64,000 nucleotides of DNA from Hoplostethus atlanticus (Eukaryota > Chordata > Actinopteri > Trachichthyiformes > Trachichthyidae), in NCBI GenBank assembly GCA_034670405.1, contig JAXDDX010000125.1, forward strand, positions 310,001-374,000, read 5' to 3'. Under the pieces are notes generated by a model that saw nothing but the letters and a program-made list of their open reading frames with translations, had not been told where the DNA came from and ran no database searches. Shown here one piece after another: positions 1 through 64,000 of this stretch. The position numbers and the translations under genes are program-made. Every line of letters begins with the position of its first letter. Within the stretch, counting starts at the first letter, position 1.

Positions 1-1
1 T

Positions 2-2056
2 AAGGCAGGCCGCTTGCTAGCTCACCAGTTGAAATGCAAATCATCCTCTCGTATGATCTCTATGATTCGCAATACGTTGCATGAATTAACAATTGACCCA
101 TTTGAAATGAATGATACATTTATACAATACTATACAAATCTATATGCACATCAGAATTCCCAGTTAGCAACTTAAACATGTTATCCTTTCTGGTAACACT
201 TTATATTAAGGTCCTTGTAATAAGTGTTAGTTAATAGGTAATAAGGCCCTTATAAGGCCTTATAAGATGCTTATTAACATGATTATGTGTTAATAAGACT
301 TTACAAGTGTTAATAATAGCATTATAAACATGTTTATTGTTAGATTATAAGACATTTATGAGCACTTATAAGAAACTTGTAAACAGTTTGTAGACAGCTT
401 AAGAACATTAATAAAAGCCCTATGGGTTTCTTATAAATGTTTATAATTGCAAACAAACACATTTAATATGTCCTTGTTAAACCTTTACTAAGGTTTTTTG
501 TTGCTATATTAAGGCTAATAAATCATGTCCTCTCAATCCGCTTTTGTTCGCCTTAGCCATAGAACCCCTTTCTATTGAGTTGAAAATGTCACAGTCCATA
601 CGTGGAATTCATAAGATGGGTATTGAATATAGAGTTTCTTTGTACGCAGATGACCTACTGTTATACATTGCAGATCCAGTGTCTTGCGTTCCTGATATTG
701 TGAGAATGCTAGGTGAATTTGGAAGTTTCTCTGGTTATAAATTACATTTTTCTAAAAGTGAATGTTTCCCCATTAACAATCTAGCTCTGCAGATCCCAGA
801 CAAAGATTTACCTTTCCGACTGTCCAAATCTGGCTTTAAATATCTAGGAATCAATATTACCCGTGCCTTTTCTGATCTCTATGATGAGAATTTTAAACCC
901 CTAATCAGCAAATTAAAGTCTGACTTTCAAAGGTAAAAACCCTAGGGTTCGCAGAGAACTCCTAGAGAGACCTAGGACACAAGGTGGCTTGGCACTCCCC
1001 AATTTTAGGAATTATTATTGGGCTGCTAACTTGCAAAACATTATATATTGGTTTCAATCCCCAGAAACTGAATGGTGAGGCAAGATCCTGCATGTCAACA
1101 TCCCTTTCTGCTCTAGTCACAGCAAAATTACCTTTTCCAGCATCACAACACACCTCATCCCCCGTGGTAAATTTCACTCTCAAAGTATGGGCACAATTCA
1201 GAAAGAAATTAAAACTTACAGACTTCTCTATTCAAAGCCCTATCTAATCACCTCTTCCTTGCGTCTAAATTGGATCATACTTTTACACAGTGGCAAAGAG
1301 TTGGTCTCAACAATTGTAATGATTTTTATATAGATGGTGTATTTGCAAGTTTCAATACCCTCTCTAAAAAATTTTAACTTAAACAATCAGATCTATTCCG
1401 ATACTTTTAAGTCTGTCATTTTGTCCAAACCTTTAGTCCAACCTTTTCCACCTTACTGCCAGCCTCTGGACTGGACAGCATTTTACGAATCCCTGTACGA
1501 CGAAAAGGCAAAATTTCAAATATATTGAATATAATAATCTCCCTTCAAAAAGGGTCACTAGATAAGATCAGAATGGAATGGACTGAAGAACTTGGGATAC
1601 AAATATCTGACTTGGTCTGGGACTGCTCACAGAGTAGAGTCAATGGAACAACCTCCCGTTGTCACAATACTAAAGCAGACATGGCACATATGTTTTGGTT
1701 CAATGTTGAGAGACTTCTGGTCATCCATTTGTAATATTTTGAATGCAGCATTCGATACGAATGTAAAGCCTAGCGCAGAATTGGCCATTTTTGGGGTTTT
1801 AGTAAATGAGCTCCTATTACCAAGCTATAAGAAAGAAGCTTTTGCATTCGCTTCCCTTTTGGCTCATAGAAGAATACTTTTATATTGGAAATCTCCTGAA
1901 CCACCACACACATCACTTTGGCTTAGCGACCTGGTACTTTTCCTGAAATTAGAAAAAATAAAATACTTCATTAGAGGATCAACTAAAACATTTATGAAAA
2001 CTTGGAACCCCTTCATCTTATACTTTGAAGGACTCAAAACCCTCCCCTCAGATTAA
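2..2056 (+). mobile_element. L1-like LINE, ORF2 3' part, degraded
   Basis: A 5'-truncated non-LTR retrotransposon of the fish L1/Swimmer-like type. Positions 2-172 encode KAGRLLAHQLKCKSSSRMIS and ...FIQYYTNLYAHQNSQLAT, the linker between endonuclease and reverse transcriptase. After an insertion and loss of sequence, coding resumes near 526 with CPLNPLLFALAIEPL and YADDLLLYIADP (RT catalytic YADD). The C-terminal region continues to SWPFIL-type wording and a stop at 2056. Frames change at about 936, 984-1250 and 1530-1600, and stops interrupt it, so it is dead. It is 3' of the mapped ryr2 exons and in the opposite orientation. Confidence 0.85.
173..525. repeat. TTA-rich interspersed repeat inserted in the LINE
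   Basis: An AT-rich segment that separates two coding pieces of the LINE. It starts near GTAACACTTTATATTAAGG, a motif common at the ends of fish non-autonomous DNA elements, and contains repeated TTATAAG and TTAATAAG words. No coding capacity. The opposite end lacks a clear inverted copy, so the element is truncated or the LINE lost sequence with it. Family assignment is uncertain. Confidence 0.5.
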
Positions 2057-2216
2057 GTGTGATGATAGACAATACAATGCCCTGACTATTTCACCCACTA
2101 AACAGCGTCACTGTGTGTGATGGCCCAGGGGGAGCGTATGATGGCCCTTTTATTTTTTTTATATACTGTATGTGTGTGTGTATGTGTGCATATGTATATA
2201 CATGTATAATTATTTC

Positions 2217-2220
<4 letters not shown>

Positions 2221-2259
<39 letters not shown>
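2221..2259. repeat. (TTA)n microsatellite
   Basis: Thirteen TTA units downstream of the L1-like LINE, close to where its 3' end would be. Confidence 0.9.
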
Positions 2260-2260
<1 letters not shown>

Positions 2261-2785
2261 GTGAAATGACTTGTGATGATAACCCTTTTTCTCAATAGAA
2301 ATACTGTATAGAAAGGCAAAGGCGGAGTTATTTCTACCCAAAAAAAATTGGCCTCGTCCGACTGTGACTGACTGGTGGAAATAATCATGCATCACTTTTT
2401 GAAATGTTTTCTGAGAGGTTTAGAAATGTGAAAGGGATATGGTATTGGAGGAGGACTCATTGTCTAAGCATGAGCTGTAGGAATGAAAAATACAATGTGA
2501 GGAGGACAATGGTTTGGGATTAGCATTATGTATACATTACAGTGTGCTACATTGTGATAAGGAATATAGTGTATTTAGGAGTCTGTTATTATACAAATCT
2601 CATTATTGTCATCTGTGGGGAGAGACTAGCCATGTAGTCTCATTTGGCGTTTTCTCCACACTACACTCAAGCTGTATTTCGTCAAAACGAAGGCAACAAC
2701 ACTTTAGAAGAAGTAAAGTCAATGATTGAGATGTAGCCTATTGGTGGAGAAAGGAGGCAGATAGACAGATAGATGAACCACTTAC
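2260..2785. other. Non-coding stretch, nothing recognised
   Basis: Sequence between the LINE tail and ryr2 exon w32. It is intronic if the next ryr2 exon lies to the left of the window. I see no exon, element end or RNA gene in it. Confidence 0.5.
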
Positions 2786-2836
2786 TTCAAAACTCTTCAC
2801 TTCCTCTCCATCTTCATCCTCTTCATCATGACAGCT
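2786..2836 (-). CDS. ryr2: ryr2 exon w32 (last exon in window)
   Basis: 51 bp, 17 whole codons, acceptor CATCAG, consensus GTAAGT donor. It encodes SCHDEEDEDGEEVKSFE, the acidic loop that precedes EKEMEKQKLLYQQARLH in RyRs. The next exon (starting EKEMEKQK) was not found between here and position 1, so it lies outside the window. Confidence 0.94.
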
Positions 2837-3007
2837 CTGATGGGAGGAAAATAACGAGTAATGATAAAACAGACATGGAGAGAGGGAGAGGAGGAATTAT
2901 AAGATGTTGCAATGGGAATATAGTTTGAGTTAATTTCTATTACTACTATGGCAAGTACTACTACTACTATGTAATGAAAATGATTCTGGTACTGGTTTAA
3001 CTGGTAC

Positions 3008-3059
3008 CTTAGCCATGATGTCAGCATAGGCCATGTAGAGATGATCCTCATCCAGTTTA
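3008..3059 (-). CDS. ryr2: ryr2 exon w31 (52-bp exon)
   Basis: 52 bp, acceptor TTGCAG, donor GTACCA. It encodes (C)KLDEDHLYMAYADIMAK. The human version is CKLEEDFLYMAYADIMAK. The intron upstream (3060-6687) carries a hAT remnant and a Tc1 copy. Confidence 0.94.
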
Positions 3060-3799
3060 CTGCAACAAGAAGAAATCTTCAGTTGGCAAATTAATTGGTG
3101 AATTGATTTCTGAGTTGGCATTAATAGATTGACCAAAATAATAATTTAATTTAATGATATTAAGAATAGGGATGACTAGTTGAGAGGATGTGCGTCATTG
3201 TTTTGTATTATTGTTGTTAGTATTTGTTTGTACGTTGACTGACTTCACTGTCTCCCATAAATAGGTTCATCTGTGGCACACCATCACAATATTGGGAAAA
3301 AAATAACAAACAAATAATCTCAGCATTTACAAGTAGAAAAGGAATGCCCTACTACCACAAATAAAATTCTGAGCTAAGGAAAATACTGCTGTTAATTATC
3401 ACCTATGGCTATTGTGCTAAAGGCCCACCTGTTCAAAGGTTGCACGATAGTGGTAGTGGTTGAGTTGTCTCTGCCGTGCCATGTGCAACATTCTTTTATA
3501 TTGATATTGTCTATTTCTATGATAAAATAATTTTCATAAGTCAAAACACACAGTTCATGCTTGATTTTCATGTTTAACAATAGTTATTTTGCCCAAAAAT
3601 GTATAATGAATTTTGGTATTTTGTATACACTGACTAGTCGATTTGTCGTTCAGACCACCCATTGACTCAGCTCTTCATACTCTCCCTTACCTCAAGGTTT
3701 AAACTATGACACAACTGATCAACTAAAAGGTGAAACCACAGGAATACTGAAATGATCATAAAAGGAAAATACAATTCAAGTAGACAGTGACAGTACAAA

Positions 3800-4730
3800 C
3801 AATGTGGCTGTACTGGGGCCCAAGGCTGGAGAGGGCCCATCTGATGCGGGCCCCAATGGCATTTGTTATGGGCCCCTTTGACTGCTACACTTACTGCAAC
3901 GAAATTACCCGTATGTGTGTGCAAGAGTATGAATACATAATGTATATTATCTGATTAGAGAGCCTATCAGCTTCATATGATCATCACATAGCAATTATCT
4001 TCACGGTTACAATGTTTTTCTTTATGCAAAATAGTGTGTGGCAAACTATATATGTTTATTATACAGAAATCGTATATAAACTATGAAATTAAATTCTTTC
4101 ATATTATTGCTATTTTCAGATATGCACAGATTTCTGGGAATCTGCATGCTGTAGTCCATTGACCAATCAATATCAAGTCTCTATTTGATCATATGACAAT
4201 AGCCAGTTTAGGCGCAAAATCTTAACATCAGTTAGCTAGCCGGTGACAAACAGCAAGCAGCTAGCAATTTTAAACACAAGAGTGGGTCTCAAAAAAGAAA
4301 GGAAAGAAAGGACCAGGAGGAAAAAGTGGCTATGCTCCCAAAATTGAACGGATTATTTAAAAGCAGTCGCTCGCCCGCAGATGTTCCCTCCAGCAGTTGC
4401 ATCAGCAGCAACCGTGATACTGTGAACCGTGGTATCACCATCGCTGCACCCATCGAGGTCAAAACCTTGCAGGTAGGACAGCAAGCTAGATATAGGCTTA
4501 AGTAATCGTAGGGTACTGTTAGATGTAAATTACAATTTAGATATAATTGATGTTGGGTTTACTAGGCTACAAGTTAGGTAATTTCTGGTAACTACAAGCT
4601 AGTTAACATAGCTTAACCTGAGGAGCAGCATAGGACAGGAGAGACTGAGTGGGCTGGCTATCCTGTCTATTGAGAGCATCACAGCCCAGGGGTTGAATAT
4701 TAAGGACATTGTCGAGGCTCGTCGGATGCC
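3800..4730 (+). mobile_element. hAT (ZMYM-type) DNA transposon remnant
   Basis: Two transposase pieces are visible. Positions 4278-4472 encode KSGSQKRKERKDQEEKVAML PKLNGLFK..., the lysine-rich N-terminus typical of ZMYM-like hAT transposases, and end at a possible GTAGG donor. Positions 4618-4728 encode LRSSIGQERLSGLAILSIES ITAQGLNIKDIV, the C-terminal hAT dimerisation tail. The catalytic centre between them is missing. A GGGCCC-rich patch at 3806-3880 resembles the ends of such elements. The remnant is an internally deleted, inactive copy in the w30-w31 intron. Confidence 0.7.
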
Positions 4731-5217
4731 ATTCCAATAGGTGAGGACCCTACAAGTGCTTTTTCAAGGGGATTTGAGGTATTTGATGTCTGCCATGCCA
4801 GCCTGTTAGAGAGAGTTGGATCGCCGCGGAGTGCCTGTCTCCTTATGTGTGTGGCAAAGCCACAGTACAGTACAGTAGGCCTATATTGTGTGGCGCCGTG
4901 CCAAACCATGCCTCTTTTCAGTTTTTTGGTCTTCTTTGGTGTTTCTCTGTTATTGACGCAAGGAGTAGCCTGTTGCTATATGTAAACAGCTATAGTTAGT
5001 TGACTTTAGTTGATTTGAATCTGTGAATCATCTGTTCAGCACTGTCCCTGCATGTATCAGAACGCTATCCATGGTTAAATCCATGGTTAAAGTGTATCCA
5101 TGTGTAAAGTGTGTTCACTTTAATCCCTACATATTAAGTAACTCTTTTTAAGTAACTTAAGTAACCTGTTTTTGAACCATTATATTGTTTAACTGAGAAA
5201 ATGAAATGGAAAATCCC

Positions 5218-6371
5218 AAACATGGCCAAAAAGTATGTGGACACATGCTTGTTGAACATCTCATTCCAAAATCATGGGCATTAATATGGAGTTGGTCACC
5301 CTTTGCTGCTATAACAGCCTCCACTCTTCTGGGAAGGCTTTCCACTAGATCTTGGAACATTGCTGCGGGGATTTGCTTCCATTCAGCCACAAGAGCATCA
5401 CTGATGTTGAGTGATTACACTTGACTGGCAGTCGGTGTTCCAATTCATCGCAAAGATGTTCATTGGGGTTGAATTCAGGGCTCTGTGCACACTGATGGAC
5501 CTCACTTTGTGTACAAGGGCTTTGTCATGCTGAAACAGGAAAGGGCTTTCCCCAAACTGTTCCCACAAAGTTGGAAGAACAGAATCGTCTAGAATGCCAT
5601 TGTATGCTCTAGCGTTAAGATTTCACTTCACTGGAACTAAGGGGTCTAGCCCGAACCATGAAAAACAGCCCCAGACCATTATTCCTACCCCACCAAACTT
5701 TACAGTTGGTGCTATGCATTCAGGCAGGTAGCGTTTTCCTGGCATCCGCCAAACCCAGATTCGTCTGTCAGATTACCAGATGGTAAAGAGTGATTCATCA
5801 GTCCAGAAAACACATTTCCACTGCTCCAGAGTCCAATAATGGCAAGCTTTACACCACTCCAGCCAACGCTTGGCATTGCACATGGTGATCTTAGGCTTGT
5901 GTGTGGCTGCTCGACCATGGAAACCAATTTCATGAAACTCCCGACGAACAGTTCTTGTGCTGACGTAGCTTCCAGAGGCAGTTTGATACTCGGTAGTGAG
6001 TGTTGCAACTGAGAAAGGCGATATTTATGCACTTCAGCACTCGGCGGTCCCGTTCTGTGAGCTTTTGTGGCCTACCACTTTGCAACCAAGCTGTTGTTGT
6101 TCCTAGACGTTTCCACTTCACAAGAACATCACTTACAGTTGACCAGGGCATAAATTTGACAAACTAACTTGCTAAGGTGGTGGAATCCCATATCAGTGCC
6201 ACGTTGAAAGTCACTGAGCTCTTCAATACGGCCCGTTCTACAGCCAATGTATGTCTATGGAGATTGCATGGTTTTCTGCTTGATTTTATACACCTGTCAG
6301 CAATGGGTGTGGCTAAAATAGCTGAATCCAGTAATTAGAAGGGGTGTCCGCATATCTTTGGCCATGTAGTG
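5218..6371 (-). mobile_element. Tc1/mariner transposon, degraded (copy A)
   Basis: Inverted ends: CATGGCCAAAAAGTATGTGG at the left and the complement of ATATCTTTGGCCATGTAGTG at the right. The minus strand encodes a Tc1 transposase: the helix-turn-helix part at 5930-6151 (STVSDVLVKWKRLGTTTAWL, then QSGRPQKLTERDRRVLK) and the first catalytic Asp in VFWTDES near 5800. The frame is shifted several times and stops follow, so it is inactive. It sits in the w30-w31 intron. Confidence 0.85.
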
Positions 6372-6687
6372 TATGTATTATAGCCTCACTAAATACTTCA
6401 CTAATGTGTTTTGATCAGCACTAGATTTGTATTAGTGTATGTTGGGTCTGGCCACTACTACAACATTCGCCTTATTGGCTGAGCCCCTTCTTGCTCCCTG
6501 CTCACATCTCCCATAGCAAAGGAAGAAATATTTATCCTAAATATTTGTTTTTTTTATGATGATGTTTTTCCTGCTGCACATTATATCCAGTGATGTAAAC
6601 TATGACCTCCAGTCAAGTCAGGTTGTTTTTAAATGTGTTAAAATAAACTTGACATTACATCCCTGCTTATATCTATGTAGAACCCAC
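6372..6687. other. Intron sequence, nothing recognised
   Basis: Remaining part of the w30-w31 intron. No element end or gene is recognisable. Confidence 0.5.
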
Positions 6688-6794
6688 CATTTCTCTGTGA
6701 GGGCCGTTCTACTGAACAGCTGAATGAGTTGATGCAGTGGATCGATGCGTTTCACACCTTCATCTTCCTCAGATGGCTCCTCTTCACCCGGTTT
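6688..6794 (-). CDS. ryr2: ryr2 exon w30
   Basis: 107 bp, acceptor TTTTCAG, donor GTGGGT. It encodes KPGEEEPSEEDEGVKRIDPL, HQLIQLFSRTALTEK and two bases of Cys. The acidic EEEPSEEDEG loop followed by KR-DPLHQLI-LFSRTALTEK matches RYR2. A sense-strand TG-rich tract (6812-6834 on plus as CA) lies just upstream of the acceptor. Confidence 0.96.
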
Positions 6795-7553
6795 CTGAAA
6801 AGCACACACAAACACAAACACAAACACACACACACTCCAAGGTGAGTCCAGGTGACAAAGATACAATAGTGGCAATAACAAGCAATGACCAAACTGATGG
6901 ACCTCTTAATTATCTCTCTTTTGCCCATTCTTCTCCTATCTGTCTCAATTCAGTTAGCTTGAACAAGTCCATTCTCTTCTCTGCCCATTCTCCTCTGACC
7001 ACTCTCATTAACAAGGTGTTTTTGAACACAGAACTGCTGCTCACCGGATGTTTTTTGTTTATCGCAGGAGCTGCCCTCCTGGTATTTACCCAGGAGCAAC
7101 CACAAGTGGCACCAACAATCATATCACGGTCAATGTCGTTTAGATCACGCATCTTGCCATTCTCATGTTTGGTCGAATAAAAAACTAAACCACTTCACCA
7201 TGTCTGCATGCTTTATATATTGAGTTGCAGCTTCATGATTTGCTGTTTGGAGGAGCAGGCTATTTGAGTTAACAAGCACGAGTAACTAACTAGTGGCCGG
7301 TAAGTGTACACTCTTTATAAGCATACATACGGAAACACACTTTCACAAACACACAATGTTCAAACTCCCAAAAAAACAAAAACAAAAACAATCCTACACA
7401 TAGACCTCCATACTGATGACACAATTGTGTTTCTCTATTTGTTTGCTTGTTTTATTTTTTGCTTGCTTGCTTTCTTATTATCTATGGTAGTGGCAATGAT
7501 GATATGGCAATGATAAACTTCTGTACCCTCAGTGTATATTTAAATGAACTTAC
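6795..7553. other. w29-w30 intron, simple repeats only
   Basis: The intron holds a CA-rich tract at 6812-6834, poly-A/T patches near 7370-7400 and 7440-7480, and no recognisable element. Open stretches on both strands here lack similarity to anything I know. Confidence 0.5.
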
Positions 7554-7650
7554 AGCCAGATCCTCTATGAGCTTATCTTCAAAGTAATGTTCCTCTGCCT
7601 CGATCCAGGACTTCTCATAGCCCTGCAGAAACAAGTTGACAGCCCGGTGC
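7554..7650 (-). CDS. ryr2: ryr2 exon w29
   Basis: 97 bp, acceptor AACCAG, donor GTAAGT. It encodes (R)HRAVNLFLQGYEKSWIEAE then EHYFEDKLIEDLA. LPRHRAVNLFLQGYEKSWIETEEHYFEDKLIEDLAK is the mammalian RYR2 sequence as recalled, so only one residue differs in the exon. Confidence 0.96.
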
Positions 7651-7732
7651 CTGGTTGGGGGGAGATATCGGTGGAAAATCAGTCTTTTTTTTTAAATATT
7701 TTTTTACAAAATATAGTAACAAAGTGTATATA

Positions 7733-7760
7733 TGTGTGTGTGTGTGTGTGCGTGTGCATG
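7733..7760. repeat. (GT)n microsatellite beside the w28 donor
   Basis: A GT run on the plus strand, CA on the ryr2 sense strand, starting about 30 nt beyond the 5' splice site of w28. CA repeats near donors are known binding sites for hnRNP L; a role here is inference. Confidence 0.85.
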
Positions 7761-7791
7761 TGCATGTTTGTTGGTGTGTCACTTCATATAC

Positions 7792-7904
7792 CTGGGCAGG
7801 TTATATAGCGGTGCCATCCTGAAGCAGGCCACCACCGCTCTCTTCCTCTGTTTGGACAGCAGTTTGTGCCAGACAGCCTTCTTACTGCGCTGAGGATGCT
7901 CAAC
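7792..7904 (-). CDS. ryr2: ryr2 exon w28 (calmodulin-binding helix)
   Basis: 113 bp, acceptor TTTCAG, donor GTATAT. It encodes [37 protein letters not shown] and two bases of Arg. [20 protein letters not shown] is the calmodulin-binding segment known from RYR1 (about 3614-3643) and RYR2 (about 3583-3603), with aromatic/aliphatic anchors and basic residues all retained. It begins the central domain that couples cytosolic sensing to the pore. A sense-strand CA repeat follows the donor (plus strand GT, 7733-7760). Confidence 0.97.
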
Positions 7905-8937
7905 CTGAAAACACATATCACACAACTCAGTGTAACCCATGTGAAATATAGGGCTACCAAAACCCAATATGTCATTTAGAAGTGTAGTTGCATGTTGTTC
8001 CCACAAGGGGCAAGCACTGTTTGCGCATCTAAAGGGTAGAGAGCGCTCATTTCATTTAATATCTTCCTGTAAACGTGCTGCAAATCCACTAAACACATAA
8101 TCTGAGCTGTGAACGTGAGGGAGGCAGTTTCTGTTTCTTCTTATATGTGTTTGAGACTCCGATTGTTTTTTTGAACTACCAGATAGGATTTGGAGGATTT
8201 CGTGATGGCAAGCCGAGCCCAGTGAGACTGTGGACGGTCGTGGAAGTGGTGTGGCCAACCGTAGGATCTGTCCATGGAAGACGTCTGACTAGCTCGATTC
8301 GTTCATACAGATACCAGATAAGAACACGTACACACATGCACGGATAAGGAACTGAACACTTGGATCTCAAACTCCTTAATTTAAAGGAGCATTCGTTGAC
8401 CTTTTCAACCTGGAAAAGACTTATTCTTTGTTTCTTTGTTATTTTAAAGAGCTCTATTTTTTTTTTCTTTACATACAAATCACAGCGCTGCATATGTTGT
8501 ATTGTTGCTGTAAGGCAATAAAATTGTCAGCTGTTCAACTTAACACCAACTCCTCTCGTGAGTTATTCAAGGCATACTACTCCCTAAACCTAGGTAGATG
8601 TTAGTGTCCCTATTACTACCTTTGGTTAGGACCAGGGGCGCTACATCAGTATAGAGGGCTTTCGGATGACGTAACACACCCTCTGGTGGCCATATTGGAG
8701 GTGCTCAGCTCTTAGCTCAGCTGTTAACAGCCAATTGCATTTCCAAGCTCACGATTTGGCCATCTTACCAGAAAGGGTTCATTTCTGTCTGTTTTTGACT
8801 GGGAACTGATCATTTCTTCACTGATGCATCTGTTTAATTTTGTTTAGATAATGTCTGCTTGTTAGCTAGCTGATCATAGTATCTGGTCAGCTAACTATCA
8901 CTATCTTGTTTCCACATCCGATCTACACACTAGCCAA
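7905..8937. other. w27-w28 intron, left part, nothing recognised
   Basis: Intron sequence before the nested Tc1/Gmr1 insertion. There is a T-rich patch at 8450-8470. I see no coding similarity. Confidence 0.45.
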
Positions 8938-8979
8938 TGTACAGTCATGCTTGAAAGTTTGCGTGAGTTTCTACTATGG
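8938..8979. mobile_element. Tc1 terminal repeat, split by the Gmr1 insertion (copy B, left)
   Basis: ACAGTCATGCTTGAAAGTTT is the terminal repeat of the Tc1 family also seen at 56250-57024. The internal part of the same copy resumes at 16717, right after the Gmr1 element. The reading across the two flanks (ending TATGG and continuing AATCATTATTTAATC) lines up with the other copy, where the corresponding region is continuous. Confidence 0.7.
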
Positions 8980-9397
8980 TGTTAGGGAGTGTAAGCCGAG
9001 AGACTTTGCTCAACCCTCCAAACAAATGGCACAGTCACAAATAGCAGTTGTAGTGCACAATAATGCGCATGCGTGAGGCGGGAAATGGCACAATATAGCC
9101 AGCCCGGACATGGCGGCTCGCTTTAGGACCCAGCGGCCGCCACCTGACTACACACAGGAGAAGAGGAGAATGAGAATGAGGAGAAGACAGCAAAATGATT
9201 CTGATCACGGTAGTTGTAATATTAAAAAATAAACGATGGAGTGATTATACTGGTACCTGTATCATTAATGTGGGGAAATGGGAAAATGTACCGGTTAGAT
9301 TGCATGCTACAAAAGCGGGACTGTTTGTATGCGAGTGTGTATAATGGCGTGCCTCTACCCAGTGCTGCCCACCACCAGTGACAGCTTCTCTGTCACA
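8980..9397 (-). repeat. Gmr1 element, 3' LTR (left)
   Basis: Begins TGTTAGGGAGTG and ends CTTCTCTGTCACA on the plus strand. About 418 bp, roughly half the length of the right LTR; the shared parts are nearly identical. Flanked outside by TATGG. Confidence 0.9.
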
Positions 9398-9888
9398 TTA
9401 CCATCCTCTTCTCCTGAGGCAACGACGTTAGGCAGCCGAGATAGGTAATCCGCTGTCACTTTCTCCTTCCCTGCCTTATGCCGTACCTGGAACTTGAAGG
9501 GCTGGAGTTCCAGATACCAGCGGGTCACTCTGGAGTTGCGATCCTTCATGGTCTCAATCCAGGTCAAGGCTCTGTGGTCGGTGTCGAGGTCAAACTCCCT
9601 ACCAAGGAGGTAGTACCTCAGGCTGTCTAGTGCCCACTTGATGGCCAGACACTCCTTCTCGATGGTGGAGTACCTGGTTTCCCGAGGCAGGAGTTTTCGA
9701 CTCAGGTACAAAACTGAACGCTCTTCCCCTGGGTCTCCCTGAGCCAGCACCGCCCCAATGCCCACCCCAGAGGCATCCACTTGGACCAGAAATTTTCGCT
9801 CAAAGTCCGGACTCTGAAGGACTGGAGAAGAGCACAGGTGGGATTTCAGGGCCTGAAAGGCAACTTCACATTCCTGTGTCCACTTCAC
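9398..9888 (-). pseudogene. Gmr1 RNase H
   Basis: Minus strand, last coding part before the left LTR: VDASGVGIGAVLAQ, YSTIEKECLAIKWALDSLRY, FDLDTDHRALTWI and KVTADYLSRLP. Catalytic Asp and Glu positions of the gypsy RNase H are visible. Confidence 0.9.
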
Positions 9889-10115
9889 TGGGTTGCTGGC
9901 GAGCTTTCCAGTGAGACTGGTCAGAGGTGCGGCCAGAGTGGAGAATTGAGGGATGAACCTTTCGATACCACCCTACCAGCCCAAGGAAGGACCTCACCTG
10001 GGTCTTTGTGCAGGGTCAGGGGCTGTTGAGGATGGCCTCTATCTTGTCCACCTGAGGCCGAACCTCCCCTCATCCTAGATGATAGCCCAGGTACTTTGTC
10101 TCCTGTTTTGCCCAC

Positions 10116-10740
10116 TCACATTTCTGCAGATTCAGGGTGAGTCCAGCGGCGTTGATCTTTCCCAGAACTCTGGTTCTGCTCCAGATGCTCCTCCCATGTT
10201 CGGCTGTAGATCACCACGTCATCCAAGTAGGCCGCACTACAGTCCTCACAACCTTGGAGCACCCGGTCCATAAGTCTCTGGAACGTTGCTGGCGCACCAT
10301 GGAGTCCAAAGGGCATGGTGGTGAATTGGAAGAGCCCAAGTGGAGTCCTGAAGGCAGTGAGCGGCTTTGACTGCTCGTCCAGGGGAACCTGCCAGTACCC
10401 CTTACAGAGGTCCAGGGTGGTGATGAAATTGGCTCTTCCAATTCTCTCAAGGAGGTCATCTATCCGGGGCATCGGGTAGGCATCGAAGAAGGAGATGGCA
10501 TTCAACTTCCGGAAGTCAATGCAGACCCGAAGGGACACATCTTTCTTGGGTACAATGACGATGGGGCTGCTCCATTCACTCTTTGAATGCTCAATGACCC
10601 CCAGCTCTAGCATGGTCCGGATCTCATCCTTTAGAGCCCCAATCAGTCGTTCAGGCACTCTGTAGCAGCGCTGGCGCACTGGATACTGGTCAGGCTTAAT
10701 CCGAATGGAATGCTTCAGGGTGGTGGTCCGTCCTGGCTTC
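10116..10740 (-). pseudogene. Gmr1 reverse transcriptase
   Basis: Minus strand RT fingers and palm: GVIEHSKSEWSSPIVIVPKK, RVCIDFRKLNAISFFDAYPM, FITTLDLCKGYWQVPL, FQFTTMPFGLHGAPATFQRL and the catalytic AAYLDDVVIYS. The Ty3/gypsy character of the RT is clear. Confidence 0.92.
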
Positions 10741-10899
10741 TGCTGGAACAAGCGTGGGAAGTTCCCGAATACTACCTGCAGCTCCACTGGCCAATTACCG
10801 TCCAGATGAGAGAGGTCCACATTGCCAGGCTTCTTCCAGGCCTCCACTACGCCCTCCGAGTCATCTTCCTCTGCCAACTGACGGACTAGAAGAGATGTA

Positions 10900-12195
10900 T
10901 TCGTCGTGGCACCTTCTCTCTCTTTCCAAGCTTTCAGGAGATTGACATGATATCTCTGCTTCTTCTTCTGCTTCTCTGGATGTAGCACCTCGTAGGTGGT
11001 TGGCCCCATCTTCCGCACCACCATGAAGGGACCCTGCCACTTTGCCAGGAGCTTGCTAGAACAGGATGGTAGGAGAAGCAAGACTTTATCACCTGGTTTG
11101 AACTCCCGCTGGCGAGCCTGCTTGTCATACCATGTCTTCTGGGCACTTTGGGCTTCCTGCATGTTGAGCTTAGCTTGCTCTTTGGTACTGCTCCAGCCGA
11201 TCCCTCGTCTGAAGGACATAGTGGACAATCCCTTTCTCCTCAGAAGCTGCAGTTGACCCCTCCCAGCTCCGTTTCACCAGGTCCAGTGGTCCTTGCACTG
11301 GCCAGCCATACAGGAGTTCAAAGGGTGAAAAGCCTGTGGACGCCTGAGGCACCTCCCTGTAAGCGAACAGGAGAAATGGTAACCACTTGTCCCAGTCTTT
11401 CCCGGTGTCTGAGACAAACTTCTTGAGCATCCTCTTGAGAGTCTGATTAAATCTCTCCACCAGGCCATCTGTCTCAGGATGGTAAGGAGTCGTCTTGATG
11501 GCAGTAATCCCCAGTTCTTTGTGCAGCTGCCCCATCAGACGGGAGGTGAAGTTGGTTCCCTGGTCGGTCAGGATCTCCTCCGGGATGCCTACACGGGAAA
11601 ACAACTGGACAAGGGCACTGATCACTTTTGGGGTGGTGATGGAACGCAGAGGAAAAGCTTCAGGGAAGCGAGTGGCATAATCACACACGACAAGGATGTA
11701 CTGATACCCTGAACTGCACTTCTCCAATGGCCCCACGATGTCCATCGCAATCCGCTGGAACGGGCTAGTGATGACCGGCATTGGTTGCAAGGGGGCTCGG
11801 TTGGACCTGCGGACAGCACTGGTTTTCTGGCACTCTGAACATGTGTTGCAGTATGCTTGCACATCAGTGTACATGGAGGGCCAAAAAAAACGATAGCCTA
11901 ACCTAAGGTAGGTCTTATGATGCCCTAAATGTCCTCCCCACGGGATTGTGTGTGCAAGATGGAGAACAAGTGGTCTGCAACTACTGGGTACCACCAACTT
12001 TCTATCTGCCTCTTCCCCCTGGTACAGTATGTTGTCATGTATGGAAAACACAGAACCCCCTGAAACTGCAGTGTGGTTTTCCCCAGACAAGGTCTTGTCA
12101 TATAGTGGTTTGATAGACGGGCCAGACTGTTGCAGGGTTACAATATCATCAGGGACCTCCCATTTAACCTTTAACCCAGACATCTCATCAGGCAA
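10900..12195 (-). pseudogene. Gmr1 integrase, upstream of RT
   Basis: Minus strand. HHCC zinc finger (HLAHTIPWGGHLGHHKTY ... CNTCSECQ), then the DDE core: AMDIVGPL, LTDQGTNF, and Glu in TDGLVERFNQTLK, ending TGFSPFELLYGWPVQGPLDL. A basic SH3-like tail (KPGDKVLLLLP ... WQGPFMVVRKMGPTTYEVLH) follows at about 10900-11130. Position before RT defines the Gmr1 layout. Confidence 0.92.
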
Positions 12196-12356
12196 AGTTA
12201 CAGGTACGGGGGAACCTACATGTTTTTCAAACCGCCGTTGTCGGCGTGACTTTCTGGGCCCTTTGGTTCCACCCTCGCACTATCACACAAGTCAGGCAGT
12301 GGTTGTAACCCAGTCTTGGCCTTGGTTTGAGCACGGGTTATGACAAAATATGACAT

Positions 12357-12735
12357 TTACATATCCGACATTGCATTGACAGGTACATGGGGCTGATCCT
12401 TGCCTCTACCAAGTAGCTCATACAGCACCGGCAAATCCCTCCCCAAGAGCATATCCACCGGTAGGTTCTCTACTACACCCACAGTCAACAGGTACTTCTG
12501 CTTGTCCACCTCCACAGTGAGCTCTGCCCGAGGCTCAGGCTTACAGTCACCATGCACACACTGAACTATGGTCTGTTTGCTATAATCTAGTGCACAAGTG
12601 GGGACATGACTACTATTTATTAAGGTCATGGAGCTACCAGAATCTAGGAGAGCTGTAACTGGTTTACCATTAACTTTCACAGGTACCCACATAGATTCTC
12701 CCCCCCCTCTCCTGGTCCTCACCATCATCATAGTC
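12357..12735 (-). pseudogene. Gmr1 aspartic protease
   Basis: Minus strand, VNGKPVTALLDSGSSMTLIN: the LLDSGSS motif is the catalytic Asp of retroviral-type proteases. It follows gag and precedes integrase. Confidence 0.85.
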
Positions 12736-13490
12736 AATGCAGTCCCCTTCTTTTGGCACATAACATAACCCCGACAGTTTTGGTCTTTTAAGTGGGCATA
12801 GCGACGCTTTGTGCCCTGGCTGCTGGCAGTGGTAGCAGACAAAGCCTCTGTGGCCTGTCTGAGCTGTACCCCCTTTCTCACCCCCTCCATAATTACCTTC
12901 AGTGTCCCTGAGGTTACTGGGGTTCTTGGGGTCTCGAGGCGGTGGGGCTGGTCGGAAGGGCGCCCCCTTGCGGGCATTGAGGTACTGCAAGGCGAGTCTT
13001 GCCGCAGTGAGTCCGTCGTTTGGTTCGTGCTCCCGAACCCAGGTTCTTGTGTCCAGAGGAAGCACTCGCAGCAGCTGCTCCAAGATGACCGTCTCTCCAA
13101 TCTCCTCTTTCGTCCGTTGCTCTGGTCTAATCCAATGCCGGTAGAGACCCTTGAGGCGATGATATGTCTCCGTTGGTGACTCCCCGGCTGGTGTTGTACT
13201 GGACCGGAAGCGTAGACGGTAGGTCTCAGGTGAAATGTCAAACTTGAACAGCAGCGCCTCCTTCAGCTCCGGGTATATATTGGACCCCTCCTCATCCATG
13301 GCAGTATAGGCCTCCAGGGCTTTGCCAGTCAACAGGGGAGCCAGCCGGCAGGCCCACTCCTCCTCTGGCCACTGCCAAGTCCTTGCCATGTGCTCGAAAT
13401 GCAGGAGATAGTTCTCAATATCCTCACCTTGCTGGTAGACAGGCATCTTTGGCTCCTTTCGCAGGTGTAGTGTATGCAGGAGACATCGCC
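12670..13490 (-). pseudogene. Gmr1 gag, C-terminal part with zinc knuckle
   Basis: Minus-strand gag capsid-like region (DIENYLLHFEHMARTWQWPE, LLTGKALEAYTAM) followed by one CCHC knuckle CYHCQQPGHKASLC. The capsid wording resembles the SCAN-related gag of fish gypsy elements. Confidence 0.85.
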
Positions 13491-13499
13491 CCCCCCCCC

Positions 13500-15325
13500 C
13501 TCTTCGGCCCACAGCAACACCCAAAGACTAACACATTCCTCTCCCAGGGTCTTCCTATGAGGTCAAGACCCCTGCTGTGCTCCCAGGAACCCAAGGAACC
13601 CCCTTTGCAGCAAAAGGTGGATTTCCCCCATAAAGCTGCCAAAAAGTAACACTTTGCAGGTTCGACTAGCCCGCTCTGGTGCCATTAGGAGATGGGACCG
13701 ATGATAAGGGCCGGGGAAATGTACCTAATCTGCCTTCCAAGGGAGACACAGAATAAGAGAACAAAGAAACTCTGGAATGTATTGCAAAAATGTGCTTTCT
13801 GTATATGTTTATTAGATTTAAACTTCACATCCTGTGGCAGATGATGTACCCTACTCCCCAATGTAGTATCTTGGTTATTCAAGGGCACACAGAATGTGTT
13901 ATCAGGACTTTTGGTTTACTCGCCAGTATTTTGTGGTAAGACAGTGATGTTTGGTGTCATTCAAATCCATTTGTTGTTAGGTGATTAAATATGTCACTTG
14001 CATCCCCAAAAGGATCAAGAAAAATGATGTTTTCCAAACCTGAGCTGGAAATGCAGTTTTAGGGGATGGTGATCACCGGTCATCAAGTTGTAAATCTGAT
14101 GCATGCAAATGAGGGAAACACCTACCACTCCTGACATACCATAAAGCCCTTGACCCTTGGGCTCAGCTCAGAACACACACGAAATCTCACAAACTCGAAC
14201 GAACAAAGGAGGACAACTCCTGCAACGGGCGGACGGGCAAAAACTCAGGCGGAAAGACAACATCAAGGAACATCAAGAAACTCAACTCAACCGTCCTGCA
14301 GCCCGTCCCGCAGCCCGTCCTGTAACTAAGTTTGAACCTGGCTCAAAGCTCTTCTCTCAGCTCAAGTACCAGACCAGCTCCAGAGTGAATCTTGCCAAGA
14401 CGGCCGATTGAGTTCACTCAACCTGATCCAGAAGACTACGAAACCACGTCAGAAGCCAGCCGTTACTCTACTCCGCTTCCTGAACGATGTGAGTCAACAC
14501 ATCGCCCTATCCCTCTATATCCACTGAGGTGAACTGTTGGCACGACGACTCCCACGAACAATGGCCCCCGGACCGCACTCCACAACGGCCCTCCTGACGT
14601 CGACTGGTCCAGACCAACACGTGCGTGTGTTTACCTGTCCACTGCGACTGCGCGACGGTTACCACAGAGACGAGGACGCCGCTGACACCCTGCAAACCAG
14701 ACGGTAACCAACTTTCTTGTTGATGCACGGGTGATGCAAAGGCAGTGTTGAACTGTGAAAGTGAGGTTAGAATACTCTCTCTCTCTCCACTATTCTCTGT
14801 CCTTCTGTCCCAAGTCTCCCGGAAACTGTCAGCTGTCCTCCAAGCCATCTTTTGCTGTTGCCACATTGCCGCAATTAGACGTATTACAACTCAGGTCGTT
14901 TTGTCGGTGCAACCTTCCCTGCCATCTTTGATCCCAATATCATTGGCCACTCTTATTTGATATATCCCCTGCCACTGTTTAACTTCCTACCTTATTTGAT
15001 ACATCCTCTGCCACTGTTTATCTTGTTTGTCAGTTTTATTGCCATTATCTGTTTTCATTTAGTATACATTTATTCATTTTATTGGTGTTTTATTTACATA
15101 GTTAATAAAATCTTTGCATTTCTAAAGAACTGGCTTTTGTGTCATTGATATATCCTGGACATGAAGGTAGAAAATCACTGAAATCTAGAGCTCACTTCTT
15201 CTGATTATTAGACTGATATCATTATAAAGAGACTACTCCAGTGTAAACTGGTGGTGCCCCGAAAGTGTTAATTAATAAGATATTAATTACTAAGAATAAT
15301 TTCAATAATTGTCAATCTTCAGAAT
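13500..15325. mobile_element. LTR-like insertion inside the Gmr1 gag
   Basis: About 1.8 kb of unrelated sequence separates the two gag parts. It contains a TATA-like CATAAAGCCC (14139-14150), a polyadenylation-like TTAATAAAATC (15100-15111), and GTGGTGCCCCGAAAGTG (15250-15270), which resembles a primer-binding site. This suggests an LTR plus leader of another retroelement in plus orientation. No gag-pol is present, exact ends are not resolved, and age is unknown. Confidence 0.4.
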
Positions 15326-15886
15326 TTACCAAATAGTCTCATCGTTCATAACGAAGCACAACACGCTACACAGGAACGGCTGCCGGTTGGCCCCTTGGGA
15401 CTGGTCAGCTGGATGGACAGGGAAGGCCCTCTGACCTTGGGTACTGCTTGGGCTGTTGAACAGTGACGTTCGTCTGGCTCCTGGTGTTGGCAGTTCCAGC
15501 CTTGGGATTCCACCGCCTAGACTGGAGCACCCTCTGGTGGACTGCGCGGCTGCTTCAGGATGGTTGGTAGTTTGCATTGTGGTCCGCAGGCCCCGGATTT
15601 CCTCCCGAAGAGCATCATCTCTTCGCTGCTGAACAGAGAGAAAGTCCTGGAATAAGCTCACCAATGAGGGTTCTACAGCTGGAGACAAGGCTTCACGCTG
15701 AGAGCTGTACTTGGGCCTAGCTCCCCGCACCTCAAAGTCCTGCCCAAACTCTTCCTCCTCTGATGTCACCGCAGTTTCCCAGTCATCTACTTCACTCTTT
15801 GCACTGGAGGGTTTTGTTTGGGACCGAAGCCCGGTCCTCTTTCGAAAGGGACGTTTTGCGACTGGCCATCCCACCGCTGCCACCAA
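15326..15886 (-). pseudogene. Gmr1 gag, N-terminal part
   Basis: Coding-like minus-strand stretch directly inside the 5' LTR. It has a charged EDDALREEIRGLRT-type helix (QRRDDALREEIRGLR) and a Pro/Ser-rich tail, as in gag N-termini of fish gypsy elements. It ends at the foreign insertion. Confidence 0.6.
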
Positions 15887-15887
15887 A

Positions 15888-16716
15888 TGTTAGGGAGTGT
15901 AAGCCGAGAGACTTTGCTCAACCCTCCAAACAAATGGCACAGTCACAAATAGCAGTTGTAGTGCACGGTGATTTATTGGTGCTCCCAAAATCCAAAACAA
16001 TGTGCAAAAGTGAGTGTCCAAAAAGGGAAAACTATTTACATATATACAGCCACAAAAATCCAACATGAAAATCCAACATCCACAATGACCACAGGAGCAG
16101 CAATAACGTTACCTTCCTGGGCACAACCCGACACCTTCTCCCTGGAGAGGGACTCATATAAGTACTCCTGGCCCCACCCCCAGAACATACCAACTATCAA
16201 AATAAATACTCCCTCCATTACAGTAGTTATGTATGTATATATATAATGTATATTATTAATCACAATATTATATATATGTAATGACACACTCCACAAATAA
16301 AAGGCCTGCATAAACATCAAAATACAATAACTCTCCACAACCGATAAACATTGGCGCATTCCAAAATAATGCGCATGCGTGAGGCGGGAAATGGCACAAT
16401 ATAGCCAGCCCGGACATGGCGGCTCGCTTTAGGACCCAGCGGCCGCCACCTGACTACACACAGGAGAAGAGGAGAATGAGAATGAGGAGAAGACAGCAAA
16501 ACGATTCTGATCACGGCAGTTGTAATATTGAAAAATAAACGATGGAGTGATTATACTGGTACCTGTATCATTAATGTGGGGAAATGGGAAAATGTACCGG
16601 TTAGATTGTATTGCGTGCACTTGCTACAAAATCGGGACTGTTTGTGTATGCGAGTGTGTATAATGGCGTGCCTCTACCCAGTGCTGCCCACTGCCAGTGA
16701 CAGCTTCTCTGTCACA
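15888..16716 (-). repeat. Gmr1 element, 5' LTR (right)
   Basis: About 829 bp with the same ends as the left LTR. On the minus strand it carries a TATA-like ACTTATATGAG motif (complement near 16150) and an AATAAA signal (complement near 15970), as expected for a U3-R-U5 unit. Flanked outside by TATGG. Confidence 0.9.
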
Positions 16717-17160
16717 TATGGAATCATTATTTAATCAAAACTAGCTGAACTGAAATAAAGTATCTATATTTACCAATTTCATATGCTTTTAGAAGAAATT
16801 GTGCATGTAATACATGTAGAAAATAGTGCAGGTGGAAAAATAAGTGAACCTCCTCTTGCATTAGTTAAATCAAATAGGTAAGAATAGGTAGAATCAGGTG
16901 GTTAATAATTGGGTATGAAGTTCAAAGAGTCAAAGGTCAAATACAGGTGAGAAACCTGGTCAGTTTGGTGTTACCCATGCAGGTGAAAGAAAAACACTAT
17001 GCTCAAATCCAAGCAGACCCCAGAGGGCCTCAGGATGTGAGGCTCCATCAGTCCACAGTGAGACAAATAATATACACATGGAGAGCATTTGACATTGCAG
17101 CAAATCTGCCTAGAAGTCCTTCTAAAATATCACCAAGAGTCAAGAAAAACACCTAGAAAA
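16717..17160 (+). mobile_element. Tc1 copy B, right part
   Basis: Continuation of the Tc1 copy broken by the Gmr1 element. It matches the copy at 56250-57024 around CATTATTTAATCAAA, the terminal-repeat-like GTGCAGGTGGAAAAATAAG, and encodes NLVSLVLPMQVKEKHYAQIQ and ANLPRSPSKISPRVKK, the Tc1 helix-turn-helix. Truncated near 17160 and inactive. Confidence 0.7.
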
Positions 17161-17570
17161 GGAACTTGTGGTTGCTAAGGTGTTTCTTGGTGGTTGCTAG
17201 GGGTTTTCTATCTCCATGAAGATACCATGGTAGATTCATAGATTTGTGACACAACTGCAAAACCAGTTGTCTCAAACCATGTGCCAGGGAGGGCCAAGAG
17301 TCAGCAGGTTTTTGTTCCAACCAAAGACTCAAACAGCTGATTTCAATGCTTAGTTCTCCCCTCTATGGAGATGACCTCGAAGTGTGTTAATTAGTTAAAA
17401 CAGTTGGTGTAGTGATTGGTTGGAATGAAAAGCTGCAAACTCTTCTTGGCACATGGTGTGAGACCATTGCTCTATACGTCCTGTATGAACTTTTATGATG
17501 TGAAGCAGTAGTACTGTCCCTGCAGTACTTAAGTCCTTAACCTCCTCTACTTTAGATGCCCTTCTAACAT
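17161..17570. other. Intron sequence with a short interspersed repeat
   Basis: At 17272-17362 there is a diverged copy of the GGTCCTCGG-type repeat seen again at 19190-19305 and 54572-54695. Otherwise nothing is recognised. Confidence 0.4.
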
Positions 17571-17644
17571 ACACTCTCAGAAAAGAGGCTTCCAAAAGGG
17601 TTCTCCACAGAGAGATGGGGTTCTACCTATCACCATTTGCCTCT

Positions 17645-18252
17645 AATGTCCCTTTTCCATTGGCGTGGGTACGGTTAAAACCCAACCCGTGTGCACCCGT
17701 GTTCAGAATACGGGTTCAGGTCGCGGTCAGAATTGCATTTCCATTACTTTGGGCAGCATGGGTGGGTGAAGGCGTGGCATTCGTCCATTAGTGGGGAAAG
17801 GTGAAGTTTTTTCCTTTCTCTCCATTCAGTCACTGCATAGTGGAATGTGCAGTCTACACTAAGCCGTTTCAATTTGAAAACGTTTTTGTGTCTAGCGTTT
17901 TCATAAAGCTCCGTTTTTGGGGGTCGAAACCGCTGGGGTAGTGTGGACGGAAGACTAAAAGTGAGAAATAAGTATGCAAATTCAAAGGATAACATAACAT
18001 GAACCTACAGCCACTCACTATCCCAAAACTGCACAGCAGCACCCGTTTTCCAATGTATTGGCAGAATCCCTATTGCTTGTGTTCATAGGTAACCCCCACG
18101 TCACTACAGCTCGGATGAGGGAAGGGGGGACGCATCACGCTTTGGTCCTGGTAGCGAGCAGGGCAGGAGTATCTCGGGTCCACCTGCATCAACCCCTGCT
18201 TCAAGTTTGTATGAAAAACCAACAGACACGGGACTAATGGAAAAGGGGCATA
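17645..18252. mobile_element. Nested inverted-repeat element (about 0.6 kb)
   Basis: Left end CCCTTTTCCATTGGCGTG and right end CACGGGACTAATGGAAAAGG are inverted relative to each other. Inside, 17855-17945 (ACTAAGCCGTTTCAATTTG ... TAGTGTGGACGG) resembles the MITE at 47996-48247. Non-coding. Confidence 0.5.
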
Positions 18253-19189
18253 AGAAACCCTTTTCTCCTGGCAAGCGTCCAGGGCAGGCAAGTGGTTATA
18301 TCAAGAACCCTTTCATCTTAAAGAACCCTTTTTGGAAGAATAGAGTTCTATGAGGAACCTTTGGAAGGTAAATTTGCAACAAATAATTCCATTATATTGT
18401 ATGTAACTTTGATTTGAGATTAAATACAACTGTAGTTGTTTAATTACAAATGAATGGCACCTCTTTTAATGACAACTATCTCGGAGACCAGAGACTCAGT
18501 TTGTGGTTTACTGATGGATGATTTATAATTGCATTGTGCTCCCCACGTGGGTCTGGCGTGAACTGCGATAGGGCACGCATGTGTGAAAATTCCCTTTGTT
18601 CTAATGAGATTGACGGCAGTGAAAATGACTCCCGTGCCCAAACGGTGGTTTGTTTCCGCCTGTTTTCGGAGCCACATGATTTTATATTCGCGGTCGTTAA
18701 CTGTCAATCACTACCAAATAGATTAAGTGCCGTGGAGCTTCGCGGCTCTGTTTGGAGTCGAAAAAAGGGGCTTTTCATGTAGTGAATCATCATCAGGGTT
18801 TTTTTCTCCCTCTCCATTGCCAGAGATCATAGTCCCCTCCCTGAGGATAGCCTGATGTTCCTGGTCTCCACCCTGCTCACGTTTCCCCTGTGAGCTGTTT
18901 CTGCAACATGTAAACAAGCTTTCTTGTCCTGTTGGCTCATCTTCAGAGAGTCTCACCACCATATTCATTAATGTTCATGTATATTGACATTTTTTGAAAC
19001 TTTTTTGTTTTGTTTTGAAGCTTTGTTCATTGCAGTTATAACATCTGGATTATCTTAAGAAAATTGTAGAACCCTCACTGCAGGTTCTAGGTGAAACCAC
19101 AAAGGTTTTTTTTATAGAACTCTCAGGGTGGATTCTAGGGGACACCATAAAGGGTTTTTGTAGAACCCTCAGGGTGGGTTCTTGGGCAG

Positions 19190-19305
19190 TGGTTCTCAAT
19201 CCTGGTCCTCGGCGCCCAGAGCCCTGTTGGTTTTCATTGCAGCCATCTAATCAGGGACTGAGTTACACCTGGGACACCAGGTGAATGCTATTAACTACCA
19301 TGCAG
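19190..19305. repeat. GGTCCTCGG-type short interspersed repeat
   Basis: CAGTGGTTCTCAATCCTGGT followed by CCTCGGCGCCCAGAGCCC and ending around ACACCAGGTGAATGC. The same family occurs at 54572-54695. Common fish hAT-type MITE wording; family name not certain. Confidence 0.6.
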
Positions 19306-19690
19306 GGTTCTTGGTAGAACCCTCTGAAAGGGTCCTAGGTAAAACCTTTATAAAGGTTTCTACTTGGAACTAAAAAGGGTTCCCCTATGGGAACAAGCCG
19401 AAGAACCTATAATGGTTCTACTTGGCACTTATTTTTCTAAGAGTGTAGAGTAGCAGGGCATTGTTAATGGAGAAATAACTGTCACCTACATGAAATCAAG
19501 TTTCCAGGAATTAAGAAAAATGCTTTATTCTCTGATTGACAACTGTGTTTTAAAATGTATTCAATGGATTTAGTCCTAATGTCTTGAGTACGTCAACAGA
19601 TTAATGACCATGGATGTTGACTCGTTTTTGTTTTTTTAAAACACAAACATACATACAACAGATTAATACACTACACACAAGCCTACATGG

Positions 19691-19718
19691 ACACACACAC
19701 ACACACACACACACACAC
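19691..19718. repeat. (AC)n microsatellite forming the w27 donor
   Basis: Fourteen AC units on the plus strand, read as GT on the ryr2 sense strand directly after the last codon of w27. Confidence 0.9.
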
Positions 19719-19853
19719 CTGGTCTAGATGGAAGAGGACGTGAGCGATGTCCAGGACTCTCTCCACAGTCTTCTCTGGGTCAGAGGTGTCCTCACTACGG
19801 TTCGGGAGGTCCCTGTACAGTGCCATCTGCCACCGGATAGCTGGGTCCTCCAA
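19719..19853 (-). CDS. ryr2: ryr2 exon w27, donor inside a GT microsatellite
   Basis: 135 bp, 45 whole codons, acceptor CCATAG. It encodes [40 protein letters not shown] and FHLDQ. The donor is the first GT of an uninterrupted GT run on the sense strand (AC run at 19691-19718 on the plus strand), so several GT dinucleotides in a row could serve as cut sites. The exon is followed by an 11.8-kb intron holding the Gmr1 element. Confidence 0.95.
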
Positions 19854-20172
19854 CTATGGAAGAAACACACACACATGCATGCACGCACAGAGAACATACA
19901 TTCAATTCCTATATAAGTTTTCCAGGAGTGAAAAGAAGCTGTCTATACACTGTCTATACACCTATATTATTAAAAATATATATGTTATTCCATTCCAAGA
20001 CCATTAGAAGCCTAGACAAACTTTTCTTAAAATATACAGTAATCAGACAAACATTAGAAAATTATGTTAAATTTAATATTGACATTATCTATACAGTTGC
20101 CCCACAAAGTCTTCAACCAAAAACATTGTGTTGATTATATCATGCTCCAATTATAATAATTATCTCACACTC

Positions 20173-20996
20173 TTACGCCCGGGTCACACTGGACGCGGAA
20201 AGAAAAGGAAGCGCCGCGATCGGCACCGATCGAGCAAGAAGGAGTTTGGTTGTTCACACCAGACGCGCCGTTCGGCGCCGATCTCCGCTGGTTTTCTCAA
20301 TGTAGGGGTTTGGTCTTTCTCTCTCTCTCTCTGCTTGTGTGTGTGCCTGCTCGTCTCTCTCCCTCTCTCTCTACTTGTGTGCGTGTGCCTGCTCCTCTCT
20401 CTCTGTCTCTCTACTCTCTCTCTCTCTACTTGTGTGCGTGTGCCTGCTCCTCTCTCTCTGTCGCTCTACTCTCTCTCTCTCTACTTGTGTGCGTCTCTCT
20501 CTCTCTCTCTCTGCTTGTGCGTGTGCCTGCTCGTCTCTCTCTCTCTCTGCGTGTGCGTGTGCCTGCTCGTCTCTCTCCCTCTCTCTCTCTCTCTCTACTT
20601 GTGTGCGTGTGCCTGCTCCTCTCTCTCTGTCTCTCTACTCTCTCTACTTGTGTGCGTCTCTCTCTCTCTCTCCTTGTGTGCGTCTCTCTCGTGTGCGTGT
20701 GCCTGCTCGTCTCTCTCGCTCTCTGTTTACACACAGACGGTAAAAGTTTAGACACAACTGAGAAATATGTATATATAGACTGGATATCCAACGCCATCAT
20801 CAATCAGGGTGTTTTATTTTGAAATTTGTTATATTTTGGAAATTGACCGGATGCTCTATGCCGTTCCTGTGTCTGACTTCCTGCCCAGCTTGACACATTC
20901 GCTCACAAATCGAAAATCTTAGACCAGACGCCGAAACGATTGCTGCAGGCCGCGGCCATTCGGCGCCGTTCCGCGTCCGGTGTGAACCCGGCCTTA
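20173..20996. mobile_element. Inverted-repeat element with TTA duplication, PIF/Harbinger-like
   Basis: Left end CGCCCGGGTCACACTGGACG and right end CCGCGTCCGGTGTGAACCCG are inverted, each flanked by TTA (20173-20175 and 20994-20996), the duplication size of PIF/Harbinger. GC-rich subterminal parts repeat GGCGCCG words. No transposase. The interior is dominated by a CT/GT minisatellite. Superfamily is inferred from the flanks only. Confidence 0.5.
20317..20728. repeat. CT/GTGTGCG minisatellite
   Basis: Irregular tandem array of a unit like CTCTCTACTTGTGTGCGTG plus TGCCTGCTC, about 30-60 bp, interspersed with CT runs. It is open in several frames on both strands because the repeat contains no stop words; these long open stretches are not genes. 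Confidence 0.85.
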
Positions 20997-22057
20997 TAAT
21001 GCCTTATGGCCTCCACTTCAAAAGAGTTACCGATGTATCTAAAAACTACACCAGTTCTGAGCTGTGAACAACATGTTTGATTGTTTAACCCTATCCACAG
21101 TGGCTCAATACACACCAATGCAGTGTTAGCCCCAAATAGGCTAGGTCCATGTCCATGTCCAAATCTGTGTCCTTGAACATGCCCAAAGCCATGCCCTGTC
21201 AGCTGGCTCAGCTTGGCTGAGGATAGTGGGTCAAGTAGGCCTGATAGCTAGTGCTTTGATGTGTGGTTTCACATAGTGACAGTCAATAAAAAAGCAGCCA
21301 GGGGGGCCCATGGATTAGTCCGGTGTGGGTGAATTGTGTCCAGGGTGGCTGAGTGCTTCCGGAAGACATGTGGAAGGCATTTGTGGCCACCAGGAATTTC
21401 TGGGCAAGAAGATTTGGTTTGGCGGGATTCCAGCCACGTCATCATAACGATGATGAGCTTCTTGACCAGTTTTTTGAAGTGGGAGACTCGGTACTGATGG
21501 TGCGGAGGTAGGCAGAGGAGTGGAAATGGACATGCAGACATGCGGGGTAGATGAACACAGATGGTTGGATTGATCACATGGACAGAGAGAAAAACAAATG
21601 AAAGAGAAGGAGGGTGAGGAGGAGGTAACATGCTGATCAACAGATAGGAGTGGAAGGAAATGGTGCTCTGTCTTTGTGGCATTAAATACTAAAAAAAAAT
21701 ACTCTATTTGAAACTGATAGTAACACGGCTGTATACTACTGGGCTACAGTCACACTACAAAAAATGGAAACAACTAAGCAAGCTTTAATAGGTTCAAGAA
21801 ATCGGGGAGAGGCCATCCAGTCTGCGAGGGGTCAGTAAATAGGAAGGCTAATGTAGTACAGATGAATCAGGTAAAAATGACTTTAAAAATGAGTTTTCAC
21901 TTGTTGTTGGGAGCTGTGATTGATTTTTACTGTTGCGTGGGTTAAGTGTGGAACCACCTCTAAGTGACATCAACAATTTGCCCTCCAGAAGGCATAGTGG
22001 TGTCTCCCACCCATCACGTTGCCTATGGTGGCAAAATGTTGGTGGCAGTGCTGATGA
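20997..22057. other. Intron sequence, nothing recognised
   Basis: Part of the w26-w27 intron. A minus-strand open stretch at 21269-21682 contains HQYRVSHFKKLVKKLIIVMM but I recognise no family, no splice context and no element ends. Confidence 0.35.
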
Positions 22058-22200
22058 GCAGGGCCGGAGTGGACTCATTTTCAGCTGGGAGTTTCATGGC
22101 TCAGACCAGCCCAATTTCACAGGCTCATGTGAGCTTATCAGGGGCAGGGCCTCAGGTCGACAAAGAGGGCCCACATGCCTAAATAGGACTACATGTTTAA
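22058..22200. repeat. Possible hAT end fragment
   Basis: CAGGGCCGGAGTGG followed by GGGCC-rich text resembles ends of ZMYM-type hAT elements such as the one at 3800-4730. No matching end was found. Confidence 0.3.
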
Positions 22201-22770
22201 TGTTTGACCCACCTTTAAACACACACCATGAAATACCCTACATCCCCAGAGCCAATGGGTTTACTTTGATGCATTTTAACTACATTTTTGTCTTACTCTG
22301 TGGCAGACTGGGGGTGTGCGGTTGGGCCGCTGGCTGGATGTGCGGGGTGGAGTCGGGCTGGCAGGCGGTTGGTGGGGCTGTTCCTATTCAGACTGTCCCA
22401 TCCAAAGGCATGAGATTAGACTTTTATTATACATATGGGGAAATTAATTGAGATTTTGAAATAAAATGTATCTGTGAATGTAATGTACTCATTCATCGAC
22501 AATTCCTCCTAAACGTTTTTTAAGTGCCTTTTTTTTAGAACAGCCTCCAAATAATATTTCATTATGTGAGCAGAGCACCATAACTTGTGTCGCTATGTGT
22601 TGGCCAAGAGTGACAGCAGTCATTTTTAATTGCTACTACTGTAATGTATAATGTTACTAAATGATTGTAATGAATGAAGGTGAGCATATGCTGATGTTGA
22701 GGTCATGCATAGACAGAGGTGCTGACTAAGAAAACTGACTTACAGTTGCATTATTTTTGCGTTATTTTAG

Positions 22771-22826
22771 GAATGCAGGAATGCAGGTAATTTAAAAGGG
22801 TTCACAAACGTTTTCTCACAACTGTA
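22771..22826. repeat. Detached Tc1 terminal repeat
   Basis: GAATGCAGGTAATTTAAAAG GGTTCACAAAC... matches the terminal repeat of the Tc1 copy at 28494-30044. No transposase is attached. Confidence 0.65.
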
Positions 22827-22865
22827 CTTTGGCATTGTTAAATCATTACATTTAAGTATTCCTAC

Positions 22866-22925
22866 CTTCCCTTGTAAATGCAGATTGTTCCTGATGATCT
22901 CTCGAGCTTCATCCTCCGTGTCTTT
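22866..22925 (-). CDS. ryr2: ryr2 exon w26 (60-bp exon)
   Basis: 60 bp, 20 whole codons, acceptor CAACAG, donor GTAGGA. It encodes KDTEDEAREIIRNNLHLQGK. The human version is KDTEDEVRDIIRSNIHLQGK. A detached Tc1-type terminal repeat sits just beyond its donor (22771-22826), within about 90 bp. Confidence 0.95.
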
Positions 22926-23084
22926 CTGTTGACAAATCAAAAGGGACCAATCACACTCAAAGGAATGTTTTGCTATACCAAACAAGGATGCATGATATCT
23001 ATGGTTCTAAAGGTAAGGGAAGTTGTTATTTTTGTACTCTAACTGTAATGATGAGGTTATGTGTTCCAGCAAACTTTAAGCCCC

Positions 23085-24845
23085 TGTTCAGTATTGAATT
23101 GAATTGAAACCTTTATTTATTCAGGGAAGACAATTGAGAGCGAGCTCTCTTTTACAATGCCGCCCTGATTACAATGTAACACATACAAAATAGAACTATG
23201 TTACAACAAAACAAGATAAAATCACAAAACAAAGTCACAAGATCCAAGAATAAAAGACAAGACTATGAAAAACATGTACTATGAGAAACATGTACAGTCG
23301 ACATGGAGCACACCTTCTACCAGAACCTTGAACCTCTCCAGAGAGACAAGTTGGTCCAGCTTTAGGGAGTCCTGCAGCCTGTTCCACATCTCAGGTGCAT
23401 AAAAGCTAAAGGCAGACTTTCCTGCATTGGTGTTACACCGTGGTACATTCAGCCTTATATGTGATTGTAGTCTAGTATGGTGTTCTATGTCTCTAAAATT
23501 CAAAAGTGAGGACAGGTATAGTGGCAGCTTACCAGTCAGTGCTTTAAAAATAAATAAAAGAGAATGTTGTTCTCTTCAAGTGGCAAGGGACGGCCATCCA
23601 ACTTTGCTATACAGAACACAGTGATGGGTGAGAAACCCATCACCAGTAATAAAACGCAGAGCACTATGATATACTGCATCAAGAGGCTTCAGAGAGGTGG
23701 GCGAGGCATGCATAAACAGAACATCACCATAGTCAAAGACAGATAATATTGTTGATTGCACAATGATTTTTTTGCTAATAGTGGAAAAACAGGACATATT
23801 TCTATAAAGAAATCCTATCTTTCCCCTTAGCTTTTTGGTGAGGTGTTCCACATGGGTCTGGAATGATAGTCCACTATCTAGCCAAATACCCAAATATTTA
23901 TAAGAGGCAACAATTTCTATTTGCGCCCCCTGGAGAGTGTGAATACCTATACTGGCATCAGTCCCGCGAGACCTTGAAAACAACATACATTTAGTCTTTT
24001 CAGAATTTAAGACAAGCTTATGGCCAATAAGGGACAACTGGAAAGCATCAAAAGCAGACTGCAGATTTGCAGCGGCCGTTCTAAGAGTGGATCCTGCACT
24101 GTATAGGACTGTATCGTCCGCATAATAATGGACAGAACAGTGTGGGAGGGGGGGCATACTGTTATTAATATAAATAGTAAATAAAAATGGGCCCAAAATG
24201 GACCCCTGTGGGACACCCTTACCAATTACAAGAGAGTTTGATTTAAACCCTCCCGGTAAGATAATTTGAGAACCAATTGACAGAACCAATTGACAGATAG
24301 CTCGTCTAGACCTATTGAGGATAGTTTATTTAATAAAATGCTGTGATCCACCGTATCAAATGCCTTTGACAGGTTGATAAAAAGTGCAGCACAGTGCTGG
24401 CGACTATCAAGACTGCTGACTATGCCGTTCACCACGAGTGTTGTGGCTGTTACCGTACTATGTCCCGGTCTAAACCCTGATTGTTGTGGCTGAAGAATAT
24501 TGAATGCCTCCAAGAAAGCCCGTAACTGCGAATTAACTAACGATTCGAGAATCTTGGCTAGACAACATAGTTTTGAAATTGGACGGTAGTTATCTAGTTC
24601 AGTAGGATTACCACCTTTAAGCAGCGGTATAACCTGTGCAGCTTTCCACACGGCAGGGATTTCACCAGAAACAAACGTCAGATTGAACAAGTGGGCAAGT
24701 GGGGATGCTATCACATGAGCACTAAGGCGGAGAAGATAAGGATCAAGATCATCCTCACCTTTAGATTTCTTAGTGCTTAATTGTGAAAGAGCATTAAAAA
24801 CTTCAATGTGGTTTACTGGTCTAAGAGTAAAGCTGCCGCAGAACC
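23085..24845 (-). mobile_element. L2/CR1-like LINE, 5'-truncated, degraded
   Basis: Minus-strand non-LTR retrotransposon. Upstream part (24226-24845): LRPVNHIEVFNALSQL, NYRPISKLCCLAKILE, LQPQQSGFRPGHSTVTA and LSKAFDTVDHSILL. Downstream part (23576-24289): GKGVPQGSILGPFLFTIYIN, the catalytic YYADDTVLYS, and SYKYLGIWLDSGLSFQTHVE. C-terminal part (23279-23503): GKSAFSFYAPEMWNRLQDSL. The 3' end is close to TTGAATTGAATTG at 23091-23104, short repeats typical of the L2/CR1 group. A frame change near 24240-24290 and another near 23500-23580 disable it. It lies in the w25-w26 intron in gene orientation. Confidence 0.85.
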
Positions 24846-25250
24846 GTATTGAGTTGGTATGTGCTGGTCATGTGTAAATAAGAAATCACTAGGCTATCAC
24901 TGGATCATTGAACAGAAGGGAGGAGGGGATAGGTTTATGTAATTTAATCTAATTTTGTAGATATGTTATGAAATTGCATTTTTGCGAGCAAGTTCGCTGA
25001 CTATTACAATTGCATTTGATTACTTGCTTTGAGTTGCTTTACTTGCTTTGCTTTTTTTTTTAACTACACTGATGAGAAATCCCAGGTTTGAATGCCAGCT
25101 TAGTGCATCACACCACATGATATGAATATCAAATGGCAACCCAAATAATATATTGCAAACACTGATTAAGTTTACTACCATAATTTACTACCTTAGCCAA
25201 TTGATGAGAAAATGATTGCTAATCTACTATCCAACTATGAAATGTTCTAC
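24846..25250. other. Intron sequence, nothing recognised
   Basis: Left over part of the w25-w26 intron, T-rich, no recognisable element. Confidence 0.4.
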
Positions 25251-25421
25251 CTGTGTGAAGCGGTTCTTGGCTAATGCGATAAGCTCTTGGTCTCCGGGGG
25301 CACAGATGTTGAGTCCGACAGGCAATAGCCGTTTTAAAGTGGCAACGATCAGACTCGTCTGCATCGAGTATCGATCTCCCTTCCTCTTCATCTTCTTCCT
25401 CTCCTGGTCCGAAACAACTCC
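25251..25421 (-). CDS. ryr2: ryr2 exon w25
   Basis: 171 bp, 57 whole codons, acceptor CCTCAG, donor GTAGAA. It encodes [40 protein letters not shown] and [61 protein letters not shown] is RYR2-specific in its combination. Confidence 0.97.
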
Positions 25422-25789
25422 CTGAGGCAGAGAGTTCAAATGTCACGCAACAAGTAATGCACAAAATTACAATTACATACATACATACACTTACATACAT
25501 AATGTTGTATTTTTTGTATATTTTATCTTACATATTCTACATTAATTCCTTCTTTGCTTCTTACTGCTGTTTTATTGTACACCCTAACAATGCTATAATC
25601 CATATTTATTTCCATACTTTTCATTCTTATATTCTACATGTTGTGACCTTGGAATTGTAAGGTTCTATCTGATTTATCCACATATTTATCCACATATTTA
25701 TAAGCTTTGAATATCACTTGCTTGCGTGTTTCATTTTTTTAAAAATAAACAAGAACCTCTTCACACGCTACGTATGCTGCTGCTTACTT

Positions 25790-26235
25790 GGATGACGTCA
25801 GCACATACAGGTGGGGGCTGTGCAGGAGTCCCCGAGACAGACGGGGCTCACGGTAAACCCAAAAAAGTGTGGTTGGATGGAGGGTGGTACAGTATCTGGG
25901 GTACCACTTGGGCGGTGGGTAGGTTTGTCCTCAGATAGATAAGACAGCAGCGGTTGCAGCCTGCCCGAGGCCCAAGACAAAAAAGGTGAGGGGATTCTTG
26001 GGGCTGGCCGGTTATTAACGCAGCTTCGTCTCTGCCTTCTCGAACCTGATTAGTTCCAGGACCAACCTGACCAGAGAGAGTGCTCCGGTCCAGTGGACAG
26101 AGCAGTACCAGCAGGCATTTGAGAGGGTAAAAAGGTTCTCTGTGGGTAGCCGATACTGTTTACATCTGACCTATTTACACCTGACTTATCTCTCCCTTTT
26201 TGCCTCCAGACTGATGCATCACAATAAAAACTGTG
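25790..26235 (+). mobile_element. Ty3/gypsy pol fossil (RT fragment)
   Basis: Plus-strand remains of gypsy reverse transcriptase: YLGYHLGGG-type wording, PQIDKTAAVAACPRPKTKK, RGFLGLAGY and VQWTEQYQQAFERVK. Isolated, no LTRs seen, broken by multiple interruptions, so it is old. It lies in the w24-w25 intron, opposite to ryr2. Confidence 0.7.
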
Positions 26236-26640
26236 TGCAGCTGTACTTCGTATCCAGAACCATCTATTCCAATACACAACCACGAACTTGTTACATTGAG
26301 GTATACAGTTAGATTTCACTACACACCAGTTTTGCTAGCTGGGATGTCAAAACTATGATGTTCAATATTTCAGAACTGCTCTTCACCCAGATAGAACCTT
26401 GTAATTCCAAGTTCACGATGTTTTGAAATTGTTGGTTGCATTTTTAATGCAAATTTGCTATATTCCAGTTATATTCTCCATTTTTCTGCTTGTAATTTTT
26501 CCTGTTGTATTCTATTACTATTTGCTAATGCAACAACTGGATTTCTCTTTATGATCTTTCTTATCTTACATGTATAACTAGAAGTTCACAAAAAGGAGCA
26601 AGCTATATGAACTTTTGACATATGAGCCCTAATTCACTTA

Positions 26641-27877
26641 TTACAGTTTTTCTCAGTCGCTTTGGTACATTTCTCAGATCAGAATTGAAATTCTCAAAAC
26701 TACTTGTTCAACCTCCACATCATCTAGTCACTTCTGCACATCATAAAAGCAATTTCTCATTCTTTTGAACAAATTGCAAATGCTTTGGCACATTCATAAT
26801 GGTTTTGTCCAACTGTCTGCTGTTTCCTACATTATCAATTGCTTATGTCTTGTTGATCAAAATGTATTATATTGGTTCTCTGTTGAATAGTCTCACCCCC
26901 CAGAACATCTAGGCATTAGTTCATTGCATAAGTCATTACATGCAAAATGGTTGAACCAGTTGTCATAATCTGTCAAGCATATTTTCTATCTATTTCTATC
27001 AGACTTTTTTTGTAAATGTGTCTGAATTGATGAATCTTGACTTTCACTCAGTTGCTTTGGCTCAATTCGCGAATGACAGTTGAAGTCGTCAAACCAATAT
27101 GTGAAATTCTTCACAACATTTTGTTACTTGTGCACAACAGAAAGAGAATTTCTCATTCTTTGTTACCATTTGCAAATGTTTTAGCATATTCAGGCAAATG
27201 ACTAAGCACAAATTATGTTTCTTCTCAGTTGAATAGTTTTACTCTCCAAAATATGTTAGAATTCTTTCATTGTGTAAGTCATCACATGCAGAATAGTCCA
27301 TCTAATTGTCAAAATCTGTGCTGCATGTACAGTTCTGCCTTAGGGGTGTTTCCTATGTTTACATTTCTAATTTTGTATTTTTCTTGTTTGTGCTATGCAG
27401 TGCTGTAAAACAGTCTTTTCTTTTTCTGTTCTGCAATGACATTGTCTGTCAATAAATTACAGTACAAACAGTAAAAGCGTAAATGTGAATCCTGTCCAAT
27501 CTCTTGCAATCAATCACACATACAGTAATGTGTAACTTTGTACTGTTGAAATTGATATATGCCATACAGAAAAATTGCAGCCTTGTGCATTTTCAATCAT
27601 TGGCATCAAAACCTTCGCCATAGTTTACATCAGAGTACACTGTTATATTGACAACATGGCTAAACATTTTGACTATCTTGTTTGTAAACAATGACACAAG
27701 GACTGGCACTGACATGTTCTTTGACATACAGATTTACTTTTGAGAGATGAACTAAGGATTTTGAGCAAGTTACAGGCTTTTGTACGAATTGTTTCGAGAA
27801 ATGCACTTAATGTTAATGCACTGCAAATGTTAAGGATGATTCGAGAAATGTACCAAAGCGACTGAGAAAAACTGTAA
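26641..27877. mobile_element. Non-autonomous DNA element, perfect 35-bp inverted ends
   Basis: The first 35 bases (beginning TTACAGTTTTTCTCAGTC) are an exact reverse complement of the last 35 (27843-27877). The 1.24-kb interior is non-coding and partly duplicated: 26652-27000 and 27047-27400 are diverged copies of one another, sharing CTCAGT-GCTTTGG, GAATTTCTCATTCT-type and GTTGAATAG words in the same order. No clear target duplication. Superfamily unknown. Confidence 0.75.
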
Positions 27878-28437
<560 letters not shown>

Positions 28438-28493
28438 TCAAGGATATTTGCAGATGAGAAATTCATTTTTACAATCAGGCACTTTGGAACATA

Positions 28494-30044
28494 AAGTTGT
28501 GAGTTTGCAAACCCTTTTGAATTATCTGCATTCCTGTATGAATGGCTCTTAAAATGTGGTCTGAACTTCATCTAAGTTAAAAATATAGATAAACACAATG
28601 TGATTAACAAAATAACAAATGTGTGATTAACAAATATGTACTTTTGCATGTTTAACAGCTTGGATTGAAAAAAAGTATGTGAACAAGACTTCTGTTAATT
28701 TCATTGATATTTTGGGGATTTCTTGCAATGGCTTGCTTCAGGTCATGCCACAAAATTTCAACAGGGTTTAGGACAGGACTCTGACTTGGCCATTCCAAAA
28801 TGTGAATTTTCCTCTCTTTAAACTAGTCTGTTGTAGATTAGCTTTTGTGTTTGGGGTCATTGTCATGCTGCATGACCCAACCTCTGTTAAGCTTTAGATC
28901 ACAGAATGTTACACTGTAATGTTCTCCTGTATAATTTCCTGATACAATTTGGAATTCATTGATCCATCAATAATTGCAAGCTGCCCAGGCCCTGAGGCAG
29001 CAAACTATGATGCTCCCTCCACCATGCTTCACGGTTGGGATGAGGTTTTGCTGTTGGTATGCAGTGTTATTTTTCTTCTCCTCACAGCGTTGTGCCATTT
29101 TGCCAAAAAGTACATTTTTGTCTTATCTGTCCACAGAACATTGTTCCAGTAGCTTTGTGGAACCTCCAGGTGGTCTTTGGCAAACTTGAGATAGGCAGCA
29201 ATGTTTTTTTGTGGAGAGTAGTGTTTTCTTCCTTGGTATCCTCCCATGTACACCACTCTTGTTTAGTGTTTTTCTTAAAGGGTAATTCCGGTATTTTTAA
29301 ACCTGGGCTCTATTTGTACATATTAGTCATTTATACCCCAAAATAGGTACAAAAAGTTTTGGAATTGCTCCAGTATATCGCCTCAGCCGGCAGTCGTGAA
29401 ACAGGCTGCAACGTAATCTGCAGGGGCAAGTGCGTGCAATCAAAGTACGTCCACTAAAAGTGCTTGTTTTTGCCACTGACAGGCTCAGATTGTTATTCGA
29501 AGTGTCTGACAACATTACAGAAAGGATCCCTACAGAGATAAACCTTTTTTAAACCAGAAACAGAAGTCTCGCTCAAGGAGAAGTCTCGCTCTGAAATCTG
29601 AAAGATGAGGTGAGTTGTTGCAGGAAGAGGTTAAACAAAGGTTTCTGGTTAAACAAAATAATTGACCATTATGCAGCATGCTCTTGCTGTAATATTTGCT
29701 GGACACCCAATCCTAGGGAGAGTAACAATAGCATCTGTCTGACTCTAGAGTGATGGAGGCCGAAGTCTTTGGAAATGTTTTTGTAGGCTTTTTCAGCCTT
29801 ATGAGCCTCAACAACTCTTCTCCGGAGCTCCTCTGAAACTTGTTTTGACCAGGGCATATTCCACTTTTTTTTAATATTCAATAAAAACATGTAAAAGTAA
29901 TTTTTTTGTGTTGTTTCTTAAATCTATTATATTATAATTATCTCTTATTGTTATGAATTAGATGAAGATCAGACCATATTTTAAGAGCCATTTATACAGG
30001 AATGCAGGCAATTCAAAAGGGTTCACAAATTTCTCTTGCAACGG
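28494..30044 (-). mobile_element. Tc1 transposon with long inverted repeats (copy C)
   Basis: Terminal regions 28494-28575 and 29945-30044 are inverted copies over about 85 bp (AACCCTTTTGAATTATCTGC against GCAATTCAAAAGGGTTCACA). Minus-strand transposase pieces: N-terminal helix-turn-helix MPWSKQVSEELRRRVVEAHK and ISKDFGLHHSRVRQ (29669-29860), and catalytic region KDHLEVPQSYWNNVLWTDKT (29029-29256; the usual WTDET reads WTDKT). Frames are disrupted and an unrelated repeat is inserted at about 29277-29640. Inactive. Confidence 0.8.
29277..29640. repeat. Repeat nested in Tc1 copy C
   Basis: Starts AAGGGTAATTCCGGTATTTT, wording widespread in fish genomes as a non-autonomous repeat, and interrupts the Tc1 sequence, which resumes near 29645. 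Contains a local inverted pair (TTTAAACCAGAAAC against GTTTCTGGTTAAAC). Exact ends uncertain. Confidence 0.55.
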
Positions 30045-30794
30045 TATGTAGCTTCTAAGGTTGAGCTCTATTGTAGAGAGACAATTTATCTTATGCAACT
30101 TTGAGTTTAAAATGTTCAGGCAGATTTAGTCTAATTCAAATTCCACACTCAAATTCCACACAGGAAGTAATGTGTGTTATGTTTATTTGGAAAAAACAGA
30201 AGAATTGGGTAGTTAGCACAAGTAGCAATAGCCACCATGGGTGAGCAGACAAAGAAAAGAGCGCCACCTACAGAAACTCATCAACAGAAAATCCTGGGAA
30301 GTGCAGTACAAAAACACCATAGCAATGAGCACTTAGTACCAAAGATGGATACAAATTAAAAAAAACACCAAAGCAATGACTGCTTAGCAACCTGCCTACC
30401 ATCCTGTATTGTAATGTTACAGTTTGTGTTTGGCAGCCTCTACAGCCAAGCTTTTGAGCATTTTTTCCCCCTCATTTCATATAGTTTAAAGTCAATCATG
30501 GTTGAATACACCATGTATTCATAGTGTTATCTGTACTTGTACTTGTACTGTAACACAAAATAAATTATATTATTATACATTATAAAATTACACTTCTACT
30601 GTAGTAGTGTGCAAATAGTGCTATCACTATTATCCTTTTTAAAAAAAGAATGTCCGTCTTACAACAAATTATATAATCTGTTAAAAGAAAAAATGTAATA
30701 AAGAGTAATAACTGTAATTTTATGGAGAAATGTGAAAATGTATAGTATATTGTCTGTTTTTTACAGTTTGTTTTTTACGATGTAGTTTTCTTAC
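30045..30794. other. Intron sequence, nothing recognised
   Basis: AT-rich part of the w23-w24 intron. No gene or element is recognised. Confidence 0.4.
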
Positions 30795-30882
30795 ATGAGA
30801 CTTGGCCCAGAAGATGAAAACCTCGGCCACCATGCGGAACAGCTCCTCAGCCTCTGGGTTGGGCTCCTTCAGCCATTTGGCC
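30795..30882 (-). CDS. ryr2: ryr2 exon w23
   Basis: 88 bp, acceptor TGACAG, donor GTAAGA. It encodes (R)AKWLKEPNPEAEELFRMVAE then VFIFWAKSH. NRAKWLKEPNPEAEELFRMVAEVFI is the RYR2 wording; RYR3 has NRSNWLKSPDADSDQLFRM at this position. Confidence 0.96.
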
Positions 30883-31169
30883 CTGTCAATAAATAAAGTG
30901 AAGGGGGAGAAGATGGTACTTTTTAAAGCATAGTAAGAAGACAAGGTAAAGACTGAATGATGATTCCTCAGGTCATGATTTTTATCTCCAAAATGCATAT
31001 ATATATAGCTTAGTATTTCCCTTTAAGTATGATTATATGTGTCAACCCCTTTCTCACATTAAATATCTGAATGACAGTTCTAGATATCAAAGGAAAATCT
31101 GCCTTTAGAATAGAAATGGAAGTTGTCTGTCCAAAACAATGTTTTATAAAGTAAATGTTTGAATACTTT

Positions 31170-31540
31170 TGTTTGATTTTTAAAGCACTTTACACCCAGA
31201 CACAGGAGGGTTCTTCTATGGTTATTTGGTTAGGGTAGTAGATCTATATAGAACTATAATGACTCAAAGCACCATGTGATTTGTTAAAATAGAAAACTTA
31301 TAAATCAGAATAAAGAACCCAGTGTGGTTCTTAAAAAGTTCTTTAATCTGCTGGTTTGGAACATTTCTAAATGGGTTCTTTACACCATAAAGGATGTCTG
31401 TAGAATAATTTAAGCATGGCATGGTGTTTTAAAGAACCTTTCTAAATGGGTTTTTGCCAGCATCACAAAGGGTTCTGCTCTGGTGCAACCTAAAGAATAA
31501 TTTTCTGGTACCATATAGTATTTTCTTGTGTAAGTGTATG
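31170..31540. repeat. GGTTCT-word repeat
   Basis: A stretch with recurring AAGAACC, GGTTCTT and AAATGGGTT words, similar in character to the subterminal parts of the element at 17571-19446. Ends not found. Confidence 0.4.
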
Positions 31541-31624
31541 ACATGAATTGAATTATTTGAATAATTTGAAATCCTGAAAAATTCCATCCATTATGTATAT
31601 CACATTTGTTCACATTTACTCTAC

Positions 31625-31782
31625 CTGTTGTAGTCAACAAATCGTATGAGGAGAGGGTAGAAGGCGTACAGATCCCTGACCAATACGGTGAACTGATCCA
31701 GGATCAGAAGCTCCGCCTCTGACATCTCGCCCCTCCCCTCTGCCTTAGTATGTTCCTCATCCATCAGCACAACTGCCGCCTT
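31625..31782 (-). CDS. ryr2: ryr2 exon w22
   Basis: 158 bp, acceptor CTGTAG, donor GTAGAG. It encodes KAAVVLMDEEHTKAEGRGEM, SEAELLILDQFTVLVRDLYA and FYPLLIRFVDYN plus two bases of Arg. SEAELLILD-F--L-RDLYAFYPLLIRFVDYNR is a highly conserved helical-domain-2 block. Human has SEEDHLKAEARGDMSEAE at the variable start. Confidence 0.96.
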
Positions 31783-31794
31783 CTACAGAGGAAT

Positions 31795-31945
31795 CAGAAT
31801 TAGGATTAGAATGAAGACCATAATTAAAATTAGGATAACAATCAGGACCAGAAATGGGACCAACATTAGGATAAAAATCAGGACCAGAATTAAGACCAGT
31901 ATATAAACCAAAATTAGAACCAGAAGTAGAAGTGTTTGTTTAGAG
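31795..31945. repeat. Degenerate AGGA(C/T)-A-AAT minisatellite
   Basis: Short imperfect units such as ATTAGGATTAGAATG, AATCAGGACCAGAAATG and AACATTAGGATAAAAATC in tandem, just upstream (sense) of w22. Confidence 0.6.
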
Positions 31946-32570
31946 ATTCAGAAGGTATCCCAGGGATCATTGGCCCAACACTTTATTAAGAGGGGAGGGG
32001 TTTGTGTACCGGGGAGCCGGGGAGCAATGTTGCTGGCAACATTGTGCTTTGACAAACTTGTCTCAGGTGAGGGCCGGACAAATAGCAGTTGAAGAAGACA
32101 CCTATGATTGGTGCAGAAATACCACAGAGAACCTTGCCCAGAATACGGACACCATAGCCCACTCCTGGAGCCAGGCCTGGGAGTGCCTGGTGGTTGGGTG
32201 GTCATAGCCTAAATATTCAGCACATGGCCAAACCAAATTGTGGGCTAACCACCCACATGGTGAAAGGTAGGGGTCAGGTACAATGCCCCTTGGGCAGTAC
32301 TAGGATGAGTTTCCAAATCAGTCTGAATCTAATTCAGAAGATACAAAGAATGATCTTACACTTCAATTTTTGAGAGAGCATTTTTGTATAATTTCCCATT
32401 CAAAAATCAGACTGGATTACCTAGAATGTAAATAAATTGAGTAATGAACTTCAGGTAGTAATTTGTTTTATATAAAGCCAAAATGGAGATGTAAAAAATA
32501 ACTCTTCATTTACACTTAAATGTGGCTTCTTCAAAATCAGAGTCTACAAAAATTGAAATAAGATGCTTAC

Positions 32571-32653
32571 TTTCTTTAGTTTCTCCATCAGAGGCAGGAA
32601 GTGGGTCTTCAGCAGCTGAGCTTTGGCCTTGCTGATGATCGGCTGAGAGAAGA
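32571..32653 (-). CDS. ryr2: ryr2 exon w21, acceptor behind a C23 tract
   Basis: 83 bp, donor GTAAGC. It encodes (V)FSQPIISKAKAQLLKTHFLP and LMEKLKK. On the sense strand the exon is preceded by 23 consecutive C residues followed directly by AG, so the whole polypyrimidine tract is a homopolymer. The coding match to RYR2 (VFSQPII-K-K-QLLKTHFLPLMEKLKK) is unambiguous. Confidence 0.94.
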
Positions 32654-32655
32654 CT

Positions 32656-32678
32656 GGGGGGGGGGGGGGGGGGGGGGG
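32656..32678. repeat. G23 homopolymer (C23 on sense strand)
   Basis: Twenty-three G on the plus strand, immediately before the w21 acceptor AG on the sense strand. Confidence 0.9.
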
Positions 32679-32830
32679 CAGAGACGGTGATTGACAGATA
32701 TGAATGGAATGGAATGATGTGAATTCTAGCCTTAAGAGGCATTTCGTTTTTTGCAGTGATAGTGTGTTTTATGTTTGTAAATAGCAGAGTGTATGAATGT
32801 GGATGCATATAACTTTACAACAGCCATATC

Positions 32831-32833
<3 letters not shown>

Positions 32834-32869
<36 letters not shown>
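32834..32869. repeat. (AC)n microsatellite
   Basis: About 18 AC units in the w20-w21 intron. Confidence 0.85.
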
Positions 32870-33057
32870 GGGTATCTGCAGGTTTCAGAAGGCATGGGAT
32901 CGAATTTAAGACCAATTTAAAGAAACAAAAAAATTGGCAAAAACTACTTTCCAATCAAACATGGCAAATGAAAGTTCTGTAACTATAAATAAGCAGTATA
33001 TGAAAAACGACAATAGGAAATTAAATGCTTAGGTTCATGAAGTCCAACATGTTTTTG

Positions 33058-33058
<1 letters not shown>

Positions 33059-33090
<32 letters not shown>

Positions 33091-33118
33091 TTATTATTAT
33101 TATTATTATTATTATTAA
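33059..33118. repeat. (ATT)n microsatellite
   Basis: Two blocks of ATT units separated by one irregular TTTT, in the w20-w21 intron. Confidence 0.85.
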
Positions 33119-33305
33119 CCTTGGTCTGAATTAATCTAAGAGTGGACATAACATTGTGAAAAATAAAACTTCTATTTACAGTATTTAAGATGTTTTAATA
33201 ATTTATTAGGCCTTACACGTAGGTAATTTAATATAATACTTTTTCAGTGTTTTTAAGGACCTGCAGATATTCACACAAGTATACATAGTGTTGTCTTATG
33301 TTTAC

Positions 33306-33498
33306 CAGCCAGTCTTTTCATCCAGGCCCCCTCGTCTATTCCTAGGTTGTTGTAGATGATCTTCAGAATGTTTCCCAGTAGAGTGTTCATGTGTTCAGAG
33401 GTCAGGGAGGTACAGCAGCTGTCAGCTCTGTCTGGGTTGCTCTCTGGTCCATGTTCCCACCAATGAGACATGTAGCTGCACAACATTGGCAACACAAC
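33306..33498 (-). CDS. ryr2: ryr2 exon w20
   Basis: 193 bp, acceptor CTGTAG, donor GTAAAC. It encodes [60 protein letters not shown] and KRLA plus one base. [20 protein letters not shown] is diagnostic for RYR2 (RYR1 IVNNLGIDEATW, RYR3 INNNLGIDEASW). The intron before it (33499-38477) carries the hAT element and the second Gmr1-like fossil. Confidence 0.96.
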
Positions 33499-33799
33499 CT
33501 ACAGAGAAAGAAAAAATATATAATAAATATAGCCACAAGCAGCGATTCCATGGTTGTAGTACATGCAAATGAGTAAAATATGCAATAGGCCACTTCAACT
33601 GGTGCCAATCACAACTAAACATTATGTTTTGACTAATACTTTGTTTGAAGGTATGTGCACCATATGTGTCAAGAGACCGTCAAGCACATAATGAGATACA
33701 CATATCATTATATATTTGCACCAAATTTGATTAAATTCCATTTGTCATGCACATTTATTATATGTATGTTGCCCCATACAGTTACATTTTAGCATACTT

Positions 33800-34520
33800 T
33801 TGGACATGATTCATTACCTCTGCTCAAAGCCTGTACCAAGTTTGATAAAGATTTGGAAAAGCAGTCATTGAGTATGGTCGAGTGTCAACTGGGTTGTGTC
33901 AACTTTGTCAAGTTCATTGGTTAATGGAGGCCATACTGTTTATCCGATTGGGCCCTTTTATGGAATATCTCTGTAACTAGGGCCCCTAAAACAGTGTATG
34001 GAATTTAGTGTTGATAGTTCATGAACTGAAAAAGTAAAGAAAATAAATTAATTTTGCAAACTTGGAAGCAATGACAGCTGGATTAGGTTACCAAGTTTGG
34101 TGTCAATCAGACATACTTGAAATTACACTACAGTGCCAAGTTTGACAATGATTTTTCACATGTGCTTCGATATTTAATTATATGATAATTACGTTGTATT
34201 CCATGCCCACCTTTCTGTTTTGTGCTGATAGCACAAATGGTAATTGGGTTGCAATTTTGTGTTAGTATGGCGTCCATATTGCTTATCAGATTGGGCCCAT
34301 TTATGGATCATTTGTGTCTAGGGAACTTACAAAGTGTACCAAATTATTTGGTGCTCATATGTCAAAATTTTTTAAAAGCTTTAGGGAAAAGAATGTTTTT
34401 TAAAAAATGAAATGGCATAAATTAGTTATGGTGGACTTCAGTGGTTCAAGACACAAATATGTAGAAGGACAGCTGTTTCAGGTGTCAAGTTTGGTGTCAA
34501 TCAGACTTTGCGTAAGATAA
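33800..34520. repeat. Two-copy diverged tandem repeat
   Basis: Block 33820-34110 and block 34150-34520 share, in the same order, GGCC or GTCCATATTG, GATTGGGCCC-TTTATGGA, and CAAGTTTGGTGTCAATCAGA. Period about 340-380 bp. Non-coding; probably part of an unrecognised interspersed element. Confidence 0.5.
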
Positions 34521-34559
34521 GGCCTTTGAAAATTTTAAATGACGCAACAGAGCCATCAG

Positions 34560-34870
34560 TCAGTGGCGTCCAGCAAAGATCACAGCAAGAACACGCCATA
34601 TAATGGTCAAGGAGGTGACAAAGAACCATATGGTAACAGCTAAGGATCTACAGGCATCTCTTGAACCTTCTAACATCTGTGTCCATGAACCCACAATAAG
34701 AAAAATACTAAACAACAGTGGTGTTCATGGGAGGATACCAAGGAGGAAACCACTGCCCTCCACAAAAAAACATTGCTGCATGTTTCAAGTTTGCCAAAGA
34801 CCACCTGGATGTTCCACAAAGCTACTGGAACATGTTCTGTGGACAGATGAGACAAAAATGTATCCACACA
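34560..34870 (+). mobile_element. Tc1 transposase fragment (copy D)
   Basis: Plus strand encodes VTAKDLQASLE, STVRKIL-like PTIRKILNNSGVHGRIPRRK and LEHVLWTDETKMY, the catalytic centre of a Tc1 transposase. Ends are missing and frames change; inactive. Confidence 0.75.
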
Positions 34871-35393
34871 CACATAGGCACACCTTTATACTTATTGTAG
34901 GCTTTGGCACAACCTGGTTGTGTCAGACGCAACAGAGGCAGTGTCTCGGGGGTCACTGTTCAAGCCATAGCAAGAGAGGCAAGACGAGAATGGTGGCAGA
35001 TGGAAAACTGTTTGGACAAGGACTGGTAAATACATTGTGACATGACCAGGGGACAGGTAGTGGATGGTTGCTAAATCCCCATCCAGGTGCAGCATGAGGA
35101 GCTGCCTCACAAAATGGCTAGGTTGGCTAAAACTACAGCTGCCTAGGTTGGCTAAAACTACAGCTACTCATAGGTTCCAGAGACCACCTATGAGGACACC
35201 GGCTGCCATTGCACAGCAGCTCCTTGACACAGCCAACTCACTGTCATTAAAGATTCTCTCATCAAGCTGGTGGAAAGCAAGCACATTCCTAGCTTTGTAT
35301 GCAACATTCCCATCACAACTCACTTTACAGTCTTGTGTTCCTTCTTACCACCGAGGAGCTGCTCTTGCCTGTACTGGGGACTACACTGCTGGG
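34871..35393. other. Intron sequence, nothing recognised
   Basis: Contains a short tandem repeat (TAGGTTGGCTAAAACTACAG twice, 35121-35163). A plus-strand open stretch at 35064-35396 (HRFQRPPMRTPAAIAQQLLD) is not recognised. Confidence 0.35.
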
Positions 35394-37395
35394 TAGAGAT
35401 GCACCTATGGACTCTTCGATGCACTCCCTCCCAGGAAACAGTGTCCCTCCCAGGCAGTAACGACTCGGTAGGTCCCGCTATGTAGTGAAGTTGATTTGAG
35501 GCTTGTTTTATCAAACGACAACTGGCGATTTCAATCAGAAAAACGTGACAATGTCATCGGCACTTTCCACGATACACGGTGTGTCAGGATGTTTGACAGC
35601 ATAATCTGACAGCTCCCATAAGGTTGTAATAGCGGGGGCGCTTATGTATGGAGGGTTAAATGTGACAATATTAAATAAATAAATAATTAAATAATTAACT
35701 AATTAAAAGGGGAAATATATAGATACATTAAATAAAAGGGGAAATATATGAATAATGAATTAATTAAAATGGGACATATAAGCTATTTGTTTATTTCCAC
35801 ATTTATTTAATTATTTTCCATATTTAATGATTTATTTCACTATTTATTTATTTCATGGTTGCTGGTCTGTGTGTGCACTGTGAAATGTAAATCTGTCAAC
35901 ATCGTCCATCAAAGCCTGTGGGAGTGCCTTGTGTCTGATTGGTTGATCAAGTTAAGTCGATTGCTTTGGCCTGCATCCTTCCTTGTTGCGTTATTTTTAT
36001 TACAAATAAATGGCGGATCCTACCCAAGAGGTCTCTCATGACCTAGTTAGAAATATGTTAGCATTAGCAGAGAACATAGAGTCTAATATTGCAAACCCTG
36101 ATTCAGTGGACAGGGTTTCTGTTGAATGTTAATGCTTGCTCAACGACTTGTGGAGTGGACTGTGTGGTGTGGTGTGGTGTGTTTCTCAGGGCCTCTTGGA
36201 TTAAATTGGCTGCCTCCCGCAAAAGTTCTGGACAGCTTTTCGACATTCTGATAAATGAGTTGTAACATTAAGTTGAAGGTCATAACTATTTCCTCAAGTA
36301 ACTGATGAAGTTCTTGGTGTTCTTCTTGGTCGTTGAGAAATGGTTGATAATCCAACTCATTGGCGCCTTACCGCCATCAAATGGACGAGAATGTGAAGCC
36401 ACACGGCTGACACCCATACATCGAGTAGCCTGCTATCAATTGATCTTGACTTACTGTGAGATCCGGCCCACAGGCTTTGATGGACGATGTTGACAGATTT
36501 ACATTTCACAGTGCACACACAGACCAGCAACCATGAAATAAATAAATCGTGAAATAAATAATTAAATATGGAAATAATTAAATAAATGTGGAAATGAACA
36601 ATTAAATAGCTTATATTTCCCATTTTAATGAATTAATTATTCATATATTTCCCCTTTTATTTAATGTATCTATATATTTCCCCTTTTAATTAATTAATTA
36701 TTTACTGATTTATTTATTTAATATTGTTACATTTAACCCTCCATACATAGGCGGTCCAGCCATTTTTAGGACTACGGGTATAAGAAAATTGAACTTCAAA
36801 AAACTACAAAAATGTCAACATTGCGTCCAACATTTTCCGGTTCCGGTTAATTGATGACAACTTGAAGTATATATAAAAACAAAGTTCAGAACTTGATTTT
36901 ATGTTTTTGATGCATTTTAAATGATTGGAAAATGACGGTGCTCTTGGGCTCTACACTGAAATATAGAATGCGCGCTCCCGGGCACTATGGGGTTTAGAGG
37001 GTTAATGTTCAAGTTCAAGTGCATTAGGCCTATACATATGTTGACAATAAAGGTGCCTTGTTATATTCTTCTGTTTCTATTACCTGCAACTCATTTTCAG
37101 TTGGATTTTATTTGTACAAAAAAGCTGAGAGAAGGTCCTGTAACCTGGTGCAGTTTTGGAGAATTTGGACAATTGAATTTTCCATTAAAGAAAAGTTACA
37201 AAAATGTTTGTGTATGCTGTCAATTATAGTATAGACAAGTTTTTCAGCTCTGACCTAGGGCGCCGCCATTGTTGCATTATTTGTGTTCGGTGGGCACAGA
37301 ACTTCCGGTTATAAACTACAAGGACGGCAGACACAGCTACACAAAACGCTGCTAACATCGCCGAGCTATCTTCACGCTACCTCAGTGCATCTCTA
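35394..37395. mobile_element. hAT element with 8-bp duplication CTGCTGGG
   Basis: The 2.0-kb element starts TAGAGATGCAC and ends GTGCATCTCTA, perfect 11-bp inverted ends, and is flanked on both sides by CTGCTGGG (35386-35393 and 37396-37403). An 8-bp duplication with such ends is the hallmark of hAT. No transposase is visible, so it is non-autonomous. A second inverted-repeat element (35643-36752) is nested in it. It lies in the w19-w20 intron. Confidence 0.85.
35643..36752. mobile_element. Nested element with about 240-bp inverted ends
   Basis: Left arm (TATGGAGGGTTAAATGTGAC ... through CAGTGCACACACAGACCAGC complement, to about 35910) and right arm (36485-36752) are inverted copies over at least 240 bp, AT-rich with TTAAATAA words. 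The centre has a short plus-strand frame at 36011-36133 starting MADPTQEVSHDLVRNMLALA and ending at a stop; function unknown. Superfamily unknown. Confidence 0.7.
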
Positions 37396-37639
37396 CTGCT
37401 GGGTTTGCAAATTGCCAAGAGACCTGGTTATCTGTGGCACTCCTGTTTATAGCAGGCTGGCGATTAAGGAATTGGATTTCCCATGACGACATCCTGTGGT
37501 ACGCCTTCAACCAAGTGATGAAAATTGATGGTGTGTTCCGATGCAGCACACAGTGTCTAGGGACAGATTTTATAGAGTGAGTCAGACACAAGAAGAAAAA
37601 CCCAGTTGTTGGTTCTGAAAAGCTGCCAGGAAATGTTTT

Positions 37640-38395
37640 TTCCAGGTGGCTCAACATAACCCAATGGCTGGTCACCTGGGGTACAAAAAAAAAAATCCAA
37701 AAAAAATCAATGAATCGACTCATTGCCACCCTCATCCTCTTATGGATGTCCCCTTTGAAAGAATTCACATGGAACTCATTGGGGCATTAGACCAATGGAC
37801 TCATGAACACTCCGCAAACTCTATGGATTGTTGGGCATTCAGTCAATTCATACCAGCGTGTACCAGCCCCAGACCAACAATCTGGTAGAGGGGTTTGACT
37901 AAACACTGAAGACAATGAGTTAGTAAAAAAGAGGGATAGATGGCTGGATATCTGTTATTCGCAGTGCAGGAAATTTCCCATGTCTCCACAGGATTTTCTC
38001 TTTTTGAGCTGCTATTTGCCAGAAAATCTAATGCCCGGATCGGATTCATGGATTGGTTAGGCACAGCTCCTTTTTTCACAACACTGGATTTGACTACTGG
38101 CAGATTCCCCTGTCTCCAGAGGTCAGAGAAGGCCAAAATGTCCTTCCCCACTCCGTATGGGTTGAACCAATTCATGAAACTTCGGGCTGCTTGAGACCCC
38201 TGTTCTGCCTCAGGGGCTCACTACCAACCTGAAGAATTGTACAGTCGAACAGAGGGTACGGTTTCTGGGGTACCAGTTGGGCTGTGGGCAGATGAGGCCC
38301 CAGCTAGATAAGACTGGCTATTACAACCTGCCCTACCCCCAGACTAAAAAGGAGGTGAGGCGGTTCTCTGGGTTGGCAGGCTACTATAGATGCTC
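37640..38395 (+). mobile_element. Second Gmr1-like gypsy fossil (integrase then RT)
   Basis: Plus-strand remains of pol. Integrase wording comes first (NPMAGHLGY, HPLMDVPFERIHMELIGAL, YQPQTN, STGFSLFELLFA), followed by RT wording (FFTTLDLTTG, KAKMSFPTPYGLNQF, then GYQLGCGQMRPQLDKT and KKEVRRFSGLAGYYR). Integrase before RT again indicates the Gmr1 layout. Much is missing, no LTRs are seen, it has many breaks and is old. Confidence 0.7.
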
Positions 38396-38477
38396 TATCT
38401 TAGTGTACATGGACCTGACCAGTGAAACAACAGTCTCTTATGTGAAACAGCAGTCTGTGATTTACAATGTATCCTAC

Positions 38478-38605
38478 CTCCATGACATGGGGCATCTGAG
38501 TGTATCTCATGCCAGACTCTGCCAGCTCCATGATCTCCTCCAGAGACTTCTCTAAGGATGGGATCAGAGGACAAACTTCTCCAACCTGGCCTGGAAGACC
38601 TAGAG
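38478..38605 (-). CDS. ryr2: ryr2 exon w19, with a tandem acceptor
   Basis: 128 bp as drawn, donor GTAGGA. It encodes (A)LGLPGQVGEVCPLIPSLEK, SLEEIMELAESGMRYTQMPH and VME. I chose the TTCCAG acceptor because RAALGLPGQVGEVC then has the same length as human RAALSLPTNVEDVC. A second AG six bases further in (CTCTAG) would drop two residues and keep the frame. The exon lies only about 80 bp from a gypsy fossil downstream. Confidence 0.93.
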
Positions 38606-39565
38606 CTGGAAGTGGAGAGGTAAGGGCTGATTTACACACAAAGATCTGGAGCCATAGATAAATATTTACAATTTTATTATTCTTTCTTGTTTTTTATCCG
38701 TATTCATGCTCCCTGTTCTCTGTGAACCACTTTGTCAAGAAGTCAGTGATGTATAAATAAACCTTACAGATGAAGAGACAGAGAGGTGGAGGGAAAGAAA
38801 GGATAGAGAAGAAGGTGGAGGGATGGATTGAAGGAGGGATGGTGGACAGAGAAAAAGAGAGGAAGTCACTGAGGAAAACACTGGTAAAAAAAATGCAGCT
38901 TTTATTTCTTGCAATGGTCCTGTGTGGAATTAATAACTGAATACAATTAATTAATGAATAAAGGTAAAATGGACCATAACATTTGTAATCTCTTGGAGTA
39001 AATCTCTGTATCTGTTCTGTCATATAGAGGGGAGGGCAAAATAACAAACACCTAACAATATATGAATATCAAATAGGAGCAGGACCACCCTTTAGTTTCA
39101 ACAGCTTCAATGTTTCTTTTAACTGTTATCATCAAATCCTGAAATGTACAGTTTTTGTTGAGACTCTGTCTTAGAGGTGTTGGTTCAACTTGCCACCACT
39201 GTTCCTCTTTGCCGATGTTTAGTATATGTTGTAGGAATTGCAGCAACATAGAACTTACCTTCTCCTACACAAGTCTCTGGTACAAAGGACATACAGAAAG
39301 TGAGTTATGAAAGCAAGAAATTTCAGCACTTAACCCTATCAACCCCCACAGATACATATATTGTGCTATGGGGCAGTACAAACTATCAAATAAAATAGGT
39401 GATTGTCAGACCTCTTTTAAAGCTGACACATACTACTAATTGGAAGGTCTTTGTAATTGTGATTGAGTCACTTCAAAATGAAAGACCTTTATCATGTGGT
39501 GTTTGTTATTTTTTCCACTGGTGCAACTTGATGTTGACGCTGGGAATTACAATATTTGTCAGTAC
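38606..39565. other. w18-w19 intron, nothing recognised
   Basis: A GGA-rich patch (38765-38870) and AT-rich text. No element or gene recognised. Confidence 0.4.
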
Positions 39566-39696
39566 CAGCTCTGTCTCTAGCCCCTTTGTTGTTATAGATG
39601 GAGAAACTGTTGAACTTGTTGAGGTGAGGCTCCAGGAAGGCCACAGGGAAGGCTGCTGAGAAGGCAGCTAAACACTCTCCTAACGCTGGACGCTGC
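39566..39696 (-). CDS. ryr2: ryr2 exon w18
   Basis: 131 bp, acceptor TCTCCAG, donor GTACTG. It encodes (R)[39 protein letters not shown] and RDRA plus one base. PALGECLA and PVAFLE are invariant in the family. It is followed by an exon with two possible acceptors (see w19). Confidence 0.95.
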
Positions 39697-39764
39697 CTGG
39701 AGAAGGAGAGGAGAGGAGGAGCTGTCAAAAATCTGCTACTGATAAAGGAAATAGACAACAGAGA

Positions 39765-40170
39765 AGAACATTTGCACTAGAACACCAAAACTGGACACCT
39801 GGGATGTGGACTAGGGTTTTATGAACTGATGAGTCTAAATTTGAGATTTTTGGAGAAGGCAGTATATGTATGCCACCGAACCATTGAAAGGCTCTCAGAA
39901 CCATGTCTACAACCATCAGTCAAGCATGGTGGAGGATCAGTGCAAGTTTGGGGATGTATAACAATGAAACAAAAAAATATTTAGTATGTCCACCCTGTGG
40001 ATATTACACTAAAATCTGATGTTATATTTAGTTATGGAGGCTTTTGTGTAAAATATATGTTTCCTGCATTTTTTTCTGACACTGAAAAATAAATCATTTA
40101 ATGGCTGTTTTGACTGGAAACGAAATAAACGAAAGGGTGGTCTCTGACTTTTGCACAGCACTGTATATAT
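39765..40170 (+). mobile_element. Tc1 transposase fragment (copy E)
   Basis: Plus strand FELMSLNLRFLEKAVYVCHR and QPSVKHGGGSVQVWGCIT, the region around the second catalytic Asp side of Tc1 transposases, then a tail ending TTTTGCACAGCACTGTATAT, a Tc1-type terminus. It abuts copy F. Inactive. Confidence 0.7.
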
Positions 40171-40175
40171 ATATA

Positions 40176-41232
40176 CACACCTATCAGCCATAACATTAAA
40201 ACCACCTGCCTAATATTGTGTAGGTCCCCCTCGTGCCGCCAAAACAGCTCTGACCCGTCGAGGCATGGACTCCACAAGACCTCTGAAGGTGTCCTGTGGT
40301 ATCTGGCACCAAGACGTTAGCAGCAGATCCTTTAAGTCCTGTAAGTTGCAAAGTGGGGCCTCCATGGATCGGACTTGTTTTTCCAGCACATTCCACAGAT
40401 GCTCGATTGGATTGAGATGTGGGGAATTTACCATGAAGGGGTTTACTTGGTCTGCAACAATGTTTAGCTGGGTACATGTCAAAGTAACATCCACGTGAAT
40501 GCCAGGACCCAAGGTTTCCCAGCAGAACATTGCCCAGAGCATCACACTGCCTCCGCCGGCTTGCCTTCTTCCCATAGTGCATCCTGGTGCCATCTCTTCC
40601 CCAGGTAAACGACGCACACATACCCGGCCGTCCACGTGATATGTAAAAGAAAACGTGATTCATCAGACCAGGCCACCTTCTTCCAATGCTCCATGGTCCA
40701 GTTCTGACGCTCACGTGCCCATTGTAGGCGCTTTCGGCGCTGGACAGGGGTCAGCATGGGCACTCTGACCGGTCTGCGGCTATGCAGCCCCATACACAGC
40801 AAGCTGCGATGCACTGTGTGTTCTGACAGCTTTCTACCTCTTCTTTGGGATCGGACCACACGGGCTAGCCTTCGCTCCCCACGCACATCAATGAGCCTTG
40901 GGTGCCCATGACCCTGTCGCCGGTTCACCGGTTGTCCTTCCTTGGACCACTTTTGGTAGGTACTAACCACTGCATACCGGGAACACCCCACAAAACCTGC
41001 CGTTTTGGAGATGCTCTGACCCAGTCTTCTAGCCATCACAATTTGGCCCTTGTCAAAGTCGCTCAGATCCTTACGCTTGCCCATTTTTCCTGATTCCAAC
41101 ACATCAACTTCAAGAACTGACTGTTCACTTGCTTCCCAATATATCCCACCCCTTGACAGGTGCCATTGTAACGAGATTATCAATGTTATTCACTTCAACT
41201 GTCAGTGGATTTAATGTTGTGGCTGATCGGTG
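40176..41232 (-). mobile_element. Tc1/mariner transposon, nearly full length (copy F)
   Basis: Ends CACCTATCAGCCATAACATT and its inverted counterpart (complement near 41205-41232), in a TA-rich flank. The minus strand encodes [40 protein letters not shown], then [20 protein letters not shown] with the first catalytic Asp; after a frame change [19 protein letters not shown] and PHLNPIEHLWNVLEKQVRSM to RRVRAVLAARGG. The segment that normally carries QQDNAPCH with the second Asp is deleted, so it cannot be catalytic. Best preserved Tc1 in the window. Confidence 0.9.
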
Positions 41233-41478
41233 TATTATAAAGGGATACTATACAATTCCCATATGCTCAAATTCATTTACATAACTGAACTGAAATTTAA
41301 ACAATAAGATACAAATGATCAGGACTAGGTGAAATCCAACGGTTTGTTCTATTCCCGCTCTCTTCACACACCTTACCCAGGACTACTGGTAGCTTTTGTG
41401 GTTTTAACAGGGTGCTAAATTTCAAGTTTCCTTTATCTTGTCATTACATACATGTAGACTATATAGAGTATACTGCAC

Positions 41479-41560
41479 CTCTCTACATAGATGCTCTTGC
41501 TAGTTCCCAGAGAGTAGAGGCTGTTGAGGATTCTGTAGCAGGAAACCTGGACATCATCCA
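41479..41560 (-). CDS. ryr2: ryr2 exon w17
   Basis: 82 bp, acceptor CTCCAG, donor GTGCAG. The first two bases complete Leu with the last T of w16, then [20 protein letters not shown] and KSIYVE(R). The [10 protein letters not shown]...LYxLGT block is common to all RyRs and SKSIYVE is the RYR2 version. Confidence 0.95.
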
Positions 41561-42912
41561 CTGGAGGAGGAGTCAAATACATTTTTACATTTTAGACAGA
41601 CAATGCACCAGTATAATAAGATAACCTATAATTACAAGCAACTAATTATGCCTTTTGTTAAAATTAAACTACTGTTTTCTTTGTGCTTGGAATAACACAA
41701 CACATTACTCGTTATCTAGTAAAGGCTTCAATGTATTCCACATAGGGTCAATTTAATCATAGCAACCTCCGATTTGACAGTTTCAAGTCTTGAGGTCAGT
41801 GTTTCAAGGTCTAATCTGAGATGACTAAAGTATAATTTATCTTTGTCTGATGACATTTTAAGCTTATAAGCAAAGCCAAGGCCAATTCCTGTGGGCAATT
41901 TCTATAGTCACTGTTTAAGTGTATTGTTGAGAAAATAAACATATTAATCACGTAGCTCCTATTATAGTTGGGTAGGACATGTCCAACCCACTTTTTAAAA
42001 TAGCATTGTCCCCCACACTTTTAATGGAATTAGCAAACAATGCGTTAGAACAATGCGTGCTGATGCTGTATCAGCCAGAGAAGGGAAGGAAGGCAAAGCT
42101 TTTACCCAAAAACGCTAATTTCATTGGCTGAGAAGAGCTGGCTCATTTGAATTTGCAACCAGCCGGCAGCCAGCTCTTGACAACACGACCACTGTCTTAA
42201 TGATAGCAAGTACAGGTTGGTAGACTAGGCTACTGTCAGATTGACACTTCAGTGCATCATTTTGTGATTCTAAGGTTTATTAATTCAAACAAATTGTTTA
42301 TTACACTGCTGTTGTTGATATGTGACTACCCAATGAACTGGTCAGAAGATAATGTTGGCGAGTCATTGCTAACCCCACCACTAATGTTAGACTAGGCTAC
42401 TGTCAGGTTGACTCTTCAGGGCATCACTTTGTGATTTTGAATTGGTTCTAGTAATGTAGATTTGATTAAATTAAATTGCTCTACCATTATAAGCTTATGG
42501 CTGTAATGTTTTGTCTTACAGAATGTATTCAAATTCCAATTTATTTTTGGTCAAAATAAAACCATATATGCACCACCTAACTTACTGGACATTTTTGGGG
42601 GATTTTGCTATTCTAAAAAGAAACGGTAGAAGTGTCATTTTAAATTGTTTGAAAAAACAGAAAGTCAGTTTTAGTTTTCTGGGGGAGGACCCCAAGGCCC
42701 CCTGCTTTTAATTGCCCCCCCCCCCCCCCCACCACACACACTTTAAACACTGGTATTAATTTGCAGTCGGAGAGCATTATTTTAACATTCAACATATTCA
42801 ATTTCACTCTGATAGCATGAAAGGATTCTCTATTCACCTGTGGTGCCTCACCTTAATCTTGCAAAATTCTAATACTTGTAACATACATAAGTAAGTTATC
42901 CACAGTACGCAC
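41561..42912. other. w16-w17 intron, mostly unrecognised
   Basis: Contains a direct repeat: 42222-42285 and 42385-42440 share CTAGGCTACTGTCAG-TTGAC and CATCA-TTTGTGATT, about 160 bp apart. A C19 homopolymer lies at 42713-42731. Nothing else recognised. Confidence 0.45.
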
Positions 42913-43151
42913 ATATGAGGTCTTCTCCAAACAGGTTCTGTCCGATGTGTTCGAACAGGGAGGAGAGGACAGGCAGGAGGGCGAAGGTGGTGTAGTTGAT
43001 GATCTGGGTGATGCCTCGTGGCTGGTTTCTGCAGTGTGTGAACTGGCCCAGCTTCAGGTTCTCAAGGGTCTTCTCCAGATCCTCTGCCGCACTGTCAAAG
43101 AATGACCGCAACGCCGCCTTCACTGACTCCAGACCAGTCTTCATCACCGTC
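42913..43151 (-). CDS. ryr2: ryr2 exon w16
   Basis: 239 bp, the longest exon in the window. Acceptor CCCAG, donor GTGCGT. It encodes (R)[59 protein letters not shown] and [20 protein letters not shown]. Helical-domain-2 solenoid. Conservation with RYR2 is strong (KTGLESVK, NLKxGQFTH, QIINYTT). Confidence 0.96.
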
Positions 43152-45146
43152 CTGGGACATATGGGTGGACTTAGGTTTCATTTTGTTGTTTAAAGCTGCA
43201 CTAGGCAAGATTTCAAAGCAAAAATCCAGCTCTCTTTAGGTGGTTTCCAACCTGGAACCTGAACCTTTTGGGTACTTTAGTAAGCAGGAACCTTCTCAGC
43301 AGGAACCTTTTTAGCATCCCAAAAGAGTTTGAGGTTGCTTTCCCACCACACCAAAGTACCGGGGAGATTATGCAAATAAGAAGTTTAGTTTTGTTTCAGA
43401 TGTCATTTAGGTGCATGACCACCCCCACAACAGCACCAATTTCAAGTTCAAGCAGCTATGGTGTTGATCAAAAAAAGTTGGTCAATGTATAGATATTGAT
43501 CTAAATCGATCTCTAGCGCTGTGCCTGAGGTGCACATCTCATTATGTTCTCTGTCGTTGCTTGTAAACACACCGCAGACGCATTCACTTGTATGAGACAG
43601 ACCAGTAGAACTACACTCATTCCAATGAAGCCTCCCATTGTGAAAACGAACGTGAATCTTAAAATTCTACAATTTGCTCCAACACTGCTTTGGTATGAAT
43701 ATGATATTATGTATGAATTGTTTTTTTTAAACATGATGCGCCGAAGTTGAAGCAAAGATTGAACAAGCCAGTATTTAAAAATGGCGGTTGCTGGACTTTT
43801 TTGGGGGCCAGGAACTATCCCAGAGGAACCTTTTCGGGGCTAGTTCCCCCGTTGGGAAAGGCTGAAGTTCCTGGAACTAAGCACCAATTGTCCCTGGATT
43901 GTTCTTGCGGTCGGAAAATGTCATTTGTCTAAAACACAAAGCAGAGATGCAACAGAGCTGTCCCATCCCCCTAGTTGAGACACCGTAGATTCCTATTTAC
44001 CCAAATTAAATTCTGGTGTTGGGTATGGAACTGGTGGGAAATCTTTCCCACACAGGAAATGACAAATCAAAACTTAGAGCAAAGAGCAAAACACAAACTC
44101 TGCTAAACAACAGTGAGAGAGCAAGCTCCATTCAGAGAAAGCTGGACTCACCAACATTAGATCTTTTGCCTCTCTCGTCCTTTTGGTATCCCTTGGTATA
44201 AAGTGATCATAGACCAGCTGGGGCTGTACGCAGCCTATTCAGGTTACATTGCTCCTGGGTAAGTCCTCAAAATTCAAGCGGTTACCTTGTGGTCATTTGG
44301 GGCCGCCAATATGCGACATGACATTGCTTAGTGTAGCTTCAATTGATGTCTTGTTCGTTCAGCTCCTACTGTGTGGATGTGTGTTGAAGGAATATTTTGA
44401 CCTTCTGCATTCCAGCTGCTTATGTTTCTTTACTAAATGCATGGATATTGTCCAAAATGTAATTACGATTCACATTTTTGCACATCCTGTACATATGCTG
44501 GAATTTTCACGTATTGTTTTCCTTCATATTCCTTCTTCTCTCATGTTATATATTGAAAATATATCAATATTTTATAACCCGTTTCATTCTGAACATGTTT
44601 CATATTTTTACTATATTCTCATACATATTTTCATTCATTTTTTCTTCGTCTTAGTAAGACAAAGTTGGTTTAGTAAACCCTCTTAATGCTGCAATCCATA
44701 CATCCTTGTACTTTTAAAGCTACATATATATATAGATATATATATCTATATATATATATTTTTTTTTTTTAATTTATATTCTATTGATATTCTATTTTTT
44801 CAATTTGTATTCTATGTTATATTAAGAAAATATATCTGCTATATCCTTTTATTATTTGTGTTGCAAGAACCCTGTTTCCCCTATAGGGATCATTACAGTT
44901 TAATTTCATCTTATCTTGTAAGGGACAGAGACATTTCCCACTTGCTAGTTGCTGGTTTGTTGAGCTCTTAAGCCATTTATCAACACTACCTTATAGACTT
45001 TAGAACAGTGATGAGGAGGTACATGGTGATTCCATTAACTCATCCTACGTAAAAATCTTAGATTTGGTGTAATGAGGAAAGGTGCAAACACAAACACACA
45101 TGCACACACCTGCGTACAAAATCTGCCAGTTCATCTCATCACTTAC
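43152..45146. other. w15-w16 intron, repeats without clear ends
   Basis: 43235-43930 is rich in GGAACCTTTT and GTTCCTGGAACT words, suggesting a non-autonomous element, but I could not fix its ends. 44840-44925 (GAACCCTGTTTCCCCTATAG GGATCATTACAG) is LINE-type 3' tail wording. A TA-rich patch spans 44720-44765. No exon found. Confidence 0.35.
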
Positions 45147-45207
45147 CTGGCATCCAGGGTTTGTCCCAGTATGTGCAGGCAGTTGACTATGGATGTGGCA
45201 TCATTAC
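45147..45207 (-). CDS. ryr2: ryr2 exon w15
   Basis: 61 bp, acceptor TCTCAG, donor GTAAGT. It encodes (G)NDATSIVNCLHILGQTLDA plus two bases of Arg. The preceding intron is 3.9 kb and contains two MITEs, a Tc1 fragment and simple repeats (45737-48550). Confidence 0.95.
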
Positions 45208-45736
45208 CTGAGAAAACAGCGAGGAGGCAGGATTACATGACGGATGGAAAACCACATCCCTGATGTATGTGTTTTAGTGAATAAAGACAGTATATCATGA
45301 TGTTCAAAGAAAAGAGATGCTCCGCTCTCAAAAACAAGAGTTGTTATGCAGCTTCCATAATGTTTGATTCATGTGAAACCTTCATTCCAGCTATGTGCGC
45401 TGCTTTTCCCTACTTAACCCACATGTGGTTATCAATGGGATTCAAATCATGTGAAATTTTGGTCCTCAGACCATCATGCTGAGGGTGGAACATCTTTTTA
45501 CTTTGTATAGAATTACACAACACACCACACAACACACACATGCAGGCGTTGGGCATAGGATGAGCATATGAGCGTGTGTTTGTTCATACAAACACACACG
45601 CAGACACACTTTTGTGCATTATTCACACACCTACCCATGCGTGCACACACACTAGAGTCCAAACAGCACTGGAAGTCCCATAAAGCTTTATTTCTCTTCT
45701 TAGTAGTTTGGTTAAAGACAATGGCTTATTCTTTTA

Positions 45737-46853
45737 AGGGTGTTTTCACACTTGGTTCGATCAGCTAATTTTTGTGCTCTCAAGAGGGGTTTGCCAAAAA
45801 TGTTGGAGCATATGTGAACATTCCAAACAATCTGAGACACCTCTGAAACAAACCGAACTGAGACCATCTCGGGAGGTGGTCTGAGAGCGGTTCGTTTAGA
45901 CTTTGTTTTGTGGTTCGCTTTCCCATTGTGATCGCTCCTGGTTCGCTTTGCATTTTTCATGACATTTTTGTCCTTCCATGCTCCTCATACACCGGTTACA
46001 TACTTTCTGTAGCTGCCCGCTCTAAAAAACAAACACAGTCTAGATAGTTAGCTAGTTGACTTTTGTGCTCGTGAGTCATAGCTAGTAAATTATATTCCTT
46101 GAGTAGAACTAGCTAATTTGCTAGTTACAAGAAACTATACCCGATTGGTAGGTTTGTATTACTCTATTTCTAGAGATAGTTTATAATATGCTATTCTGCT
46201 CTACTACGCTTCGTCTGGAGACTCACAGCTTACTAAACTAATTAGCCTAAATGTCATTTTTATAAATGTTGAATATAATTGCAGAACAGCATATTAACTG
46301 TCTCTAGAAATAAAAAAGCATTTTCCTATGCATAAGATTGACAATAACCACAATCACTGAATAAAGCTAAGGCAATCAATGACTATTAACATTTAAGACA
46401 ATTCTCTGATAACAATAGCATTGGTAAAGTCAATCGTCATCTCCTGATCAAGTAAATTGTTTATGAAAAAGAATGTCTTTATATTTCCGACAGGCTATGT
46501 GAAGACATTATTTTTCATAAATGTATGTATGTATGAATGAGTGAATGAATGAATGAATGAATGAACATATAGTTTATAACTGTAACTACCTCATTGCCCT
46601 ATTGAGTAAGTAATAGAGTAGCTACAGGGTAAAAGCTATATAGTATTAAGGTATCAAACGTGACTTTACTTGGCACAATAGGTAAAAACAAATGTACTGA
46701 GATCCCATTAGAGCACAAGCGCACCAGAAAGTGCATGTTCTTTCAAGTGAACATGCAGTGTGGATTCAAAGTTCTTTTTCAGTTGACCTTTTGGTCCACT
46801 TAAAGAGAACTGAGTTTGGTTAATTTACAGAGAACTACATGTGAAAACACCCT
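45737..46853. mobile_element. MITE-like element, AGGGTGTTTTCACAC ends
   Basis: Left AGGGTGTTTTCACACTTGG and right ACATGTGAAAACACCCT are inverted. About 1.1 kb, non-coding, with GAAT microsatellite (46530-46565). This end wording is common in fish. No target duplication resolved. Confidence 0.65.
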
Positions 46854-46936
46854 CTAACCCTCCAAAGCCTTCATATGGCTTTAATTAGCAGCGGTAATTT
46901 GAAAGGCTTTTGGACTTTAATGGATGGAGAAAAGTA

Positions 46937-47394
46937 CGGTGGCCCTGAGAGCTCAACGCACTGCAACTTAAGAAAACAGTAGACAAAACACAAGCAAATT
47001 AAGAAAAAAACTTAATCAAATTGACAACACACAAAACACATTACAGACAACACAACATATTAAGACAACACAACACATTACAGACAACACAATACAGAAA
47101 CGCGCTACAATTACACCAGACAATAATGGAAGTGTTTCCAGAGGACACTTAAAAGTAATGAACACGTCTAGACACACTGCCTTTGTTGGCGCTAATGCAC
47201 CATGGCAACAATAAGGTAGTGTGTCTTGTTATTGTTATTGTTTGGTGTAATTGCAGCGCGTTTCTGTATTGTGTTGTCTGTAATGTGTTGTGTGTGTTGT
47301 CAAATTGATGAAGATGTTTTCTTAATTTGCTTGTGTTTTGTCTACTTGCATGTGTTTTCTTAAGTTGCAGTGCATTGAGCTCTCAGGGCCACCG
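46937..47394. mobile_element. Palindromic MITE with TA duplication
   Basis: Left arm CGGTGGCCCTGAGAGCTCAA and right arm ending TTGAGCTCTCAGGGCCACCG are inverted; similarity extends roughly 150 bp inwards (CTTAAGAAAACA, ACACAAGCAAATTAAG, AACGCGC). TA on both sides (46935-46936, 47395-47396). 458 bp, non-coding. Confidence 0.75.
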
Positions 47395-47609
47395 TAGAAA
47401 AGGACAGACTGCGGCATTGGAGATGGAGGGATGAAGGGACAGAGGAAGGGAGAGAACGAGGAAGTGAGGGGAAGGCATGAGGGATGGAGGGAGGGAGGGA
47501 GGATGGAGGAAGAATGAACACATAAAAGTTGGAGCGAACTGCAAATAGTCTGTATAATTGGCTTAGGAAACATTAATTGCAATGCCTCTGACTGACACTA
47601 CTTTGTTAG

Positions 47610-47995
47610 CTACATACAGTTGTAAGAAAACGTTTGTCTCAAGTTTGCCTAAGATCACCTGGATGTTTTATAAAGCTATGGAAACTATGTTCTGTGGACA
47701 GATGAGACAAAAATATAAATGTCGCTAGCTGAGCATCATTGTTTGGGGCTGCTTTGCTGCCTCAGAGCCTGTGTGGCTTGCAAACATTGAGAGAAAGATG
47801 AATTCCAAATTGTATCAGGAAATTCTACAGGAGAATATCAGGGCAATGGTCCGTGATCTGAGGCTTAAAAGAGGTTGAGTCATGAAACATGATGACCCCA
47901 AACACAAAAGCAAATCTACAACAGAATGACTTAAAAAGAGGAAAATTTGCATTTGGAGTCCTGACCTTAACCCTAATGAAATGTTGTGGTGAATT
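47610..47995 (+). mobile_element. Tc1 transposase fragment (copy G)
   Basis: Plus strand follows Tc1 from the end TGTAAGAAAACGTTTG-type repeat into TATGTTCTGTGGACAGATGAG (LWTDE) and GTTTGGGGCTGCTTTGCTGC (VWGCF-like). Degraded, no right end; it runs into the next MITE. Confidence 0.65.
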
Positions 47996-48247
47996 TGAAA
48001 ACGCCGGCCTCCCGTTGTAGTGTGTACGGAAAATGGAGACTTTCGAAAACGATGACGTTTCACTGACCTTTCACTGCTTTACTGTCACTTGATCCAGCCG
48101 TGAGCGAGCCGGCCGCGAGCGGTATTCATATGCCCATGGAAGGAAGTATGCGTTTTTGGTGGTCTAGTGTGGACGGCAAGCTTTACGAAAACACTAGACC
48201 CGAAAACGCTGTTTTACAATTTAAACGCTTAGTGTGGATGTAGCCAT
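47996..48247. mobile_element. MITE, TAGTGTGGACG type
   Basis: GAAAACGCCGGCCTCCCGTT, then CGTTTTTGGTGGTCTAGTGT and right end AAACGCTTAGTGTGGATGTA. The left end seems cut off. A related piece is nested at 17855-17945. Confidence 0.5.
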
Positions 48248-49155
48248 AGAATGATGACAGTAAAATGAGAATTAGAATGACAATGAGGGGAGGTGAGAGT
48301 GAGAATGATATATGGTTTAGAATGAGAATGATAGGAGAATGAGAATGATATGAAAATGAGACTGGGAAGATGAAATAGGAATTTGAATGATGGGGGTGAG
48401 ATATTTTGAGATGTTTACCAATGCCCGGAGAGAAGAAAATAGGTTTACAGCAGCTTAAAACAAGCATTACAAATGCTTTGCAAAGACAAAAACAAATCCA
48501 GAAAACCTGCATACACACAACAAACATATAGAGAGTGTGCCTCAAATTCAATTTAGGTAAGGCCAAATGAGTACACTATGAGTACACTATGATGTGATGC
48601 AGTGTACAGACCAGGGGTAAAATAATAATCAAATGGGTTTTCAATTCTTCAAATGCTAAAAAAAACATGAGCACAAGCACTTTTCTCATCTGCCAAATGA
48701 TGTGTCCATGTTAAGATAAATCAAGCGCACCTCAAGTGCGTATTTGTACTTCAACTAATATTGTACCCAGGTCTGCGTTATATACTAGTGGTTCCCAGCA
48801 TTTTACCTCTCCCAATGGTATTCTATTTTTGTTATGCTGAGGATGACATGTTTGCCAAAAATTGTTTCTTTAATGCATATTATATAATTATTCATTTACA
48901 CTGAGACCATGGCAAAGTTTTTTTTAGCCCGGAAACAGCTAGAGTTAATAAAATGTGCTTTGGTTATTCCAGATGATGTGTAAAATTGATGAGACTTCCC
49001 AGTTTGTCCGAAATTCTGTCTCTCAATCAGATATTTAGGGGAGGAGGACATTGGCATGTTAGGAACAACTGTTCATCCTGGTCTCAACCAGGATCAAGAC
49101 AAACTGACAGGAGAAAGAGTAGAAGTAGAAGCAGCAAGCTAGAAATGGTCCTTAC
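48248..49155. other. w14-w15 intron, left over
   Basis: 48255-48400 is a loose GAATGAGAATGATA tandem array. The remainder is unrecognised. Confidence 0.45.
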
Positions 49156-49205
49156 CAAATAAGGATATCCTATGTCTGACAAGAACTCCCAGTTTGCAGA
49201 ACAGA
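49156..49205 (-). CDS. ryr2: ryr2 exon w14 (50-bp exon)
   Basis: A 50-bp exon between CTTCAG and a GTAAGG donor, encoding (S)LFCKLGVLVRHRISLF plus one base of Gly. It is the smallest exon in this set and is found only by matching the expected wording and phase. LFCKLGVLVRHRISLFG is the RYR2 form of a universally conserved RyR helix. Confidence 0.94.
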
Positions 49206-50461
49206 CTGAAGAGATGAAATGAAGGGAGTAAGAAGGAGGTAGAGAGGGAAGAAGAAAAGAAAGGGGGTAAAAAAGAGATGTGTGACTATCAAATGAGGCA
49301 ACTTGCAGGAGAGCGACAAAGAGGAAGGAAGAGGGAGAGAAAGAGAGAGGCAGCACAGTTTGCTCAGTGTGGGGCCTGGATTCAACATAACAGGGTTAGC
49401 AGTAACTAAATAGCAGGGTTAGCAGTAAGTAAATAAAAACGGAAGTGTGCGTGGTTTAAACAGGAAGTGGATGTGGTTTAGCTGGAAGTGGACATTATTT
49501 TTGCCAAAACGAGTTTGAAATTATTTTTAGCCTTAGTGAGATAGCTAAGCATGAAAATCGTGCTTTTACAATGACCTATTAACAAACTATACACAGACTA
49601 GCTTGGCTGCTATGAAACACTTTCTGAGAAGTGATTGTCATACACATATAGGCCATGTGAAACACAGATCAGATGAGAATCACATAAGGTTAAAAGGGGA
49701 TACCACTCAAGTTAAGAACCTGATCAACCTGATCAGGATTTGTGAATAGGAACAATTCACTCCCACACAACCGGGAGATGTCTAATCTATGGTTTCACAT
49801 TGGTATACAGCCTGGGGTGGCTCCATTGACAATGAATGGAGACTGTTTTTGTCGATTCATGTTATGTTTGCCTGAATTTGTATTTAAAAGTGAACTTTAT
49901 ATTATAGTAGTGCTATCGGTGAAAAAAGATCCTCCTCAGGAAATCATCACAGTACCACTTTACTTGAAGTGGTGCTTATAAGGGCTCAAAAGTATATTAT
50001 ATGCACATTGTGAGTGAATGCTAAATATTATAATCAGAGTATGATATAACATACACAAACACATAACAAACACAATATGCAAAAAAAACTACAGGGTTGA
50101 ATCCTTTATGGAGCAATTATATAGTTGATGACCAGCTCCTCTGTTTCTGGCTATGACAGGCAATAGTGAATTCTCACTAATTCAGACTGATCTATCCAAA
50201 AGCTCGATAACAGCTTTCAACTCTGAAATTCAGTGGTAATCCTCATCCTCAATCAAACGGTATGGAAAATCACTATATTGGTACAGGTATAATGACGTTG
50301 ATAGTGCAGTCCAATTCCCAAACACATAGATTCACAAGATGTTCTACATCCATACATGCATCACACTGCAGTTACATATAAGTTAAATATACTGCTAGAC
50401 AAACTCTGTAGAAATAACACAATCTAAATTAATTTGTCCATACTTGTGTCAAACACCTCAC
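49206..50461. other. w13-w14 intron, nothing recognised
   Basis: A 24-bp direct repeat (GGGTTAGCAGTAA-TAAATA, 49392-49440). No element or gene recognised. Confidence 0.4.
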
Positions 50462-50583
50462 CTGGTCACCATCTCCTTTTCCTTGTTGGAAGCGTGGCCA
50501 CCACTGCTGATTGGACGGATGGCTGTGGACAGGAAGTAGAGCCGGTGGTTTTTGAAGTACTGATCCACCAATGGCAAGACAAC
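50462..50583 (-). CDS. ryr2: ryr2 exon w13
   Basis: 122 bp, acceptor CTGCAG, donor GTGAGG. It encodes [40 protein letters not shown] and two bases completed to Ser by w14. [13 protein letters not shown] and [19 protein letters not shown] are core helical-domain-2 motifs in all RyRs. Confidence 0.96.
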
Positions 50584-51047
50584 CTGCAGGTCACATGGCA
50601 AACAAAGTATGGTTATCCCTCTCCCTCTCTCTCTAATAAAAAACAAGGCCGCAGTAAAGCTGTCGTTCTCCATGAACCCATGCAGTCCTCCGTTGGGCCA
50701 ACCAGTGCAATGTTGCAAACACTGGAAGAGATGCATCTTTCAAGTTTCATTCAAATCCAATTAGTGGTATCTAAGATATTGAGCGTGACAGATGAACAAA
50801 TGAATGAATGTATATCTGTAGTCCTTCCTAATTTCGTCATGGTGACAAATATGATCACTGGTTCAATTTATGCAGAGTTTCACCTGAGTCTCAAGTGTTC
50901 TCAAAGGGGCAGATTATTATTTAAGAATGTTTTACAAGATAGTACTATTTGGTCAGTATGATTAATTATTAGACATAGGTCGCCAAACTATCAGCTAAGA
51001 GTGAATATTGGTCCTGAATGGCCCTGATTTGAGTGACTTTTTAGATA

Positions 51048-51304
51048 CAGTGCCTTATTAAACCCCCTTGACTTTTTTCACATTTTGTTGTGCTTTTAAG
51101 TTATTTCAAAACATTTATTTGGGCAACTTACCCCGACCGAAGCAATTATTAATTTCTCTGGTATTTTAATTTGATCCTTCCACAAAAAATTCAACAATTT
51201 TGTTTTCACTTTGATAGAATAGAGTGCTTTGCATAGAACCCAACTTAATAGAACAACAAAATGTGCAAAAAGTCAAGGGGGCTGAATACTTCTGCAAGGC
51301 ACTG
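51048..51304. mobile_element. Tc1/mariner MITE, 257 bp, TA duplication
   Basis: Left CAGTGCCTTATTAAACCCCC and right ending TTCTGCAAGGCACTG are inverted over about 50 bp with differences. TA flanks both ends (51046-51047 and 51305-51306). Non-coding. Confidence 0.8.
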
Positions 51305-51460
51305 TATATGGCCTTCAAATAGCTTGTTTTTTGCTCTCCTGTATAATAATAAAAACCACAAGATCAAATTGGGACTCCCTTAGGCCTAGATACAGTATGT
51401 GCCACCTCTTGCCATACCCAATTGACGTACATAAACCAAAGTAAGATAACTAGTTCAGAC

Positions 51461-51525
51461 CTTTCCGAAGAACTTGATCTGCTGTTCATGAGGAACCTTC
51501 TCTCCCTTAGGTCTAGTTCCCACAT
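51461..51525 (-). CDS. ryr2: ryr2 exon w12
   Basis: 65 bp, acceptor CCTCAG. It encodes (D)VGTRPKGEKVPHEQQIKFF then GK. The donor is GTCTGA, which has C at position +3 and is the weakest donor in the set. The exon covers the short variable linker plus the start of the EQ-IKFFAK helix. Confidence 0.92.
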
Positions 51526-51945
51526 CTGAGGGATGGGGAAGAGAAATAAAAGACATTGAGGTCCAGATTCACAAAGATTGTGTTATGAAGGCAATCTGCA
51601 CATTTTTCATCTTATTCACTTAAGATATTTATGCAAATAAAGTTGTGGCGCAAACAAACCCTCGGAAAGTGCACTGCGCACAAACATAGCACCTTCACTT
51701 GCGAGCGCAAGTGCCTGTGTCTTGTAGCAATGATAGCAGCAATTCTGAATAGCCAATCTTTGATCAAAGACTTTACGCCACCTTTCAAATGATCTTATAT
51801 GCTCTACACCAATATGGGGATATAGTGTGCTCTTCCCTGCACAAATCTTTAGTGAATCTGGGCATTTACATAAATTAAATTTCAAACACATTGACATTAC
51901 ATTAATTTCATTCGAACTCCCAAAACCCCCCCTTAAAACTCTCAC

Positions 51946-52061
51946 CAAACTCCATCATGTGTTGGTGGGCCTGGTCTATGTATGTGATGAGCTGCTGGAG
52001 GAAGGTATAGGCAAAGCGCTTCTCTATGGCCGGAGTGTCCAGCTCCTGCTCCTTCACACCT
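51946..52061 (-). CDS. ryr2: ryr2 exon w11
   Basis: 116 bp, acceptor TTCCAG, donor GTGAGA. It encodes (R)[38 protein letters not shown] and one base of the next codon. The last part of the phosphorylation domain hands over here to helical domain 2. Human RYR2 has GFKDLELDTPSIEKRFAYSF at this place; the order and spacing are conserved. Confidence 0.95.
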
Positions 52062-52179
52062 CTGGAAACAACACACATTCTTAAGTATGTCAAAAACAAA
52101 AATACACACACTGTTCCACACATAGTTATGTAGCAGGTAATAGAACTTCAGCTTTACCCTCCATAAACTCATGGTACAG

Positions 52180-52180
<1 letters not shown>

Positions 52181-52221
<41 letters not shown>
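52181..52221. repeat. (CA)n microsatellite
   Basis: About 20 CA units in the w10-w11 intron. Confidence 0.9.
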
Positions 52222-52223
<2 letters not shown>

Positions 52224-52421
52224 GGCCAGATTGTCCTGCTTATTCACATCCTCCAGCAAGAACACACACATTGACAGGTCACATACACACATAGTACATA
52301 GATTCCTGTGATTATAGCCCTGGCTGCTTCCTGTTGCTTGCCAATTGCAATGCTGATTTGTCAACTCAAACGATCAAACAGGAGAAATTTCAACTTGACA
52401 GTTTGTCTGCTGGTCTCCTAC

Positions 52422-52545
52422 CTGGATACGGTGTATCCGTTGATCTGGAGGAACTTGAGGATGTCTTGTGCTTTTTCTCTATCTTTGGATTTTTCTTTGG
52501 CAGTCAGAGTGTCGTAGGGAACCAGCAGGGGATGGTTTCCTCCAC
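52422..52545 (-). CDS. ryr2: ryr2 exon w10 (RyR repeat 4)
   Basis: 124 bp between ATCCAG and a GTAGGA donor. It encodes [40 protein letters not shown] and two bases of Arg. [15 protein letters not shown]...DREKAQ closes repeat 4 and is almost invariant among RyRs; [10 protein letters not shown] is the RYR2/RYR1 form. Confidence 0.96.
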
Positions 52546-52559
52546 CTGGATACGACAGC

Positions 52560-52680
52560 AGGACAGAAAGTAGAACCCCTAACCCAGGCAGTGGCAGTGC
52601 CTTGCTCGACCTGCTGAGCTACACAGGAAATAGAGCCCCTAACCCTGACAGTGATAGTGCCTTGCTCTGAATGTTTATCA
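52560..52680. repeat. Two-copy tandem duplication (about 60 bp)
   Basis: TAGAACCCCTAACCCAGGCA...GTGCCTTGCTC and TAGAGCCCCTAACCCTGACA...GTGCCTTGCTC, adjacent, just upstream (sense) of w10. Confidence 0.7.
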
Positions 52681-52905
52681 CAGTAAATACTCGAGGAGCT
52701 GTTGAGGCTAATAGCATGCAGTGAAGATAAATAATATCCATTGAACGTTCTTCATTGACCAACAGTCACATCTGCTGGTTGAATTCACCTAAAACTTTCT
52801 CAACTGAACTCTAATCAAATTTCTGTGGGTTTAAAGTGAAATAATTTTAGAAGAATATGGGTCTCAATCAGTGAATGTGATGTGAGGTAGTCGTGTTAGA
52901 TTTAC

Positions 52906-52981
52906 CTTTAGCTTCCAGATCCATCTTCTTTTTCTTCGCCCAGATATTATGATAGTTCTCTGCAAGCAGCTCAGCCATAGA
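52906..52981 (-). CDS. ryr2: ryr2 exon w9 (RyR repeat 4)
   Basis: 76 bp, acceptor TTCCAG, donor GTAAAT. It encodes [20 protein letters not shown] then DLEAK and one base of Gly. [13 protein letters not shown] is the invariant signature of the fourth RyR repeat. The joint with w10 rebuilds [13 protein letters not shown]. Confidence 0.95.
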
Positions 52982-53279
52982 CTGGAAAATCAAAGTTAGA
53001 GGTAAGTGAGTTTCTTATGTGCACAGATCATTCATCCTCATTATGTACTGGTAATAGTACTATACGTATATGGTAATAATGTAGACTGGTAATTGTAAGG
53101 TGATAGGTGAATTTATAGACTGAGACATAATAATTACATTTAATATGATTAATGTGCTGTGTAAGCTTGTATCATTGTATATTAACTCATTCATATTAAC
53201 TTTGCATCATTTATATTCATTATATATATCTTTTGAGCATTTAGAAATGGTTTAACAATGTACACTGTCTGCAGGTTAA

Positions 53280-53640
53280 CTCTTATAAAGGACCCTCAGG
53301 GTCCACAGGGTGTATGGTATACTGAAGGAAGAAACATCTGGTATTAGGACTGGAAGGGTCACAGGGCTGTGTGGAGAAATCCACAAGTAGGGGGCCCCGA
53401 GACATATCTGTAAAAGATATCCAGCCAGGAATGAAGTTATGTCTTTGGAATGTATACAGTGACCCTATATAAGATCCTGCAGTTCCTTTGTTGAGACACA
53501 GACTCATGGTTTGCCTTGTTTGGTGATGTTCGTCTCTGTCCACACGTGTGTATTAAACTGCTTGAACTAAGATCAACTCAGAGCCGACTTTCATTTCACC
53601 TAGTTTGACTACAAAAGAAGAGAATCCCACCTTTCATAAG
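53280..53640. repeat. Possible solo LTR
   Basis: Contains a TATA box context CCCTATATAAGATCCTG (53462-53478), a downstream GTGTATTAAACTGC region and an AACTCAGAGCCGACTTTCAT stretch, the layout of a short LTR promoter and 3' end in plus orientation. Ends and target duplication are not resolved; could be an unrelated repeat. Confidence 0.35.
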
Positions 53641-53782
53641 GTAACAATGGGCTAGCTGTTGATTGCTAAGTAGTTACACAGTAGTAACTGGTGATGGGGG
53701 GGGGGTAGGCATGCAAAGTCTTAGTTGATCTATCCATGTGTGTGTGTTTCTGTGTATGCGTGTATATGTATAGGTAACTTAC

Positions 53783-53860
53783 ATGCATGTCTCTAGACAG
53801 TGTGACGTTGCTCATATCAATTGGTCTGGGGCTGAAACCTGGAGCTCCTTCAAAAGACAG
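53783..53860 (-). CDS. ryr2: ryr2 exon w8 (start of RyR repeat 4)
   Basis: 78 bp, 26 whole codons, acceptor CACCAG and a consensus GTAAGT donor. It encodes LSFEGAPGFSPRPIDMSNVT and LSRDMH. The Ser in codon 2 aligns with mammalian Ser2814, the CaMKII site. SPRxIDMSNVTLSRD opens RyR repeat 4. A sense-strand CA repeat lies about 35 nt upstream of the acceptor (53894-53912). Confidence 0.95.
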
Positions 53861-53959
53861 CTGGTGAATAAAACAGAAAAAACGCTTTTTAGTGTGTGTG
53901 TGTGTGTGTATGTGTGTTCTTGTACTTCTATCCTTGTGAGAACTAGAGTCAGGCCATTT

Positions 53960-54220
53960 TGGCCAGTCCTCACTTCTTCAAGGGCTGGATTAGGGTTAGA
54001 TTTTAGGATTTATGGTTAAGATTAACATTAGGTTAATGCTAAGGTTGAGATTAGCATTAGGGTTAGGTCACGGTAATAGTTACGTTAAATAAATTTAGCA
54101 TTAGGACTGGGTTTAGGATTAAGGTTGTAATTAGGATTATGTTTAAAATAGGTTAAAGGTTAAGGTGAATTTTAGTTTAGGATTAGGATTTGGGTTTAAA
54201 GTTTAGATTAGGGTTAAGGA
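53960..54220. repeat. Degenerate GGTTAG/ATTAGG array
   Basis: Loose repeats such as GGGTTAGATTTTAGGATT, GATTAGCATTAGGGTTAGG and TTAGGATTAGGATTTGGG between w7 and w8. Telomere-like in wording but far from perfect (TTAGGG)n. Confidence 0.65.
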
Positions 54221-54261
54221 ATGAATGTCAATCAAAGGTCCTCTTAAGGATAGGAGTACAA

Positions 54262-54290
54262 TCGTGTGTGTGTGTGTGTGTGTGTGCACG
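54262..54290. repeat. (GT)n microsatellite beside the w7 donor
   Basis: GT run on plus, CA on the ryr2 sense strand, about 20-45 nt beyond the w7 donor. Confidence 0.85.
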
Positions 54291-54307
54291 CGCCTGTGCG
54301 TGTGTAC

Positions 54308-54445
54308 CTGGCTAGCCTGTGATATCCTGCGGGACTTGTTGTGGAGGCAGGCAGGGTCTCCCTCCCTGATCCTGTCAATGCCCCAGCCCCAGGACAGCAT
54401 GGTCTTCAGTGATTCTCTGATTGGCCAGCGGTAAACCTCCTTATC
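54308..54445 (-). CDS. ryr2: ryr2 exon w7 (Ser2808 phosphorylation hot spot)
   Basis: 138 bp, 46 codons, acceptor GGAG and donor GTACAC. It encodes DKEVYRWPIRESLKTMLSWG, WGIDRIREGDPACLHNKSRR and ISQASQ. NKSRRISQAS keeps the basic R-R-I-S motif around the residue equivalent to mammalian Ser2808, a known PKA/CaMKII target. The next site (Ser2814 equivalent) is the second codon of w8, so an intron separates the two. A sense-strand CA microsatellite (about 54264-54290) follows the donor within 50 nt. Conservation of the site is seen; its use in fish is inference. Confidence 0.96.
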
Positions 54446-54571
54446 CTCCAAGATTACAAACAAACAAACTTGAGACAACAGCCAATGTTAAGTCAGTACC
54501 CTGCATGCAGAAAAACTGCAGGAAACCAAAATCTGTCTTATTTTGTCACTGATACTCTGCAGCAACTGCTA

Positions 54572-54695
54572 ATGCAATGGTTCTCAATCCTGGTCCTCCC
54601 AGCCCCTCGGGGCCCAGAGCCCTGCTGGTCTCCTATCCTACCTGAACTTAAATGTATTCACCTGGTGTACCAGGTGTAAATCCGTCCCTGTTTGG
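54572..54695. repeat. GGTCCTCGG-type short interspersed repeat
   Basis: AATGGTTCTCAATCCTGGTC through TCACCTGGTGTACCAGGTGT. Same family as 19190-19305. Located in the w6-w7 intron. Confidence 0.6.
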
Positions 54696-54947
54696 ATGGC
54701 TGGGATGAATGAAACCTTTGAAACTTTGAATGAAACTTTATTCTACACGTGGCACACAATATCTGAATCAACAGCAATCTACTACATATAAAAGAGCCAA
54801 AACTGGATATTTGAGAACAATGACAACATAGTCAGTTTGTTCAACTTGGTGTTGTTTTGTCTTCAGAGCTGCCTGAACACCTTCTTGTCTTGAACAGAGC
54901 AGAAATCAACATTTAAAATACATTACCGACAGCAGCATGCATACTAC

Positions 54948-55037
54948 CTTCTCAGAGAGGCCTTTGTATGGTTTGAGAAGAGGGTGGCTCTTGGTGGATT
55001 CACACATCTGCTCCCCGTACGACCAGCCATTGGAAAA
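54948..55037 (-). CDS. ryr2: ryr2 exon w6 (RyR repeat 3)
   Basis: 90 bp, 30 whole codons, acceptor TGTAG and donor GTAGTA. It encodes FSNGWSYGEQMCESTKSHPL and LKPYKGLSEK. The NGWxYGE...LxPYKxLSEK frame is the loop-and-helix part of repeat 3. The EQMCESTKSH segment is the variable surface loop and differs from the mammalian EIYSDSSKVQ version, as expected for a fish orthologue. Confidence 0.94.
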
Positions 55038-55200
55038 CTACAAAACACATTAAAAGAGGCATTTAAAATCAAAATGCTGTTGCATTTTCTTACATCATCA
55101 CAAACTCTTTCAAGAAACAACATCAAAACCAGCTTAACCAGTGCAGTGACTGCACCTGCACCAGCTTTTTATTTGTCTGCTGTATCTGAACACTCCTCAC

Positions 55201-55279
55201 CTTGTCCATAGACCATTTCTCGTGGGAGTGCTCTGCATATCTGTTTATGAAGTAGTCCAGTTTCTCAGGGACATTCACA
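55201..55279 (-). CDS. ryr2: ryr2 exon w5 (RyR repeat 3)
   Basis: 79 bp between TCAG and a GTGAGG donor. It encodes VNVPEKLDYFINRYAEHSHE and KWSMDK. The opening T completes Asn from w4, giving the conserved DTxN(V/I)xxPEKL junction. AEHSHEKWSMDK matches RYR2 rather than RYR1 (AEYTHEKWAFDK). Part of the helical core of repeat 3. Confidence 0.95.
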
Positions 55280-55535
55280 CTGATTAAGACAGAGGAAAAA
55301 AACACAGTAAACAACTTGGGGTCCTGTGCTACCAGCATGATCTTGGGAATGGGGGTGAGATAAATGACAGTAATGACAGTGATATGCTGTTCAATATGGT
55401 TCTAAATATAATATATATACGTATATACAACAACAATATATACAATATAAAGAATCAACCATATTTACAGTAAAAAGTAAAAATAAGCAACCCTATTTAC
55501 AATATATTAAGAATATAAATAAAAAAGTATGAAAA

Positions 55536-55539
<4 letters not shown>

Positions 55540-55585
<46 letters not shown>
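55540..55585. repeat. (TG)n microsatellite
   Basis: A long TG run ending in CGCGC, in the w4-w5 intron. Confidence 0.9.
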
Positions 55586-55589
<4 letters not shown>

Positions 55590-55805
55590 AAGAGGGGCAG
55601 TGTGTGGAACTTGGTGGGGGCCCTGGTGAGATCAGAGTTCAGAGAAACTCCTTCTCCGTCTCTATTTCAAACCCACCCAAACATTGGGACAACATACAAA
55701 CTCCACGCAGAAAGGACCAGGACTGAGATTTGAACCCAGGACTTTCTTGCTGTGAGGCAAGTGATACATAGGCAGGCAAAAACCTGACTTGATAATGTTC
55801 CATAC

Positions 55806-55969
55806 TTGGTAGTGTCTGCAGGCTGAGGGTTGAAGTTTCCCTCTGAGTCCATGGATGACTGCTTCTCCATCATAGCCACGTAGTTGGACTCCATGTAGTC
55901 TGGAGGAAGAGCTCCAGCCACAGCACTAAGACAGGGCAACGCGAGCTTAAACAGCTCCTGGTCATATCG
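55806..55969 (-). CDS. ryr2: ryr2 exon w4 (start of RyR repeat 3)
   Basis: 164 bp. It encodes RYDQELFKLALPCLSAVAGA, LPPDYMESNYVAMMEKQSSM and DSEGNFNPQPADTT, and ends with AA, which combines with the first T of w5 to give Asn. The donor is GTATGG. MEKQSSMDSEGNFNPQP is the RYR2 wording and is diagnostic of the paralogue. The acceptor is preceded within about 30 nt by a sense-strand TG microsatellite (55979-56000). The end of this exon begins the third RyR repeat, which forms one lobe of the phosphorylation domain. Confidence 0.96.
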
Positions 55970-56249
55970 CTGGAGCAGGCACACACACACACACACACAA
56001 AAATGTAAAAGTGGAGTTATGAGTACTTTATACCTTAATTCCATTTCAGAACTTTTTACACTTTTAGCTTTATCTGTCTTGATGTTTCAAATTTAGTTGG
56101 TAAAGCAGTACATAATTATTTTAAATGTGCTCTATAACTGAAGATGACTTGATTTTGATTTGATTATGTATCTAGATCCCATTGTGGTTGTATAACCATT
56201 AGTTGGTACATTAGAATATCATATGTATTGTTTCTAACATATCTACAGA

Positions 56250-57024
56250 TATTCTTGAAAGTTTGTGAACCCTACTGGGTGTGGTTATACCTGCCTCTCA
56301 TGATTTGCTTGGATCATTGTCTTGTTGTTACAGCCACTTTCGACCCAGCTCTAGCTCTCGGACTGAAGGCCTGACATTCTGTTCAATAATTCTTGCATGG
56401 GTGCCCTGGTGGATCAGCCGCGCATAACAGCAATGGAGGTTTGTAGATCTCTGGATGTTATTCTTGGGTTTCTGGGTTGTTTTTCTTTACTAGTTTTATT
56501 ATTTGTCTTGTGGCTCTTGGTGATATTTTAGACGACTTCTAGTCAGTCTCCGTCATGTTAAATTCTCTCAATTTGTATATTATTTGTCTCACAGTGAACT
56601 GATGGAACCCAAATCTTTTGATATGACTTAATAACCTTCCCCACACTCATGCACTCTCCCTTCTCGCTTCCTGTGGTCCTCTGAGGTCTCCTTAGATTGC
56701 GGCATAGTGTTTTTCTTTCACACACGGGTAACACCAGACTGACCAGATTTTTCACCTGTACCACACCAACTCCTCCCCAAAGATCTGACATTCGATTTTC
56801 TGACTCCATATTTCTCCATATTTTTGCACCTCCACTAAATCCCTAAACTATTTCAATTTTACTACATACACAATTTCCTCTAAAACACATATGAACTTGG
56901 TGAATATAGATTTTTTTTTATTTCAGTTAAGAAAAGTTTGATTAAATAATGGTTGCATGATAAAAACTCAAAAATTCTGTAATTGCACAAGGGGTTCACA
57001 ACCTTTCAAACATGACTGTTTAAG
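56250..57024. mobile_element. Tc1 element, internally deleted (copy H)
   Basis: Ends TATTCTTGAAAGTTTGTGAA and (complement) CAGTCATGTTTGAAAGGTTG are inverted. Minus strand encodes KNLVSLVLPVCERKT near 56700, as in copy B, and little else; the catalytic core is gone. It is bracketed by a 37-bp direct repeat (see findings). Confidence 0.7.
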
Positions 57025-57305
57025 TCTCCATTGTGGTTGTGTGACCATTAGTTGGTACATTAGAATAGAATAACACAAAGTGCATTTCTTTGTTTTTATC
57101 TTCAGATGAAATATGGCCAACATTGCCTAACAATAACCAACTCAATTCTTGAAATATTTCTCCATTTTTCTGGAGGATGTTTTTCTGATATTCAGGCTTT
57201 TCTGACAATCACATTTTGTTAATTGCAACATTTCCAAAGGTTAAAATTTCATGTTTAATTCATTGTGTCTAAAAAAACAGACTTTTAGAGCCTTCAGTCC
57301 CCCAC

Positions 57306-57446
57306 CTTGCATGAAAGAGCATCAAATATTCCCCAAAAGAGTTTCCTGGAGAGGTGAATCTCTTCATCCGATGCTGCTCCAAAACTGCCCCAGCCTCCAG
57401 ACAGACAGTAGTACTTCCAACAGCGCTCGTAGTGATTGGTCAACAG
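57306..57446 (-). CDS. ryr2: ryr2 exon w3
   Basis: 141 bp, 47 whole codons, in phase 0 at both ends, between CTCAG and a GTGGGG donor. It encodes [20 protein letters not shown] followed by [20 protein letters not shown] and FDALSCK. The block [14 protein letters not shown] is invariant in all ryanodine receptors; GAAS...[18 protein letters not shown] is the RYR2 form. Confidence 0.95.
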
Positions 57447-58068
57447 CTGAGAGGAAAAACGATCAGGACATTCATCAGTTGGCAGACTTTTTTTCTAATT
57501 TTTGTCTATTTCTGTAGCTCATTGATTTGACAAAGGCGCTAACACGGTCAGAGTTACAGGTTTGATCCCCTCTGAGGCTACTGGTGCTATAAATACATGC
57601 ACCCCTGGTAATGTAAAGCACTTTGAATTATAAGCATAAATAAATAAGCATCCACCAAATGGCAGATTTTACAAGGAATATGTTTATTAAGACTGCGCTT
57701 TTCTGTGTTACACGATGAGATAAGGTGGAATTTAGTCTTAAAGTTGAAGTACACAATTTGCAAATACATTGGTGGTGAAGGGGCTATTTGCTAGTGCCAT
57801 GCTCTTGTATGCATTGCAATTTGATTTGCATCAATTTGTAATAAGACGGAAAGTCCCTGCTCTTTGCAACTGAAGTGCAAATATTGCTGTTGCAATACAA
57901 TTTTAGGGAATCTGAAGTGTTTCTATAATGCAGATACAATGGTGTATATACTGTACAGGGAGAGAAGAGTTTACCATTACTAGCACCTTTCTAAAATAAG
58001 ATACTCAACTTATTTTTTTTTTTCTGAAAAATCATTTGGCATGGATATTGTATGCAAGTGTTTCTCAC
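57447..58068. other. w2-w3 intron, nothing recognised
   Basis: No gene, RNA or element recognised. Confidence 0.4.
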
Positions 58069-58159
58069 CTTGAGAGGCATCTTGGTGTGTTCATTCAGCA
58101 GAGGAACGTCAAATACTAGCCTCCTCAGCAGATGCTGCATCATTGAAGGCCTCAGCTTA
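58069..58159 (-). CDS. ryr2: ryr2 exon w2
   Basis: 91 bp between a GCAG acceptor and a GTGAGA donor. It encodes [20 protein letters not shown] then [10 protein letters not shown]. The first base completes the Gly codon begun in w1 and the exon ends in phase 0. It is near-identical to vertebrate RYR2 as recalled; the [10 protein letters not shown] ending separates it from the RYR1 (LNEFAKMPLK) and RYR3 (LNEYCKMPLK) versions. Confidence 0.95.
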
Positions 58160-59019
58160 CTGCACATTACAATATTAGTTTACCTCTGTTTATTTGTCTA
58201 CACCATGATAAAACACTGCAATTAAGTGATACAACACAATGATAATAGACAAAAGAAAAAAAAAATGCATTAACAAGGAAAATGATATAACAAAATATGC
58301 ATAAATGACAAATAGGGGAAATGAAAGATAATTGTTTCCATTAATAATGCTGCACAACCTATAACACATTTACTTAGCTATAGCATGAAATATGATATAC
58401 CTCATTATATAAAAAGTACTTCACACTGGCAATCATTGATATCTTCATCTTTGGTGAAGATGCTAATTTTACATTTTTTCACCATCTTTGGTGCTAAGCA
58501 GTCATTGTTGTGGTGTTTTTGCACTGCACTTTCCAGAGATCACTTCAAATCAAACAACAATCAAACAGTGTGGCCAGTACTGTGACGCCTTTTTCCTTGG
58601 ATGTTCTGTTGATGAAGTTTGAGTTTCTGTAGGTGCCACTCTATTCTTTGTCTGTTCAGCCATGGTGGCTATCGCTGCTCATGCAAACTAGCCAGTTCTT
58701 CTTATATTTATTAAAAACAATCCAGAAACTTCACTTCCGGTGCACCAGACCCGACACTATTTAGAACCAGAAACCAGAGTATAAATTCAATTGCTATTGT
58801 ATTATATCAATCTGTGATTTCGATGCGACCAGCAGCTAGTATAAGTCACTGTCTGTATGTCGGCCGGGCCCAAAACTTTCAAAAAATCCCACTGTGCATG
58901 TACAGCTGTGGGATATTTGGGAAGTGCACTGCAAAAACACTACAGTATCAAATAAAAATACAAGGACCCCTTGGATTACCACTTTAATCCTTGTCCTTTC
59001 CTCTTGAGTCCGGGCTTAC
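58160..59019. other. w1-w2 intron, nothing recognised
   Basis: AT-rich, no recognisable element. Confidence 0.4.
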
Positions 59020-59240
59020 CCACAGATGGCCAGCAGACACTCCTCTATGGCATCCCTTTGTGCCTTGGTGAGGCAACAGCCTTTCGACAGCCGGTAGACA
59101 GTGTGGAGGAGGGAGTCGATCAGAGAGGCAAATGGCTCCGTCCCAGCAAACAATGGAGCACATTTAGTCAGCAGAGGCAACACAGCTGTACAGAGATACC
59201 TGTTGAGGGCTAACGCCATGTCTGTAGCACTGAGAGCAGC
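59020..59240 (-). CDS. ryr2: ryr2 exon w1
   Basis: This is the most upstream exon I can find, 221 bp, starting after CAG and ending at a GTAAGC donor. It encodes [16 protein letters not shown] and continues through [20 protein letters not shown] to ECLLAICG. In RyR structures this stretch is alpha-helical solenoid (end of helical domain 1). It starts in phase 0 and ends with two bases of a Gly codon completed by w2. The preceding exon of the family (containing the ...LLHVLDVGFLPDLRAA... wording) was not found between here and the right edge, so it lies beyond the window or was missed. Confidence 0.95.
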
Positions 59241-59514
59241 CTGACAGAAAGACAGAGACAGAGAGAAAGAGACACTGAAGAAGGATGGAGGGATGGATGG
59301 ATTGTTTAAGAAAAGACTGTCTATGTCTGTGGAACTCAGTGCATCCTGAGGGAAAAGGGAGACAGAGGAAGAATGTATGTTTGTAGTTGGAACATGGACA
59401 TGTTGGACATGTTGGAACTGGGGCTGGACTTCTAAATACTATCTAAATACCAATTACAGAGGCAGGTGAGACATATTAAGTTGAATGACAATGAGTAATA
59501 TGTGTCAGCTTTAA

Positions 59515-60825
59515 AGGTGCTACATATAGTATTTTAAGACCATCGCCAAGAAGATTGCTTTGCAGCACAAAGGGAGAATGTTTTACAGCACATAACAGGA
59601 AGAGGGCGCTGTCCTTACAGTGCAAACAAAGCTAAAGCTTACAGAGTTCTGAGCTTTCAGATGGTGGAAGGAATGAAAGGCCCATGGAAAAATCAATTCC
59701 AACATGTTTATCCTCTTCAGTAAAGCCAAAGACACCAGGGAAGGGAAGAGGGGACAGGAAGCAAGAGCTTCCTGTTTTCGCCACCTGGTGTTTTGCAAAC
59801 AGTCTAGCTCAGCCAAACTTTGCTCCATCTAAATTGCTGAATTCCACTAGACAACTACACATTCACTTTATTTTTTTTCTTTTATCTGACCCTGTCAATT
59901 TTATTATTATTATTATTTTTAATCTCAGCCGCCGGCTTCCCCGTACAACCCAATCTAGTCTCCCAAACGTTACCAGCAAGGGTAAGCATGGCTTCTTTTT
60001 TCCCTTATTCCACTTGTGTGCTCATTTTAGAGAAGTTGTCTCTATTAGAGAGGCGTGTCCGTCACTTAGAAGCGGATAGGCCAATTACCTTAGACAAGAT
60101 GGGCACCCCAGACAGTCTACCTGTCCACTGACGCTGTTCATGTTTGTCTGTGTGAGTGAGAGTGCGTTTATGGGTGTGTGTGGATGTGTCTCCTATCTGT
60201 TCCAGGCTGCAGCTCAGCAGAGTTGGCGTCTGCGTGGTCCCCCACTCCTAGGACAATGCTGACTGAGCGGGCGTTTGCGTCGGCGTGGTCCCCCACTCCT
60301 AGGACAATGCTGACTGAGCGGGCGTTTGCATTCCCCTATCTGGGCAGTGTCGGCACCTGCATGGTCCCCTAGTCCCATGATGACACTGACTGAGCTGCCG
60401 TTTGCTGTGATGCCCCACATCAGATCTGGATGTCCCACCATAATAAACTTTTATGCATTGTGCATAGGCTGCCCAAACTCAGCATCTATTGCACGCCCAA
60501 CCATCCTGGTAGGGGGATCCCTGTCTGAGTACCCCCTCCAGAGGTTTCTTCCAATTTTTTCCTAAAAGTTTTTTTCTTTGGGAGTTTTTCCTTGTCCTCT
60601 GTTGAGGGTCCAAGGTTGGGTGATGTTGTATACTAACCATTTATTGTTTCACATGTTGGGCACTGTGAAGCCTAACATTTAACTAACACTAACCATACTA
60701 CTGAGCTAGTCTCAACCATGGTCTAATTTATTTATGGTAATTACACCAACACCAACATCATTATCTCAAGGTATCATAAGTTCACAATAATAAATTGTTG
60801 TTTAAAAATGATACACGTAGCACCT
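59515..60825. mobile_element. TTAA-flanked element, Kolobok-like, non-autonomous
   Basis: Left end AGGTGCTACATATAGTATTT and right end AAATGATACACGTAGCACCT are inverted. Each is flanked by TTAA (59511-59514 and 60826-60829). TTAA duplications occur in piggyBac and Kolobok; the AG start favours Kolobok. Inside is a 51-bp unit (starting GCGTGGTCCCCCACTCC) present twice in tandem (60232, 60283) and once diverged (60359), then a GAGGTTTCTTCCAATTTTTT region common in fish repeats. A short frame LEKLSLLERRVRHLEADRP (60028-60090) is coiled-coil-like, of unknown origin. Confidence 0.65.
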
Positions 60826-60829
60826 TTAA

Positions 60830-61406
60830 CAGTGGTATGCCAATCATTACTTGTAACAAAGCGGCCAAATAATCGGTGTCTGAATTGCAGGAGCATCGGT
60901 CACAAAAACAGCAAAATGATTTGATGTGGGAGGGAAAAACGCAACAACATATACCAAACAAAACTGCATAGAGGCATCTTTTGTCACCTGTCGGTGAGCT
61001 TCACAAAACTGGTATGTATGGCTGGGGTACCATTCAGAAATCACTTGTATTCAAGACCAACGCACAAAGATGCATAACCTGATGTAAGGAGCTCAAAACC
61101 TGAAGCCCTGAGATGTTGAAGAAAGCCAAAGCATGCCTTCAACCCACATAGGGCATCATGCATGAATGTTTCTTATTTTTCTCTTAAATTTGTTCTTCTG
61201 AAACGCAAAAAGAGAAAAGTAAGAAAATCCAAGCCTGATTCAGGAAATGTGTACAGACCCCCAATTCTGTTGTTAAAAATCCATTGATTTGTCCTTCAAT
61301 ATTAAAGGGGCAGCCTGACTAATGCTATTAGTCTATGTAAACACCCCAGCAAACCCATATAAGGACAGCAGTCTGTGGCGATCTGCCATATTGTTTTGCT
61401 CCATAT
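60830..61406. other. Non-coding stretch, nothing recognised
   Basis: Sequence between the TTAA element and the LINE. The upstream ryr2 exon expected in this direction was not found here. Confidence 0.4.
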
Positions 61407-64000
61407 TCTTCTTCTTCTTCTTTGGGGTTTAACGGCAGCTTGCATCCTTGGTGTTGCATTATTGCCATCTTCTGGAGTTAGTTAAATCCTACAGTGTCCG
61501 GTTTGTCAGATTTTCCCTATCAATCCTGTTCTCTTAAGAAAGCTGACCAGATACTTCCTGCCTTGTCCACTTCCACCACACTCCAGTATGCCCTTTAAAC
61601 CTGCTCCTGTTAGCCCTGATCTTTCCATTCCCTCCATCATGTCCTTTATTTCTGACATATATTTCCTGCAGTTAACAAGTACATGTTCTACTGATTCTGG
61701 TTCCTGACATTGTTCACGTAGTCCAGTTGGATGCTTCCCTATAATGTGGAGAGTCCCGTTCAAGTTACTGTGTCCTATTCTTAGTCTGGTCATTACTACC
61801 TCCTCTTTTCTATTTCCTCCTGTTTCTCTCACTACCTACTCTATTTTGTATTGCATGTAGTTGTCTTCCTCTTGTCTCCTGATCCCACTGCTGCTGCCAC
61901 TCCATATTGACTTTCCTCCATGCAATACTCTTTCCTTCTGATTTTGAGAATTGAATTGTGGTGTCTATGTTTTCTTTTCTGATAGCTTGTTTGGCTAGTT
62001 TGTCCACTCTTTAATTACCCATAATGCCCATATGTGCAGGAACCCAAATTAATGTGACCCCAGTGCCTTGTTTTATTACCCGTGAATGTATTTCCATTAT
62101 TCCAAATAGTAGGTCTTGGCGATTTCTGGATGTACCTAGCTTTAGGCTGTACAGACCAGATGCTGAGTCACTACAGATCAGAGCTGTTAGGTTTGGCTTG
62201 CTCAACCCACTCTAAAGCCATCCAAATGGCGTACAGCTCAACCGTATATACACTTAAGCAGTTTGATGTTCGTTTGTATGTTGCAACTCTGTGGCTAGGA
62301 ACTGCCACTGCAGAGCCAGTGTTGTCTGTTATCGGATCTTTTGATCCGTCTGTAAACACCTGTATATACTCTGTGTATTTATTTTCTGTATACCTATAGA
62401 ACTCATATACTAAGTCTGCACTTTCCTTCCTTGCCTTAACTTGAAGTAACTCTAAATCTACCACCATTGGTTCTAACACCCACACAGGGGTTCTAGGCCA
62501 CATCACCGTCAGGCAGAACTCCATTCCATACACTCCCAGGTCTCTTGCTGCTGCATCTCCTGTCCAGCCAAAACTTGATTTTACTGTTCCCTCCCTTTCC
62601 CAGCAGGCCTGTAACACTTTTTTAGTTGGGTGATTATTTCTGTGCCCTCTGAAATTCATCCAATAGTTGACTCTGAGCTGCTTCCTGCGTAACCACAGCG
62701 GCATTTCTCCTGCCTCGACTTGTATGGCACACACAGGTGATGTTCTTGCTGCTCCTATGCACAATCTGAGGGCCCGGGCCTGGATCACATCTAATTCTCC
62801 AAGCACAGTTTTTGCTGCAGATCCATATACTACACTCCCATAATCCAGCCTTGATCTAATTAGCGCTATATATATATATTTCAAGGATGTTTCATCACAT
62901 TTATAACTTTTATGCACTTATCCACAATATTTTTAATGTGTTCCCTCCATGTTAATCTGGTGTCAAAATATACTCCTAAGAATTTAAATGATTCTAAATT
63001 ATTTCCATATAGTTTCAGATTAGTATTTCCTCTAATCCTCTTCCTTGTGAAGACCATTACTTTAGACTTTTCAACTGAAAACTTAAAACCCCATTCCTTC
63101 TTGTAATGTTTTAACTATATGGCTCAAATTCATGCCTCTTTTCCACAGAGCCCCATCATCTGCAAATAATGATCTTCCCATATCTAACGATACATTTCGA
63201 TACATCACAAAGATGTCATTTATCATAATAGAGAATACTATAGGACTTCTCACACTCCCCTGCGGTGTCCCATTTTCAACCTCATACCTATTGGATATTT
63301 CAGACCCTACTTTTACCTGGATGGTTCTTTTATTCAAAAAGTCCATTATCCAGTTAAAAGCTTTACATCCAATTTCCATTGCATGTAACTTTATCAGAAG
63401 CCCCTCCTTCCATACCATATCATATGCTTTTTCTACATCAAAGAAAACTGTCGCTACTGATTCTTTATTAATTTGCATTTTCCTTACTTCACCTTACCCT
63501 GCATATGTGTGTGTGTTGTGTTCGGCGGCCACTTCCCCCCTTGCATGTGTTGCGTGTGTTGGTGCGTGTGTGCACCCCGAGTTGCAAATAAAGTAATCTT
63601 CTTATCTTCTTCTTCTTAAACATAATACTGAATCCAAAGTACCCCTCCCTTTCCTAAACCCACTTTGACACCCTGCAATTATATCCTGTTTCTCTAAAAA
63701 ATACATCAGTCTTTCATTTACCATTTGTTCCATCAGTTTACATATGTTCAATGTTAATGCAATTGGTCTATAGTTTGTTGGTTTGCTTGCATCTTTACCT
63801 GGCTTCCTCCTTCCAACTCACAGGTATTCTACCTTCCTCCCACACCCTATTATACAGTAACAATAATTTGTTCAGACCTTCTGCACTTAAATGTTTTATC
63901 ATCACATAGCATATTTCATCCTTCCCTGGTACAGTCATACCAGCTTTAGCCAGCGCCCTTTTTAACTCTCCCAAAGTAAATGGAAAACTCTGCTCATCTC
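61407..64000 (-). mobile_element. I/Nimb-type LINE with RT and RNase H, continues past edge
   Basis: Minus-strand non-LTR retrotransposon. RT: CQSGFRKGRGTLDSVLCL, VATVFFDVEKAYDMVWKEGL, NGTPQGSVRSPIVFSIMIND, catalytic LFADDGALW, then IALIRSRLDYGSVVYGSAAK. RNase H: VFTDGSKDPITDNTGSAVAV, YTVELYAIWMALEWVEQAK, ALICSDSASGLYSLK and VPAHMGIMGN (Asp, Glu, Asp and His-region all visible). A CCHC-like tail follows (ECQ-PESVEHVLVNCRKY). The 3' end is a GAAGAA repeat (TTC units on plus, 61407-61420). Frames shift several times (for example near 62010, 61810-61830, 63083), and an insertion splits RT, so it is inactive. RNase H after RT indicates the I-clade. Confidence 0.88.
63482..63613. mobile_element. 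About 130-bp insertion in the LINE RT
   Basis: Foreign sequence between ...LDSVLCL and QINKESVATVFF coding. On the minus strand it begins with an AAGAAGAAGAAGATAAGAAG tract and continues through CAACTCGGGGTGCACACACG. Short, non-coding, maybe a SINE-like insert or a truncated LINE tail. Ends approximate. Confidence 0.5.

Follow-up and report, generated by a model that had tools for sequence, protein, structure and literature searches.

Within the 64,000-nucleotide stretch of the Hoplostethus atlanticus genome analysed here (contig JAXDDX010000125.1, positions 310,001 to 374,000; hereafter the window), an LTR retrotransposon carries its integrase ahead of reverse transcriptase (RT). The question raised by this locus is whether such an order is a property of a lineage of Ty3/gypsy elements or a product of local events. 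According to the data obtained, we hold with high confidence that the element is a Ty3/gypsy LTR retrotransposon of the Gmr1 type, present as a defective copy, its likeness to Gmr1 being judged from published descriptions.

Anatomy of the window element

One LTR retrotransposon occupies positions 16716-8980 on the minus strand (Table 1). Inspection of the LTR ends and flanks proved correct the coordinates, the TG...CA termini and the TATGG duplication reported for it in an earlier note on this DNA. The same note spoke of one integration event, which holds for the element itself, while the nested LTR and the deletions came afterwards. The primer binding site also covers the CCA that is added to the 3' end of tRNA.

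Table 1. Features of the window element and its flanks (positions in the window)
Feature	Position	Strand	Remarks
Target site duplication TATGG, left copy	8975..8979	.	
3' LTR	8980-9397	-	418 nt; relative to the family LTR lacks ~398 nt and a further 11 and 2 nt
RNase H domain	9496..9882	-	PF17917, E 3.6e-36; PF17919, E 3.5e-35
Reverse transcriptase domain	10176..10553	-	PF00078, E 2.4e-24
Integrase C-terminal module	10932..11033	-	PF22938, E 1.1e-9
Integrase core	11476..11766	-	PF00665, E 9.4e-13
Integrase H2C2 zinc-binding domain	11818..11991	-	PF17921, E 2.3e-19
Aspartic (retroviral) protease	12432..12686	-	PF00077, E 1.2e-10
CCHC zinc knuckle of Gag	12793..12840	-	PF00098, E 1.7e-4
SCAN domain of Gag	12967..13230	-	PF02023, E 8.3e-24
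Nested repeat, probable solo LTR	13466-15370	-	1,905 nt; TGTAG...CTACA; CCTG on either side; interrupts gag
Stop-free frame in place of the N-terminal gag part	15371..15883	-	no Pfam match; putative gag, by position
Primer binding site	15868..15885	-	18 nt complementary to the tRNA-Leu 3' end with CCA
5' LTR (element orientation)	15888-16716	-	829 nt, full family form, AATAAA inside
Target site duplication TATGG, right copy	16717..16721	.	

Pfam profiles placed the coding parts in the order gag (SCAN, CCHC), protease, integrase, RT and RNase H, as the earlier note had proposed for the minus strand, and a search of the element with RT, RNase H and integrase proteins of outside origin gave the identical order. 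A single 370-aa open frame (10116-11228) holds both RT and the integrase C-terminal module, for which the SH3_Tf2-1 profile stayed below its cut-off. The closest solved structure of RT is Ty3 (E 9.9e-44), integrase comes closest to PFV (E 4.2e-34), followed by Ty3 (E 2.4e-33), and the match of integrase to chain 7z0h_W, which we take to be the Ty1 integrase, has E 1.3e-5. By solved structures both enzymes are, therefore, nearest to Ty3/gypsy and foamy-virus types, and the previously claimed gypsy nature of RT was confirmed. Among solved structures, the SCAN domain of Gag comes closest to that of zinc finger protein 24.

The window copy is damaged. The nested repeat belongs to a different repeat family, lies outside the element proper and is probably a solo LTR. 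In the 3' LTR the AATAAA is missing along with the deletion of ~398 nt. An insertion into the 5' LTR as the cause of the unequal LTRs was rejected, as the long LTR form is found at other places and it is therefore the 3' LTR that lost sequence. The pol reading frames are broken, so the copy is defective. The earlier note is silent on the nested repeat, the LTR deletion and the broken frames.

Recurrence of the order in the genome and its controls

The genome (633 Mb) was searched with the protein across the integrase-RT junction, as well as with integrase and Gag. All counts given below are lower bounds biased to close relatives, because only part of the candidates was scored (111 of 1838 in the junction search, 118 of 2085 with integrase and 137 of 467 with Gag), and they refer to matches rather than elements, some of which yield two or three. 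The junction was bridged in one alignment by 88 of the 122 matches listed, window copy included; the other 87 share 41-93% identity with the window protein. Among the same matches there were 19 RT pieces that did not bridge the junction, with an integrase-end piece directly upstream in 11 of them. An integrase core was found upstream within 1.5 kb in 75 of the 106 RT-bearing matches listed (median gap 16 nt), while 31 had no core in the scored list, and a core only downstream was never registered (0/106). Gag matches behaved accordingly: 72 of the 140 listed were followed by a same-strand integrase core at a distance of 0.39-1.8 kb, for 68 the scored list contained no core at up to 2.6 kb, and in no case (0/140) was the core only upstream. 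Matches to the LTR family of the window element were found near three integrase-first copies (C144, C128 and C283, the junction of the latter being split into two abutting pieces). Thus the genome-wide copy count proposed in the earlier note revealed integrase before RT in many other copies. A breakpoint in the region 10553-11033 absent from other copies was sought and not found, in line with the opinion of that note that the element is no rearranged patchwork.

Control loci from the same genome showed the opposite arrangement: both RT and integrase were present in 18 of 20, and RT stood first in all 18. Four of the Ty3/gypsy-like loci (L035, L036, L044 and L046) have the order RT-RNase H-integrase, unlike the window element, even though RT, RNase H and integrase of L036, L044 and L046 come from the same Pfam families. 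The Gags of these three match PNMA, not SCAN, and no SCAN was detected in any of five gag-position frames tested (L001, L003, L036, L044, L046), so that the association of SCAN with the order relies here on one integrase-first Gag compared with five other frames. Outside controls were gypsy-like contigs from records titled bacteria or archaea, and RT preceded integrase in 3 of 3. Six such contigs emerged when a genome-contig collection was scanned with the RT core; they probably represent eukaryotic contamination. Scanning this collection with integrase, and viral contigs with the junction, integrase, RNase H and RT core, gave no relative.

Phylogenetic grouping and published relatives

On both RT and integrase trees the integrase-first copies form one group. 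In the RT tree 11 integrase-first rows lie on one side of a branch with support 94/99, which falls to 88/91 when only order-verified rows are kept, with omission of L004 and L005 (contigs without an integrase match) and the short fragment L035_RTb; more than one change was needed in 14% of 200 bootstrap trees of this order-verified set. In the integrase tree, where 3 such rows stood against 13 others, the group received a support of 96/97. Rows were picked by the analyst (ten junction pieces from 122 matches, two integrase pieces from 118), and the trees were built without named Gmr1, Mag, CsRn1 or copia references. The window RT falls with gypsy-like standard-order RTs on the same side of a 100/100 branch. 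Among these rows, membership of the RT in a standard-order gypsy lineage, which the earlier note had named as a contrary outcome, was not observed.

Elements of the Gmr1 clade (cod Gmr1, Gmr1-4 of Tetraodontiformes, bream Saugg1) also combine integrase before RT with a gypsy-type RT and a SCAN-type Gag. Their gag and pol are fused, as tabulated for fish Gmr1-4 (PMC11117352), and the same fusion occurs in long frames of relatives in this genome: a 1,510-aa frame was found at C10, C15 and C238, and at C10:7336929-7340258 this single frame is listed for Gag, integrase and RT matches. In the window copy the frames are broken, and as a defective copy it differs from the clade as compared. Another difference is the LTR length, 829 nt in the window family versus 337-518 nt in four Tetraodontiformes Gmr elements tabulated there (PMC11117352). 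SCAN was reported in more than 50% of frog Gmr elements and in these alone (PMC4131045). The remark of the earlier note that the clade is known from deuterostomes is out of date, since Gmr1-like elements have also been described in crustaceans and annelids (PMC3587641, PMC8220671). Ty1/copia also has the integrase-before-RT order seen in the window element (PMC8220671), but the RT and integrase of the latter have their closest solved relatives among Ty3 and foamy-virus types.

Origin of the order and its meaning

Given the damage at the locus, one might read the order as the outcome of local rearrangement, or as a chimera of two standard elements. This has hardly any chance of being true and was rejected, as the junction recurs in the genome, bridged by the 87 other matches listed; in addition, RT and the integrase C-terminal module share one open frame, and C144, C128 and C283 have the same order with matches to this LTR family nearby. 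Integrase ahead of RT is normal for Ty1/copia, and the order alone agrees with such identity, which is just as improbable and was rejected on Ty3 and PFV as the nearest solved relatives of both enzymes; the position of RT beside gypsy-like standard-order RTs points the same way, though trees free of copia RT are by themselves no test. Independent acquisition of the order, in a gypsy lineage separate from Gmr1, is given some room by the comparison with Gmr1 through descriptions instead of named sequences. We consider it very unlikely, if somewhat less so than the other two, because the order, the SCAN-type Gag and the long fused gag-pol frames fit published Gmr1-like descriptions (PMC4131045, PMC11117352, PMC8220671). 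The Gmr1-type reading, suggested already by the earlier note, is favored by the recurrent order, the gypsy-type RT and integrase and the SCAN-type Gag, with Gmr1 compared by description.

In the life cycle of such a family the 5' LTR would drive transcription, Gag with its SCAN-like capsid C-terminal domain would form particles, and tRNA-Leu at the site adjoining the 5' LTR would prime reverse transcription. One polyprotein may be cut into protease, integrase, RT and RNase H, with integrase ahead of RT, and integrase would insert the copy with a 5-bp duplication. On the simplest reading, the swapped order would come from one old rearrangement within Ty3/gypsy, and these copies would have inherited it. 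A proposal that goes further, and is unlikely as a whole, combines such a single origin and co-inheritance of RT and integrase, by which the integrase C-terminal module runs directly into RT in a single frame, with a fusion enzyme: if processing between integrase and RT is incomplete, these elements could use one integrase-RT protein in place of two separate enzymes.

This kind of element has been described before, and no new kind is added here. What the data confirm is that the exception to the Ty3/gypsy domain order known from the literature is genuine and occurs in many copies in this genome, where standard-order controls are available side by side. The SCAN-type Gag links the element to the source published for the vertebrate SCAN domain (PMC3424704).

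Architecture of the element and order of its domains

The element is a single LTR retrotransposon, and its LTR termini (TG and CA) and the TATGG duplication, both claimed in the earlier note, were recovered at its ends. The two LTRs differ at 7 of 418 aligned positions (K2P 0.017). An 18-nt primer site, TGGTGGCAGCGGTGGGAT, is separated by two bases from the inner end of the 5′ LTR; it is the complement of the tRNA-Leu 3′ end including CCA. The pattern of this tRNA end was found at 14 places in the genome, against none for the reversed control; one of the 14, the only one so checked, was called tRNA-Leu by ARAGORN when taken as 96 bases. Another (C39:2928318), about 0.5 kb ahead of a Gag match, may be a primer site and not a tRNA gene.

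Features of the element and other repeats in the window
Feature	Position	Strand	Remarks
LTR retrotransposon	8980-16716	-	
5′ LTR	15888-16716	-	starts TG, ends CA; TATGG outside
3′ LTR	8980-9397	-	starts TG, ends CA; TATGG outside
Integrase C-terminal module and RT	10116-11228	-	one 370-aa open frame
Nested LTR-like repeat	13466-15370		1,905 nt, inside gag; interrupts the element
Weak gypsy RT and integrase matches	25881-26027; 37813-38390		E 1.65e-5 to 0.009; 25886-26017 and 38255-38386 75% alike; possible old gypsy remnants
RVT_1 family RT fragments	23576-24867; 481-936	-; +	probably LINE-type
HTH_Tnp_Tc3_2 transposase remnants	34543-35040; 40542-41189	+; -	Tc1/mariner-type
Inverted repeat	35628-35922 / 36467-36764		~297 nt, 93% identity; perhaps DNA transposon ends

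A Pfam scan of seven frames gave, in the reading direction, SCAN with CCHC, protease, integrase H2C2, integrase core, integrase C-terminal module, RT and RNase H; two frames (15326-15886 and 14507-14866) had no Pfam match. Queries taken from three outside elements (their RT, RNase H and integrase proteins) gave the same order, which bears out the earlier claim that integrase precedes RT. Three more weak matches of these proteins (E 1.65e-5, 0.008 and 0.009) were registered elsewhere in the window. Since the integrase C-terminal module and RT share one open frame, there is no break between them. Among solved structures, Ty3 is nearest to the RT, and PFV and Ty3 are nearest to the integrase. This makes the element Ty3/gypsy-like, with a domain order resembling that of Ty1/copia.

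Among solved structures the SCAN match is closest to the SCAN domain of zinc finger protein 24 (E 5.8e-16), and the element's own Gag also contains a weak PNMA match below the cut-off. The gag-position frames of three standard-order elements of the same genome (L036, L044 and L046) matched PNMA and not SCAN. Of the corresponding frames on outside contigs, that of L001 yielded nothing beyond a sub-threshold zinc knuckle and that of L003 nothing beyond DUF7041.

Recurrence of the order and standard-order controls

With 111 of 1838 candidates scored, the 370-aa junction protein was matched at least 122 times in the own genome. A single alignment covers both the integrase end and RT in 88 of the listed matches, the window copy included; among 19 non-spanning RT pieces, 11 have an integrase-end piece immediately upstream. 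A search with the integrase core gave at least 118 matches (118 of 2085 candidates scored). Such a match lies upstream on the same strand within 1.5 kb for 75 of the 106 RT-bearing listed matches (median gap 16 nt, largest 596); for the other 31 the scored list offers none. At two RT-bearing matches an integrase match is found downstream as well, within 3.5 kb. Both possess their own integrase upstream, and one of them, on contig C936, is shown by additional Gag and RT matches to have a neighbouring element. At least 140 matches to Gag were listed. An integrase core follows 72 of them on the same strand at a distance of 0.39-1.8 kb; for the remaining 68 the scored list contains no core within 2.6 kb, and in no case was the core present upstream alone. 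All these counts refer to matches and not to elements, some of which yield two or three. Integrase matches with long open frames, spaced by about 4.45 kb and resembling tandemly repeated elements, were noticed at C120:465737-474940 and C1102:3003-7752.

Six gypsy-like contigs from metagenome bins served as outside controls; all three with an integrase match show RT-RNase H-integrase, and the other three have no such match. For own-genome controls we picked 20 loci from 150 listed integrase-core matches (150 of 1313 candidates scored), which did not include the element's own integrase. Both domains were present at 18 loci, with RT upstream in every case, and no RT match was found at L031 and L043. 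A second RT was registered at two of the 18. That of L039 lies 3.3 kb downstream of integrase, close to a further integrase match of the list (C126:216418). That of L035 belongs to an RT and RNase H piece (7129-8186, minus strand) that has no integrase match and lies beside the standard-order element, on the opposite strand; its RT groups in the RT tree with the integrase-first copy L051.

In an RT tree of 11 integrase-first rows (ten genomic pieces besides the window copy) and 14 other rows, 12 of them order-verified, the integrase-first rows and one unlabelled fragment formed one side of a branch supported at 94/99. With only the 12 order-verified controls this support was 88/91, a single change of order was kept in 86% of 200 bootstrap trees, and none of 500 label shuffles gave a change count as low as observed. 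The integrase tree separated three integrase-first rows from 13 others at 96/97, with one long branch flagged (L001); the window's integrase had been flagged likewise in the first integrase tree, made without other integrase-first rows. In the RT trees a 100/100 branch has the window, the outside contigs and such own-genome elements as L035, L044 and L046 on one side; on the other is a further group of standard elements from the own genome that we take to be retrovirus-like. The trees contain no named clade references, and midpoint rooting serves drawing only.

Damage to the copy and its place among Gmr1-like elements

This copy is defective. No single open frame covers the protease, the integrase, the segment of integrase end plus RT, and the RNase H, stops and frame changes intervening; long open frames are present among its relatives. 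Compared with the 5′ LTR, about 398 nt, AATAAA among them, are missing from the 3′ LTR. The 829-nt LTR has at least 57 genome matches (40 of 58 candidates scored), ten other places matching from 1 to 829 and two further ones starting at 4 or 20 and also reaching 829, at 73-94%; because the full form so recurs, the 3′ LTR is the deleted one.

With 40 of 693 candidates scored, the nested repeat has at least 42 genome matches. Of those listed, 33 cover 1-1905, window copy included, and the 32 other copies are 92-96% identical to it. One full-length relative lies 1.5 kb before the window (C125:306620-308545). Ends were inspected in the 12 first-ranked copies, where the right end is CTACA or nearly so. 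The window copy has matching four-base flanks (CCTG), as do five of the 11 others (L017, L018, L019, L026 and L021, whose left end had been shifted by a partial second match). The flanks disagree in six copies, three of which (L020, L024 and L025) share identical sequence past the right end, as expected for the internal region of a full element. These data suggest that the repeat is a solo LTR from a different family.

Published reports describe integrase upstream of RT in Gmr1 and an annelid Gmr1 family (PMC8220671), Ty1/copia-like position of the Gmr1 integrase (PMC2774666), Gmr1-4 in Tetraodontiformes (PMC11117352), and crustacean Gmr1-like elements, the first in protostomes, together with bream Saugg1 (PMC3587641). 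SCAN is reported in over half of frog Gmr elements and only in them (PMC4131045), is traced to Gag of a Gmr1-like element (PMC3424704) and occurs in zebrafish gag genes (PMC8672886). The Gmr1-type reading of the earlier note stands, to be supplemented with the nested insert, the 3′ LTR deletion and a host range that, judging from the annelid and crustacean reports, is wider than deuterostomes. The element adds one more member to an unusual clade that was already known.
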